Shown here in pieces: positions 1 through 46,514 of a stretch of DNA of 46,514 nucleotides (position 1 is its first letter; each line of letters starts with the position of its first letter). Location of the stretch: positions 1 to 46,514 of the IMG/VR virus record IMGVR_UViG_3300009181_000122. The stretch is one strand, 5' to 3'. A model generated the notes under the pieces. It saw nothing but the letters and a program-made list of their open reading frames with translations. It was not told where the DNA came from and did no database searches. The translations under genes were made by a program, and so were the position numbers. Source of the stretch: a virus.

Positions 1-3000
1 CAGTTGCAGTAGGCTTTATCTTCTGTGCGTCTAGCATTTCAGACAAGGCAATTCCGACTTCTCCATCTACTACTTTTAAGAATGCATTAGCCATTTCTGT
101 TTTGTGATTGCTTAACAAAATAACCGGCAGAATATTTTCTGCGGTTGTTGATTGCATTAGCCAAACAACTTCCTGTGCTCTTGGACTAGCATCTGCACCC
201 TTCGCAAGCCATTCATCTACTAATCCTGTTAGTACGTCTATTTTTCTTACGCCATTGTACAATCCGTTATTAAACGGGGTTTTTCTTGTTAGTTTAACAT
301 GGTCTTTAAAGAATGGATTGTCTTCGGCAACCTTGACCGCATCTCGCACGGCAGGCTCAAGGGTTCTTACTTCTTCTCCTACTACTTCTTCTTCTTTAAT
401 TGTCTCTCCGTCAGTTTTTGCATCTCCTTCAGTGCCTGTTCCTTCTTCAGGCGCAAGAACCTTATCAAGTATTCCAATTGCTTTATCTATAATTTGCATT
501 TGAGCAATTACTTTTGGATTATCAAGATGATCTTTAAACTCGTCAAGTTTTTCTGCCTTGTATTCATTAAGAAGTTCAAGTGCTTTCTCTCCATCTCCGG
601 GAACAGTATCATCCAAATCTTTAAGTATTCCGTCTACTTCTTCTTCTGCATTAAACTCTTCAATTGCTGCTAGCATGTCAACGTCGTCAGCAACTTCTTC
701 TTTGAGTACTTCTGCAACTACTGGTGCTTTCTTAGACTTTCTACGTGATGCTGCTGGTTCCTCAGTTGTTGAACCACTAATCATTTCAGCAAGAGCCTTG
801 CGCGGATTATCTCCTAGTAAATCGGCTGATGCCGAATCAAAATTGTGTATCACAAGTTTTGATCCAGTAGTTCCTGTTCCGTCAGTCGCCGCGGTCACTG
901 GTGTTGGAACTACAATTTGTATCGTCGCTCCACTTTTAAGCAAAGAACTCATTGATGCTTTAAAAGAGTTTACAAGTCCTCTGAGTTTCATACCCTCTGG
1001 AATTGTTAATGGGAATGTCCATTTCCCTGCGTCGATTGTTGGAGCGCCAAAGTTAATTCCTGCAAAGGTACCGCTCGTGATGTCGCCTTCTATCGCAGTG
1101 CCTGTCGCTTCCCTTACGTCCGCCATTGCAGCCGCTCTTGCTTCGGCGGTTACTGTGGCATCACCCTTCTTCATGTTGTCTTCTGATTTTAGGTGTGCTC
1201 TCCAGTTTGCAAGTATCCCATCAAGCAAATCTTTTTTTGCTTTGGCTACTGCTTTTCTCTGTGCACTTGCATACCGAGCGTCAGTCATAGTTCCTTTTTC
1301 AATAGTTGCTTTTACTTGCTTTTCAAATTCATTAAGAGTTGCCGTCATTCTCTTGTCGCTGTTCAAAACCTCAGATACTGATTTGCCTGTTTCTCTTGAA
1401 GTATTGCTAGCCAACAATGCAAATGCATCTGCAATTTCTTTGCGACGATCCGGATACTTTTCGGTTTCTAGATACACAGCAATTGCAACTGTTTTATTTC
1501 CCATGAGTCTGTTGACTGGCAATGTAACACCTGACGCTGATGAGTACATTGTACTTTCCAAAATTTTAATTAAATCTTTTCTTCCTGAGTTAACAATATC
1601 TGTTATGTATTTTCCAAAGTCTCTAATAGACATTGAGTTTATTTGGTCTAGCGTCGGGTACACTCGGGTCACTGGTGCCGTTTCCGCAAGCACACTCCCA
1701 ACATCTGGTGTACGCGCTGTCCTCCGCTTTGGTGTGGAAATGGTGTCTCCACTTTTCCCGGTTACTGTGCCAATCGCAACCTTTTCTTTCTTTGGCTTAA
1801 CAACACTGATCAAGATTCCTTCTAGCGTTCCTTCTTCATTCGTCAAGACAGGCACTGAATTTTTTGGACTCTTGTAGAACCCTTCTGTTCCATCAGCGTA
1901 TGCAAATTTTACTACACCAGTAATTTGATTTACTGATATTACTTTCACATCTTTGGTTACTGCGGTTGCTTTTCCATCAGCACCAACTGGGCCATCTCCG
2001 CGAATAATTTTAACCGAGTCGTCTACCTTTGGCAAAGTTCTGACATGATTTTGATAATCTCTGACAAGGGTTTGCTCTATTACTTTCCTCAAGTTATCCC
2101 TGTATACATCTATGCTTGCAAGCAACTGCTTAGCCTTGGTCTCATTTTTGCCCATAAGTATTTTGATTGCTCTTTTTATTTCATCTGGACTAGTCTTGTC
2201 ATCAGCAGTAAACAATTCACTAAATTTTTGTACTATTCTTGTTCTTTCTTCTGCACTTGGATTTGTTTTTTCAAACGTGTCTAGAATAAGAGCAACAGAA
2301 AGCCCGGTTTTTCTAACGCCAGACCTATTAGATTTATCTTTAATTTGAGCATCACCAGAAGTAAGAGCGCGCATTATAAGTTTATCTTGCATTGCTTCAA
2401 TAGCAATAGCAGTCCAGTCGCTTTTCGCTATGCTTGCCGCTCTCTCGTCAAACTTATATGCTTTGATAATTCCGTCTGCAACTTCTTTTCTTCTTGCATT
2501 TTCTCTTGACAGTTCTCCGCGGTTTGATTTTTCCATAGCATTTATATTGTCATTACCTGAATACTGTACCTTGCCGGGTTTGCCATCAGTGACAACATCA
2601 TACAGTCCACCATCTGCTAGTATTTTTCTTAGTTCATTTCTTTTATCTTCGTTATTGGTTTCTGAAATTTCTTTTTCAATTGCTGCTTTAGTTTCCAATT
2701 GCTGCTCAAGACCAGCCCTCAACTCCTTGCTCCAAGGAAGGTCTTTAATTTCCTTTGCTGTTGTTATTGATGCTGGGCCATTCTTGTACACCTGATACAA
2801 TGCACTAATGATATTTCCACCGCCAGCAACACCATAGTCTCTTTGCGCTTCATTGTTTCTTGTGATACGGAATCCGTCAATGAAATTTGTCTTGGCATTG
2901 TTGTATGCACTTTCAGAAATGTTTCCATTTTTTCTTAGCATATCCAATGCCATCATCGCCGTTGATACGGCCTCTCTCTGCTTGTTTCTTTTTCCGCCTA

Positions 3001-6000
3001 CAAGCGTCTGTGTCCTGAAGTCCGGCGATGTTGGTGCCACTTCTGTCGAGGACAACTGGCTTGCAATCATTCTTCCCAGTGCGTATGCCGTGCCACCCGT
3101 CTCGCCCCAAAATGCCTGTGCATATGCAGTTGCAAGGCTAGGCATCCCATTCTCAAGGGCGGCGTAGAATCTCTTGAAGTCTTGCTCGATGCTCCAGTTG
3201 GTACCTCGTTTGCCACTGTCATCAGTGGCACCAGTGACGCGAAGGTCTCCAAGGGCTTTTGTCAAGTTGGTTCTGGTTGGGTCGCCACCATATCCGGGGT
3301 CGCGGAACACCGTGTCACCAGCAGCGAGTGCAGCATTCGCTTCCTCTTCGGTTCTTCTTGATTCCGGTGGCGTCTCATTGATATCCAGCCAGCCTCTTGA
3401 TTCGGCATCCATCGAATCCATCATCTCTTTAAGTGCGTCACTGGGCGATACCCTTACCGAATCGGTGCGCGGTTCCCTTGGCGTGCCGGGTGCGCCCTCT
3501 GCTTCGGGAGCCAATGCGCTTACTTCTTCTTCTGTCAATGACTTGGGAAATTCTGCGTCATCTCGAATTGGCTGTGGATAATCTTTTTCAGCATATGCCT
3601 TTACTTGCGATACGGGAATATATCTGTTAGGTACGGTTCCTCCCATGCCATCGCCAAGGGGGAACCTCACCAATACCTGATCCACACCATTCTCTACACG
3701 CGATCCGATTACCGTCCCAACTCTGCGCTCCTGTGGCACACGCTGTATGGTTCCTCCCGCGACAGGTTGCGAGACAAGGTCTGCGGTGACTGTGACAACT
3801 TCTCCAACCTTTGGAGAGTAGCCAGTCTCAGCAGGAGTGACAGGGGCCAATGCCTTTGCCGCAGCGGCTCTGTCGGCCTCCACTTGCTCGGCTGTCCGCG
3901 GTGCTGATTCAGTTCGCGCTGGCTTCAAGTCGGCACGTACATCCCACATGCCGCCCTCAATAGGAATCAACCGTGGATTGCTTGAGTCGTCATCAGAGAC
4001 AATTTTCTCAAGCCTTCCTACCTCTGCGATTCCCAGTTCAGTAGTAAGCGATGTTGCTAGAAGAGGCCCGCCGCTTTCAATGATTTTCTTTACGAGCCTA
4101 TCCACACTTTCAGTAGCAAAGACTTTGGCTCGTTCTTTCTCTGCGCGACGGGCCTCCTCTTCTTTTCTTTTTTTCGCTTCGTCGGCACTTTCTGGTGAAG
4201 CCATCTCGCCCGTAGGTGTAGTGGGCGGTCGTCCTCCACCACCACCAGCACCATCAGCAGCATCAGCAGCGTCGTTTATGTCTTTCAGTGCCTTTGCTGA
4301 AGCGCGTATTTCTTCATCATGTGCTTTTAGCCTAACGACTTTGTCAACGTCGTTTAAGGTGAACCCGCCCCTGCCACCCGATGCACCATCCATCAAGAGA
4401 TTAAAATCATCTGGGTTCAACCCTGCTTCAATCGCTTTCTGCAACGCATCTGGAGTGTGCCACTTGAGACCATTCAACTTCTCACCACCACCAGCGGCAG
4501 CAGCGGCAGCCTTCTCGGCATCAGCCTTGTCATTCAAGGCTTTTATGCGAGCCGCTTCACTACCGGCAGGGAAGGTACCGGCAGCAGGAGGAACATGATG
4601 AAGAGGAGGCACGAATGGCTCGGGCCTGAGTCTGCTATTTACAATTGTTGCCCCAGTAAAGTCGGTACCTTGAAGTGTGGTTCCCTTGAGATTGACATCA
4701 TTCATGCTGGTCTTGGTCATGTTGGTACCGGTCAGGTTGGCCCTTTGCATGTCAGCACCAGTGAGGTCGGCACCAGCAAGGTTGGCATTGGTCAGGTTGG
4801 CACCTGTCAGTCTGGCATCAGTCAGGTTGGTCGCACTTAGCCATGCACCAGTGAGGTTCGCGCCGGTCAGGTTCGCGCCGGATAGGTTGGTATCTCGGCC
4901 GAATTTGGCACCTGTCAAATCCTGTCCCGAGAAATCACGACCGCTAAGGTCTTGCCCCGAGAAGTCTTGGGGTTCTGAAGTGACTGCACCATCATTACCA
5001 GTAGGAGGAGTACCACCACCACCACCACCAGCGGGCGCAGTGGTACCAGCACCAGCACTCTCAGCAGGGGCGGTACCAGCACCAGCACCCTCAGCAGCAC
5101 CCTCAGCAGCACCCTCAGCAGGGCGATCCTTCTTGCGCCCATCCAGAGCATCTCTTTTCTGTATGAGTTCTTGCCTCTTTCTTTCTAGAATTAAATCTGC
5201 TTTTATATAATTACGGTCGTTTACATAGGTTATTCTTGTTGGCGTATCACCATGTAACTTATAAAAACCTTCTGCTAAATGGTCTTGAAAGTTTATAAGT
5301 TCAGTTATCATTGCTTCAACGTCAGTCTTGTCAATTATTGACGAAACATCCATTGCCCAAAACAGTTTTCCTGCTCGACCAGTTGTAAACTTTGTATCAA
5401 AAATAGTTACGTTTTCAAATAAGTTAAACAAGTCATCTTCCCAGAATCTTTCATCAGCACCTTTTTTTAGTTCTCTGAGTCTTTCCTCTTCTTGTAATTG
5501 AAGACTCAACTCAGAAGGCCTTGGTGGTTCTATTGAAAGGCCAGTTTTTTCAAAACCCATTGCGTCAATTTCAGCAGTAGTCCAAAACTTTCCTTTGCTC
5601 GGTTTCTTTCCTTCAAAGTCTGCTGGCGAAAGGCCAAGTTGGGTTGCTCTCTTTCCATTTGCAATAGAAAGAATACCTTTCCATGCTTCAGGCGGTACCC
5701 ATTCGCGAGGGGCGGGGGCAGGGAGACGGATACCAGCACTAGCGCCAGCAACAGCACGGGAACTAATAGTTTCACCAGCACGGGCGGTACCAGCACTCTC
5801 AGCAGGGGCGGTACCAGCACGGGCCTCTTCGGCAAGTTGGCGTGAGGCTTCCTCGGCAGCCTTGCGTGCGGCTTCCTCGGCAGCACCAGCACTCTCAGCA
5901 GGGGCGGTACCAGCAGGGTCACTAGTCGCTTTTTCTTGTGCAATTCTTTCAAGATCAGAAGCAGCCCAGAATCGTCCTGATTCTGGTTTCTTTCCTTCAA

Positions 6001-7651
6001 AGTCTGCTGGTGTAAGTCCAAGTTTCTCTGCCTTGATTGCTACTGCAGTAGAAAGAACACCAGTCCAGTCGTTTTTTACTGGACTTTCTTGCTGCATACC
6101 AGCAGCATTACTCCTAAGATTATAAAGCCTAGCAGCCTCCTCCCTATCAGTCTCTGCTTTCAGGGCCGCTTCCGCCTCTGCTGCTGCTCCTCCCAACTCT
6201 GTTCTTGATGGCACCACTTCTGGTGCTATCTGGTTTTCTTCGTCTGCGTTTCCTCCTCCTGCCCCGCCTGCCAATTCTGTGCCGATTGCTTGCGCTTTGT
6301 TTCTTGCGCCAAGTCTCCCGGTCGCTGAGAAACCACCACCAACAATCTTTCCACCGAGCACCATGAGCACAGCGCCAAGGCCATCGTCGTTGTATTCGCT
6401 GCTTGTCGCACCACGCACCAAGTCCCACGGCCTGTTCTGCTCTGCTGCCTTCTGGATTTCCCCCTGCTGTCGCTCTTGGAAAAACTCTTCTCCAGCCTCC
6501 AGTGCAGTGTCAGAGAGCGCATGTCCAGCCTTGAGAAACTTCTGGGATATTCCGCTCTTGAGCAATTGACTTTCAACTGCACTTCTTACTGGCGCACTTG
6601 CTGCAATTCTTTTTGCTGCTCCAGTTTCAAGCACAAGTCCTGCAAGTTTCTTGAGTGGCTTAACGCTGGCTCCTTCAAGCAGCACGCTAAGTTTCAAGTT
6701 ATCTACACCAACTTGATTTGCTATTTCATTCGCCTGCTCTATGGATTTTCCAGCAACTCTGGCGTCGTTGTATGCACTTCCCATTTCAAGCAATGCATCA
6801 GTACCAGCACTGCCAGCAAACCTAGTGAATGCAATGCCGATTCCAACGACTGCTTCTGAAACACCATATGCAAGGGCAACTGGAGCAAGCACTTCAGCAA
6901 GAATTGAAACAGGCACCGCGGCGGCTGCACTAATAGCCATTGACCCAGCGCCACTGCCCATTGTCTGTGCGCCTACCGTTGCGTACCACTTCGGGTCGGT
7001 AATCTTTTCCCAAGAGGTTGCTTCAGGGTACTCGTATGCATCGCCAAGCATCTGGCCTAGCCCAGTGCCAGCAGACCTGAGATCGCTCGCCCTCTGTAGC
7101 ATGTTCTTGTTGCCAAGAGCAGTGCCCGCCTTTTCCGTGAGCGTGGTGAGTGGTGCTGCTGCGCTTCCTATTGCGCCACTCACAAAGTTCCTGCCTGCTG
7201 TGGCTAGGAAGCCTTGATCCTGATTGGCCTTGTATGCTGCAATCGCGTCTTGCTGCTCTTGCTGTGCAGCCAATTGATCTTGCCGAAGCCTGTCAGCAAA
7301 CATTTGCTGGGCTTGTGCGCCACCTGCCCATTGGTTATCGGCCCCCATGCTCAGCGACTGTGGCTGTCCTGCAACAGCGGGTGGAAGAGGCATGGAGAGT
7401 GGTGCGCCAATGCCGCCAAGATTCTGCTCTGCCTGTGATCCTTGTGCCCACTGTGGCACAGAGGTCAATGGCTGCGAGGGCGTGATATCTGGGGTCTGAA
7501 CACCTTGGCTGAAATCAACCGGAGCCGGTGGCGCAACAATAGGCTGCTGTTGCTGGAATGCTGGTGGCACCGCGCCACTGCTGCTTCCCTTGTTCAGTTC
7601 CTCTGCTGGACTGACAATCGACCAACTCTTGATACTCTTTCCGCTTGGCAT
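1..7651 (-). CDS. Giant modular virion-associated/polyvalent protein (partial, C-terminus beyond window)
   Basis: One reading frame stays open from an ATG at 7651 (SD GAGGTGA six bases upstream) to the left edge, so at least 2,550 residues are present and the stop is outside. Residues 1-150 are Q/P/G-rich. Residues about 150-330 are Ala/Gly-rich and hydrophobic, followed by an [10 protein letters not shown] stretch and a [11 protein letters not shown] patch, a pattern I associate with large phage internal (ejected) proteins. A module with core LGLxPxDFEGKKP is present at about 525-567 and 655-697, with a diverged third copy (GLNPDDF) at about 1064-1105. About 22 pentapeptide repeats (A(N/D)LxG type) fill residues about 894-1007. 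Ala/Pro/Glu linkers separate modules, and charged helical sequence makes up the C-terminal 1,200 residues. No catalytic motif was recognised. A role as an ejected internal virion or host-takeover protein is inferred from size, architecture and phage context. Confidence 0.85.
5052..5915. repeat. Three identical 30-bp repeats in linker-coding DNA of the giant gene
   Basis: The block beginning CCAGCACTCTCAGCAGGGGC and continuing GGTACCAGCA occurs identically at 5052-5081, 5790-5819 and 5886-5915. All copies are in the same reading frame and encode the linker peptide [10 protein letters not shown]. The segment between the first two copies holds the second LGLxPxDF module and an AT-rich stretch (about 5160-5560) unlike its GC-rich surroundings. 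Confidence 0.85.
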
Positions 7652-7694
7652 ACTGATTCACCTCACACGCTTCTTTAAATAGAAACGAATGTGA

Positions 7695-7770
7695 TGGTGC
7701 CCCGAGCAGGAATTGAACCTGCGACGCACGACTTAGAAGGTCGTTGTTCTATCCGCTGAACTATCGGGGC
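7695..7770 (-). tRNA. tRNA-Arg (anticodon UCU), CCA encoded
   Basis: Read on the minus strand from 7770, the 7-bp acceptor stem GCCCCGA pairs with TCGGGGC. The anticodon stem ACGAC/GTCGT closes a seven-base loop CTTCTAA with anticodon TCT, and the T arm GCAGG-TTCAATT-CCTGC is canonical. The discriminator base is A at 7698 and CCA is encoded at 7697-7695. It would read AGA (and by wobble AGG) codons, which are frequent in the adjacent giant gene. The tRNA begins directly after the T-run of a terminator hairpin. Confidence 0.95.
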
Positions 7771-7805
7771 AAAAAAGTGCCGCCCAGTTGGGGGAAACTG
7801 GACGG
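7771..7805 (-). terminator. Rho-independent terminator
   Basis: On the minus strand CCGTCCAGTT and AACTGGGCGG form a stem with one T-G pair around a TCCCCC loop, followed by CAC and six T. It lies downstream of the gene ending at 7856, and its T-run touches the 5' end of the tRNA. Confidence 0.8.
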
Positions 7806-7855
7806 CTGAGCCGACGCAAGGGGAAGGGTATGACACTACAGGTGCCACGCTTCCA

Positions 7856-8092
7856 TTATACCACAGTGTCTCTCATCCACATGAGGTCGAGTTTCAGTTC
7901 CTCGTCCTCGCATTGCTCGATGTCTGCTGACTCCCACATGATCCCGTATCCCATGTCTTCCATGCCTCGGCCTTCTGGAAATTCAATTCCGAAACGGTCA
8001 ACAAGGACAAACGTATTGTCTCGTGTCACCCTGACGAGCCATACCTTGCTATTGGTAAAGACAAAATCGCGGTCAGTTATTCCTTGGGTCAA
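7856..8092 (-). CDS. Hypothetical protein, TTG start
   Basis: This is a 78-residue acidic protein of unknown function. The first half is beta-strand-like (VWLVRVTRDNTFVLVDRFG) and the C-terminal part is Asp/Glu-rich. The only sensible start is a TTG at 8092 with AGGAGG nine bases upstream, inside the end of the preceding gene (20-bp overlap), which implies translational coupling. A terminator follows at 7771-7805, so it is the last gene of its unit. Confidence 0.7.
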   Translation of the reverse strand: MTQGITDRDFVFTNSKVWLVRVTRDNTFVLVDRFGIEFPEGRGMEDMGYGIMWESADIEQCEDEELKLDLMWMRDTVV

Positions 8093-8285
8093 TGCCTCGT
8101 ACCTCCTGCATCAGTGAGATGTGTGCGCTCATCACTTCCCGTAGCGCCAAGATCAGTTCCGTCTGTGTCTTCTCAAGCAATATGATCCTTGCTTGAAGAG
8201 CATGCACATGTTCTTCTAGGTCGGTGTACTCTTCGTCATCGGCGAACTGATCCTCAAGCCACTTGTCAAAGTTCTCGCTGTTCAT
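8073..8285 (-). CDS. Small coiled-coil hypothetical protein
   Basis: This is a 70-residue protein. The N-terminal third is acidic (residues 1-25), then a heptad-like helix (ALQARIILLEKTQTELILAL) suggests a short dimeric coiled coil. The ATG at 8285 has GAGGAAGAGG just upstream. Its 3' end overlaps the TTG start of the next gene. No family recognised. The 230 bp upstream of it carry the GTAGGC/GCCTAC repeat array. Confidence 0.75.
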   Translation of the reverse strand: MNSENFDKWLEDQFADDEEYTDLEEHVHALQARIILLEKTQTELILALREVMSAHISLMQEVRGIDPRNN

Positions 8286-8314
8286 GAAACCTCTTCCTCT
8301 CGACCGCTGAGTGG

Positions 8315-8526
8315 GGTAGGCAGGGTAGGCAAGTAGGCTACTTTCCTACTTAAGGCGTATTTTTCTCTTGCTGGTCGGAATATACATGCAATCCGACCAA
8401 CTCTACTATGAGGACTATTTTATGGAAAAGTAGCCTACCTAGCCTACCCTCTATCTGTTAACCGCCCAAAAGTAGCCTACCCCGAGGGCCAAAGTAGCCT
8501 ACCCCAGACCTAATGTTGCCTACCCA
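8315..8526. repeat. Iteron-like dyad: GGTAGGC copies facing GCCTACC copies
   Basis: Left of centre are GGTAGGCA (8315-8322 and 8325-8331) and GTAGGCTAC (8333-8341). Right of centre, in the opposite orientation, are TAGCCTACC at 8431, 8440, 8472 and 8494 and TTGCCTACC at 8516, several preceded by AAAG. The last three start 22 bp apart (two helical turns). AT-rich DNA and an 8-bp palindrome sit between the halves. The last copy overlaps the dcd stop codon. This resembles an iteron origin or a multi-site operator; no function can be assigned from sequence alone. Confidence 0.75.
8372..8399. promoter_or_regulatory. Perfect 8-bp inverted repeat at centre of the iteron dyad
   Basis: TGGTCGGA (8372-8379) and TCCGACCA (8392-8399) are separated by a 12-bp AT-rich spacer. 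There is no T-run, so a terminator is unlikely; an operator or an origin hairpin is more plausible. Confidence 0.55.
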
Positions 8527-9059
8527 GTACCATTGATTTCGCCACTTGTACTCACCCGAGAGCCAGTCACACCCTTCTGCTCTTGGTACTTGCTGCCAAG
8601 TCCTGATGAGCCATACGGTCGCTCGGCACCTTTGGTTTGAAAAAAACAAAGTTGAGCAATGCGCGTGCCAGCCCAGAGCGCGATAGGCTCGTCGCTCTGG
8701 TTGTAGAGTTCGAGTGTGATATTCCCGCGAAAGCCGGGGTCGATGAAGCCCGCGGTGCAATGCACGCTTAGCCCCTTCCTGCCGTGGCTGCTCTTGCCCT
8801 CCACACGAGAGGCGATCATCTTGCTCAGTGCAATCCACTCGTGCGTGGATGCCAAGACAAACTGTCCCGGCACCAGCGTCCAAGGGTTTGCAACATCCTT
8901 GTGCTTCACGCTAGGGATGATTACCTTCTCGCCCCGCACCATGATCTCCTTGTCGAGATGAACCTCATACGATGCGGGCTGTAGGCACGAGTCGAAGAAA
9001 GGCGTGATGCCAATATCTTCTCGTGCCATTGCTGCCCTGATCTCCCCGTCTGAAAGCAT
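8520..9059 (-). CDS. dcd: dCTP deaminase (dCTP deaminase/dUTPase family)
   Basis: A 179-residue protein of the trimeric dCTP deaminase/dUTPase fold, which deaminates dCTP to dUTP (and in bifunctional members on to dUMP) to feed thymidylate synthesis. It starts MLSDGEIRAAM, the usual Dcd N-terminus. The active-site segment AGFIDPGFRGNITLELYN lies at about 116-133, with SSHGRKGL before it and an RIAQLCF strand after it. The ATG at 9059 is chosen over the adjacent ATG at 9062 because AAGGAG is then six bases away. An 11-bp hairpin sits just upstream of the SD. It complements the dNMP kinase at 28041. Whether it is mono- or bifunctional cannot be told by eye. Confidence 0.9.
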   Translation of the reverse strand: MLSDGEIRAAMAREDIGITPFFDSCLQPASYEVHLDKEIMVRGEKVIIPSVKHKDVANPWTLVPGQFVLASTHEWIALSKMIASRVEGKSSHGRKGLSVHCTAGFIDPGFRGNITLELYNQSDEPIALWAGTRIAQLCFFQTKGAERPYGSSGLGSKYQEQKGVTGSRVSTSGEINGTG

Positions 9060-9071
9060 CATGTTCTCCTT

Positions 9072-9101
9072 GGTGCCCTAGCACCTGTGCGCTAGGGCAC
9101 C
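9072..9101 (-). promoter_or_regulatory. Strong hairpin in the dcd 5' leader
   Basis: GGTGCCCTAGC and GCTAGGGCACC form a perfect 11-bp stem with an 8-base loop, immediately upstream of the dcd SD on the minus strand. With no T-run it is not a typical terminator. It may be an RNA processing or protein-binding site. The core CTAGC/GCTAG resembles the hairpin at 35221-35268. Confidence 0.65.
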
Positions 9102-9109
9102 CTCTGCAT

Positions 9110-9568
9110 CTACGTGGGGTTCTGGTTCGGTTCGCTGTACAACTTCTCGTACTTCTCCGCCAGTTTCCACCAAGGATTAGTATCGCATGCACAGCCATCC
9201 ATCACCCAGTCCTCGGAGTTGGGTGCGTCAATGCTCATCACGATGTAGTGCTTATGAGGCTCGCCGTTGTCAAACGAGATGATCCACTCGCCATCGTCGA
9301 CCTCGAAGTGCCGTGCGAGTGCAGTCTTGAATATCTGCATGACATCCCGGCCCCTATACGCAAAGCCATGTGCGTAGTCGCCGTTCTTGTTCTTGTCCAC
9401 CATCACGTCGTAGCCCAGCCCCACCATGTCCACCATCGTGCGAGTGAAGTTGTTTGGGTAGTACCACTTCCACCACTTCACGTCGCCATAGGTGACTGGC
9501 AACTGGGTTGCTGCGCCGATCTGCACACGTGAAAGATCGTAGGTCAAGAACTCTTCAGGCTTGTCCAT
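9110..9568 (-). CDS. Hypothetical protein
   Basis: A 152-residue soluble protein rich in Trp, Tyr and Asp (WWKWYYPNNF, DVMVDKNKNGDYAHGFAYRG), with no recognised family. The ATG at 9568 is preferred because GGAAAGGA lies eight bases upstream. A longer frame from a GTG at 9658 overlaps the preceding gene by 14 bp and has no good ribosome binding site. It lies between dcd and the SNF2 helicase in the same direction. Confidence 0.75.
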   Translation of the reverse strand: MDKPEEFLTYDLSRVQIGAATQLPVTYGDVKWWKWYYPNNFTRTMVDMVGLGYDVMVDKNKNGDYAHGFAYRGRDVMQIFKTALARHFEVDDGEWIISFDNGEPHKHYIVMSIDAPNSEDWVMDGCACDTNPWWKLAEKYEKLYSEPNQNPT

Positions 9569-9644
9569 CGCTTGATTCCTTTCCGCACTAGCACAAAAAC
9601 ACTGCCTAGCATGTAGCCAAGAGTAAGCAATCCTCTCCGCCAGT

Positions 9645-9935
9645 TCACACGTATTCACTCCGCTTGTACTTTATCTCCTCGTCGATCTCTTCGATTGCAT
9701 CCGCAAGCAACACCGGCTCGTGCTTTGGAATCGAGAAGTCGATCCAGTACTGCACATACTCGGGCTTCTCATACGGGTTATTGCTGCGGACAATCTCCTC
9801 GTGCACGGTGCACGACACATGGATACCGTTGTCTGTCTCCTCGATAATCCAGTCGCTGTATTCCGCGCCTATGGCCCGTATCCTTTCGCGTACCAGTCCT
9901 TTCACGCTGCTGATGATTGCGGGCAACATCATCAC
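9645..9935 (-). CDS. Hypothetical protein
   Basis: A 96-residue acidic protein with alternating strand- and helix-like segments (SDWIIEETDNGIHVSCTVHE) and a charged C-terminal helix. It begins within the last bases of the SNF2 helicase gene (4-bp overlap), so the two are probably translated from one message. Up to three ATG codons are possible at the start. No family recognised. Confidence 0.75.
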   Translation of the reverse strand: MMMLPAIISSVKGLVRERIRAIGAEYSDWIIEETDNGIHVSCTVHEEIVRSNNPYEKPEYVQYWIDFSIPKHEPVLLADAIEEIDEEIKYKRSEYV

Positions 9936-12061
9936 TCACTCCTTCTCACGATGCCACTGGTCACAGAGGCCATCACGTCCTCGTCTTCGTCTGCATGCTT
10001 GCCATCAGTGGCGGCGTTTACCACGCGCCTTTTCTTGTCGATCAGTGCAGCGATGTCCTCGTCGATGGTGTCCGTGCCGATCATGTACCAAGCAGTACAT
10101 GCATTGCGCTGGCCGATCCGGTTCACACGATCCTCTGCCTGATCATGAGTGCCGGGGTTCCAGTCCTGTTCCGCGAAGAGCACATCACTCGCGGCGGTAA
10201 GGGTGATGCCTACACCACCGGCCCTGATGTTGCACACGATGATGCGCCTAGAAGGATCGTTCTGGAACTTGTCTACGGCATCTTGCCTGTCCTGCATCGA
10301 GGTTGCACCCGTGATCTTGAGGGCATCCCAGTCGTTGGCGATCAGTCCAACAACCTCCGTGTGATGGGCGAACACCACGAGTTTCTTGCAGCCATCCTCA
10401 AGAAAGTTCTCGATCCATGCGTTGATGGCTTCCCGCTTGCCAATGGCGGCGAGTTTCTTGAGCGCGGAATACTTCACGAGTTCTTCTGCCCTGAGCACGG
10501 TGTCCGTGGCTTGCTTGTACTTCTTGGCTATCGTGTCATCAAGCCACGCCTCAGGGTTCACGGCCCCTCGTGAGAGTGCCCTTTGCTCGGCTAGCCAACC
10601 CTTGTCGCTGATCACCTGCTTGGCAATCCACTGTGCTACTGCACGCTCGGCTTTCCTGTACTCCACTGCATTCGATATCTCCACGGGTACTATCGTGCGT
10701 GTCTTCTCTGGCAGATCGGGAAGCACTTCTGCTTTCGTGCGCCGTAGCATCACCTCATTCCTGAGCCTTGAGTTGAGTTCCAAGAGGTTGGCTGCACCGC
10801 CGTAGTCCATTGCAAACCCGTTGTGCACGGGGGCACAGTACCTGTTCGTGAAGCCCTTGAAGCCACCGAAACTCCCAAGCGCACCGGCAATGCCAAGGAT
10901 GCTCACGAGTTCGATGGGCCGGTTGAGTACTGGCGTGCCGGTAAGCAGCATCCGCATGGGAATGCCGTCATGCACAAGAGTCTTGGTCTTCGTGTCCCAG
11001 CCAGTGGCTAAAAACCTCACCCCCTTGGTGCGCTGTGTGTCTGGAGTCTTTAGGTAATGGGCCTCATCGCAGATGATGCTCTTGAACCCACGTGCCAACA
11101 ACCCCTTCATGTGCTTGCCAAGGATGTCGTAGTTGATCACGGTCATCTGGGCATCCGGGTCGTTGCTCGGTATCTCGTGCCGCTCCTTGCCGATGGCAAA
11201 GCGCACGGGTTTCTTGTCGCCAATGCTCGTGATCCTGAGATTCGGAAACCACATGCGTGCTTCCTTGAGCCAGTTGATCTTCACAATCGCGGGACATACC
11301 ACCAGTAAGGGCCACTGATCTGCTACGTGCACGGCGGCTAGTGATTGCAGGGTCTTGCCCGTGCCCATGTCATCGGCAAGGATGCTCCGTTGCTTCTCGG
11401 TCAGCCACTCCACACCCGTGCGCTGGAAGGGTCGCAAGGTACCTGTGAACCCCGGTACCACGCCATCCCACTTGGGCTTGGGTTCCTGTACAGGCACAGG
11501 GGTTTTGAAGTAAGCAAACAATCGCTCTAGCACGCCAGTCACCTCGGCATCAGCCACGAAATCTCGTGTGGCGCACAGCACCTCCACGCACTTGGCGGCT
11601 TGGCTTCCCTTGCCGAGACTCCACACGCTCTCTGCTTTCGATGTCATGGTCGGTTCATATCGCGCACCATGTTCCTTGAGCAAGGCAATCATGTCTGCGC
11701 TATAGGAGAAATGCACAAGGATTTTGTCGTGCATTGCGCTGATCCGTGCAACACGCGGTCTTGCACTAGGCGCAGTAGCCCTTGCCCATTCCTCTTGCGT
11801 GCTATCGGAAGGCACGCTCAGGAGTTGCCACGGAATCCATACGAGTTGTGTGTTCTTGTACACACGGGCCACGTTGTACGCGGCCCTGAACTGCTTGTGA
11901 GTCCATCGCATGTAGCCAAGGTTTGCAAGATCATGGCCGATCCCAGTATGCCCGCCTGAAAAACCCATCATGTTCTCTTTGGAAGCGCGGTCGGAGTCCC
12001 GTGCTTGAAGGAATGCCAAGCCTTCATGTATGCGTTGGGCCGTTTCGAGTAGGGTTAGCAT
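9932..12061 (-). CDS. SNF2-family DEAD/DEAH-box helicase (ATP-dependent DNA translocase)
   Basis: A 709-residue superfamily-2 ATPase of the SNF2/Rad54/SMARCAL1-like class. Visible motifs: Walker A LADDMGTGKTLQSLAA (about 230), Walker B/DEAH ICDEAHYLKT (about 317), motif III LLTGTPVLNRP, motif V IRAGGVGITLT and motif VI DQAEDRVNRIGQ near the C-terminus. All core helicase motifs look intact. Such proteins translocate on double-stranded DNA and, in phages, are thought to act in replication, recombination or fork remodelling. The ATG at 12061 has AGGAGA seven bases upstream; the frame extends 35 codons further but that part covers a terminator hairpin and is not translated in this reading. It follows an HTH gene and is followed by small genes. 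Confidence 0.93.
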   Translation of the reverse strand: MLTLLETAQRIHEGLAFLQARDSDRASKENMMGFSGGHTGIGHDLANLGYMRWTHKQFRAAYNVARVYKNTQLVWIPWQLLSVPSDSTQEEWARATAPSARPRVARISAMHDKILVHFSYSADMIALLKEHGARYEPTMTSKAESVWSLGKGSQAAKCVEVLCATRDFVADAEVTGVLERLFAYFKTPVPVQEPKPKWDGVVPGFTGTLRPFQRTGVEWLTEKQRSILADDMGTGKTLQSLAAVHVADQWPLLVVCPAIVKINWLKEARMWFPNLRITSIGDKKPVRFAIGKERHEIPSNDPDAQMTVINYDILGKHMKGLLARGFKSIICDEAHYLKTPDTQRTKGVRFLATGWDTKTKTLVHDGIPMRMLLTGTPVLNRPIELVSILGIAGALGSFGGFKGFTNRYCAPVHNGFAMDYGGAANLLELNSRLRNEVMLRRTKAEVLPDLPEKTRTIVPVEISNAVEYRKAERAVAQWIAKQVISDKGWLAEQRALSRGAVNPEAWLDDTIAKKYKQATDTVLRAEELVKYSALKKLAAIGKREAINAWIENFLEDGCKKLVVFAHHTEVVGLIANDWDALKITGATSMQDRQDAVDKFQNDPSRRIIVCNIRAGGVGITLTAASDVLFAEQDWNPGTHDQAEDRVNRIGQRNACTAWYMIGTDTIDEDIAALIDKKRRVVNAATDGKHADEDEDVMASVTSGIVRRSE

Positions 12062-12080
12062 GCCACATCTCCTCTGCACA

Positions 12081-12114
12081 AAAGAAAACCCCTCTGTGTT
12101 TTCACACAAAGGGG
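12081..12114 (-). terminator. Rho-independent terminator
   Basis: On the minus strand CCCCT-TTGTGTG...ACACAGAGGGG forms two five-pair stem blocks with one mismatch around a short A-rich loop, followed by TTTTCTTTT. It ends transcription after the HTH gene at 12139-12351, just before the SNF2 helicase start. Confidence 0.75.
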
Positions 12115-12138
12115 CACATGAACAGCCACCTGCTGCAA

Positions 12139-12351
12139 TCAGCCGATGGTGGTTCCCTTCAGCCAAGCCTCAACAACCACGCGCCTGAACAGCAGACGCT
12201 TCGTGCCCAACTTGACACCGCCCGGAACCTGCCCGCTGTTCGCCAACTTGAGGGCCGTTGCATACGGCATGCCCATCATCTTGGCTAACTTGGGTACGGT
12301 AATAAACTCTGCGCTCGTGGTATGCCATACCTTGGCACGCTTAACAACCAT
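12139..12351 (-). CDS. Small helix-turn-helix DNA-binding protein (excisionase-like HTH)
   Basis: A 70-residue protein whose central part ITVPKLAKMMGMPYATALKL followed by GQVPGGVKLGTKRLLF matches the MerR-type winged HTH of the excisionase/HTH_17 family. Such proteins bind DNA as recombination directionality factors or small transcription regulators. With no integrase in view, a regulator is the better guess. The ATG at 12351 has AAAGGAGG upstream. It is followed directly by a terminator, marking the end of the 12-20 kb small-gene block. Confidence 0.8.
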   Translation of the reverse strand: MVVKRAKVWHTTSAEFITVPKLAKMMGMPYATALKLANSGQVPGGVKLGTKRLLFRRVVVEAWLKGTTIG

Positions 12352-12398
12352 GATCTGCCTCCTTTGCCCTATTGTATGTGAGCACTTGCTCACTAGAA

Positions 12399-12767
12399 CT
12401 ATACTGCATCCTCTTCTTTCTTTGCAAGTGCAGGCCAAGATTCCTCGAACTCGTCACGAAATCCGTCGAACCACGCGCTTGAAAGTTCGTGCCAGTCCAC
12501 TTCCCTGAGTGCACCATACACAAGAGACCGTGCTATTGTCTGATCGCCACCTGCCGTGAGACCCCAGTCTGCTATCTCGTGCACTCTCTCCCTGAGTTCG
12601 TCCCTGAATGCCCACACACATGCTATAAGATGCCCATGTTCATCTTCGTGCTGGTCGCATTCCTTACGCCAGATGGTTTCCATGTCGTCCTTGAAAACAT
12701 CGGGGCCGATCTCCACCCCGATAAGCCACGTCTCGTAACTGCGCCAGCCGTTGTAGCCCTCAGACAT
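12399..12767 (-). CDS. Hypothetical phage protein with YNGWxxYETW motif (DUF7249-like)
   Basis: A 122-residue acidic protein opening with YNGWRSYETWLIGVEI. That N-terminal signature is shared by a family of small phage and plasmid proteins I know as DUF7249-like; its function is unknown. The helical C-terminal half is Glu/Trp-rich. The second ATG (12767) is the better start because AGGAGG abuts the first ATG and stands six bases from the second. It overlaps the end of the upstream coiled-coil gene by 8 bp. Confidence 0.8.
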   Translation of the reverse strand: MSEGYNGWRSYETWLIGVEIGPDVFKDDMETIWRKECDQHEDEHGHLIACVWAFRDELRERVHEIADWGLTAGGDQTIARSLVYGALREVDWHELSSAWFDGFRDEFEESWPALAKKEEDAV

Positions 12768-13449
12768 TTGCATCCTCCTGCATGATTCCCGCTTCCCGCA
12801 GATGCCGAAGCAAGTCTTGGTCGCGTTCCTTCTTCGCGTTTACTGCAAGCATTGGATCGTACACAACCCGCAAACCACCAACGAGAGCATTGTAGAGTTC
12901 CGCATGATTGCTGTCGATCTTCTCGTCGATACCATGCAACCGTGTGAGGATCGTGTCGAGTTTCCTTTCTGCACTGTAGCCACGTGCGCTATCGGCAAAC
13001 AGACTCTTGATCTCCACGAGTGTTTCCTGAATCTCTTCAAGCAGACTCTCGGTATTGCTATTGCCGTCGATGTTTTCCACGTTACTCTGGATGTCATCGA
13101 CCGTGCCCTCGATGGCGTCCACAGTTCGCGCTATGCCATCCATCGTGACAGTGATGGCCTTGATCTTATCCAGTGCCCTGCTCATGTCATCCGAGATGTC
13201 ATCCACGGCGATCTTGGTGCACGTGACAATGGTGCTTGAGGTTACATCGCGCACGATGCTATCACTCACGAGTTCCAGTTCGTGCGTGGTCACGAAGTTG
13301 CTCTCGGCCATCTTCGTGCTGACGATATCTTGCGCGGCGGTATTGATGGCCTTGATGGTGTTGTAGGTATAGCCCTCTAGCATTTCCTCGAACTCACGCT
13401 TGAGGCCGCTAATGAGAAGCAAACGTGAGAGCAAGTTACGACCAAACAT
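12760..13449 (-). CDS. Long coiled-coil hypothetical protein
   Basis: A 229-residue protein. Residues about 70-185 are almost entirely helical with many spaced Ile/Val/Leu and Asp residues (KIKAITVTMDGIARTVDAIE, TVDDIQSNVENIDGNSN), as in methyl-accepting or laminin-like coiled coils. A short hydrophobic start (LLSRLLLISGL) could be a membrane anchor but is too short to be sure. The ATG at 13449 overlaps the previous gene by 14 bp. No family recognised; a scaffold or multimerising role is a guess. Confidence 0.8.
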   Translation of the reverse strand: MFGRNLLSRLLLISGLKREFEEMLEGYTYNTIKAINTAAQDIVSTKMAESNFVTTHELELVSDSIVRDVTSSTIVTCTKIAVDDISDDMSRALDKIKAITVTMDGIARTVDAIEGTVDDIQSNVENIDGNSNTESLLEEIQETLVEIKSLFADSARGYSAERKLDTILTRLHGIDEKIDSNHAELYNALVGGLRVVYDPMLAVNAKKERDQDLLRHLREAGIMQEDANV

Positions 13450-13783
13450 TTTCGGTTTCCTTTCGTGCTTGACGCCTGTTCTTCCGTGCTAAGGCAAACA
13501 GTACCTTTCGCAACTTCTGCCAGTGCATGCTTATGGCATCCCACTCCACCACACGCACGGCACCTGCTACCGGATCACTCTTGATGTCTTCCCACACCTC
13601 CATGCACAGGTCATACGTTTCCTGATTGGCCTCAAGCGCAAGGTCAATCATCTCTGGCGTGACAGCGTCAGGAAGCAGCGGCTCTGCGGGTTCTTCGTCC
13701 AAGCAACTGTCCAGTGCTTTCGTAAGCCACTCTGGCATTGCCCCAACATGCTGTGCAATCCACGCCTCCGTGTTGTTTGCCAA
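13436..13783 (-). CDS. Hypothetical protein, probable TTG start, overlapping GP88 gene
   Basis: A 115-residue protein with an acidic helical middle (VTPEMIDLALEANQETYDLC) and a basic C-terminus (FALARKNRRQARKETE). A TTG at 13783 with AAGGAA about seven bases upstream is the best start. The alternative ATG at 13738 has no SD, and the frame continues further upstream only inside the GP88 gene. From the TTG it overlaps GP88 by 116 bp in another frame, including the GP88 Cys motif. No family recognised. Confidence 0.65.
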   Translation of the reverse strand: MANNTEAWIAQHVGAMPEWLTKALDSCLDEEPAEPLLPDAVTPEMIDLALEANQETYDLCMEVWEDIKSDPVAGAVRVVEWDAISMHWQKLRKVLFALARKNRRQARKETENVWS

Positions 13784-14555
13784 GACATTTTCCTTTCTGC
13801 GAGTGACTCGGACACATGTAGATGCCCTTTGGCAACGGCACTCCCTTGAGCACCGCACCTGTACCGCCGCCCAGACCCGGCACTACTGGCGGCAAGTGCA
13901 CGCCGGGGATCAACTCTGCCTCCTCTCCTGTGATGAAAGCCAGTGCAGATGGCTTCACCTGCACATTCCTGAGTGCATGGAAGTCCTTCAAGAGTTCCAA
14001 GATTGCCTCGTGTGCTACTGGGTCGCCGTCCTCTCGCAAGTGCCATGCCCTTGTGGCTGCCCAGAAGTCAACTTCCGGCAGGGCTTTGGCGACTTCGATC
14101 CACATCTGCACATACTCTGTGCGATAGAAGTCACCTTGGTCATGGATTCTGAAGTGCGAGTTGGCTTTGGTTGCATGCCGTACATAGCCAACCTGATAGT
14201 CGATCCAGTCTTGCTCGTTGCCATTCTCTATGCACTCCTGTGTGTAGAGCAAGCGATTGATCCCTGCTTGCTTGGCATTGGGCATCTTGTAGCGCGAGGA
14301 CTTGGCTCTGGGATAACACCACGTGCAAATGAACATGGTGCCCTTGTCGTTGGGTTTCTTTAGCGCGGGGCTAAGTTGCCTCTCGGTAAACGTCGCACTT
14401 GGACAGGTATGAATCCCAGCAGCACCCAGTGCAGGAATGCCCCAACTACTTGTGGGCAACTTGCTAGTGAACGTGCCCCATGATGTGAAGTATCCCGGCA
14501 CCACGATCTTGCCGTGCTTCCAGAGCATGTCATTGCGTAGGGTAACCGTCGTCAT
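13668..14555 (-). CDS. GP88-family phage protein (Cys-rich, putative replication/plasmid-type protein)
   Basis: A 295-residue protein resembling the phage Gene-product-88 family. Supporting features are the N-terminal CTWCYPRAKSSRY motif, the central FRIHDQGDFYRTEYVQMWIE block (about 153-172) followed by FWAATRAW, and a C-terminal Cys cluster CPSHSQKGKCLGKQ ending CTACW. The Cys pairs suggest a metal site. The molecular role of GP88 is not established. It starts at an ATG (14555) inside the preceding gene (26-bp overlap), and its 3' end is overprinted by the following gene. The call rests on motif recall, not a search. Confidence 0.75.
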   Translation of the reverse strand: MTTVTLRNDMLWKHGKIVVPGYFTSWGTFTSKLPTSSWGIPALGAAGIHTCPSATFTERQLSPALKKPNDKGTMFICTWCYPRAKSSRYKMPNAKQAGINRLLYTQECIENGNEQDWIDYQVGYVRHATKANSHFRIHDQGDFYRTEYVQMWIEVAKALPEVDFWAATRAWHLREDGDPVAHEAILELLKDFHALRNVQVKPSALAFITGEEAELIPGVHLPPVVPGLGGGTGAVLKGVPLPKGIYMCPSHSQKGKCLGKQHGGVDCTACWGNARVAYESTGQLLGRRTRRAAAS

Positions 14556-14790
14556 TCGTGTGCTCCTCTATCGTGCATGAGACAATACACCATCCAGTGA
14601 TATCACTTGCCTCATTGAGCACGTAATCCATCACACTTGGTGTGAGAGCCGCGTTGCCACCGTCGTTGTACTCCACGAATAAATCTGGCACATCAACTAG
14701 CAACTCCTGATCGAATATTGCTTGCGCTATTTGATTACTTTCCTCATCGCCATCGTTGTCGATCTCGATCTCTCGCACGAAAAACCTCAT
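14530..14790 (-). CDS. Hypothetical acidic protein
   Basis: An 86-residue strongly acidic protein (EIDNDGDEESNQIAQAIFDQ) with a strand-like C-terminal half (ITGWCIVSCTIEEH). The ATG at 14790 overlaps the stop of the upstream gene (ATGA-type), so translation is probably coupled. No family recognised. Confidence 0.75.
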   Translation of the reverse strand: MRFFVREIEIDNDGDEESNQIAQAIFDQELLVDVPDLFVEYNDGGNAALTPSVMDYVLNEASDITGWCIVSCTIEEHTNDDGYPTQ

Positions 14791-15038
14791 TGCTTCACCT
14801 CGTTTGTGCTAACGTCGTCATCCGTGTCTTCCTCGTCGCCCTCCTCAATGCCAAGGAACTGCTTGGCATCATTCAGTGCGTCCTTGAGGTGCCTAGTCAT
14901 CTCGTCCGACGAGATATCTTCGTCGACGTTACCGATGAGTTGCAGGAGAAGCCGGGTGGCCTCTTCGACAGTCTGATCGACATGCTGACCATGAAGCCGG
15001 TTCATCTTCTCAAACTCGTATGGTGTCATGTTAGTCAT
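14787..15038 (-). CDS. Hypothetical acidic helical protein
   Basis: An 83-residue protein starting MTNMTPYEFEKM, mostly helical, with an acidic tail (EEGDEEDTDDD). The ATG at 15038 has GGAAGAG upstream and overlaps the end of the preceding gene; an 11-codon upstream extension has no ribosome binding site. Its tail motif VSTNE recurs in the C-terminus of the upstream neighbour (DVSTNNEKEE), perhaps the trace of a local duplication. Function unknown. Confidence 0.75.
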   Translation of the reverse strand: MTNMTPYEFEKMNRLHGQHVDQTVEEATRLLLQLIGNVDEDISSDEMTRHLKDALNDAKQFLGIEEGDEEDTDDDVSTNEVKQ

Positions 15039-15270
15039 TGTTCTCTTCCTTCTCATTATTCGTGCTAACATCTTCTACCAACTCTAGTGCACGCCTAAGA
15101 CCTGCGATGGTCTTCGTGTGATCCCTTGCACCACTCGCCAGTTCGCGTGCAACGGCCTCATCTTTTGCGTTACGACTCCTTTCGTTGGCATCACGAGACA
15201 TATCCCGTGCGTAGTTGATCTCTTCCATGATGGCTTTCTTCACGAGTGAGAGTACGTTCTGGGTTTCCAT
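15031..15270 (-). CDS. Hypothetical helical protein
   Basis: A 79-residue helical protein with alternating charges (YARDMSRDANERSRNAKDEA), likely a coiled coil. The ATG at 15270 lies one base after the stop codon of the Rad52-like gene, with GGGGA upstream; an ATG six codons earlier is possible but lies inside the previous gene. No family recognised. Confidence 0.7.
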   Translation of the reverse strand: METQNVLSLVKKAIMEEINYARDMSRDANERSRNAKDEAVARELASGARDHTKTIAGLRRALELVEDVSTNNEKEENND

Positions 15271-15272
15271 GC

Positions 15273-15854
15273 CTATCCCCGCTTCCATGTGCTGGTACCT
15301 GTGCCCTTGAGTGACTCGATAAGCGCGCTTGCACTGTCCATCGTGCCATCGAAGCCCATCGCACTAGGCGTGGTCTTTGCCTTGGTGCAAAGCGTAGTCA
15401 GGTATGCAATCTGTTTCTCAGTTGCTTCCCGTCCACTAGATGCACGAGGTGCATCCCTGAGCGCATCGTCTTCGAACGGCGTGTCGTCACTGATCTCTGG
15501 CGCACTCTCGCCATCGCCCTTGAGTTCTTCGAGGGCAGTGACCCCGATGTTCATTGCGTCACGCAAAGCCCTAGCCTTAGCACGAGTGGCAGCCATTCGT
15601 ATGATGTGTGGTGCAATCGCCTTGCTAGTGTTCGCAGCCGATGCATCACCGATCTCCTCGAAGATAGCGAACGTGTCATTATGAGCGACGGTCACGATGG
15701 CTTTCGCAATAGCAACGAAGGAGTTCTCTGCGCTTGGAGCCTGCACCAACTCCACACGAATGTCCCTAAGCCCACGCTCATGTGCGAGGTCAAGCAACCC
15801 CGCATAGAGCACAAAGATTTTGCCGTTGCGCTGGATGAGAAACTCGCTTTTCAT
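15273..15854 (-). CDS. Rad52/DdrA-like single-strand annealing protein candidate
   Basis: A 193-residue protein. Residues 10-110 match a common phage and bacterial pattern: KIFVLYAGLLDLAHERGL, then the EEIGDASAAN block, then IRMAATRAKARALRDAMNIG. This pattern is usually found in Rad52/DdrA- or DUF1071-like DNA-annealing proteins. The C-terminal part (ATEKQIAYLTTLC) resembles the tail module of such proteins, which pairs with ssDNA-binding partners. It would bind single-stranded DNA and promote annealing in replication-linked recombination. A nuclease partner could be the Cas4/RecB-like enzyme at 26802. The ATG at 15854 overlaps the preceding gene by 4 bp. Assignment is by motif recall; a profile search would settle it. 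Confidence 0.75.
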   Translation of the reverse strand: MKSEFLIQRNGKIFVLYAGLLDLAHERGLRDIRVELVQAPSAENSFVAIAKAIVTVAHNDTFAIFEEIGDASAANTSKAIAPHIIRMAATRAKARALRDAMNIGVTALEELKGDGESAPEISDDTPFEDDALRDAPRASSGREATEKQIAYLTTLCTKAKTTPSAMGFDGTMDSASALIESLKGTGTSTWKRG

Positions 15855-16009
15855 TCTGCACCTCCGAAGTAGTTCTTGATCCTACGATCAGTCCGCTCTA
15901 TCTTTGCCCTTACATTGTCGATCTGCCACAGTAGCCATGCGCCAATGAATATTTGCATGATCAGTATGGTGAACAAGAGGTCGATGATCAGTCCCGTTTG
16001 GTTTATCAT
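15851..16009 (-). CDS. Small single-pass membrane protein
   Basis: A 52-residue protein: a short N-terminus, one clear transmembrane helix (LLFTILIMQIFIGAWLLW), then a basic amphipathic tail (NVRAKIERTDRRIKNYFGG) expected to be cytoplasmic. The ATG at 16009 follows the upstream stop codon by one base. The SD GGAAAGGA overlaps that gene's end. Function unknown; a role outside lysis is likely given its place among early-type genes. Confidence 0.7.
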   Translation of the reverse strand: MINQTGLIIDLLFTILIMQIFIGAWLLWQIDNVRAKIERTDRRIKNYFGGAE

Positions 16010-16010
16010 G

Positions 16011-16346
16011 CTAGATGTATCCTTTCCACCTGAGCCACGAAGGGAACCCATGCTCGCAACGGCCATCGGGTTCTACCCAACAGCCATCGAGCGTCTCGCA
16101 ACCTCCTTCCTCATCCCACTCCATGAGCGTAGTGAGGTCTGGTTCGAACCAGTGTGGTGCCACTTGGCTCTCGTGCTCACAGCCCTCGGTGCTGCACACG
16201 ATCACGGCGTACTGGTACCAGCCTCTGCCGCCATTCGCGCTAGGGTCTTCGTTCTTGTGCCTTTCCCATCTCACGGGATCGAAGTCGCCGATTAGACGTT
16301 TGTGATGTGCTTGAATCATGTGCTCGCAGCGCAGCAACTCTGGCAT
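16011..16346 (-). CDS. Cys/His-rich hypothetical protein (possible zinc ribbon)
   Basis: A 111-residue protein with several Cys/His pairs: CEHM near the start, CSTEGCEHES in the middle, then GGCETLDGCW and GRCEHGF at the end. The spacing is compatible with a zinc-binding fold, but no classic family fits. The ATG at 16346 overlaps the stop of the upstream gene as TAATG with GGAGGG upstream, a reinitiation arrangement. Confidence 0.75.
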   Translation of the reverse strand: MPELLRCEHMIQAHHKRLIGDFDPVRWERHKNEDPSANGGRGWYQYAVIVCSTEGCEHESQVAPHWFEPDLTTLMEWDEEGGCETLDGCWVEPDGRCEHGFPSWLRWKGYI

Positions 16347-17041
16347 TAGTCCCTCCATCCGTAATCAACGGCGTGCTTGTTGACCAGCACGCCCTTTACG
16401 CGTGGCAGCACGGCACCTTGCAACTTGCCCAGTAGCCTAGACACACGCAAGGTCTCGTTGAAGCACTGCGGATACGAAGCGATGTCCTTGTGGTCGGCGA
16501 TGCTGCTAAGCAATATGCCGACCATCGCGTTGAGCCTCGCGGCCATGTAGTTGAGGTCTTCGTACTCGCTCGTGCGCTTCCGGACCACAGTCTCGTCGAA
16601 ACTCTTGATCGCAAACACGTTGTTGTTCTCAAACCACTCGCGAATCACGTCGCCTTCGCAGTCGTGCCAGAATGTAGTGGTCAGCATGTCGATCTGACGT
16701 TCACACGTGGCCCATGAGGTGTCGGTTACCTTGTGAGCCTCCGCACAGTAGACCGGCACTACGACTTGGAGAATCTGGTCAGAGACGTTGAGTGCCGCGT
16801 ATGCTCCCGGCTCGTAGAAGCGCACCTCGAACTTGGCCGGGGCATTGATCACCATGCGCGAGAAGAACTCCTCGTAGTTGGAGTCCTTCCCGTACCAACT
16901 ACCATATTCGTTCGTGTCCGAGTACTTCTCCACTTCCCCCTCCCCATTCCGCGTGTACATGTCGCTCTCGGCCTTGTAGCCGAGCGCAAACATGTGATCG
17001 AACAGTGCCTTGAGCGTGTCAGTGTTCTTCATGTCCGCCAT
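16346..17041 (-). CDS. Hypothetical protein
   Basis: A 231-residue soluble protein, Asp/Glu- and aromatic-rich at the N-terminus (YSDTNEYGSWYGKDSNYEEF), with a central strand-like section and a helical C-terminal third. No catalytic motif seen. The ATG at 17041 overlaps the upstream stop (TGATG) with GGGAG seven bases before it. It forms a coupled pair with the gene at 17041-17586, so the two may act together. Confidence 0.8.
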   Translation of the reverse strand: MADMKNTDTLKALFDHMFALGYKAESDMYTRNGEGEVEKYSDTNEYGSWYGKDSNYEEFFSRMVINAPAKFEVRFYEPGAYAALNVSDQILQVVVPVYCAEAHKVTDTSWATCERQIDMLTTTFWHDCEGDVIREWFENNNVFAIKSFDETVVRKRTSEYEDLNYMAARLNAMVGILLSSIADHKDIASYPQCFNETLRVSRLLGKLQGAVLPRVKGVLVNKHAVDYGWRD

Positions 17042-17586
17042 CAGTTTGCTCCCTTCAGGTTGTGCTTGATGCGCTCGATCTCCACGAACTGCTTTGCCTT
17101 CGCGCTTACCTCCGCCCTTGCTTTCTCGTATGCGTGCTCCCTCACCACAGCCTCGGCTATCACCTTGGTTGCATACTCGCCAAGAGCACCGCCATTCATA
17201 CGCAACTCTCGTGCGTATCGCTCCTTGTACTCCTCCAAGTACCGAACGGCGACCTCGCGATGGTCGATGAGCGGCCAGAGCAGTTTCAGTAGCCCGCGCT
17301 CCATCTCCGGCAGCCCTTGCTTCTTCGTGCCAAAGAGGCCGTCGAGCCTATCAGTCCCGTCTGCGTCGTCCTCTGCGGCATTCATGAACGTGATCACACT
17401 CCACTCTAGAAGCGCGACCTCGTCGGTCTGGTGCCATTCGGGTGCGGTGATGTTGTTCGCCAAGAGATCGTCGTCGAACGTCCCCTGCCCTATGGGCACA
17501 TGGAACTTCGACGGCCACGACGCGCTTACGTACTGGAAAACCACATCCGTTGCCTGCTGTGCGATGCTCTTTAGCAAGTTGGTCAT
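17041..17586 (-). CDS. Hypothetical protein
   Basis: A 181-residue protein with a predominantly helical C-terminal half (VIAEAVVREHAYEKARAEVS) and an aromatic N-terminal region. The ATG at 17586 has GAAAGGAAA upstream, the same start context used by several neighbours. Coupled to the next gene through TGATG. No family recognised. Confidence 0.8.
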   Translation of the reverse strand: MTNLLKSIAQQATDVVFQYVSASWPSKFHVPIGQGTFDDDLLANNITAPEWHQTDEVALLEWSVITFMNAAEDDADGTDRLDGLFGTKKQGLPEMERGLLKLLWPLIDHREVAVRYLEEYKERYARELRMNGGALGEYATKVIAEAVVREHAYEKARAEVSAKAKQFVEIERIKHNLKGAN

Positions 17587-17644
17587 TCCCGTTTCCTTTC
17601 GTGTGTGTGTGGGCTACAGGCAACAGGCCCGTAGCCCATGTGTG

Positions 17645-17947
17645 CTAGTCTGCCTCTTCGGTCACCTCCTCCTTCACGTACTCGTACTTGGTGAACTGTG
17701 CGATGAGACGTGAGATCAGGATCAGCGTCTCAACCTTCGCGCCAATCACCTCGTTTGCACTGGATGCGAAAGCGATCTGGCGTTGAAGTGTCTCTCGCAT
17801 GTTGTGTGGAATGGTGGATGTTTCCGACAGTTCAAGCATCTCGCATATGTTGTTCATGCTTCTGCGATGATCATCTTGCAAGGCATCACGCATCGTAGCG
17901 ATTGAACTGATGAGTTTCGCGTCGTTGAGCACACTCTTGTACGGCAT
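17645..17947 (-). CDS. Hypothetical helical protein
   Basis: A 100-residue protein, nearly all helical, with an acidic C-terminus (KEEVTEEAD). The ATG at 17947 is chosen because GAAGGAGA precedes it; a 13-codon extension lacks an SD. Function unknown. Confidence 0.75.
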   Translation of the reverse strand: MPYKSVLNDAKLISSIATMRDALQDDHRRSMNNICEMLELSETSTIPHNMRETLQRQIAFASSANEVIGAKVETLILISRLIAQFTKYEYVKEEVTEEAD

Positions 17948-18013
17948 CTGTGTCTCCTTCTTTCGTGATGAGCCATACCAAACCAAAATCCCCCGTCCCT
18001 CACGCCATGCGCT

Positions 18014-18295
18014 TCACACCCCCTTCCCGGTCGCGCACTCCAGCACGTCCCACGCATGGGCTAGCGCATCGTGCATCGTGGGGTACGTGCCAACCGGCCA
18101 GTCGGCACCATCCACTCGCATGAGTGGCGTGATCATGCCGTCAATCCTCGCGAACGTGATCGACCAGTTCATCTTCGCCCACTTGCCATCCACTACACCA
18201 CTCACGTCCCCGTAAGCGATGGTGTCCATTGACCTACCCATCAGCCATCGCGTATTCGCCCACGATGGTGACCAAGGTGTCTGCCTCATGCCCAT
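18014..18295 (-). CDS. Hypothetical protein
   Basis: A 93-residue protein rich in Trp, Met and Gly, with alternating strands (DTIAYGDVSGVVDGKWAKMN) and a C-terminal helix (YPTMHDALAHAWDVLEC). The ATG at 18295 with GGAGGG seven bases upstream is preferred over a GTG five codons earlier. It overlaps the end of the previous gene by 10 bp. The last helix resembles the end of the 18639 gene product in spirit (aromatic/Ala helix) but no homology is claimed. Confidence 0.7.
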   Translation of the reverse strand: MGMRQTPWSPSWANTRWLMGRSMDTIAYGDVSGVVDGKWAKMNWSITFARIDGMITPLMRVDGADWPVGTYPTMHDALAHAWDVLECATGKGV

Positions 18296-18558
18296 GGTTC
18301 TACCCTCCACGTCTGGTTGAATGTCAGTGTCAGTCGGTTCGCTAGTGCACTGGCCGCGTTGGGCAAGTCACCCATGTGACCACCAACCGACACGCTGTTT
18401 TCTGCACCCACACCCACGATGATGTTGAGTAGTGGGTCGCTCATCGCACACCTATCTGCGATGCTCTGAGCGAGAGTTTCGTTCTCGCACACGACCACCG
18501 TCATGATGTCGTGTCCTATGAGCGGCCGTGGAACAGCAATCCTTGGCGTGCCGTACAT
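18286..18558 (-). CDS. Hypothetical protein
   Basis: A 90-residue protein starting MYGTPRIAVPRPLIGHD, with hydrophobic strands (IMTVVVCEN, LLNIIVGVGAE). The ATG at 18558 has GAAGGAAA upstream. The frame extends 18 codons further, but that stretch covers the terminator at 18587-18618 and is not expected to be translated. No family recognised. Confidence 0.75.
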   Translation of the reverse strand: MYGTPRIAVPRPLIGHDIMTVVVCENETLAQSIADRCAMSDPLLNIIVGVGAENSVSVGGHMGDLPNAASALANRLTLTFNQTWRVEPWA

Positions 18559-18586
18559 GTGTGTGTTTCCTTCGGCGGCAGAGACG

Positions 18587-18618
18587 AAAAAACCCCACGC
18601 ACCCGAAGGCACGTGGGG
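18587..18618 (-). terminator. Rho-independent terminator
   Basis: On the minus strand CCCCACGTGCC and GGTGCGTGGGG pair around a TTCG loop, followed by six T. It lies between the genes at 18639-18848 and 18286-18558. Confidence 0.9.
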
Positions 18619-18638
18619 CGAGTGTGTGCCGAACCGTA

Positions 18639-18848
18639 TCAGCGATTACGGTTCATGTACGCGATGGCTTCGGCGTACTCTCGCCTCATGCGGGCGACTG
18701 CCATCTCCGCGCTCTCGGCGGTGGAGAACCCCTTCACAGGAGAACTCCCTTCGCGAATGATGGTGTACGTGATGCTTGAGTGGCCGGGGCGAAGGACATC
18801 GTTGACGCGATGGTTTGTCTGCTCTGCGATGATGGTGTAGTTCTGCAT
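18639..18848 (-). CDS. Small hypothetical protein
   Basis: A 69-residue basic protein: strands at the N-terminus (YTIIAEQTNH, ITYTIIREG) and one helix at the C-terminus (SAEMAVARMRREYAEAIAYM). The ATG at 18848 stands six bases after GGGGA; an ATG two codons earlier directly abuts the SD and is disfavoured. A terminator follows 21 bp after the stop. Size and layout resemble small phage takeover or inhibitor proteins, but no function can be assigned. Confidence 0.75.
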   Translation of the reverse strand: MQNYTIIAEQTNHRVNDVLRPGHSSITYTIIREGSSPVKGFSTAESAEMAVARMRREYAEAIAYMNRNR

Positions 18849-18870
18849 TGTCATTCCCCTTCGTGTGTGG

Positions 18871-19071
18871 TTACTTGCTGGGTTCGACAGACCAGACAAT
18901 CTCGGCGAAACTCAAGCGCAACGCACGAACGATCTGGCGAGCGTTGTCGCCCTCCACATGTCCGTAGTTGTCGTCCTCACAAGCGACGGGGCGAATGATT
19001 GCCAGTCGGCCAAGTGCGTTTGCGAGGATCTTACCCTCGCGAGTGGCTGGTACGGTGATGAGCGTTCTCAT
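18871..19071 (-). CDS. Small hypothetical protein downstream of structured leader A
   Basis: A 66-residue protein starting MRTLITVPATREGKILANAL, a strand-helix-strand pattern with no recognised family. The ATG at 19071 has GGAAGGAG upstream and lies 20 bases after the RNA element at 19091-19141. An in-frame extension through that element is rejected because the element matches the non-coding copy at 19855. Confidence 0.7.
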   Translation of the reverse strand: MRTLITVPATREGKILANALGRLAIIRPVACEDDNYGHVEGDNARQIVRALRLSFAEIVWSVEPSK

Positions 19072-19090
19072 GAGTGAGAAACTCCTTCCG

Positions 19091-19141
19091 TGTGTCCGTA
19101 GCGTGCCGTTCACTGCCGAAGCGGATGTAACGGTGGACACA
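19091..19141 (-). ncRNA. Structured 5' leader RNA element, copy A
   Basis: Read on the minus strand, TGTGTCC pairs with GGACACA (P1, 7 bp) and CCGTT with AACGG (P2). A short apical stem is capped by a C(UUCG)G tetraloop, and CACGCUAC is left unpaired on the 3' side. Copy B at 19855-19902 differs at several positions, yet most paired changes preserve pairing. The element touches the T-run of the preceding terminator and ends 20 bases before the ATG. It could be a regulatory leader, processing signal or protein-binding site. Confidence 0.65.
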
Positions 19142-19175
19142 AAAAAACCTCTCGCACCCCGAAGGGTACGAGAGG
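19141..19175 (-). terminator. Rho-independent terminator (identical to 19902-19936)
   Basis: CCTCTCGTACC and GGTGCGAGAGG form a stem (one mismatch-type T-G pair) around a CTTCGG loop and are followed by seven T on the minus strand. It ends the transcript of the gene at 19198-19836. Confidence 0.9.
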
Positions 19176-19197
19176 CGAGGGGCTAGTGCAGTGTGTG

Positions 19198-19836
19198 CTA
19201 TGCCAGTCGAAGGATCAACGCAACCTTCTCGTTGTCCGTGAGACTGTTGCTCTCTGCGAGTGCACGAATCCCCATCAGGGTCTCGTGCATGCGATCCTCT
19301 CGCTTGCCCGAATCGTTGAGCAGATCGCTCAGTTCTGCGCCAATGTTCAAGTGCTTGTCCGCATCCTTGGCTGCTTCGGATGCCATCTCGGTCATCATCA
19401 CGAGCGAAGACTGCAACTCTGCGATGTCCTCGTCCTTCCGTGCGTTTGAGTCACGTGCATCCTCAAGTTCCTTCACGGTACCTGACATGTCACGCTCGTA
19501 CCCATGGATGCGATCTTCGAGCGTGTCAATGCTCATCTGGAGACTCTCAGCACGTGCGATGGCGTCGAAGTGCATGTTGCTCTGGTAGGTGAGCAACATG
19601 CGCTTCTCCACGAGTTCGGTATTGCGGCGTGCGATGGCCGCTTCGAGATCGCGGATCACGAGATTGAGGTTCTCATAACGTGCGTCGATGTGCTTTGCAG
19701 GCTGGCACATGTTGTCGATGGCAGCAGCCTCATCAGCCGCACGGGCTACCGCATCCTGAGCGCAGTCGTTGCAGCCGGTCTGGCACCCGCACTCGTCCTC
19801 GTTGAGCGTTGCACCGTTGGCGTTGTGGTTGAGCAT
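19198..19836 (-). CDS. Cys-cluster coiled-coil hypothetical protein
   Basis: A 212-residue protein. A Cys cluster near the N-terminus (CGCQTGCNDC, residues about 16-25) could bind metal or form disulfides. Residues about 50-165 form a long heptad coiled coil (LEAAIARRNTELVEKRMLL, RDMSGTVKELEDARDSNARK), and a short helical tail follows. The ATG at 19836 with GGGAGA upstream sits 19 bases after RNA element B. It is flanked on both sides by identical terminators, so it is probably a single-gene unit. No family recognised. Confidence 0.8.
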   Translation of the reverse strand: MLNHNANGATLNEDECGCQTGCNDCAQDAVARAADEAAAIDNMCQPAKHIDARYENLNLVIRDLEAAIARRNTELVEKRMLLTYQSNMHFDAIARAESLQMSIDTLEDRIHGYERDMSGTVKELEDARDSNARKDEDIAELQSSLVMMTEMASEAAKDADKHLNIGAELSDLLNDSGKREDRMHETLMGIRALAESNSLTDNEKVALILRLA

Positions 19837-19854
19837 TGGAGTCTCCCATGAGCA

Positions 19855-19902
19855 TGTGTCTGAGCGTGCCGCCCACTGCAAGCAGATGTGACGGTAGACA
19901 CA
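19855..19902 (-). ncRNA. Structured 5' leader RNA element, copy B
   Basis: Minus-strand P1 is TGTGTCT/AGACACA (a C-G to T-A change relative to copy A). P2 is CCGTC/GGCGG, where the T-G pair works only in this strand's RNA. The apical stem CTG/CAG has a CUUG tetraloop in place of UUCG. It abuts a terminator T-run upstream and stands 19 bases before the ATG of the coiled-coil gene. Confidence 0.65.
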
Positions 19903-19936
19903 AAAAAACCTCTCGCACCCCGAAGGGTACGAGAGG
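19902..19936 (-). terminator. Rho-independent terminator (identical to 19141-19175)
   Basis: Same 28-base hairpin and seven-T run as at 19141-19175, with no differences. It ends the transcript of the gene at 19958-20419. Confidence 0.9.
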
Positions 19937-19957
19937 CGAGTGTGTGTGCAGGGTGGA

Positions 19958-20419
19958 CTAGGCTACGGTGGCTACCGGCGGTACGAACCGTCCGACAACC
20001 TTCACCGTGGCCGTGCCCGCCCAGATGTACACGACCGCGGCAGTCTTGCCAGAACCAGCGATGGTGATGGCATCCGTGAACCCCTGCGAACCCTCGGGTG
20101 CCTTCGCCATGTTCTTGGCGGGCGTGCTACCCACCCCAGTGACGACCCCGCGATAGGTCTCTGCCACCACGACGTTGCCGTTGACACAGCGAACGCTACT
20201 GGCCGGAACAGTGACGATGTCTCCCTTGCGGTAGGCACCCTTGAGCGCGGCCGGGGTGGTGTCATAGGTCTTCTCAACGACGACTGCAACTGGAGTGGTC
20301 TTCGCTACGGGCGTGGCCTTGACTGCGGGTGCTGCGACTGCGCGGGTTTCGAGTGCCTTGATCCTCGACTCGAAGTTGTCCATCCGCTCGCTCAGGCTCT
20401 TGCAGGTGATCGCTGCCAT
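19958..20419 (-). CDS. Ala/Thr/Val-rich hypothetical protein
   Basis: A 153-residue protein. An N-terminal helix (SLSERMDNFESRIKALETR) is followed by an Ala/Pro/Thr/Val linker and a beta-rich C-terminal domain (KGDIVTVPASSVRCVNGNVV, VVYIWAGTATVKVVGRFVPP). The architecture resembles a coiled-coil stalk carrying a small beta domain, as in decoration or fibre-type proteins. The ATG at 20419 has only a weak SD, and the frame runs further upstream through a GTG at 20485. It is the first minus-strand gene left of the divergent region. No family recognised. Confidence 0.7.
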   Translation of the reverse strand: MAAITCKSLSERMDNFESRIKALETRAVAAPAVKATPVAKTTPVAVVVEKTYDTTPAALKGAYRKGDIVTVPASSVRCVNGNVVVAETYRGVVTGVGSTPAKNMAKAPEGSQGFTDAITIAGSGKTAAVVYIWAGTATVKVVGRFVPPVATVA

Positions 20420-20762
20420 TGTGGTTGTCCGTTCTCGGGTCGGTCTCAAGTACCGGATGCCGATGCCGTTATGAACCATACCCACTGTTTTGGGGCAATC
20501 TTATCTGTAAAACTCATTTGACTCGCAGTTTCTACCCTGTTTTTTTGCACCATCTTGCATGAATTGGATAGGACAATTTTCGGGAAACGTATGCACATGC
20601 AAAATCCCCCCTGCTCAGGTGCGTAAAAAAATTTCTATATTCTGCTCTGATAAAGAGTACACATGCAAAATACACACGAGCCAGACTTACTGCGCGATAC
20701 CCCGGATACCAATCTAAATACCTCCCTTTGCCAGCAAAAATCCAAAATCGTTTCAATAGGTG
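20420..20762. promoter_or_regulatory. Divergent intergenic control region with 12-bp direct repeats
   Basis: This 343-bp region separates minus-strand genes from the plus-strand portal operon, so promoters for both directions are expected. CACATGCAAAAT occurs at 20594-20605 and again at 20660-20671. AT-rich tracts lie at 20626-20640. No convincing sigma70-type -35/-10 pair was found. A small plus-strand ORF, 20663-20854 (63 codons, AAAGAG upstream), overlaps the portal start in another frame and could be a leader peptide, but support is weak. Confidence 0.5.
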
Positions 20763-22940
20763 ATGCCAAAAGAATTCACGATACCCGGAACAACGAAGCA
20801 CACCGAAGACTGGATTGCAATCTGGTTTCGGCGTCAATGGAACCGCTGGCGTGAGCGCCGTGACCTCGACACTGTGGTGCGCGACATCATCTACCAGCAA
20901 AACGACATAGACCCCACCGGCCCCAACGGTGAAGAGAGCAGCCTCAACCATGAGATCGTGAGGACTGGCCTTGCACGTACCCTCATGCGCGAATACGTGG
21001 GCATTATCAGCGGGGAGTCGCCGAAGTTTGAGTGCCTTCCTGATGGTCTCGGCCCGCAGAAGCAGAAGGTTGCTTCAATGGTCGAGGAATGGGATGCCGC
21101 TTGGTATCAGGATGCTGGTGGCAACGATGTCCAATCCCTCGTGGATGGTGACGCCATCGCGTATGGCCGTGGCATCTCCTATGTCGTATGGGCACGCCAG
21201 TACTGGAGTAACTTCCCTGAACCAGAGGAAGGCGAAAACGACGGCAACTATCTCTCGCGTGTCTCCTCATGGGCGCACAACGCACCAAACCCCATCCTCA
21301 GGATGCATTGCCCCGCACCGCAGGCCATGTTCGACGACGACGAATGGACAAGGCTCTACGGTCACCCCAATGTCGTCTACTGGTATCACAGGCCGATCAG
21401 CGAGATCGAAGCGTCGTACCCAAACAGCGAGATTGTGAAGCGTCATAAGGGGAGCAAGAACAGCGCCTCCGATCCGCTCGTGCTATTCATGACAGTCGCG
21501 AACAGGAAGTACATGACCTATGCGGTGTCGCCCAATCTTGCGGTCTCTGATCCCGATTCGCAGAAGGCCCAGCCGGTGGCGGTGCTTCACATGCAGCCGG
21601 GCGACGTGGAAATCCTCAACACCTTTGAGCATGGCGCTGGAAGAAACCCCTTTGAGATTGTGATCGGCGACAGTGGCAGCGATCCGGCCCTTGTACACAA
21701 GTACTCGGGGCTGTTCGACAACTGTCTTCGTGTGCTCGTGCAAATAGACGAAAGTATCAGCCAAGCCGCGACAGCAATCCGGCGCTATGGCAGAGGGCAA
21801 CTCGTACTCATGCACGAGTGGGGGCCAGCGGGTCAGATTCCCGGCGGTGTCGATCCAGACACCATGACGCCCCGTGAAATAGACTGGGAGCCGGGCCGCG
21901 TGCTCTCCCTTGCTCCGGGCGAGAGGCTTGCATTCGTGCAGCCAGACCTCAATGCGTATAAGGCTGGTCTTGAGTTTCATGACCTGCTCACGCGCTATGT
22001 GGCCCGGGACACGATTGACCCAAGCGCATGGAACTCCTCGGCAACAAACAGCGGATTCCAACTCGTGACCATTATCCAGACGGCACAGAGAAAACTCAAG
22101 AACTTTGTCACGAGAAAGAACCGCTCGATTGAGAACACCATGCGGGCTGTCCACGGCATTGTCGAATACATTGACCGGCCGATCTCGATCTTCCGCGCGG
22201 TAGACGAAATGAGCGATGGTGGCACGATTGATTCAGTCGGCGGCTGGGTATCGCTTGATCCTGCTGATGCAAGAAGCGCAAGGATTCGTGTGAAACTCGC
22301 CCCGAAGATCGACTCTGCCGATGCCTCCGCTGCACAGATCGGCATCCAGTTGGCACAGGCGACCACCAATGGCTGGCTCGATATCGACAAGGACTGGATT
22401 CTCTCGCGCTGGCTTGGCCTTGAGAACCCTGAGCGCCACAGAAGGGCTGCCCTGATCCAGCGGTTCATGAACGCGCCAGAGATTCAGCAGTGGCTCACGA
22501 AGCAGGCCATCGACGATGCAGAGATGAGTCTGAAGGCAGAGGATGCGAGGAAGGCTCAGGCTCTCCAGAACATGTCGCCAGCAGAAATCGCGATGGCACC
22601 ACAGGCGCTGCAACAGGAACTTGCGGCACGCGGCCTGATCCCCGGTGCTGCTGCCCCCAGTGTTCCGGGCCAGCCCGGCGGCATGATCCCTCCGCAGCAG
22701 GGTGGAATTCCCGGCGGGGCACCGGGCATGGCTGGTCTCATGCAGGCCATCGCGCCGCCGGGTACTCCTGCTCCCGGAAACGGAACCACGGCTGGTGGTG
22801 GCCCCGGTGGCGTAGATGCCATCTCGCAGATGCTGGGTGGTGGCACGCCGCAGCAGAGTCCCTTTGGCGGCCTCGGTGCTGCCCGCTCGGCACAGCAGAC
22901 TGGCACGCCCAACTCCCCGCTTCAAGGCGGAGTCCGATAA
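20763..22940 (+). CDS. Portal protein (head-tail connector)
   Basis: A 725-residue protein with the features of phage portals: an N-terminal aromatic/charged helix (WIAIWFRRQWNRWRERRDLD), a long helix-rich stem with a conserved-looking region at about 320-430, and a Pro/Gly/Gln-rich flexible C-terminus (from about 630). Portals form the dodecameric ring through which TerL pumps DNA. The gene leads a plus-strand operon that converges on TerS/TerL. The ATG at 20763 follows a stop codon and a GTG with no clear SD, so the start is uncertain or translation is unusual. The call rests on size, composition and position; no single diagnostic motif exists for portals. Confidence 0.8.
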   Translation: MPKEFTIPGTTKHTEDWIAIWFRRQWNRWRERRDLDTVVRDIIYQQNDIDPTGPNGEESSLNHEIVRTGLARTLMREYVGIISGESPKFECLPDGLGPQKQKVASMVEEWDAAWYQDAGGNDVQSLVDGDAIAYGRGISYVVWARQYWSNFPEPEEGENDGNYLSRVSSWAHNAPNPILRMHCPAPQAMFDDDEWTRLYGHPNVVYWYHRPISEIEASYPNSEIVKRHKGSKNSASDPLVLFMTVANRKYMTYAVSPNLAVSDPDSQKAQPVAVLHMQPGDVEILNTFEHGAGRNPFEIVIGDSGSDPALVHKYSGLFDNCLRVLVQIDESISQAATAIRRYGRGQLVLMHEWGPAGQIPGGVDPDTMTPREIDWEPGRVLSLAPGERLAFVQPDLNAYKAGLEFHDLLTRYVARDTIDPSAWNSSATNSGFQLVTIIQTAQRKLKNFVTRKNRSIENTMRAVHGIVEYIDRPISIFRAVDEMSDGGTIDSVGGWVSLDPADARSARIRVKLAPKIDSADASAAQIGIQLAQATTNGWLDIDKDWILSRWLGLENPERHRRAALIQRFMNAPEIQQWLTKQAIDDAEMSLKAEDARKAQALQNMSPAEIAMAPQALQQELAARGLIPGAAAPSVPGQPGGMIPPQQGGIPGGAPGMAGLMQAIAPPGTPAPGNGTTAGGGPGGVDAISQMLGGGTPQQSPFGGLGAARSAQQTGTPNSPLQGGVR

Positions 22941-22958
22941 TTGAGATACAATTAAGAC

Positions 22959-23333
22959 ATGACTGAAGAAATGCTTTCTGCTCTAGAACGAGAAGCCCGT
23001 GGCAAGAGTTGGCGCGTGTCTTTTCTTCGCAACGGTGTGCCCGATACATTGCCAGAATCCGGTGGCTATCCATTGAGGATCGCAAGGGCAAAGGAGAAAC
23101 GCATTAGGGCCATTGCCGCTGCTCTCGGTATATCCGATATCGTGGTGGTAAGCACGCTTGTGGCACAAAGCGCCAAGGCACAAGGCGCTATGGCGGTGCC
23201 GGGTGTACTGCCCGTGTCAAGGCACAAGAGCCGATTGCGTTCGCTTGCAGAGAGTGAGGGCATCGACCTTGATTTGCTTGTCAACCCGGACGCACTCGAA
23301 GCCTTGTCGCAGGAAATTACGGTGATCAGATGA
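22959..23333 (+). CDS. Hypothetical protein in portal operon
   Basis: A 124-residue protein: a charged N-terminal helix, a central region with many Ala/Val residues (IRAIAAALGISDIVVVSTLV) and a Leu-rich acidic end. No recognised family. It lies 18 bp after the portal stop, and its stop overlaps the next gene's start (ATGA), so it belongs to the portal operon. Confidence 0.75.
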   Translation: MTEEMLSALEREARGKSWRVSFLRNGVPDTLPESGGYPLRIARAKEKRIRAIAAALGISDIVVVSTLVAQSAKAQGAMAVPGVLPVSRHKSRLRSLAESEGIDLDLLVNPDALEALSQEITVIR

Positions 23334-23725
23334 AAGTAAAGCAAGTCACGGAAATTGAGATCGGTGCAGTCACTTGGCGAGTAGGCCAGAGTGAGCAGGA
23401 GATCAAGGACAAGATCGAACTGATTGGTGGCCCCGCTCAGGAAAACACGGTGATTGCGGGTCTTACCGATTGCTTCTCTGGTGCAATTCTCGTGCATCCC
23501 GGCCAGAGTGAATCCCAGCAAAGGAACACGCTCTGGCATGAAGTGTTCCATGCTTGCTACGACGTGATCGGTGGCATGCGACTTGGCGCTGAGCCGAGCG
23601 AGGACGACGTGATCATGCAGGTATCCTCTACATTGCTTGCCACGATCCGCAACAATCCCGCGCTCACACTTGCCTTGCTTGCGGACAGCATCTCGCTCGA
23701 AACAATTCAAAGGAGAGAGATATGA
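23330..23725 (+). CDS. Small zinc metallopeptidase-like protein (HExxH)
   Basis: A 131-residue protein with the zincin signature HEVFH in LWHEVFHACYDVIGG (about 68-82), where the two His and the Glu would bind and activate zinc. Preceding strands (GAILVHPGQS) fit a minimal zincin fold. Similar small HExxH proteins occur in phage operons; whether this one cleaves virion, host or regulatory proteins is unknown. The start overlaps the previous gene by 4 bp and the stop overlaps the next, so it is co-translated with the portal operon. Confidence 0.8.
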   Translation: MKVKQVTEIEIGAVTWRVGQSEQEIKDKIELIGGPAQENTVIAGLTDCFSGAILVHPGQSESQQRNTLWHEVFHACYDVIGGMRLGAEPSEDDVIMQVSSTLLATIRNNPALTLALLADSISLETIQRREI

Positions 23726-24213
23726 TTTACAGCAGCATTAATAGAAAGCCTAATGCACCACCCAACCCCGGGCTTGCGTATGAGTTGGATTTGCTAAAGA
23801 GCGAACTCTCAAAGCACATGGTCGATCAGAAGAAGGTGGTTAACAATGCCGCTGGTGATCCCGCTGGCAGCAGAAGAATCCCAAGACGTGAAGCCATCAA
23901 GCGCATGGAAGAATACGAAGACCCTGATGCCCAAGACAAGTTGAAGGAACTCTCTGATGGAGAACTTGTAGACCTCACGCGGGAAAGCATCAGGCTCAGG
24001 AAGGAAGACAACCGCTATAACCTCGGCGGCACTGACTTCAAGAAACTTGTTCCAAATGCTCAGATGATTGCAGAGGCTGCTGCCCCCAGTGCCTTCATGC
24101 CCCCTATGCCTTCGGGGGTGGCCTCCGTGCAGCCTGAACTAGCAATGCCACCAGAACCATTGTTAGGAATACCCCAGACATCAGACCAGCCCCAACTCGC
24201 GCCACCGATCTAG
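23722..24213 (+). CDS. Hypothetical protein, Pro-rich C-terminus
   Basis: A 163-residue protein: a charged helical N-terminal two-thirds (DELVDLTRESIRLRKEDN region) and a Pro/Ala/Met-rich tail (AAAPSAFMPPMPSG). Similar low-complexity tails occur in the portal and in the giant protein, suggesting related virion-assembly roles. It ends 33 bp inside the TerL C-terminal coding region on the other strand (convergent overlap). No family recognised. Confidence 0.75.
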   Translation: MIYSSINRKPNAPPNPGLAYELDLLKSELSKHMVDQKKVVNNAAGDPAGSRRIPRREAIKRMEEYEDPDAQDKLKELSDGELVDLTRESIRLRKEDNRYNLGGTDFKKLVPNAQMIAEAAAPSAFMPPMPSGVASVQPELAMPPEPLLGIPQTSDQPQLAPPI

Positions 24214-25044
24214 TTCCGCGTCTTCCTCATTCATCTTCATCTTTCCTCTTCCGCCACTCATGATGGGCCTTGGTACATCCTTGTCCCTGAAGATTCTGTC
24301 AGGCTCAACAGCCACGCCGCTGTTGCCCAAGAGGAAGTCTACAGCCATCACGGTGGTGTCCACCTGATCGTCGTGGCTCCCAGTCGGCACGCTCCTGTGC
24401 TCTTGTAGCCAGTCCTCGCGCCATGCCCCCTTGCTCGGTATCCATGCCTTGCCTTGCTCGATCATTGGCGTGACGGCTTCCATCCTTGCGATCTTGCCCG
24501 CTGTGGCCCTCAAGCCCTTGAAGTGATGTTTCCATGCGACACATGGCACGCCTTGTTTCCTGAGCATCGGTACTAGAGCCTGACCACTACTTCTGTCCTC
24601 CACAACGGCCACGGGATTCCTGTGCTTCCACTTCTCGAACATCCGGCTCACCATCGTGAGCAATTCGGGAAACTCGACCCGCGCCCTCTTCACGTCGAGC
24701 AGATAGATGTTTCCCTTCGTGCATTTTGTCCATACTGCAAGTGCAGAAAAATCACTGGATACACCTGCCTTATATGCACTGTCTATAAATATTCCTGTCC
24801 GCACAGTCTCCGTGGGCACAGTGTCGTATATCTGCCACCAGACTTCCTTGAAGATGTTGCCGTCGATGTCGGTAGGGTCTTGCTGGTAAAGGCTTCTCCA
24901 TACACGATTTACTGAAGACGCTTTTCTTCTTTCCATGACATCAGCGGGCCATCTCACCGGATCGAGTGCTGGCCCTTCGCTATGCACGAGCACCTTGAGT
25001 TTCAATTTGCCAGACTCCATAACTTGCCGAATAGCATATTTAAA
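24181..25044 (-). CDS. terL: TerL nuclease part (second frame of large terminase subunit)
   Basis: This reading frame encodes the C-terminal, DNA-cutting half of the large terminase. It has the RNase H-like nuclease signatures of TerL: GIFIDSAYKAG (first Asp), the AVVEDRSSGQAL motif, and SHDDQVDTTVMAVDF at the end (final catalytic Asp pair). The linker has the typical WRSLYQQDPTDIDGNIF motif. The frame is open from 25083, but that ATG has no SD and the protein would lack the ATPase. A -1 shift at 25038-25044 from the upstream frame would give a full terminase of about 557 residues. It converges with the portal operon at 24213. Confidence 0.8.
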   Translation of the reverse strand, partial: FKYAIRQVMESGKLKLKVLVHSEGPALDPVRWPADVMERRKASSVNRVWRSLYQQDPTDIDGNIFKEVWWQIYDTVPTETVRTGIFIDSAYKAGVSSDFSALAVWTKCTKGNIYLLDVKRARVEFPELLTMVSRMFEKWKHRNPVAVVEDRSSGQALVPMLRKQGVPCVAWKHHFKGLRATAGKIARMEAVTPMIEQGKAWIPSKGAWREDWLQEHRSVPTGSHDDQVDTTVMAVDFLLGNSGVAVEPDRIFRDKDVPRPIMSGGRGKMKMNEEDAELDRWRELGLV

Positions 25045-25853
25045 TCTCTGGTCTCTTCCTGCTTGATCCCCGCACGCTCGCATATCTTGTCTGGCACTTG
25101 CAAATCGGCAAACACCTCGATGCCGTCAGAGAGTGCTGGCAACTTGATCTCGAACCACTGGTCAGACTCAGCAATGTTCTCGGCAATCTTCAGTGCCCTG
25201 CCGAGGATATCGTCCTGATGCCATCTGGTAAGCGTCATGATACAAGCGGCTCCGGGCATCAGTCTCGTAGAAGCCACACTCTGGTACCAGTACCAATGTG
25301 ATTCCCTGATCAATTCGCTGTCAGCCTGTACCCAGTCTTTCACGGGATCATCAATCGAGAGGATGTCGGCTCCCTTGCCTGTGAGGCCACCACCCACACC
25401 GACTGGAACATAGACCCCACCCGTATCAGTCCATCGGCCACCTACCAGAGCATCAAGTCTCCAGCGCCGGACGGCCCAAGCATTCCCTGCAAGTTTTACA
25501 TTGTCAAAAGGCCAGAGTGTACTTTTTACCACATCCCGAGTCTTTGTGGAAAACTCATCGGCCAAGTCTTGGGTATGACTCGCAGCCACGAATTGCTTCT
25601 GTGGATTCCTACCCAGATACCAAGCGGGAAACCTGATGGATGCCAACTCGCTTTTCCCGTGCCGCGGTGGTAACTCGATAGCCACCCGATCAAGAACCCC
25701 TCGTTCCACAAGCATCAGGGTCTGGGCAATGAGCCAGTGAATCCTGCCTGCCTGATATCCCGGCTTTGTCCTCTCGGTAAAAGCCAAGAGGTTCTTCCTT
25801 GAGAGTGCCTTATCGGCTTCATTCCTGATCCACGTCAATGATGGTGCTCTCAT
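25002..25853 (-). CDS. terL: TerL ATPase part (first frame of large terminase subunit)
   Basis: This frame encodes the N-terminal packaging ATPase (283 residues if it terminates at its own stop at 25002). It shows a Walker A-like motif PPRHGKSELAS (about 62-72), a Walker B region ADILSIDDPVKDW (about 165) and a coupling-motif region LTRWHQDD. The nuclease domain is absent from this frame and continues in the -1 frame. The ATG at 25853 overlaps TerS by 35 bp. A truncated ATPase-only product would result from ribosomes that do not shift. Confidence 0.9.
   Translation of the reverse strand: MRAPSLTWIRNEADKALSRKNLLAFTERTKPGYQAGRIHWLIAQTLMLVERGVLDRVAIELPPRHGKSELASIRFPAWYLGRNPQKQFVAASHTQDLADEFSTKTRDVVKSTLWPFDNVKLAGNAWAVRRWRLDALVGGRWTDTGGVYVPVGVGGGLTGKGADILSIDDPVKDWVQADSELIRESHWYWYQSVASTRLMPGAACIMTLTRWHQDDILGRALKIAENIAESDQWFEIKLPALSDGIEVFADLQVPDKICERAGIKQEETRDLNMLFGKLWSLAN
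25038..25044 (-). other. Probable -1 programmed frameshift site joining TerL halves
   Basis: The slippery heptamer T TTA AAT (X XXY YYZ) lies in the ATPase frame at 25044-25038. The SD-like AGGAAGAG (25060-25053) ends 8 bases upstream, as in dnaX-type bacterial shifts. A 9-bp bulged stem (GAGT-CTGGC at 25017-25009 with GCCAG-C-ACTC at 24973-24964) follows 20 bases downstream. A -1 slip here leads exactly into the nuclease frame. Confidence 0.65.
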
Positions 25854-26331
25854 CTTCAGCCTCCTTCACGACGCCTATGAGCCGCAAGGATTCCAGTTGC
25901 CCCTCTGTAAGCGTGTCGAAATTCATGACTGTGCCCGGTGCAATGCTCCTGCCACTCTCGTCAGTCGCCCACTTCTCCGGCGCGTCGAGCGCCAAGAGTT
26001 TGCTTGTCCTCGTCTCGATCCTCAGCATGGTCTCGATGGCTTCGAGTTCGCCTTGCTCCACCCGCGGCATGATCGCTTCAAGGGCCACCCGGAGCCGTTC
26101 GAGTTGCATTTCCACGTACTCGCCTACTCGCTCGGTTGTTTCCAGTTTGTTGTTCGCCAGTGCCCTCACTAACGCTTTTCTTGCGCCGTCCTTGGTTATT
26201 GTTCCGATTCGCTCCGCTATCTTGCTGTAACTCAGGCCCATCGACCTGTGCCTCAGCACTTCCTCCTCGTGCTTCCGCGCCAGTGCACTCGTCGGACTCG
26301 TGGGGTCGTTCCGCCTTGCTATCCCTCTCAC
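25819..26331 (-). CDS. terS: Terminase small subunit (TerS) candidate
   Basis: A 170-residue protein directly upstream of TerL. It has an HTH-like N-terminal region (VLRHRSMGLSYSKIAERIG, about 24-44), an oligomerising helix (about 65-105), and a C-terminal acidic tail likely to contact TerL. TerS recognises phage DNA and regulates TerL. The GTG start at 26331 has GGGAG seven bases upstream. The first 254 bp are also open in the overlapping nuclease frame. Position plus HTH-helix order support the call; sequence identity of TerS is always low. Confidence 0.8.
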   Translation of the reverse strand: MRGIARRNDPTSPTSALARKHEEEVLRHRSMGLSYSKIAERIGTITKDGARKALVRALANNKLETTERVGEYVEMQLERLRVALEAIMPRVEQGELEAIETMLRIETRTSKLLALDAPEKWATDESGRSIAPGTVMNFDTLTEGQLESLRLIGVVKEAEDESTIIDVDQE

Positions 26332-26743
26332 GCTCGTACTCCCATTGGCTTATGCCCTCGCTGAAGTCTTGCTCCAGTTTCTTATATTGCTCGGAGTCAA
26401 TCAATATGACCATCACGCCCTTCTTGGCATAGTATCTTCTTATATTCTTTAACTGTCTCTTGCTTTTGTTGTCGAGGTACCCCTTGAGTTCTATGTAAAT
26501 CTCGTGATAAATCTGACCATCGAGAGCAAAAGGCTCAATCCCCTTGAGTCGCCAATCGGGCAAGTAACTCTCATGGATGTCCCTGAAATAAAAACGTTTA
26601 GGCTCATAGGCGGTTTCGATTCCTCGAACCTCCATGAGCCTTGCCATGTTTCTTTCCCATGTGCTTCTGTAATGATTGCCATCTGCCAAATCCTCAGCAG
26701 GGCCATCTCTGGCAGTTCGCTTTCTCACGAGCCTAGCACACAC
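26078..26743 (-). CDS. PD-(D/E)XK-like endonuclease, C-terminus overprinting terS
   Basis: Residues 25-130 form a nuclease-like domain: the HYRSTWERNMARLME helix, the YLPDWRL motif (Asp) and YIELKGYLDNKSK (Glu-x-Lys), as in the PD-(D/E)XK/VSR-like and homing-endonuclease families found next to phage terminases. It may nick DNA for packaging, repair or homing. The rest (about 90 residues: charged, Gly/Arg/Asn-rich) lies over terS in another frame to a stop at 26078, and could be real or simply an unconstrained tail. The start is uncertain: GTG at 26743 or a later GTG, without a clear SD. Confidence 0.7.
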   Translation of the reverse strand: MCARLVRKRTARDGPAEDLADGNHYRSTWERNMARLMEVRGIETAYEPKRFYFRDIHESYLPDWRLKGIEPFALDGQIYHEIYIELKGYLDNKSKRQLKNIRRYYAKKGVMVILIDSEQYKKLEQDFSEGISQWEYERERDSKAERPHESDECTGAEARGGSAEAQVDGPELQQDSGANRNNNQGRRKKSVSEGTGEQQTGNNRASRRVRGNATRTAPGGP

Positions 26744-26850
26744 AGGTCGTAAATGATAATGCCAATTGAAAGCAATGCCACTCCCACGAACAGCAACAAT
26801 ATTAGAGGATCACCAAGTCCCCAAGGGTTCCGCTCTCCCACGGTGTACAT
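26725..26850 (-). CDS. Tiny single-pass membrane protein
   Basis: A 41-residue ORF: MYTVGERNPWGLGDP, then a strongly hydrophobic helix (LILLLFVGVALLSIGIII) and the short tail YDLCVLGS. The ATG at 26850 has AGGAAGGA directly upstream. It overlaps the 3' end of the exonuclease gene by 49 bp and the 5' end of the endonuclease frame. The long hydrophobic run in an otherwise overprinted region argues that it is real. Function unknown. Confidence 0.5.
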   Translation of the reverse strand: MYTVGERNPWGLGDPLILLLFVGVALLSIGIIIYDLCVLGS

Positions 26851-27614
26851 TCCTTCCTGAACTCACAATACTTGTGATACTCATACTCGGTGCGCTGGTC
26901 GCTTGGGGTGCCCTGCTCATGTAACCCGATTACTTTCACCGCATACCTGAGCCTGTCAGCAAATGCTTCTACAAGCCCTTCAGCCCTATCGGTACTGAGC
27001 ACGTCGTAGCCAAATTCAGTCTCGCCCTTCTTGGGCCGATTCACAATATGGAACTGGAACTCTTTTGGCATCTCGCCGAAGTATTCGTTTATTGCCCAGA
27101 AATACGCTTGTACCTGCAACGACGAATCCGCCTTGCTCTGTGTCCACTTGCTACTCGTGGTCTTCCAGTCGTCGACAATGAGACGCTTGCCATCCCTACG
27201 GATATGATCCACGTTGCCCTTGAATGTCCAGCCCTCGCATCCCGGAATGGGAATGTTGAATCCCCACTCCGCATGCAATGTGCCTTTCCGAACGTTGGGC
27301 ACCGCTTGTTCGTACAGGGTAAGACCGAAGCCGAGCGCAGTCTCCCGTGCCTTCTCTGGTTCCAGATCGCCCCACTCAATCTTCCCCGCAGCCAACTCAG
27401 CCCACTTGTGCTTTACCCCAGTCATCGCAGCATCCTTGCTCTTCATGCCTGTGGCCTGAATGCTCTTGAGCGCAATCTCTGGGGCAACATGTGCTGCCTG
27501 TCCCATGATGATGGCACCGCTACTGTTTCCCCTATGACCAAGGAGATAGTGTCGCCTGTGCTTTTCAGGACAGCCAAGCAGTGTGCTCAGTTGACTGAAA
27601 CTAAGATGAGGCAT
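26802..27614 (-). CDS. PD-(D/E)XK exonuclease, RecB/Cas4-like
   Basis: A 270-residue protein of the RecB/Cas4 nuclease superfamily. N-terminal FSQLSTLLGCPEKHRRHYL is the usual first helix, GQAAHVAPE supplies the conserved His, GNVDHIRRDG the catalytic Asp, and IVDDWKTTSS the D-x-K motif, followed by the QVQAYFWA helix (motif QxxxY). A C-terminal Cys (CEFRKEC) recalls the iron-sulfur Cys of Cas4, but the full cluster is not evident. It probably degrades or resects DNA ends during recombination and could partner the Rad52-like protein at 15273. Its start overlaps the preceding gene by 14 bp. No cas genes are nearby, so a CRISPR role is unlikely. Confidence 0.88.
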   Translation of the reverse strand: MPHLSFSQLSTLLGCPEKHRRHYLLGHRGNSSGAIIMGQAAHVAPEIALKSIQATGMKSKDAAMTGVKHKWAELAAGKIEWGDLEPEKARETALGFGLTLYEQAVPNVRKGTLHAEWGFNIPIPGCEGWTFKGNVDHIRRDGKRLIVDDWKTTSSKWTQSKADSSLQVQAYFWAINEYFGEMPKEFQFHIVNRPKKGETEFGYDVLSTDRAEGLVEAFADRLRYAVKVIGLHEQGTPSDQRTEYEYHKYCEFRKECTPWESGTLGDLVIL

Positions 27615-28041
27615 GCAATCTCCTAAAACACATCCATGTATTCTGCGTCACGGGTCTTCTTCCCCTAACTATATCAGACCAAAGACCACGACTTATTTCC
27701 AATGCTTCTGAGGCGTGTCTCTGCCCCATGCCCCTGCTTGAAAAAAAGTCACGCATGATGTACCTTGCATGCTCAGGAATTGGTTCGATGCTCATGGGTG
27801 CAGTATCAGGCAACACGTACTGTGGCGTTGGGGTATTGTCCACGTTCATCTTCTCTACCAGCAACTGCGCCAGATCGACCGCTGCTTCGTTCCATTCGCC
27901 TTGGATCGCCCAACCACCATGCTGCCCCCTGTTCTTGTTGTATTTCCAGACAGTCTTGGGGTGTCCAGTGCAAACACCATAGATGTCATTTATCCAGAAC
28001 ATTGGATGCTGATCGCCTTGACAATGTGTAGGTCTGGGCAT
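27601..28041 (-). CDS. Hypothetical protein with C-terminal HTH-like segment
   Basis: A 146-residue protein. The N-terminal part has Cys/His and Trp residues (THCQGDQHPMFW, HGGWAIQGEWNEAA); the C-terminal part resembles a small helix-turn-helix (SEALEISRGLWSDIVRGRR). The ATG at 28041 overlaps the upstream stop as TAATG. It sits between dNMP kinase and exonuclease genes, so a DNA-metabolism role is plausible, but no family was recognised. Confidence 0.75.
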   Translation of the reverse strand: MPRPTHCQGDQHPMFWINDIYGVCTGHPKTVWKYNKNRGQHGGWAIQGEWNEAAVDLAQLLVEKMNVDNTPTPQYVLPDTAPMSIEPIPEHARYIMRDFFSSRGMGQRHASEALEISRGLWSDIVRGRRPVTQNTWMCFRRLHASS

Positions 28042-28619
28042 TACCACGATCCTTCAAAAGAGTTTTTTTCGATATACGGAATGAGCATGCCGTGTACAAG
28101 TTCGGTAAGCATTGCAAGGCTCCCCTCGTTGCTTATCGTGATCGCTGCCGAGATGTCAAGCAATTCCTGCTCGCTCGCATGTACGTCTTCACCCAAGGGC
28201 GCAGGTTCTCGCCAGTTCGGGCCAGTTACCCTCACAAGCACGTAGCCGTTGCGCTTGCCATAGTCGGCCTCATTCTGGAACCGGCAGTCGGTAATGATCA
28301 TGTTCTGAATGAAACCGGATGAGTCATGGAACCTCCTGACCCAGACCTCGGGGTCTCTTGCCCGTGCCCACTCAGTGCCATACCATTGCCAGATTGGTCT
28401 CAGGAGATTCCTATAAGCATCAAGCGCCTGCACATTCTCCGGCAACTGTGGCCCACGAAGCCCCGTGACCCTCACGGAATGATTAAGCAACCGGGCCACA
28501 TCCAACTTCAAGGCATCGGCAAATCCACCAACTTGCACCTCTGGCCTGCGCTTCTTGATAATCCCTGCGATGGTGTCCTTGCCCACACCTTTCCTGCCAA
28601 TGAGCATTGCCCTGATCAT
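28041..28619 (-). CDS. Deoxynucleoside monophosphate kinase
   Basis: A 192-residue P-loop kinase of the phage dNMP kinase type, which phosphorylates dNMPs to dNDPs for viral DNA synthesis. The Walker A GRKGVGKDT occupies residues 8-16, and the central IITDCRFQNEADYGKRNG matches the conserved DxRFxNE region of this family. The TAATG and ATGA contacts with both neighbours place it in the replication operon, next to the PrimPol-helicase. With dCTP deaminase it indicates that the phage manipulates nucleotide pools. Confidence 0.88.
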   Translation of the reverse strand: MIRAMLIGRKGVGKDTIAGIIKKRRPEVQVGGFADALKLDVARLLNHSVRVTGLRGPQLPENVQALDAYRNLLRPIWQWYGTEWARARDPEVWVRRFHDSSGFIQNMIITDCRFQNEADYGKRNGYVLVRVTGPNWREPAPLGEDVHASEQELLDISAAITISNEGSLAMLTELVHGMLIPYIEKNSFEGSW

Positions 28620-30760
28620 TCAATCTCTCCTTGCATGAGGTCTCTCAACTTGGCACCCTTGTACCACGTGCGCCCTTTGCTCTGTCTCTGCTCAAGCCCC
28701 ATCCTCGTCCAGTCGGCACCCACGGTATTCCTGCTCTTGTTCCGGTAGCCATTTCTGATGCACCACGCAGAATAGGAGTCGTAGAGTTCCTGAGCCTGCA
28801 CCCGATACTCTTCACCGAGGTCAATGCGCTCCTCGAAGAATGTGCCCACCACATCGTTTCCTCGTCTGAATTCAGACCCCGCGGCCCTGATTGCCTCAGG
28901 AGTTCTGGATGCCAGCGATTCTCCAGAGAGCATCAAGCGCCGGAGTCCTGCCATTGCCCAATTGAGAATCCCGGCTCCCTCCTTCTCAACACGTTCCTTG
29001 ATGGTCGGGTCTAACTTCTTCAGTGCCTGCATCTTGACAATCTTGACTCTCCTGAAGATACCATCGTTGGCGCTCTGAAACCTTGGTAATTCGTTCATGC
29101 CCCAGAGAATCTTCGCCACGGGTCGTGCCTCATAGGAGTTCTGGTGCTTGGCTTCCACGGTAATGGTATCCCCGCTGATGAGCGAGTTGATGATGTCGCT
29201 GGTCTCAACCCATGTGCTTGGCTGCTCTGCTGCCACAAGCATGGTCTTGCCGGGAATGTTCACGAGCGAAAACCTTGGATTCCTAGCAATGTCAGCAAGC
29301 GAAAGCCTGCCAGCACGTGCAGCACCGAGGGCTTTCTCCATGCCTGTAATGAAGGTGCTCTTGCCTGCTCCCGGTGGCGAGTAGAGCCAGACTGCTACTT
29401 CATGGCTCATGTCGCGCGTGAGACATATGCCTGCGAATTCCTGAAGCCACTCTGCAACATCTGGTGCAAACCTATCTGCAATAAACGTTTCCCATGTGGG
29501 AGCAAACGCTTCGGCATCATAGAAGTACTCGGTCTGCTTCTTTGCCATGAACTCGGGGGAATGGTCGTATATCTGGCCCGTGTACACATCGACCGCGCCG
29601 TTTTGGCACACGATCACATCGGGTGATTCGTCCCAGACCTTTGCGGTCTTGGAGAACCTGCCCCTGAGTGCACGCTCCACCCCAAGCACCACGCCGGTCT
29701 TCATCTTGTCGCCCATGATCTGCTGTATGCGGTACTCCACCAGATACTTGTCGATCTTGTCCCAGATGCCCCCGGCGTACTCGTACCACTGGTCGTCGAT
29801 CATCATGCCGTTGGGATATCGGTCGGCATACTCATCGCTCAGGGCGACATAGATGCTCTTCGCGCCACCGCTCATGATTGGCTTCTGGTCTCGCTCTGCC
29901 ACCCTCATGAGTGCCGAGCGTGCCATCTCCATATAGCGAGCGTCGCCATCTCTCCTGCCCGTGTACTTCGGCCCCTTGGGAGAAGAGTTCCCGCGTGCTG
30001 CATCCCAGCCCTTGAGCGTGCCAGCAAGCACTCCCTCTTCTCTCAGGCCACCAAGTGCCAAGTGCATCGAAAGGCTGGCGAGTGCCCTGCTCCTATCGTT
30101 GCTATAACTCTCGCCTTCCCAGACCTTGAGACCGTCATCGCTCAGGGGCACTGGTGGCGATTCAATCTCAGCGACGGCAACCACCACGCCCGCCTCTACA
30201 AGGGCACGTGGCTTCTCTGCCTGTATCCTGAGCATCTCAACGGCCCACGATGGTGGCTCCGGTAACTCAGCCATGTCTGGCCCCTGCCACTCGTATTGCC
30301 TGCCCGTGTAGTGCATGCTCGGTGGCACGATGAGCGCACCGTCTGCCAAGAGGTCAATCTTGCCACTTGCACCTCTGTTGGTGCTGCGGAACTTTGGCAT
30401 TCCGCTGGGCTTCTGGTAGTACCAGTGCTGACCATTGCCGGTCTTCACCCAAAGCGAAGAGGGCAGGCCAAGCCTTGTACCCTCGGCGATGGCCTCTGCA
30501 CCATCAAGGTCGATGATGAAGAGGCCACTGGTTCCGATGGCGATGGAGAGGTTTGCGAGAGGCCATCTCTCGTCCCACATTGCGATCTGGTCAAGATCAC
30601 GAGTGGCACCGTTGAACCCGCTTGAGTTGAGCGGTGCCTTGCCGCCTATCTTGTGCTGATATCCGCAAGCACAGTTGCCAGCGGAATCAGGCCAGCAAGA
30701 AGGAAACACAAACCAGCCCTTGTCGATTGCCGACAAGGCGGCGTCCATGAATTTTCCCAT
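28616..30760 (-). CDS. Bifunctional PrimPol - SF3/D5-like helicase (replicative primase-helicase)
   Basis: A 714-residue fusion. The N-terminal 220 residues are a PrimPol (archaeo-eukaryotic primase) domain: GWFVFPSCWP at the start, acidic motif LFIIDLDGAE (about 78-88), and HWYYQKPSG with the catalytic His. The C-terminal half is a phage D5/P4-type superfamily-3 helicase: Walker A SPPGAGKSTF (about 457), Walker B TMLVAAEQPS and motif C ILWGMNELP. It would prime and unwind DNA for the phage DnaE. The start is either 30760 or the ATG four codons later (better SD spacing). The gene follows a hairpin at 30769. Confidence 0.93.
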   Translation of the reverse strand: MGKFMDAALSAIDKGWFVFPSCWPDSAGNCACGYQHKIGGKAPLNSSGFNGATRDLDQIAMWDERWPLANLSIAIGTSGLFIIDLDGAEAIAEGTRLGLPSSLWVKTGNGQHWYYQKPSGMPKFRSTNRGASGKIDLLADGALIVPPSMHYTGRQYEWQGPDMAELPEPPSWAVEMLRIQAEKPRALVEAGVVVAVAEIESPPVPLSDDGLKVWEGESYSNDRSRALASLSMHLALGGLREEGVLAGTLKGWDAARGNSSPKGPKYTGRRDGDARYMEMARSALMRVAERDQKPIMSGGAKSIYVALSDEYADRYPNGMMIDDQWYEYAGGIWDKIDKYLVEYRIQQIMGDKMKTGVVLGVERALRGRFSKTAKVWDESPDVIVCQNGAVDVYTGQIYDHSPEFMAKKQTEYFYDAEAFAPTWETFIADRFAPDVAEWLQEFAGICLTRDMSHEVAVWLYSPPGAGKSTFITGMEKALGAARAGRLSLADIARNPRFSLVNIPGKTMLVAAEQPSTWVETSDIINSLISGDTITVEAKHQNSYEARPVAKILWGMNELPRFQSANDGIFRRVKIVKMQALKKLDPTIKERVEKEGAGILNWAMAGLRRLMLSGESLASRTPEAIRAAGSEFRRGNDVVGTFFEERIDLGEEYRVQAQELYDSYSAWCIRNGYRNKSRNTVGADWTRMGLEQRQSKGRTWYKGAKLRDLMQGEIE

Positions 30761-30768
30761 ATCCCTGT

Positions 30769-30792
30769 GAGGCGCGATTCCCCCCGCGCCTC
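30769..30792 (-). promoter_or_regulatory. GC-rich hairpin before the primase-helicase gene
   Basis: GAGGCGCG and CGCGCCTC form a perfect 8-bp stem around an 8-base loop just upstream of the SD of the PrimPol-helicase. There is no T-run, so a terminator is unlikely; it may set mRNA processing or translation level. Confidence 0.5.
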
Positions 30793-30808
30793 TCCCCTTC
30801 TTAGGCTC

Positions 30809-31264
30809 TTAGGCTTCGACTGGTTCCATCGTTGCCACGTCGATCTTCGGCCAGCGTGACCCGTCTTCCTTCACGTCTTCCCGCACGAAGGCACGCATTG
30901 CTGCTGCATCCTCGACGAGTTTCTTGAAGTTGAGCGGCTCACCGTCCTTCAACTTCCTGCCCATGAGTGCCATCTGCACCCGAGCGAAGTTGTTGGGCTT
31001 CTGTCCGTAGGTCGGCTCAAGCCTGTTGGTCTTCTGATTCGGCCAGATGGTAAGTCCCACGGATTGACCCATGAACTCGCCCTCGTCCGCAATCTTGAAC
31101 CGCAGCGAAATGGTAGTGCCGTACTTGACATGCTCTCGCAGTTCGTAGGAATCCAACCTGAGCGTGAACTCGCCCTTTGGATTCTTGTACTGCTTGCTGA
31201 AAAAGATACCCTCTTCAGGGTCGCTCTCTGCAACAGGGACATTGACCGCTTGCTTTGTAGCCAT
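30809..31264 (-). CDS. Hypothetical protein; candidate ssDNA-binding protein
   Basis: A 151-residue protein of beta-rich character (GEFTLRLDSYELREHVKYGT then ISLRFKIADEGEFMGQSV) with a basic middle and an acidic C-terminal part, a pattern compatible with an OB-fold. It lies between DnaE and the primase-helicase in the same operon, where phages often encode a ssDNA-binding protein, so an SSB-like role is a position-based inference. The ATG at 31264 has AAGGAGA upstream; a 23-codon extension lacks SD support and overlaps dnaE. Confidence 0.75.
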   Translation of the reverse strand: MATKQAVNVPVAESDPEEGIFFSKQYKNPKGEFTLRLDSYELREHVKYGTTISLRFKIADEGEFMGQSVGLTIWPNQKTNRLEPTYGQKPNNFARVQMALMGRKLKDGEPLNFKKLVEDAAAMRAFVREDVKEDGSRWPKIDVATMEPVEA

Positions 31265-31304
31265 CTTGGTCTCCTTGCCTATTCCGGCTGGGCCGGTTCG
31301 GGAA

Positions 31305-34300
31305 TCATACACTGGGGACTGGGCGGATTGCAAGCCACGCCCTGTTCATGATCAGGTTCACTTCCCCATTCCAAGAATTGGCAGTGCCACGGATCAGGAT
31401 CATGTCGCCGACTTGATGCTCGCTAGTCCTCAGTGCTTTATCAAACGCTGTAACGGAGAGGCTGCCACTTTCATCCCTCAGTGTGTAAACGCACATTGGC
31501 TTCCCGGTCTTGGTAGTAAGTTCCTTCTTGCTCATTATCTCGCCGCCTACGGTGACAAGATGCTCCATGCCCAAGGCGACATGCTCCTCGATTTCATTGA
31601 GCATGGTGTCCCGGCCAAGAGCCACGAAGTCGAAGGTACTCAGTGGATCAGCGGTGACAGCAAGTCCAAGGAATTCTCTCTCCCATTGCAATCTGCCAGC
31701 AAGTCCGGGGTCGGCCTCCCCTATCTTCTCAAGCAGGTTCCTCCTGTTCTCAAGGGAATCCATCGCACCACTTTTCACCAGTGCCTCGATGGCCCGCTTG
31801 TTCACATTCTTCTTTGGAATCCGGCTCATGAAGTTCTCGATACTATGGAAAGGCCCGGATTTCCTTTCCTCGATAATATGCCCGATGGCTGCTACCCCTA
31901 CATTCTTGATCCCGCCAAGACCAAACCTGACCCCATGCTTCCCTGCGCTGAAGTCTTCGCCACTGGCATTGACACAAGGGGGAAGCACCCTCACGCCACT
32001 GCTCCTCGCGTTGTAGCAGATCACGCTCATCCGGCCTGAGTCGCCACTGTCCTGAGTAAGCAGGGCGGCAAAATACTCCTTGGCCCAGTTTGCCTTGAGC
32101 CAAGCAGTCTGATACGCCAGAAGGCCATAGGCTGCTGCATGGGCCTGATTGAACCCATAGTTTGCAAAGGGGACAATCTCGCTCCAGAGCGTGTCGATCT
32201 CTTTTGCGTTGAGTCCTGATTGCTCAAGTCCCTTGCGAAACTTAGGCTCATATATCTTGAGTTTATCGGGGTTCTTCTTTCTCACTGCCCCAAGGAACTG
32301 GTCGCTCTCGTATGCGGACATACCCGCTACACGCTGGGCAATCTGCATGATCGCTTCCTGATACACGAGTAACCCATAGGTGCCACGTAGCACAGGTTCC
32401 AGTGCCGAGTGCAGATACTTCACCTGCTCTCTTCCGTGACGCCTGTTGCAGTAAGTCGGGATTGATCCCATCGGCCCCGGCCTGTAGAGAGCCACCACTG
32501 CCTGAAGATGCTCGATACGGTCTGGCAGCAAGTCCCTCAAGACACGGCGCATGCCCGGACTCTCCACTTGGAACACGCCCACACTGTCGCCTTTGCCCAG
32601 CATCTTCCATGTTCGCTCGCAGTCCTCGGGTATCTTGTCGATATCGACCACTTCGCCGGTACCTTCCTTTATAAAGGCCAGCGCACGGCTCACCGTAGAC
32701 AAGGTTTTCAGACCGAGCATGTCGAACTTGACAAGCCCTGCCCGCTCGGCACTTCCCATGTCAAGTGCCACCATTGGCATCCCACCGCTGCTGTCCCGCA
32801 AAAGAGAGGTGCGCTCGACCAATGGCATCCCGGCGATCACAAGGCCAGCAGCATGCTTGCCACAGTGCCTTACGGTTCCTTCCAGCGAGATGGCCTTCTT
32901 GATGAATGGCTCAAGTCTCATGCTGCCCAGTATCGGGCTGATGTCCATTGCCTCTTCGATGTTCTTGCCCAGAGGAATCATCTTGGCAATGCTGTCGATC
33001 CGCTCTTGGCCTACCCCGAGAACCCTGCCCACATCCCTTATTGCCATCCTGCCACCGATCTCGCTGAAGGTGACAATCTGGGCCACGCGGTCATCGCCAT
33101 AGGTTCGCTGCACGTAGGCAAGCACCTCTGTCCTCCGAGCATCCTCGAAGTCTAGGTCGATGTCCGGTGAGCGGCCATCATTGAGGAACCGTTCGAAACT
33201 CAGGTCATATCTCAATGGGTCTACCGGCGAGATGTCGAGTGCCCAAGCAATCAGCGATCCGCCCACGCTTCCCCTAGCACTACTCCTGATGCCGGATTCC
33301 CTGCACCACCGGCAGATGTCAGCCACGATCAGGAAGTATCTCGTGAACTCATTCCTCACGATGGTGTCGATCTCTAGGGCTAGCCTCGCCTGCATCTCAT
33401 TACTAATGGAACCGTGCTTTCTGGTCAGCCCCCTGATGGATATGTCCGAAAGCCACGCTCCCTCGTCGGCTCCCTCTGGCACGCCCGCTGGCCTAGGGAA
33501 TACCTGCTTGCCCAGCGTGATCTCTAGGTTGCACATCTCCGAGATGTTCACGCTCTCAAGAAGCCATTCGTCGGGCCACCCGGCAGCGACCATCTCCTCA
33601 TTGGAGGCGAAGTGAAACCCCTTGCCTTGGAACTTGAACCTCGCAGGATCATTCCACTTGGCATTGGTTTGCACGGCCAGCAACAACTCATGGGTCTCGG
33701 CGTCGCTTGGTTCAATGAAGTGGGAGTCCTGTGCCACCACGATTGGAAGCCCCAGCCGGGTAGCCAGTACAGTCAGGTGCTTGAGTACCTTCCTCTGGTC
33801 TGGGATTCCGTGATCATGAACCTCGACGAAGTACCTGTCGCCAAACACATCCTTGTACCAAGCCATCGTGCGCTCTGCTTTATGGAGGTCATCATTGAGA
33901 ATGGCCTTCGCCACTTCGCTGGCTAGGCAGCCGCTCATGCAGATCAGCCCAGCACTATGGGTCTCCAGCATCTCCCTCGTGACTCTGGGCCTTCTATGGA
34001 AATTCTCAAGACCAGCCCTCGTGACCAGAGTGTTGAGGTTCCGGTAGCCGATGCTATCCATTGCCAAGAGGACAAGATGCGAATTGCTCGTGTCCTCAAG
34101 TTCGGCGGTATATACCTCGCATCCGATGATTGGCTTCACGCCTTCTTTCTTGCAGGCGTCGTAGAATCTCACCGCGCCGTGCATGTTGCCATGATCCGTC
34201 ATTGCCACGGCTCGCTGGCCCCAAGCCTTTGCTTTCCTTGCAATTGCTTCGGGCCGACTCAGGCCGTCAAGAAGGCTATACTCCGTATGAGTATGGAGAT

Positions 34301-34316
34301 GTACAAAATCCGTCAT
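31305..34316 (-). CDS. dnaE: DNA polymerase III alpha subunit (C-family replicative polymerase)
   Basis: A 1,003-residue bacterial-type replicative DNA polymerase. The N-terminal PHP domain begins FVHLHTHTEYSLLDG and has AMTDHGNMHGA and GCEVY metal-site motifs. The C-family catalytic centre shows the GSVGGSL block and the PDIDLDF motif (about 395-402) that carries two catalytic Asp. Downstream NYGFNQAHAAAYG and QTAWLKANW are typical finger/thumb motifs. A C-terminal OB-fold (PMCVYTLRDESGSLSV) ends the protein. It is shorter than E. coli DnaE (1,160), lacking most of the tau-binding tail. No clear SD is visible. Phage-encoded DnaE is uncommon and implies a self-reliant replisome. Confidence 0.96.
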   Translation of the reverse strand: MTDFVHLHTHTEYSLLDGLSRPEAIARKAKAWGQRAVAMTDHGNMHGAVRFYDACKKEGVKPIIGCEVYTAELEDTSNSHLVLLAMDSIGYRNLNTLVTRAGLENFHRRPRVTREMLETHSAGLICMSGCLASEVAKAILNDDLHKAERTMAWYKDVFGDRYFVEVHDHGIPDQRKVLKHLTVLATRLGLPIVVAQDSHFIEPSDAETHELLLAVQTNAKWNDPARFKFQGKGFHFASNEEMVAAGWPDEWLLESVNISEMCNLEITLGKQVFPRPAGVPEGADEGAWLSDISIRGLTRKHGSISNEMQARLALEIDTIVRNEFTRYFLIVADICRWCRESGIRSSARGSVGGSLIAWALDISPVDPLRYDLSFERFLNDGRSPDIDLDFEDARRTEVLAYVQRTYGDDRVAQIVTFSEIGGRMAIRDVGRVLGVGQERIDSIAKMIPLGKNIEEAMDISPILGSMRLEPFIKKAISLEGTVRHCGKHAAGLVIAGMPLVERTSLLRDSSGGMPMVALDMGSAERAGLVKFDMLGLKTLSTVSRALAFIKEGTGEVVDIDKIPEDCERTWKMLGKGDSVGVFQVESPGMRRVLRDLLPDRIEHLQAVVALYRPGPMGSIPTYCNRRHGREQVKYLHSALEPVLRGTYGLLVYQEAIMQIAQRVAGMSAYESDQFLGAVRKKNPDKLKIYEPKFRKGLEQSGLNAKEIDTLWSEIVPFANYGFNQAHAAAYGLLAYQTAWLKANWAKEYFAALLTQDSGDSGRMSVICYNARSSGVRVLPPCVNASGEDFSAGKHGVRFGLGGIKNVGVAAIGHIIEERKSGPFHSIENFMSRIPKKNVNKRAIEALVKSGAMDSLENRRNLLEKIGEADPGLAGRLQWEREFLGLAVTADPLSTFDFVALGRDTMLNEIEEHVALGMEHLVTVGGEIMSKKELTTKTGKPMCVYTLRDESGSLSVTAFDKALRTSEHQVGDMILIRGTANSWNGEVNLIMNRAWLAIRPVPSV

Positions 34317-34335
34317 AGGGCTATGCTACCACAGC

Positions 34336-34449
34336 CTATCCGCCTATCCTGCCAGTCAGATAAAGGTATCTGGCAAACTGCCATCTCTTGGATACACCGT
34401 CCCATCTTGGATTTTTACCTCTCCATTTTCGCTCTATTCGAATAAGCAT
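34336..34449 (-). CDS. Small basic hypothetical protein upstream of dnaE
   Basis: A 37-residue basic protein (MLIRIERKWRGKNPRW, then KRWQFARYLYLTGRIGG). The ATG at 34449 has CAGGAGGGA six bases upstream, a near-perfect SD. The frame stays open further upstream, but an earlier start at 34527 would overlap the sigma factor start codon without an SD. It precedes dnaE by 20 bp and may be translated with it. No family. Confidence 0.6.
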   Translation of the reverse strand: MLIRIERKWRGKNPRWDGVSKRWQFARYLYLTGRIGG

Positions 34450-34525
34450 GTCAATTCCCTCCTGAGAAATCTTGCCGTATGCCAAGGCAATGAGGAAGGA
34501 ACTTTTACCGGGGAGAATGTAACTC

Positions 34526-35122
34526 ATGGAAGAACTTATATCTCGCGCCAAGGCTGGAGACAAGGAAGCGTTCGGCTTGTTGTCTGAACTCATACGACCT
34601 AAACTCCTCAGCCATATTATCTATCATGTTCGGAATAGGGATATGGCTGAGAATATAATACAACACACATTCTACAAAGCGTTAAAGAAAATAGACTCAG
34701 TACAAGATGGCAAGTTCTATTTCAATGCTTGGATATATACCATAGCGGGCAACCTCATCAGGGACGAGCGCCGCAAGATGCTCAGTCAGAACACCTATTC
34801 GCTTGAGGCCAGAATAGGACTTACCAATGAAAACGCAGACCTCGATCACGCTGAAGACTTCGGGGTCGTGATGATGAATGCAGAACTTGACAGCAGCGTC
34901 CTCGATCCAGCCATGATCTATGAGCGGGAGGAAGAGCGTGTCGAGACTCATGCTCGCCTCAGGATAGCAATGCAACTGCTCACTCCAGTGCAGCGAGAGA
35001 CTTTGATCCGCAGAAGCAATGGTGAGACCTACGCTGAGATTGGCGAAAGCATTGGCATGTCTTGGCAGTCGGTAAAAGGCATTCTGGAAAAAGTCAGGAA
35101 GATCGTAAGGGATGCCTACTAG
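34526..35122 (+). CDS. ECF-like sigma factor (sigma70 family)
   Basis: A 198-residue sigma70-family protein with only regions 2 and 4. Region 2 is visible as AENIIQHTFYKALKKI followed by FNAWIYTIAGNLIRDERRK (about 41-92). Region 4 is LTPVQRETLIRRSNGETYAE followed by IGESIGMSWQSVKGILEKV (about 152-190). A linker with acidic residues separates them. Phage sigma factors redirect host RNA polymerase to late or middle promoters. It is alone on the plus strand, facing away from dnaE. The ATG at 34526 has GGGGAGA upstream. Which promoters it serves cannot be read directly; the two leader/terminator units near 19-20 kb are candidates. Confidence 0.9.
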   Translation: MEELISRAKAGDKEAFGLLSELIRPKLLSHIIYHVRNRDMAENIIQHTFYKALKKIDSVQDGKFYFNAWIYTIAGNLIRDERRKMLSQNTYSLEARIGLTNENADLDHAEDFGVVMMNAELDSSVLDPAMIYEREEERVETHARLRIAMQLLTPVQRETLIRRSNGETYAEIGESIGMSWQSVKGILEKVRKIVRDAY

Positions 35123-35127
35123 ACACA

Positions 35128-35165
35128 GAAAAACCCACCGCTGGCTTAAGATTTGCCTTGGTGGG
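35128..35165 (-). terminator. Rho-independent terminator between sigma gene and late genes
   Basis: On the minus strand CCCACC, an inner GGC/GCC pair, and GGTGGG form a hairpin followed by TTTTT. It would stop the late transcript coming from the right before it runs antisense through the sigma gene. The plus strand lacks a T-run. Confidence 0.7.
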
Positions 35166-35169
35166 TCAG

Positions 35170-35330
35170 TCTGATTGTCAAGAACTACAGGCTCTTGACC
35201 TCCCGAGTTGCTTGGGTGGATAGCCCTCGACCCTAGCACGCCAGTGCTAGGTCGCTAACAACCGGCTAGAAGGTGCGGTCTTTCCGGCCCGGTCTATTTC
35301 TAAACAGTTCCCCGCTACCTCAATTGGAAG
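35170..35330. other. Structured non-coding region with two strong hairpins
   Basis: There is no ORF here. GTCAAGA...TCTTGAC (35177-35199) forms a 7-bp stem. At 35221-35268 TAGCC pairs with GGCTA, and inside it CGACCCTAGCAC pairs with GTGCTAGGTCG around a GCCA loop (one bulge), giving a long two-step hairpin. It lies in the convergent space after the sigma gene. A small RNA, or a processing/protein-binding site, is possible; no known RNA family was recognised. Confidence 0.55.
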
Positions 35331-35370
35331 TGTGAGCAGATCATACAGCCCACCCCCGGCTGCCGTCAAG

Positions 35371-35517
35371 TCAGTCGTACATCATGGGCTTCTTGCTCGG
35401 CCCCATCTTGCCCATGCCCTTCATGGCGGCAGCGTCCTTCTTCATGTCCTTCTTCAGGCCAGCCTTGCTAGTCGGCTCCTTCTCCATGCCCTTGGGCATC
35501 TTCTTCGCCATAGCCAT
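35371..35517 (-). CDS. Lys/Met-rich mini-protein
   Basis: A 48-residue basic protein (MAMAKKMPKGMEKEP, GLKKDMKKDAAAMKGMGKMG), about one third Lys plus Met. The ATG at 35517 has GAGGAGG eight bases upstream. It is last in a run of four small basic proteins. The composition suggests DNA/RNA binding or a virion-packaged histone-like peptide, but this is inference. Confidence 0.65.
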   Translation of the reverse strand: MAMAKKMPKGMEKEPTSKAGLKKDMKKDAAAMKGMGKMGPSKKPMMYD

Positions 35518-35518
35518 T

Positions 35519-35641
35519 TTACTTGCCTCCTCGCTTCATCATGGAAGAAATCATCTTCTTGTCGTCTACCTTGTCTTTGGCTTCTGCCTTCTTCAAGGCA
35601 CCAGCCAGAGCCTTCTTGTCCACGCCTTTGCTTGCGGCCAC
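35519..35641 (-). CDS. Lys/Ala-rich mini-protein, GTG start
   Basis: A 40-residue basic protein (AASKGVDKKALAGALKKAEA, KVDDKKMISSMMKRGG). The GTG at 35641 overlaps the stop of the upstream gene (TAGTG) and has AAGGAG eight bases upstream. Function unknown; see the neighbours. Confidence 0.6.
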   Translation of the reverse strand: MAASKGVDKKALAGALKKAEAKDKVDDKKMISSMMKRGGK

Positions 35642-35727
35642 TACTTCGCTCCTTTCTTGCTGCAATGACAAATAGTCTTGCCATTATGTCCCTTTGGTGC
35701 GCCCTTCATGCTAACCTTTGGTGCCAT
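35641..35727 (-). CDS. Very small basic protein with CHC motif
   Basis: A 28-residue ORF (MAPKVSMKGAPKGHNGK, then ICHCSKKGAK). ATG at 35727 with AAGGA about nine bases upstream; its stop overlaps the next GTG. The CHC triad may bind metal. The tight stop-start overlap and the shared Lys-rich style support translation. Confidence 0.5.
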   Translation of the reverse strand: MAPKVSMKGAPKGHNGKTICHCSKKGAK

Positions 35728-35739
35728 GCTTAATTATCC

Positions 35740-35904
35740 TTACCCCTTCACCTTCTTGAGTGCAGGATTTGCTCGCTTTGCTGCCGGGCTGGCGTTCCTC
35801 GCACTACTGGCAAGGATTGCGCCAGCAGCCTCCATTGACACGCCGCTCTTCTTGGAGATTTCTTTCTGCACTTCCTTGAATCCCCGGTGCTTCTTTACTT
35901 CTGC
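35740..35904 (-). CDS. Small Lys-rich phage protein (ASPAAKRANP tail)
   Basis: A 54-residue basic protein (MAEVKKHRGFKEVQKEISKK, SGVSMEAAGAILASSARNAS, then PAAKRANPALKKVKG). The ending ASPAAKRANPxLKKVKG matches a small phage protein pattern I recall from many uncultured phages, so a virion- or DNA-associated role is likely, though undetermined. The start may be three codons earlier. It overlaps the preceding membrane-protein gene by 10 bp. Confidence 0.7.
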   Translation of the reverse strand, partial: AEVKKHRGFKEVQKEISKKSGVSMEAAGAILASSARNASPAAKRANPALKKVKG

Positions 35905-36122
35905 CATTCTTGCCATCCCATGTAACTGATTATCACCATTAGTAACGAATCTGCCCATGCCTCAAATTCGTGAATTGCATCTGGATGTCCTGCCCATTCG
36001 GCAATTGTCTCAAATGCACCTATCACCCCCACAGCACGGGCCACTAGAAAAATAATCCTCAGCCCAAGAAATGCCCCCCAGAATCCAGCGAATATCTCCG
36101 CTACCACTCGCGTCTTTTTCAT
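35895..36122 (-). CDS. Two-TM membrane protein; possible holin
   Basis: A 75-residue protein with a Lys start, one clear hydrophobic helix (FAGFWGAFLGLRIIFLVARA) and a second near the C-terminus (LLMVIISYMGWQEWQK). Small two-helix membrane proteins next to an amidase are typical holin or antiholin candidates. The neighbouring 36126-36341 product is the other candidate. Confidence 0.7.
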   Translation of the reverse strand: MKKTRVVAEIFAGFWGAFLGLRIIFLVARAVGVIGAFETIAEWAGHPDAIHEFEAWADSLLMVIISYMGWQEWQK

Positions 36123-36125
36123 GCA

Positions 36126-36341
36126 CTACCCCGATGGAGCAGTAGTACTACCCCCGTTCGTCTGCGCGTTCTTTATCTTGCTTGTCAAGAAGTAACTCGA
36201 AACAGCACCTGCAAGACCAGTAAGTGCTGTCTGCGCCTGAGCCTCTCCGGTGATTGCAAGATAGACGGTTGCACTGATGACAATGATTGCAACGATTGCA
36301 GCCACAAAATCAGTGATACTCGCCTCATGCACCATCATCAT
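36126..36341 (-). CDS. Small membrane protein; candidate holin
   Basis: A 71-residue protein with a transmembrane helix (FVAAIVAIIVISATVYLAIT) and a second weakly hydrophobic stretch (ALTGLAGAVSSYFLTS), then a Gly/Ser/Thr-rich tail. It directly follows the amidase gene (ATGA overlap at 36338-36341), the usual place of a holin. Pore formation is inferred from context only. Confidence 0.75.
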   Translation of the reverse strand: MMMVHEASITDFVAAIVAIIVISATVYLAITGEAQAQTALTGLAGAVSSYFLTSKIKNAQTNGGSTTAPSG

Positions 36342-37102
36342 GCACCACCAACCACAGCGGGATCACAGTCCTTGCACTTTTCCACGGCGGCATCACGCTC
36401 GGCCTGTGCAATGGCGAGCAGTCCCTCTAGGCTCTCCACCTGCTGAGCCAAGAGGTCGTATCGCCCTAGCAGTTGATCAATCTCCTCGGCGCTCTTGATC
36501 TCATGTCTTGCACATGCGTCTAGAATCTGCTTTTCTTCAATGCTCATTTCAGGTTCCTCCTCTACTTTAACGCTCTTGTATGGATTATGAGAGAAAAGAT
36601 AGCCATGCCCTGCACCATCTTCCGCATCGAATCCCTCCCAGTCGAATCCTTCTGGTTCCCTCACGCGTCGGTCACTCTGAACCATACCGTGGCCCACATA
36701 GTGCAACTCGCCATAGGTCTCCTTGAAATGGTCGAAGAGGTCATAGAGCGCAACCAACTGCTTGTACTCATAGCCGCTGGCTTCGGGAATGTCAGGGTGA
36801 CACACGATTTCGATGCCGATGGTACAGGTGTTGATGTCGCTGCCACTGAACCACGGTGCCGAGTCTTGCACCCATGCAGGATTCCAGCGATCACACCGGG
36901 CGGTGTGCCATGCGATATCCACCTCTGGAATGTCAGCATAGATGGTTCCGTCTCTATCCACAATGTAATGCCAACTGCCATTGGAACTACAGGCCACAGC
37001 CCTTGTCGTTCCCGTATGATGCAGAACCACGCCCTTGATTTCCCTACGCTTGCCAATTGGAGTCACGGTCTTGTGCTGGGTGTTCCTAGTTACCGCGTTC
37101 AT
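36338..37102 (-). CDS. N-acetylmuramoyl-L-alanine amidase (endolysin)
   Basis: A 254-residue amidase_2/PGRP-type enzyme that cleaves the bond between MurNAc and the stem-peptide L-Ala in peptidoglycan. Zinc ligands are seen in VVLHHTGTTR (His 28/29) and in the GHGMVQSDRR segment; HYIVDRDGTIY and NTCTIGIEI are conserved fold strands. After about residue 180, a coiled-coil tail (QVESLEGLLAIAQAERDAAV) and Cys-rich end (KCKDCDPAV) may anchor or multimerise the enzyme. No signal peptide; a holin is needed. It is flanked by three small membrane proteins. Confidence 0.92.
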   Translation of the reverse strand: MNAVTRNTQHKTVTPIGKRREIKGVVLHHTGTTRAVACSSNGSWHYIVDRDGTIYADIPEVDIAWHTARCDRWNPAWVQDSAPWFSGSDINTCTIGIEIVCHPDIPEASGYEYKQLVALYDLFDHFKETYGELHYVGHGMVQSDRRVREPEGFDWEGFDAEDGAGHGYLFSHNPYKSVKVEEEPEMSIEEKQILDACARHEIKSAEEIDQLLGRYDLLAQQVESLEGLLAIAQAERDAAVEKCKDCDPAVVGGA

Positions 37103-37274
37103 TTCTTCGATCCATCCTTTCCAGTACTTCGATCATCTTGCTAAGTGCATTTTTTATGTCTTCAACGTCATGCTTGATATCATTGACAACTACCTTGAAA
37201 AGATAGAGTCCGGCAAACGTAAGCACCACACCGGTTGATTGACCAGCGAGCGACGCAATGAAATCAGTATCCAT
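37086..37274 (-). CDS. Small TM plus coiled-coil protein (possible spanin/holin component)
   Basis: A 62-residue protein: a hydrophobic segment (GVVLTFAGLYLFKVVV) followed by a charged helix (DIKHDVEDIKNALSKMIEVL) and a basic end. The helix-with-one-TM layout resembles XhlA or inner-membrane spanin subunits. The ATG at 37274 overlaps the upstream stop (TAATG). It overlaps the amidase start by 17 bp, so it belongs to the lysis cassette. Confidence 0.7.
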   Translation of the reverse strand: MDTDFIASLAGQSTGVVLTFAGLYLFKVVVNDIKHDVEDIKNALSKMIEVLERMDRRNERGN

Positions 37275-37996
37275 TACAGCAAGAACGACCACGCAAGTCT
37301 TGACACAGATCCGGGAGTTGCCACTGATCCGTCAGATCCAAAAGATGCACATACTGTTTCTGAACCACTATTTAATCTGGTAAGGATCTCCAGTTTTCCG
37401 TCCCCGGCATCCGTGCTTGTACTCGTCCTGAACATGAAATCCCTCAGGTTGTTGGTTGATCCGCTCTTGCTTGTGGCTCTCAGGATAATCTTTGGCCCAA
37501 CCTGTGACCCCGATGCCACCTGCACTGGCGCAACAACAATTGCCTCGCTGTTGGCAGTCTGGCTTGCAAGCGAGATAGGCAAGTACATCGTATGGAGCGT
37601 AGGAGTCCAGCGTTCTACCTCTGCTCCTTGGCTTGCCAGAGAGATGGTGCCATTGTTGTCGTTGCCACCCGGATGCCAGAAGCCCGTGTCGCTGTCTGCA
37701 CCAAGGCTGACGCTAGGAGATACCACTCCGCCCCCGCTGATTGATCCTGCTGCAAAAGAGAAGGCCACACCGGAATCGCTGACCCGAAGCAAATCTCCAG
37801 TGTCAGTGCTATTCCTGACCAGCAGTCCCACGGAACCCGCGTATCTATTCCTGATTTTTACTGCTGGCTGAGTACTTGAAGTTACCGCAGTAATCGCTAC
37901 AGGAGTGCCGTAACTTTCGTCACCCTCCCAAGCCTTGATGATCTGCAATATATGTTCTTTCCGGACTGTGGTTCCAAGGTCTCTGTCAAAACTCAT
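37274..37996 (-). CDS. Virion structural/fibre protein
   Basis: A 240-residue beta-rich protein (Ser/Thr/Gly-rich; ADSDTGFWHPGGNDNNGTIS) with no catalytic motif. In composition it resembles phage fibre or appendage proteins, and the GADSDTGFW motif recurs in many phage fibre sequences I have seen. It ends the fibre cluster and is translationally coupled to the lysis cassette. Confidence 0.7.
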   Translation of the reverse strand: MSFDRDLGTTVRKEHILQIIKAWEGDESYGTPVAITAVTSSTQPAVKIRNRYAGSVGLLVRNSTDTGDLLRVSDSGVAFSFAAGSISGGGVVSPSVSLGADSDTGFWHPGGNDNNGTISLASQGAEVERWTPTLHTMYLPISLASQTANSEAIVVAPVQVASGSQVGPKIILRATSKSGSTNNLRDFMFRTSTSTDAGDGKLEILTRLNSGSETVCASFGSDGSVATPGSVSRLAWSFLL

Positions 37997-38001
37997 TGTT
38001 G

Positions 38002-40218
38002 TTATCCTGTCATGTCATAATAAGAAACGAACACGCCCTCTGTATACTGGGCCTCTTCATATACTGCCGCAGCCTGTAGCACAAAATCGTCGTAGAGGTT
38101 TAGCCTGAATTTTGCCGTAATACCAGATTGCGCGTCTGGAGTTGCCTGATCAGTCCAAGTCCACACCAGCCCGGTTGGCTTGTCAAACTGAGCCTGTCGC
38201 TCAACTCCCTCGGGTCCAACAACCGTGAACAGCGACTTGCTATCTTTGAGCAACTCCAGAATATTGAGTCTTGACATTCCAGAATATTGGTTTTTACCAG
38301 TCACAACTGTCTGATCCTGCGCTACAAAGACAACGCAGTCAACAAACTTTGACGATGGCATATGCGGCACAAAGTCAACACTTACGGAAGTAATTGCAGA
38401 AGAAACCGTATTGTCTGATCCGTAGAATAAAAGTTTTATTCCAATCTTATATCCATTATAATTTCTTGGCAAAGATATTTCAGAAACTGGAGATAAAGTA
38501 ATAGACCCTATTCTTTGCCATTCCGAGTTATCAATTTTTGCGTATACATCTACATAATTTAATGCGCTTACTTTTTCGCTTGTAACTGTTATTCTCATAA
38601 ATGTTTTAAAAATATTTGATATAAAGCAATCATGGTCAGGAATGGTAACGCTTTTCCCACTAACATCAAAAAGCATGTTCGTGTCGGTAAGCAATGTCTT
38701 TCCCGGCTTTGGCAAGGTGACAAAATGCACGCTTGGCAATACCTGCGCACCAGATGGATTTGTCTGTGTTCCAATGCACAAGACCGGATTTGTACTCGAA
38801 TTTACACTTGTAATGTAAATTGATGTTGCTCTTTCATTTGGAATATATGGGGCAACACTATGCCACATCATTCTCAAATTGCCTTCTCTATTCTGGTCGG
38901 CTGCTGCACCGACCTGAAAAGCCCCAAGTCTTCCCTTCAAGATATAGGAATCTGTTCCATTCCAGAATGCGGCATAGAGCCACTCAGGATCTCCAGCGTA
39001 AATGACTGCATGTCCACGCACTGGGCCGTTGTTTCCCGGAATTGACTCAGGCCCAACGCTTACCAGTGTGCCTCCAATCTGCCCGTCAAGTTCGACATAC
39101 ATATAGAGTCCACGGGGAGTCGGGATAAAGAGCCTGCCGTTCCAGACTCGCATTGTGCGCCCACTATCAGCGTCAGATACCCCATTCTTCTTGTCAATGA
39201 TTGGGGATGGTATGCCACCGCTGGCGTCTGTCTGCACCCTGAATGCAGAACCATTGCTTGCGGTGATCACGATCATGTCTCTCAATGCTGCTATTCCAGT
39301 AATGCTTTCCAGTTCTGGATTCAAGGAGAGTGGAGAAATCTGGGCAACCCAGTTACTCCAGACAAATGGATCTTGCTCTTGTATCAAAGGCCATATCGCC
39401 TGCTTTGCAGCAGTACCTCCAACGATGGGAACAAAATTGGGGGCAGTGCTGGCCCAGAGATATTCGCCTCCTGTTACTGCGGTGGAATAGACTCCAGATG
39501 TCCAGTGCGTGAATCGCACAGGATTATTGTTTACTCCGCCAGATACCTCCGCAGTGTCTTCCTCCCAAATTAGAGTCCCATTGGTAGCGCCCTCATAGCA
39601 GCGGACCACCGGCGCATCTTTCGCTCCAATCAAGACCCCCATGCGCGTGGCTCCACCACTGATTCCCCAAGTCCAAGATGGAGAAGCCTCGGTAAGTTTC
39701 CGTGTCGAAAGCAGCACACCATCCACAGTGCCGCTGCCCGCGCCTGACGTGGCCGGTGCTGCCGCTATTGTTTCTGTGTTGAGCGTTGTGGTAATCTTTC
39801 TTATTGTTCCATTTTCCTGAACTGCATACAGTCCAGAAGATCCATCTCTAAAATCAAATTCAAAAAAATCAATTACTCTTCCCGCAGCAGATAGGAGTTC
39901 TATTTTTCTTCGCTGCAATGGCCTGACAATCTTCCTCGACAATTCTGTCAGCGGTCCCTCTCCAGAAGCGAGATAGCGACCACCTGCGTAATGGATGTCT
40001 GGACCAACCGTGCCCCCGCTCCAGTCAGTCCATCCCACGGTTTTCTTGTAGCCCGGAGAACTACTTGCAAACGCTTGTTCTTCAGCCGAAGTAATCTCGC
40101 TGACCGCAGAAATCCCGGAATACTGATACGTCCAGCCGTTCCTGAACTGGTCGGCAGATAGTGAATAGGAAACCCCATCAATCCTAATGGACCCAATGTT
40201 TCTTGTTTTTCCTGCCAT
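38002..40218 (-). CDS. Large beta-rich structural (tail/appendage) protein
   Basis: A 738-residue protein, beta-rich throughout. N-terminal IGSIRIDGVSYSLSADQF is followed by several repeated strand-rich blocks, e.g. RMGVLIGAKDAPVVRCYEG and RDMIVITASNGSAFRVQTD, reminiscent of beta-propeller or beta-helix spike domains. No catalytic residues were recognised. The ATG at 40218 overlaps the upstream stop (TAATG), so it is co-translated with the preceding fibre protein. A tail-associated role is inferred from composition and position. Confidence 0.75.
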   Translation of the reverse strand: MAGKTRNIGSIRIDGVSYSLSADQFRNGWTYQYSGISAVSEITSAEEQAFASSSPGYKKTVGWTDWSGGTVGPDIHYAGGRYLASGEGPLTELSRKIVRPLQRRKIELLSAAGRVIDFFEFDFRDGSSGLYAVQENGTIRKITTTLNTETIAAAPATSGAGSGTVDGVLLSTRKLTEASPSWTWGISGGATRMGVLIGAKDAPVVRCYEGATNGTLIWEEDTAEVSGGVNNNPVRFTHWTSGVYSTAVTGGEYLWASTAPNFVPIVGGTAAKQAIWPLIQEQDPFVWSNWVAQISPLSLNPELESITGIAALRDMIVITASNGSAFRVQTDASGGIPSPIIDKKNGVSDADSGRTMRVWNGRLFIPTPRGLYMYVELDGQIGGTLVSVGPESIPGNNGPVRGHAVIYAGDPEWLYAAFWNGTDSYILKGRLGAFQVGAAADQNREGNLRMMWHSVAPYIPNERATSIYITSVNSSTNPVLCIGTQTNPSGAQVLPSVHFVTLPKPGKTLLTDTNMLFDVSGKSVTIPDHDCFISNIFKTFMRITVTSEKVSALNYVDVYAKIDNSEWQRIGSITLSPVSEISLPRNYNGYKIGIKLLFYGSDNTVSSAITSVSVDFVPHMPSSKFVDCVVFVAQDQTVVTGKNQYSGMSRLNILELLKDSKSLFTVVGPEGVERQAQFDKPTGLVWTWTDQATPDAQSGITAKFRLNLYDDFVLQAAAVYEEAQYTEGVFVSYYDMTG

Positions 40219-41519
40219 TATCGTTTGCCCCAAGAATTTCTTTTCAGGGCCAAAGGATTTCTAGACCTCTGATATGCCTGCCACTCTCTCTCGACTTTTA
40301 CTCTTCCGGCTTCAAATCGCGTAGTGTCAATAGTCTTTGGCCTTGACAGACCAGTGTAAATAAACCTTAGCGCCCCAGTGGCAATATAGTCTCTGGCTCC
40401 AATAGGGAATTCATGCGCATCATCGCTAGGGATCGGGAATGGCATTGCCACGCTAAGGCAAATTGGCCCAGACCAGTCAGAAGGCTCAAACTCAAGCCAG
40501 TTACTCCTTGGTTCCGGCAGTCCCGCAATGACGCGATACTCCTTTGCCTCGGCACTGCCTGCTCCATCTAGGTAAGCAACCGCCGCAATATATTGATCAT
40601 AGGGAATCATCCAAGGTGGCAACGGGGTTCCCTTGGACATGTTGTCGTATACCGCCACTCCCGACCATGATGCGTTTCCTATAAGTCGGACGTGCACGGA
40701 CTTGCACCCAACTGGCGCAACGAAACTCCCACCGAAAAACCCTTCTTTCCCTTCTACCGTGCCACTCGCGCCCCCAAACCATGTCACGCTGATTTCTGAA
40801 TTGGATGTTTCGTTCCATGCAGAAACTGATATGCTGTCGCTAATTGCAGTTGGATTCCCCAGAGCATAGACGCGATACGACCTCAGTGCAGTTACTGGGA
40901 ATGAAGTGCTCCGGGCGTATCCACCGCCAGCCGTCTGACTCACCTTGATATGTCTTGCTGATCCTACATCAGTTGCTTTTGTCGCCGTTGCAAGATTTGT
41001 AGTCCATGCATCTACGGTGCTATATTGCATGTCTCCATCAACAATGAGTCCACCAAGGAAAACCCATGCTCCCATTCTTGCGGTATTACAGGCCCAGTCA
41101 ATTGCAGAATTGATATCTGCTGGTGAAACACCATGAGTATGTATTTCATATTCCGTGGTGCCATTCACTGGCTGACTTGAAAAAGTTCTTCCAATGGTGA
41201 CCGTGCCATCTGAAGGAGAATACGATGCAATCCTATGAGTCTCAGATGTTGAATCTGTATTGAGTTTCATCAGCCATGCATTCTCAAATCTATCAGAATC
41301 ATATGCAATATCAACAAGGCCGTCACTACTCTGATCGACCATCTTTGTCATTCCCTGAAGGACATTGCTACCATCACTTGCAGTTCCAGTGAATAGTCCA
41401 CCTAGTCCCCACGGTCCCGCAATATACCTTCTCAAATTCTTTCTATTTACAACATTAGTATTGTAATTTGAAGATTGAGCCTGCGCTGCTGTTGGTGATA
41501 TGATTTGTGACGTTGGCAT
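40218..41519 (-). CDS. Tail/appendage protein
   Basis: A 433-residue protein rich in Gly, Ser, Thr and Ala, with a beta-sandwich-like middle (SYRVYALGNPTAISDSISVS, then GKEGFFGGSFVAPVGCKSV, as in carbohydrate-binding modules). A basic C-terminus ends the protein. The N-terminus begins MPTSQIISPTAAQAQSSN. No diagnostic motif; likely part of the host-recognition or appendage apparatus. It is coupled to the next gene. Confidence 0.75.
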   Translation of the reverse strand: MPTSQIISPTAAQAQSSNYNTNVVNRKNLRRYIAGPWGLGGLFTGTASDGSNVLQGMTKMVDQSSDGLVDIAYDSDRFENAWLMKLNTDSTSETHRIASYSPSDGTVTIGRTFSSQPVNGTTEYEIHTHGVSPADINSAIDWACNTARMGAWVFLGGLIVDGDMQYSTVDAWTTNLATATKATDVGSARHIKVSQTAGGGYARSTSFPVTALRSYRVYALGNPTAISDSISVSAWNETSNSEISVTWFGGASGTVEGKEGFFGGSFVAPVGCKSVHVRLIGNASWSGVAVYDNMSKGTPLPPWMIPYDQYIAAVAYLDGAGSAEAKEYRVIAGLPEPRSNWLEFEPSDWSGPICLSVAMPFPIPSDDAHEFPIGARDYIATGALRFIYTGLSRPKTIDTTRFEAGRVKVEREWQAYQRSRNPLALKRNSWGKR

Positions 41520-41528
41520 TATCTATTC

Positions 41529-42905
41529 CTATGAAACAGTAAATTGAGTAGGATTTGAGAAGTTCCATTCAGATTTTTGCATCCAGATATAATAAGATCC
41601 ACTGTCAAGCATGAATGATACTGTTCCATTTGTGCTGCTGTATTGTGTGCCAGCAACAATGTTTTGTCCGCTTACGTCGCTGGTAATCCATGCTGCAACC
41701 CCCTCAATTGGAAGATTTGCTGGGTTCAATATGGTCGTGGTGTGAACAATTGCACCAACGCCTGAGGTGATTCTGCTGCTTACCTTGGCATCTAGGTTAG
41801 CAACCACTGGGGTCTTGATGGCTGTAACGTCTGCTTGCAAACTGGTCAACCCAGTGGTAGCAAGCCGAGAGGAAACAGTGGCATCTAGGTTAGCAACCAC
41901 TGGGGTCTTGATGGCTGTAATGTCTGCTTGTAGAGAGGTAATGCCAGTAGTAGACGTATAGGATGCAGTAGCAAGCCGAGAGGAAACAGTGGCATCTAGG
42001 TTAGCAACCACTGGGGTCTTGATGGCTGTAACGTCTGCTTGCAAACTGGTCAACCCAGTGGTAGCAAGCCGAGAGGAGACAGCGGCATCTAGGTTAGCAA
42101 CCACTGGGGTCTTGATGGCTGTAACGTCTGCTTGCAAACTGGTCAACCCAGTGGTAGCAAGCCGAGAGGAGACAGTGGCATCTAGGTACCCCGCTCTTGT
42201 GGCAGTGTAATCCGCAGCACTCGCCCGTGTGCTAGTCGCCACATCTGTCCGAGTGAGGATGGTTCCTACGCTGGTGTTATCCGGTGCGGTATACGTGAAT
42301 GTTGCCATCCTCGACGCTATCGTGGCATTGATGTTGTCAGTCACCAACTTCCCGACGCTACCCGCTGTGGTAAGCGCTGATGTCAAGGAATCCCATATCT
42401 GCTGGGCTGTGGGCGGAGTAACGGCAAGGGCATATCCAGTCTTGTCGCTATTCGTTCCAACCGTCACTGAGAATCCGAAGCCAGTCAGTGTCCTTGTAGC
42501 AGCGGCCCAGACCAGTGTTGCCGGGTCTTGTCCGGATGAGTAAGCGCCAACCGTGACACTCCCAGTGGCCTGTCTTGAGGTCACGGCTGCATCAAGGTAC
42601 TCTGATCCACTTTTTTGGACACACCAGATGCTTGGTATTTCTCTCTGATCTGGTGTTGCAGATGAAGTTTTAAATATGCAAATATACTCGCCCTCTCCGG
42701 TCACACTTGCTGATCCCAACTGATATCTGTAAAGACCACCACCTATTTCTGTGGCGCTGCCACTAGTAACAATCTGCGAACTCGTGTTTGTTGCAGTCAA
42801 ATGTTTCCATACATCGACTGTAACTGTTAGTCCCGTAACTCCTTGTTTTGATGCAACAAAAAAGGAGAAGAAATCTAAATTGTTCGACAGTTGTTCTAGT
42901 GGCAT
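41529..42905 (-). CDS. Tail-fibre protein with 31-residue tandem repeats
   Basis: A 458-residue fibre. The N-terminal domain (about 1-110) begins MPLEQLSNNLDFFSFFVA. Residues about 240-375 contain four near-identical 31-residue repeats (motif SSRLATTGLTSLQAD ... TAIKTPVVANLDA), one with a six-residue insertion. A C-terminal beta domain (SGQNIVAGTQYSSTNGTVSF) follows and may bind the receptor. The repeat is probably a coiled or beta-helical shaft. The ATG at 42905 follows the upstream stop by two bases; an SD is weak. Confidence 0.82.
   Translation of the reverse strand: MPLEQLSNNLDFFSFFVASKQGVTGLTVTVDVWKHLTATNTSSQIVTSGSATEIGGGLYRYQLGSASVTGEGEYICIFKTSSATPDQREIPSIWCVQKSGSEYLDAAVTSRQATGSVTVGAYSSGQDPATLVWAAATRTLTGFGFSVTVGTNSDKTGYALAVTPPTAQQIWDSLTSALTTAGSVGKLVTDNINATIASRMATFTYTAPDNTSVGTILTRTDVATSTRASAADYTATRAGYLDATVSSRLATTGLTSLQADVTAIKTPVVANLDAAVSSRLATTGLTSLQADVTAIKTPVVANLDATVSSRLATASYTSTTGITSLQADITAIKTPVVANLDATVSSRLATTGLTSLQADVTAIKTPVVANLDAKVSSRITSGVGAIVHTTTILNPANLPIEGVAAWITSDVSGQNIVAGTQYSSTNGTVSFMLDSGSYYIWMQKSEWNFSNPTQFTVS
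41788..42177. repeat. 93-bp tandem direct repeats within a fibre gene
   Basis: Units at 41788-41880, 41881-41991 (with an extra 18 bp), 41992-42084 and 42085-42177 are near-identical; a fifth is truncated after GCATCTAGG. They remain in frame and encode the fibre shaft, so unequal recombination would change fibre length in steps of 31 residues. Confidence 0.9.
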
Positions 42906-42909
42906 TCGT

Positions 42910-43125
42910 TTACTGGCCCTGAGAAGGTGGCACAAACGTTACTTCCGCATGCACCGAAACCAACTGGATATTGCCCTTCTCCGGTGAGAAGTCCGGGTGT
43001 CCAAGACGGTAGCCTGCCATCAACGCCTGCCCCTGCTCCGTGCGAAGACCCAACTGAATGAGTGCCTCGACAATTGGGACTGGCAATGCATAATTCTTTT
43101 CCGCAGACTGTTCCTTAGTAACCAT
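42910..43125 (-). CDS. Small fibre-operon protein
   Basis: A 71-residue protein (MVTKEQSAEKNYALPV, then VEALIQLGLRTEQGQALMAG) without a recognised family. ATG at 43125 with GAAAGGAG upstream. It lies between two fibre genes and may be a chaperone or fibre-assembly factor. It overlaps neither neighbour. Confidence 0.65.
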   Translation of the reverse strand: MVTKEQSAEKNYALPVPIVEALIQLGLRTEQGQALMAGYRLGHPDFSPEKGNIQLVSVHAEVTFVPPSQGQ

Positions 43126-43138
43126 GTGTTCGCTCCTT

Positions 43139-44494
43139 TCAAACGCGCTGTTCAAGTGTAGCAATTCGCGTGGTGAGTTCCTTGATGGCATTCACTAACA
43201 AGGGGACAAGTTCGGTGTACCTTACGCCGAGTCCTCCAGAGACCTTCCCTGTTTCCTCGTCAGTGATGAGGTCTGGAGTGTCAGCCTCGACCGATTCGGG
43301 AAGCACCTCAAGAACGTCCTGTGCAATCAGTCCCACGCGCACCTTGGCATCAGGGTTGCCTGCGTCACGTTTCCACGTGAACTTGACTCCGCTCAGTGCG
43401 TTCACCTTGGCCGTTGCGTTCTCAATCGGACCGATCACATCTTTCAACCGCGCGTCAGAATTGGCCGTCCACGATGTTGCGTTTTGCGCTATATACACGC
43501 CGTCGTTGGCATTTGCGTCGAGGACGTATAGCCGTGTGTCGTTATTACTGCTTATCCACCACCTGTTGTTGGTTAAATTTTTGAATACTATCTGAGCGGC
43601 TTCTGAAGCCAGAGAATCAATTAACATGTATGTAGCACCACTCGATGCAATGAAATTTGATGTTCCTACCACATGAAGAGGTGAATTCGGACTAGTCGTC
43701 CCAATGCCGACGCCTCCCGTTCCGTTAGGGGTAAGCAGAATGTTTCCGTTATTTGCAGTATCTATTTTTACGGAATATTTTACCGATCCGGAATTACCGG
43801 GAGTAATATTAAAAGTAAGATTAGTGGGCGCAGCAGTAACAGTATTGTAGTTATGATACATCGAAAGGCGAGGGTATGTTGGCGTAACTCCATCAGTGTC
43901 TTTTAATGTTTCTGGTGAGAGATGCATTCCGCACCAGAAAGGATTAAGAGAATCAATAGATCCAATGTTATCGTAAAGAAACCCGACGGAATCTGACGCG
44001 GCAGAGGCTGGCTTAAAGAACTCTAAAGTATTCTGCTTAGCGGTGATATAATAATCTTGATCAGCGCCAGAAGTATAATAGGTTGATCTAAAATAAATTC
44101 CTTTTTGCGTCGAATTGTAATTTCCTACAATGATCCCCCCAGTCGAGGCGTTTGCAACATGAAGTAATCCGGCCGGACTCGTGGTCCCAATGCCGACGAG
44201 GCCAGCAGCAGTGATGCGCATTTTTTCTGTAGAGCCGGTATAAATTCTTAAATCACTAGCCGTTGATGCAGTTGTTATTTGACTTGATTTTATATATGAA
44301 TATTGACCAACACCCGATTCCCAATATGATCCAAAAGTAAGCGCTTGATCTGCTTTTGCCACTGTTAAAAGATTGTCTAAAATTGTGGTATTTACAACAG
44401 TGTTTGCAGTACCACTCGTCCCAATGCCGACGTTGCCAAGGTTAACAAGTGTCCCATCTACATGATCGTCGCTGCTAAGTCTTTTAATAGCCAT
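43139..44494 (-). CDS. Tail fibre/spike with C-terminal S74 intramolecular chaperone
   Basis: A 451-residue fibre. The N-terminal 340 residues are beta-rich with repeated VGIGTTSP-type turns (NVGIGTSG, LVGIGTTSP, GVGIGTTSP). The C-terminal about 110 residues form an S74 endosialidase-type chaperone domain. TANSDARLKDVIGP carries the catalytic Ser and Lys of the self-cleaving dyad, and VRVGLIAQDVLEVLPE is the conserved core. The domain helps the fibre trimerise and is then released by autoproteolysis. Adjacent to the beta-propeller spike with another S74 domain. Confidence 0.9.
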   Translation of the reverse strand: MAIKRLSSDDHVDGTLVNLGNVGIGTSGTANTVVNTTILDNLLTVAKADQALTFGSYWESGVGQYSYIKSSQITTASTASDLRIYTGSTEKMRITAAGLVGIGTTSPAGLLHVANASTGGIIVGNYNSTQKGIYFRSTYYTSGADQDYYITAKQNTLEFFKPASAASDSVGFLYDNIGSIDSLNPFWCGMHLSPETLKDTDGVTPTYPRLSMYHNYNTVTAAPTNLTFNITPGNSGSVKYSVKIDTANNGNILLTPNGTGGVGIGTTSPNSPLHVVGTSNFIASSGATYMLIDSLASEAAQIVFKNLTNNRWWISSNNDTRLYVLDANANDGVYIAQNATSWTANSDARLKDVIGPIENATAKVNALSGVKFTWKRDAGNPDAKVRVGLIAQDVLEVLPESVEADTPDLITDEETGKVSGGLGVRYTELVPLLVNAIKELTTRIATLEQRV

Positions 44495-44496
44495 GA

Positions 44497-44829
44497 TTAT
44501 GGACCCTGCACGCCAAACGCGCTTACATGCACTGCTGCTGCGCTCACTGTCACAATAAGGTATCTTGCTCCGCTGCTTGCATCAAGAATGACCTTATCAA
44601 AAGTAACAGTGTCATTTGGCCTGATGATTGCAGCATTTGTGATATACGTTCCATGTGTTGCAGCGGTATTACTCGTGCTCATAGTAAATGTTCTATCAAC
44701 AGTATCAGTATTGCAAAACACAATTGCAGAAAAAATCGTATAGGTTCCTGCCGTCGCAGTATTATCCACTAGGGTAGTGACAGCGGTACTCCCGCTGAGT
44801 GAGCCAAGTCTCTTCGGTGCTTCGGCCAT
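44497..44829 (-). CDS. Small virion-associated protein
   Basis: A 110-residue beta-rich protein (TAGTYTIFSAIVFCNTDTVD, then RTFTMSTSNTAATHGTYITN). The opening MAEAPKRLGSLSGSTAVTTL resembles small phage proteins that sit with fibre genes. The ATG at 44829 has GGAGAGA upstream, and the upstream stop forms TAATG. A fibre-attachment or decoration role is only suggested. Confidence 0.7.
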   Translation of the reverse strand: MAEAPKRLGSLSGSTAVTTLVDNTATAGTYTIFSAIVFCNTDTVDRTFTMSTSNTAATHGTYITNAAIIRPNDTVTFDKVILDASSGARYLIVTVSAAAVHVSAFGVQGP

Positions 44830-44897
44830 TATGTTCTCTCCATCATGAGCAAATCTTCTACTGCTTTGAACGAATCAAATCTGCTTCGTGCCGTCAT
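44829..44897 (-). CDS. Tiny possible leader ORF between fibre genes
   Basis: A 22-codon frame starts MTARSRFDSFKAVEDLLM at 44897. A second one (GTG 44953 to stop 44894) begins MTARNALARATEVTLPIAE, overlapping the first as ATGA and overlapping the upstream gene's stop as GTGA. The shared MTAR start and perfect stop-start chaining are suggestive of coupled translation, but no SD is clear and both could be chance. Confidence 0.3.
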   Translation of the reverse strand: MTARSRFDSFKAVEDLLMMERT

Positions 44898-44949
44898 TCC
44901 GCAATAGGCAGCGTCACCTCAGTCGCCCGCGCCAGTGCGTTCCGGGCCG

Positions 44950-46514
44950 TCACGGCTTGGCCTCCAACGCATCAATGCGGGCTTGCATCAAGGCATTCTG
45001 TGCAGCCAATTCCTTTACTGCGTTCACCAGTCCCCATTGCAGGTCGTTGGTGTTGAGGTTCAGCAGGTCGATCTGCACGGTTTCGCCAGTCTCGGGATCG
45101 GTCTCCTGATGCGGGAATGCCCCGATCATTTCCGGCCAAGTGTCTTGTGCATCTTGTGCAATGATGGAGACGTGTTCCTTGCCATCATCCACCGAGCCGT
45201 GCTTGCCGTTGAGCCGGTACTTCTTTGGCTCAAGGGCAACCACGTCCGCCAGCCCGCGCTCGTAGGTGCCGGTGACTTCCTTCACTCGTGCGTCACTGAC
45301 AATCGTCCACGATGAACTGGTCGGTTTGCCTGCGGAATCGGCAGCGAGTTGGAGAGCGTAGGCCTGAGAGGTTACGTTTCCAATAGCCAACGACGTATGA
45401 TGCGCTCCATATATTTGCGACATGGACACCGTGCTACTTGATCCATTGGCATTGTAAACAAATCTGCCTGTAGGATCACATGCGATGCCTGTCGCTGAAT
45501 TGCCCACATTTAATGCAGACCCAATAATTGATAGCGTACCGGCTGATTGATTAATCGCCAAAGAGTATACCTGTGAGGGATTACTTACACCGTTATATGT
45601 AGCGTATATGTATCGTCCTGTTGGATCACAAGCAAGGTATTGCGGATAATTGTTCAAATATAAATTAGCAAGTGAGGTCAACGCGCCGGTAGATTGATTA
45701 ATAGAATAAGATTTGACGTATCCATTATTGCTGAGAGCCACATACAGGAACCGCCCTGTCGGTTCGCACGCGATCCCCTTGGGGCTTGAACTTCCTACTC
45801 CAATGGCGATTGCTGCTGATAAAGCAGTCAATGCTCCAGTTGATTGATTGATAGAATATAGTGAAATTGTGTAATCGCTATAATTAGTGCAATACAAAAA
45901 GCGTCCACTTGGATCACAGGCAATTCCAATTGGGTAAGAACCCGCGCTGATTGCGGTGGCAATGGATGTTAACGCGCCTGTACTCTGGTTAATGGAATAC
46001 ATGTTTATAGAATTGGCACTTCCACCAACGTACACAAAACGTCCTGTTGGATCAACGGTAATGCAATACGGGTAAGTTTGACAACTGATCGGAGTAGTGA
46101 TTGAAGTCAATTCTCCTGTTGCCTGATTAATTGAAAACATGTACACCGTGCCGGTTGCGGTGTTGCCTACTGAATATACAAATCTCCCCGTTGGGTCTAC
46201 CGCAATGGACTGTCCATATCCCGCCGACCCAGATGAAATGGCCGTTGTAATTGCTGTCAATGTGCCACTTTGCTGGTCAATGGAATACATGACCACCGTC
46301 GTACCTGCACTGACATACGCAAACCGACCTGTTGGATCAACGGCTATGCCATATGGGGTAGTCCCAGTGGTGATGGCAGTGGTAATAGCGGCAAGATTTC
46401 CCGGTCCACGCCCAACATAGCCAGCGGGTGCCATAAGGTTATTTGCAGTTATTGGCGCATAGGTAATGCTTGACCCGGAAACAAGGTTTCCTTGCACAAA
46501 CCTGTTAGCCCGCA
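44950..46514 (-). CDS. Beta-propeller tail spike with S74 chaperone (partial, N-terminus beyond window)
   Basis: At least 521 residues, open at the right edge; a GTG at 46497 is an internal codon, as the frame is open up to 46514. Seven repeats of a motif like GIAxDPTGRFxYV ... YSINQSTGALT span most of the protein; the seven DPxGRF(Y)xY copies indicate a seven-bladed beta-propeller of the lactonase/YVTN type. After that comes an S74 domain: SDARVKEVTGTYERG with the Ser/Lys dyad and HVSIIAQDAQDTWPEM. It is likely a spike that binds or degrades a surface glycan. No catalytic residues for lactonase activity were checked. Confidence 0.85.
   Translation of the reverse strand, partial: RANRFVQGNLVSGSSITYAPITANNLMAPAGYVGRGPGNLAAITTAITTGTTPYGIAVDPTGRFAYVSAGTTVVMYSIDQQSGTLTAITTAISSGSAGYGQSIAVDPTGRFVYSVGNTATGTVYMFSINQATGELTSITTPISCQTYPYCITVDPTGRFVYVGGSANSINMYSINQSTGALTSIATAISAGSYPIGIACDPSGRFLYCTNYSDYTISLYSINQSTGALTALSAAIAIGVGSSSPKGIACEPTGRFLYVALSNNGYVKSYSINQSTGALTSLANLYLNNYPQYLACDPTGRYIYATYNGVSNPSQVYSLAINQSAGTLSIIGSALNVGNSATGIACDPTGRFVYNANGSSSTVSMSQIYGAHHTSLAIGNVTSQAYALQLAADSAGKPTSSSWTIVSDARVKEVTGTYERGLADVVALEPKKYRLNGKHGSVDDGKEHVSIIAQDAQDTWPEMIGAFPHQETDPETGETVQIDLLNLNTNDLQWGLVNAVKELAAQNALMQARIDALEAKP

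Follow-up and report, generated by a model that had tools for sequence, protein, structure and literature searches.

Two copies of a predicted folded leader RNA, each behind an identical terminator, in the small-gene array of a tailed phage

The window (the whole stretch of DNA analysed here, a 46.5-kb virus record) belongs to an uncultured tailed phage with a portal, a terminase, a DnaE-type polymerase, a primase/helicase and a sigma-70-like factor. The gene for the sigma-70-like factor runs opposite to the adjacent genes, and a gene for a large protein (41529-42935, minus strand) contains repeated segments, with matches recurring near 41.8-42.1 kb. Left of the portal gene starts a leftward array of small genes: X, then Y, Z and others (Table 1). 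Gene X takes the position held by the first array genes in the related loci L003, L006 and L008. The product of Y is predicted to form a long coiled coil (helix 22-195, mean pLDDT 84) and has no confident family. That of Z is predicted with low confidence (pLDDT 68) to have a beta-alpha-beta-beta-alpha-beta arrangement, for which a fold search gave no significant match. Y and Z are unrelated to each other. Profile scores among the small array proteins were no more than weak, and we do not claim that they are paralogues.

Table 1. Features of the window and pseudoknot loci in other viral records (positions are those of the window unless a locus is named)
Feature	Positions	Strand	Remarks
Portal gene	20760-22940	+	
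Gene X	19958..20419	-	First gene of the array, upstream of terminator T1
Intrinsic terminator T1	19908..19937	-	13-bp hairpin, UUCG loop, U7 tract; 3' of gene X
Leader A	19855..19902	-	P1 19901-19896/19861-19856; P2 19894-19890/19873-19869; apical CUG(CUUG)CAG; unpaired CACGCU 19868-19863
Gene Y	19198..19836	-	212 aa
Intrinsic terminator T2	19147..19176	-	Sequence identical to T1
Leader B	19091..19141	-	P1 19140-19135/19097-19092; P2 19133-19129/19110-19106; apical CCG(CUU)CGG; unpaired CACGCU 19105-19100
Separate hairpin, leader B unit only	19059..19084	-	Predicted; pairs GGAG Shine-Dalgarno of gene Z, encloses AUG region
Gene Z	18871..19071	-	66 aa
Terminator T3	18592..18619	-	Other sequence, same layout: CACACACUCGCC, hairpin and U tract
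Leader C	18559-18591	-	3' of terminator T3
Hairpin D	17610..17638	-	Gap G7-G8, intergenic, between CACACA runs, before Shine-Dalgarno of gene 17586-17041; z -3.7
Sigma-70-like factor	34526-35122	+	Sigma70_r2 E 6e-9, weak region 4
Pseudoknot GGUUGGCAGAYCC-N-AAAACUGCCACACA	L006:2327-3354	-	
Same	L008:7734-8366	-	
Same	L015:1029-1069	-	
Same	L017:6223-6263	+	
Same	L013:9907-9946	-	

The gaps X-Y and Y-Z each hold one copy of a cassette in which the stop codon, the terminator of the upstream gene, a folded leader, the Shine-Dalgarno (SD) sequence and the next gene follow one another. A preliminary description had reported two elements of about 50 nt before unrelated small genes, each directly after an identical terminator. 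This duplication is real: the direct repeat measures 61 nt at 95% identity and extends to about 113 nt at 85%. The terminator hairpin is unchanged between the copies, as had been claimed, and belongs to an identical block of 44 nt that includes the U7 tract. Leader A ends 18 nt before the ATG of gene Y and leader B 19 nt before that of gene Z, and both are intergenic and on the coding (minus) strand. Six transitions and two indels separate the two leaders, and the divergence is concentrated there (8 events over the 50 nt of leader versus none over the 44 nt of the terminator block; Fisher p = 0.006). Further along the array, in unit C (18540-18591, minus strand), an 18-nt stretch across the start codon resembles leader B at 15 of 18 positions (P = 0.004 by mononucleotide shuffling). 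Judged by its sequence, it may possibly be a decayed third copy of the leader.

RNAfold predicts the helices P1 (GUGUCY/RGACAC) and P2 (CCGUY/RRCGG) separately in each copy, with pair probabilities of 0.91-1.00 and 0.53-0.95, respectively. The leader helix consists of a 6-bp and a 5-bp stem, both short, with an asymmetric internal loop of 7-8 nt between them, and an unpaired CACGCU strand is invariant between leaders A and B. Every one of the six substitutions is a transition and lies within a helix. Four of them make up two double changes (C-G/U-A in P1 and U-A/C-G in P2), and the remaining two turn a U-A pair of P2 into U-G and an apical C.A into U-A; these are the pair-keeping changes listed in the preliminary description. 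Six random transitions gave at least two double changes and no broken P1 or P2 pair with P = 0.0028 (200,000 trials), a value that is suggestive, not proof, as it compares only two sequences, and these also served to predict the structure. With only two copies, the window element falls short, on its own, of the evidence expected of a covarying RNA family. The supposed exchange of a UUCG for a CUUG tetraloop found no support: UUCG has a probability of about 0.05 in copy B, where the triloop CCG(CUU)CGG is preferred.

Folding stability of the single copies is modest, with z-scores of -1.8 and -1.6 for the two leaders. Random variants with an equal number of changes fold as well as leader A in 18% of cases, and a column-shuffle control, uninformative on an alignment of two rows only, gave 122 of 500. 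The reverse complement of leader B folds better than the leader itself (-21.4 versus -16.3 kcal/mol), and that of leader A slightly worse (-14.6 versus -16.0 kcal/mol). The U-A/U-G change is present as claimed, but the strand preference drawn from it, a U-G pair formed only in the minus-strand RNA, hangs on one cell, and the opposite strand folds too.

The leader structure stops well short of the SD sequence, which is not hidden by the leader itself. In the leader B unit the SD of gene Z is paired in a second predicted hairpin, with an unpaired probability of about 0 for its GAG bases, so that translation initiation on Z may require assistance; the leader A unit has no SD hairpin of comparable strength. 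Two other arrangements were considered and discarded. An alternative pairing between terminator and leader loses to the local folds. A leader peptide MSTVTSA (GUG-UCY-ACC-GUY-ACA-UCY-GC, with three third-position changes) has its frame destroyed by a 2-nt indel, and its SD-like GAGGU sits in the terminator stem.

Searches for further copies of the leader were bounded by the collections and exact patterns used. A covariance-model search, which the preliminary description had called for, returned no homologue in the window and 11 viral records, and an exact pattern found no third copy in IMG/VR. BLAST of the leader against known phages gave matches at E >= 6 only. In Rfam 15, taking the family's gathering score or above as the measure of membership, the whole window matched a tRNA only, and positions 18400-20500 gave no match up to E = 3. 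No close relatives were found via genes Y, Z and the helicase. One locus (L009) has 85% DNA identity to the window, but ends before the leader element. A sole match to the pattern of the leader tail, in L019, was dismissed as chance, since it falls within coding sequence of an unrelated phage.

Relatives were picked by the portal protein (76% protein identity), which gave nine IMG/VR loci; none of them has the window leader, and several are fragments short of the region. Where their small genes correspond to those of the window, most of the intervening gaps contain either a hairpin or a pseudoknot, H-type by its topology. The pseudoknot element reads GCGG-U-UGGCAG-AY-CCGC-linker(N)-AAAA-CUGCCA-CACACA-SD, with a one-nt loop 1, an S2 of 6 bp and an A-rich loop 3. 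There are three copies in each of L006, L007 and L008 and one in each of L004 and L010, all within this gene array and just before the SD; none was seen in the window. Across seven distinct sequences, every S2 cell is paired (100%, one of them as G-U), and double changes affect two of the S1 pairs. Overall, 88.6% of the cells are paired, compared with 28-41% in slid controls.

The pseudoknot pattern was absent from 84,980 bacterial and archaeal genomes, and no Rfam 15 family matched the leader at the pseudoknot loci. Three extra records carry it (L013, L015 and L017). They were retrieved by the motif itself, and sequence identity there reflects that selection; by our own estimate the chance expectation for the pattern is far below one (about 0.005). 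In L013 it stands just before a tRNA. In L015 and L017, which are near-identical around the motif, it precedes a small gene and lies directly 3' of a TATAAATA box, which we take to resemble a T4 late promoter. These two records also have a tmRNA gene (L015:2049-2422, minus strand; L017:4858-5243, plus strand) that scores both as beta-proteobacterial and as permuted tmRNA.

Other gaps of the arrays are structured as well. The hairpin of gap 1-2 has a z-score of -4.7 in L008, -3.0 in L006 and -4.6 in L003, and the strong first-gap hairpins of L006 and L008 have no U tract. Many array gaps have CACACA between structure and SD, as does that of hairpin D in the window. The X-Y and Y-Z gaps of the window also score strongly, with their terminator hairpins included. 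Gap G6-G7 of the window shows no structure and gap Z-G4 has no room for any.

We give about an even chance to the reading of leaders A and B as duplicates of one folded mRNA leader, lying just upstream of the ribosome-binding site and acting on translation or message lifetime. We infer that RNA across the leader would be made by polymerase that partly reads through the terminator, or from a promoter, and that the 5' part of the downstream message would fold into P1/P2. This fold would most likely set translation initiation and lifetime of the small gene's message, either alone or via a phage or host RNA-binding factor reading the invariant unpaired CACGCU. The reading is favoured because P1 and P2 are predicted independently in both copies, because the two double changes and the U-A/U-G change leave no P1 or P2 pair broken, because the changes cluster in the leader beside 44 identical nt, and because the leaders are intergenic, on the coding strand and 18-19 nt from the ATGs. 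It is also favoured because pseudoknot leaders precede SDs in the arrays of L004, L006, L007, L008 and L010, and because strong hairpins stand in the first array gaps of L006 and L008 and in gap G7-G8 of the window. It is weakened because there are two copies only, no homologue was found in the searches above and the single-copy z is about -1.7; because the reverse complement folds and the gap z-scores include terminators; because of the gaps Z-G4 and G6-G7; and because the leader ends before the SD without hiding it. The earlier proposal of a selected RNA leader thus stands in part: the two compensatory pairs and, more strongly, the context in the relatives speak for it, and the weak single-copy stability and missing homologue against it.

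Three other explanations bear on the same evidence. The cassette might serve processing and stabilisation, read-through RNA being cut in the U-rich linker, or by RNase III in the leader, so that the upstream message would keep a hairpin at its 3' end and the downstream message would gain a 5' hairpin that protects it. The predicted series of terminator hairpin, single-stranded U7 and leader hairpin, each folding independently, would suit this, and the upstream-gap hairpins of L006 and L008, lacking a U tract, fit end protectors rather than terminators. However, a large internal loop splits the leader stems, which are short, and processing alone does not explain the invariant unpaired CACGCU, so that we regard this as rather unlikely. 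Processing of the modelled leader by RNase III is possible, with nothing specific in its support. The RNase III processing sites of T7 lie between early genes and are, like the window leaders, intergenic hairpins between small phage genes; the predicted window helix is smaller and split, and follows an intrinsic terminator in each case. It is very unlikely, in our judgement, that the leader is a functionless product of a recent intergenic duplication whose pair-keeping differences arose by chance or as a gene-conversion patchwork. Such an origin would agree with two copies only, with their weak individual stability and with an identical terminator block next to a diverged leader, as in patchy conversion, but the pair pattern has a chance of about 0.003, and in the relatives many gaps of the same array are structured.

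The inverted repeat could also work as DNA, as a promoter or operator after the terminator, the pairing changes then keeping a DNA inverted repeat. The same has been proposed for ESAS of cluster K mycobacteriophages, repeats of about 50 bp with imperfect 17-bp inverted repeats that precede some genes (PMC3203893) and that were later reported with SigA-like promoters, one of them beside a terminator-like stem (PMC11373665); moreover, the phage of the window has its own sigma-70-like factor. We think this improbable: a consensus scan found no sigma-70-like promoter at either leader (19.1 and 19.9 kb), the U-G pair breaks the DNA symmetry, and the equivalent gaps in the relatives hold a pseudoknot, not a simple inverted repeat. 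What repeated start-associated elements do in phages has not been settled since they became known in 2011; the function of SAS/ESAS is still unclear, and their consensus varies between subclusters (PMC3203893, PMC11373665, PMC12699233). Like them, the window leaders are short elements repeated before a subset of the genes of one phage genome. With ESAS they share a length of about 50 bp, an imperfect inverted repeat with a variable spacer, a position just upstream of start codons and a neighbouring terminator (one ESAS stands beside a candidate terminator). The two copies, their arms and the change in loop length thus follow the ESAS layout, a resemblance in layout only. Unlike ESAS with their SigA-like -35/-10 hexamers, the leaders showed no such hexamers in the scan, and they are only two, each right after an identical terminator and with a two-helix fold containing an internal loop. 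The 13-bp SAS GGGATAGGAGCCC was not seen in the sequence read before the Y and Z starts.

A known RNA counterpart is the translational operator of gene 32 in T4 and RB69, an RNA pseudoknot that in T4 needs UUAAA/UAAA repeats (PMC535899). Like it, the window leader is predicted to fold ahead of a phage gene's ribosome-binding site, but it is a stem with an internal loop; by inspection no second helix crosses P1/P2, and the leader is not of the H-type. The pseudoknot of the relatives shares H-type topology and position with the operator. Unlike the operator it is present in multiple copies and only about 6 nt before the SD, and we do not claim that it is a member.

RNA structure, not DNA sequence alone, is suggested by how the two copies differ and by the covarying pseudoknot that relatives have at this place. 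Folded leaders in the same small-gene block of related phages point to RNA-level control of those genes. Tentatively, and with the odds against it, the array could be an assembly of interchangeable RNA cassettes placed between genes: different leaders (the P1/P2 stem or the H-type pseudoknot) would serve one and the same purpose before the SD, and the pseudoknot GGUUGGCAGAYCC-N-AAAACUGCCACACA would be an undescribed class of viral RNA across otherwise dissimilar phages. The leaders are short and portable, and their effect on translation and mRNA lifetime is directly testable with paired mutations in a reporter.

The divergent region beside the portal gene contains a TGTCCTA that is conserved in four phages (window 20530-20640, L003 9834, L006 4419 and L008 9813; minus strand); three of them (window, L006 and L008) have GGGGGGATTT in common as well, upstream of TGTCCTA. 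By its sequence TGTCCTA is a candidate promoter or operator; it resembles the GTGTCYACC of the leaders over about 7 nt only.
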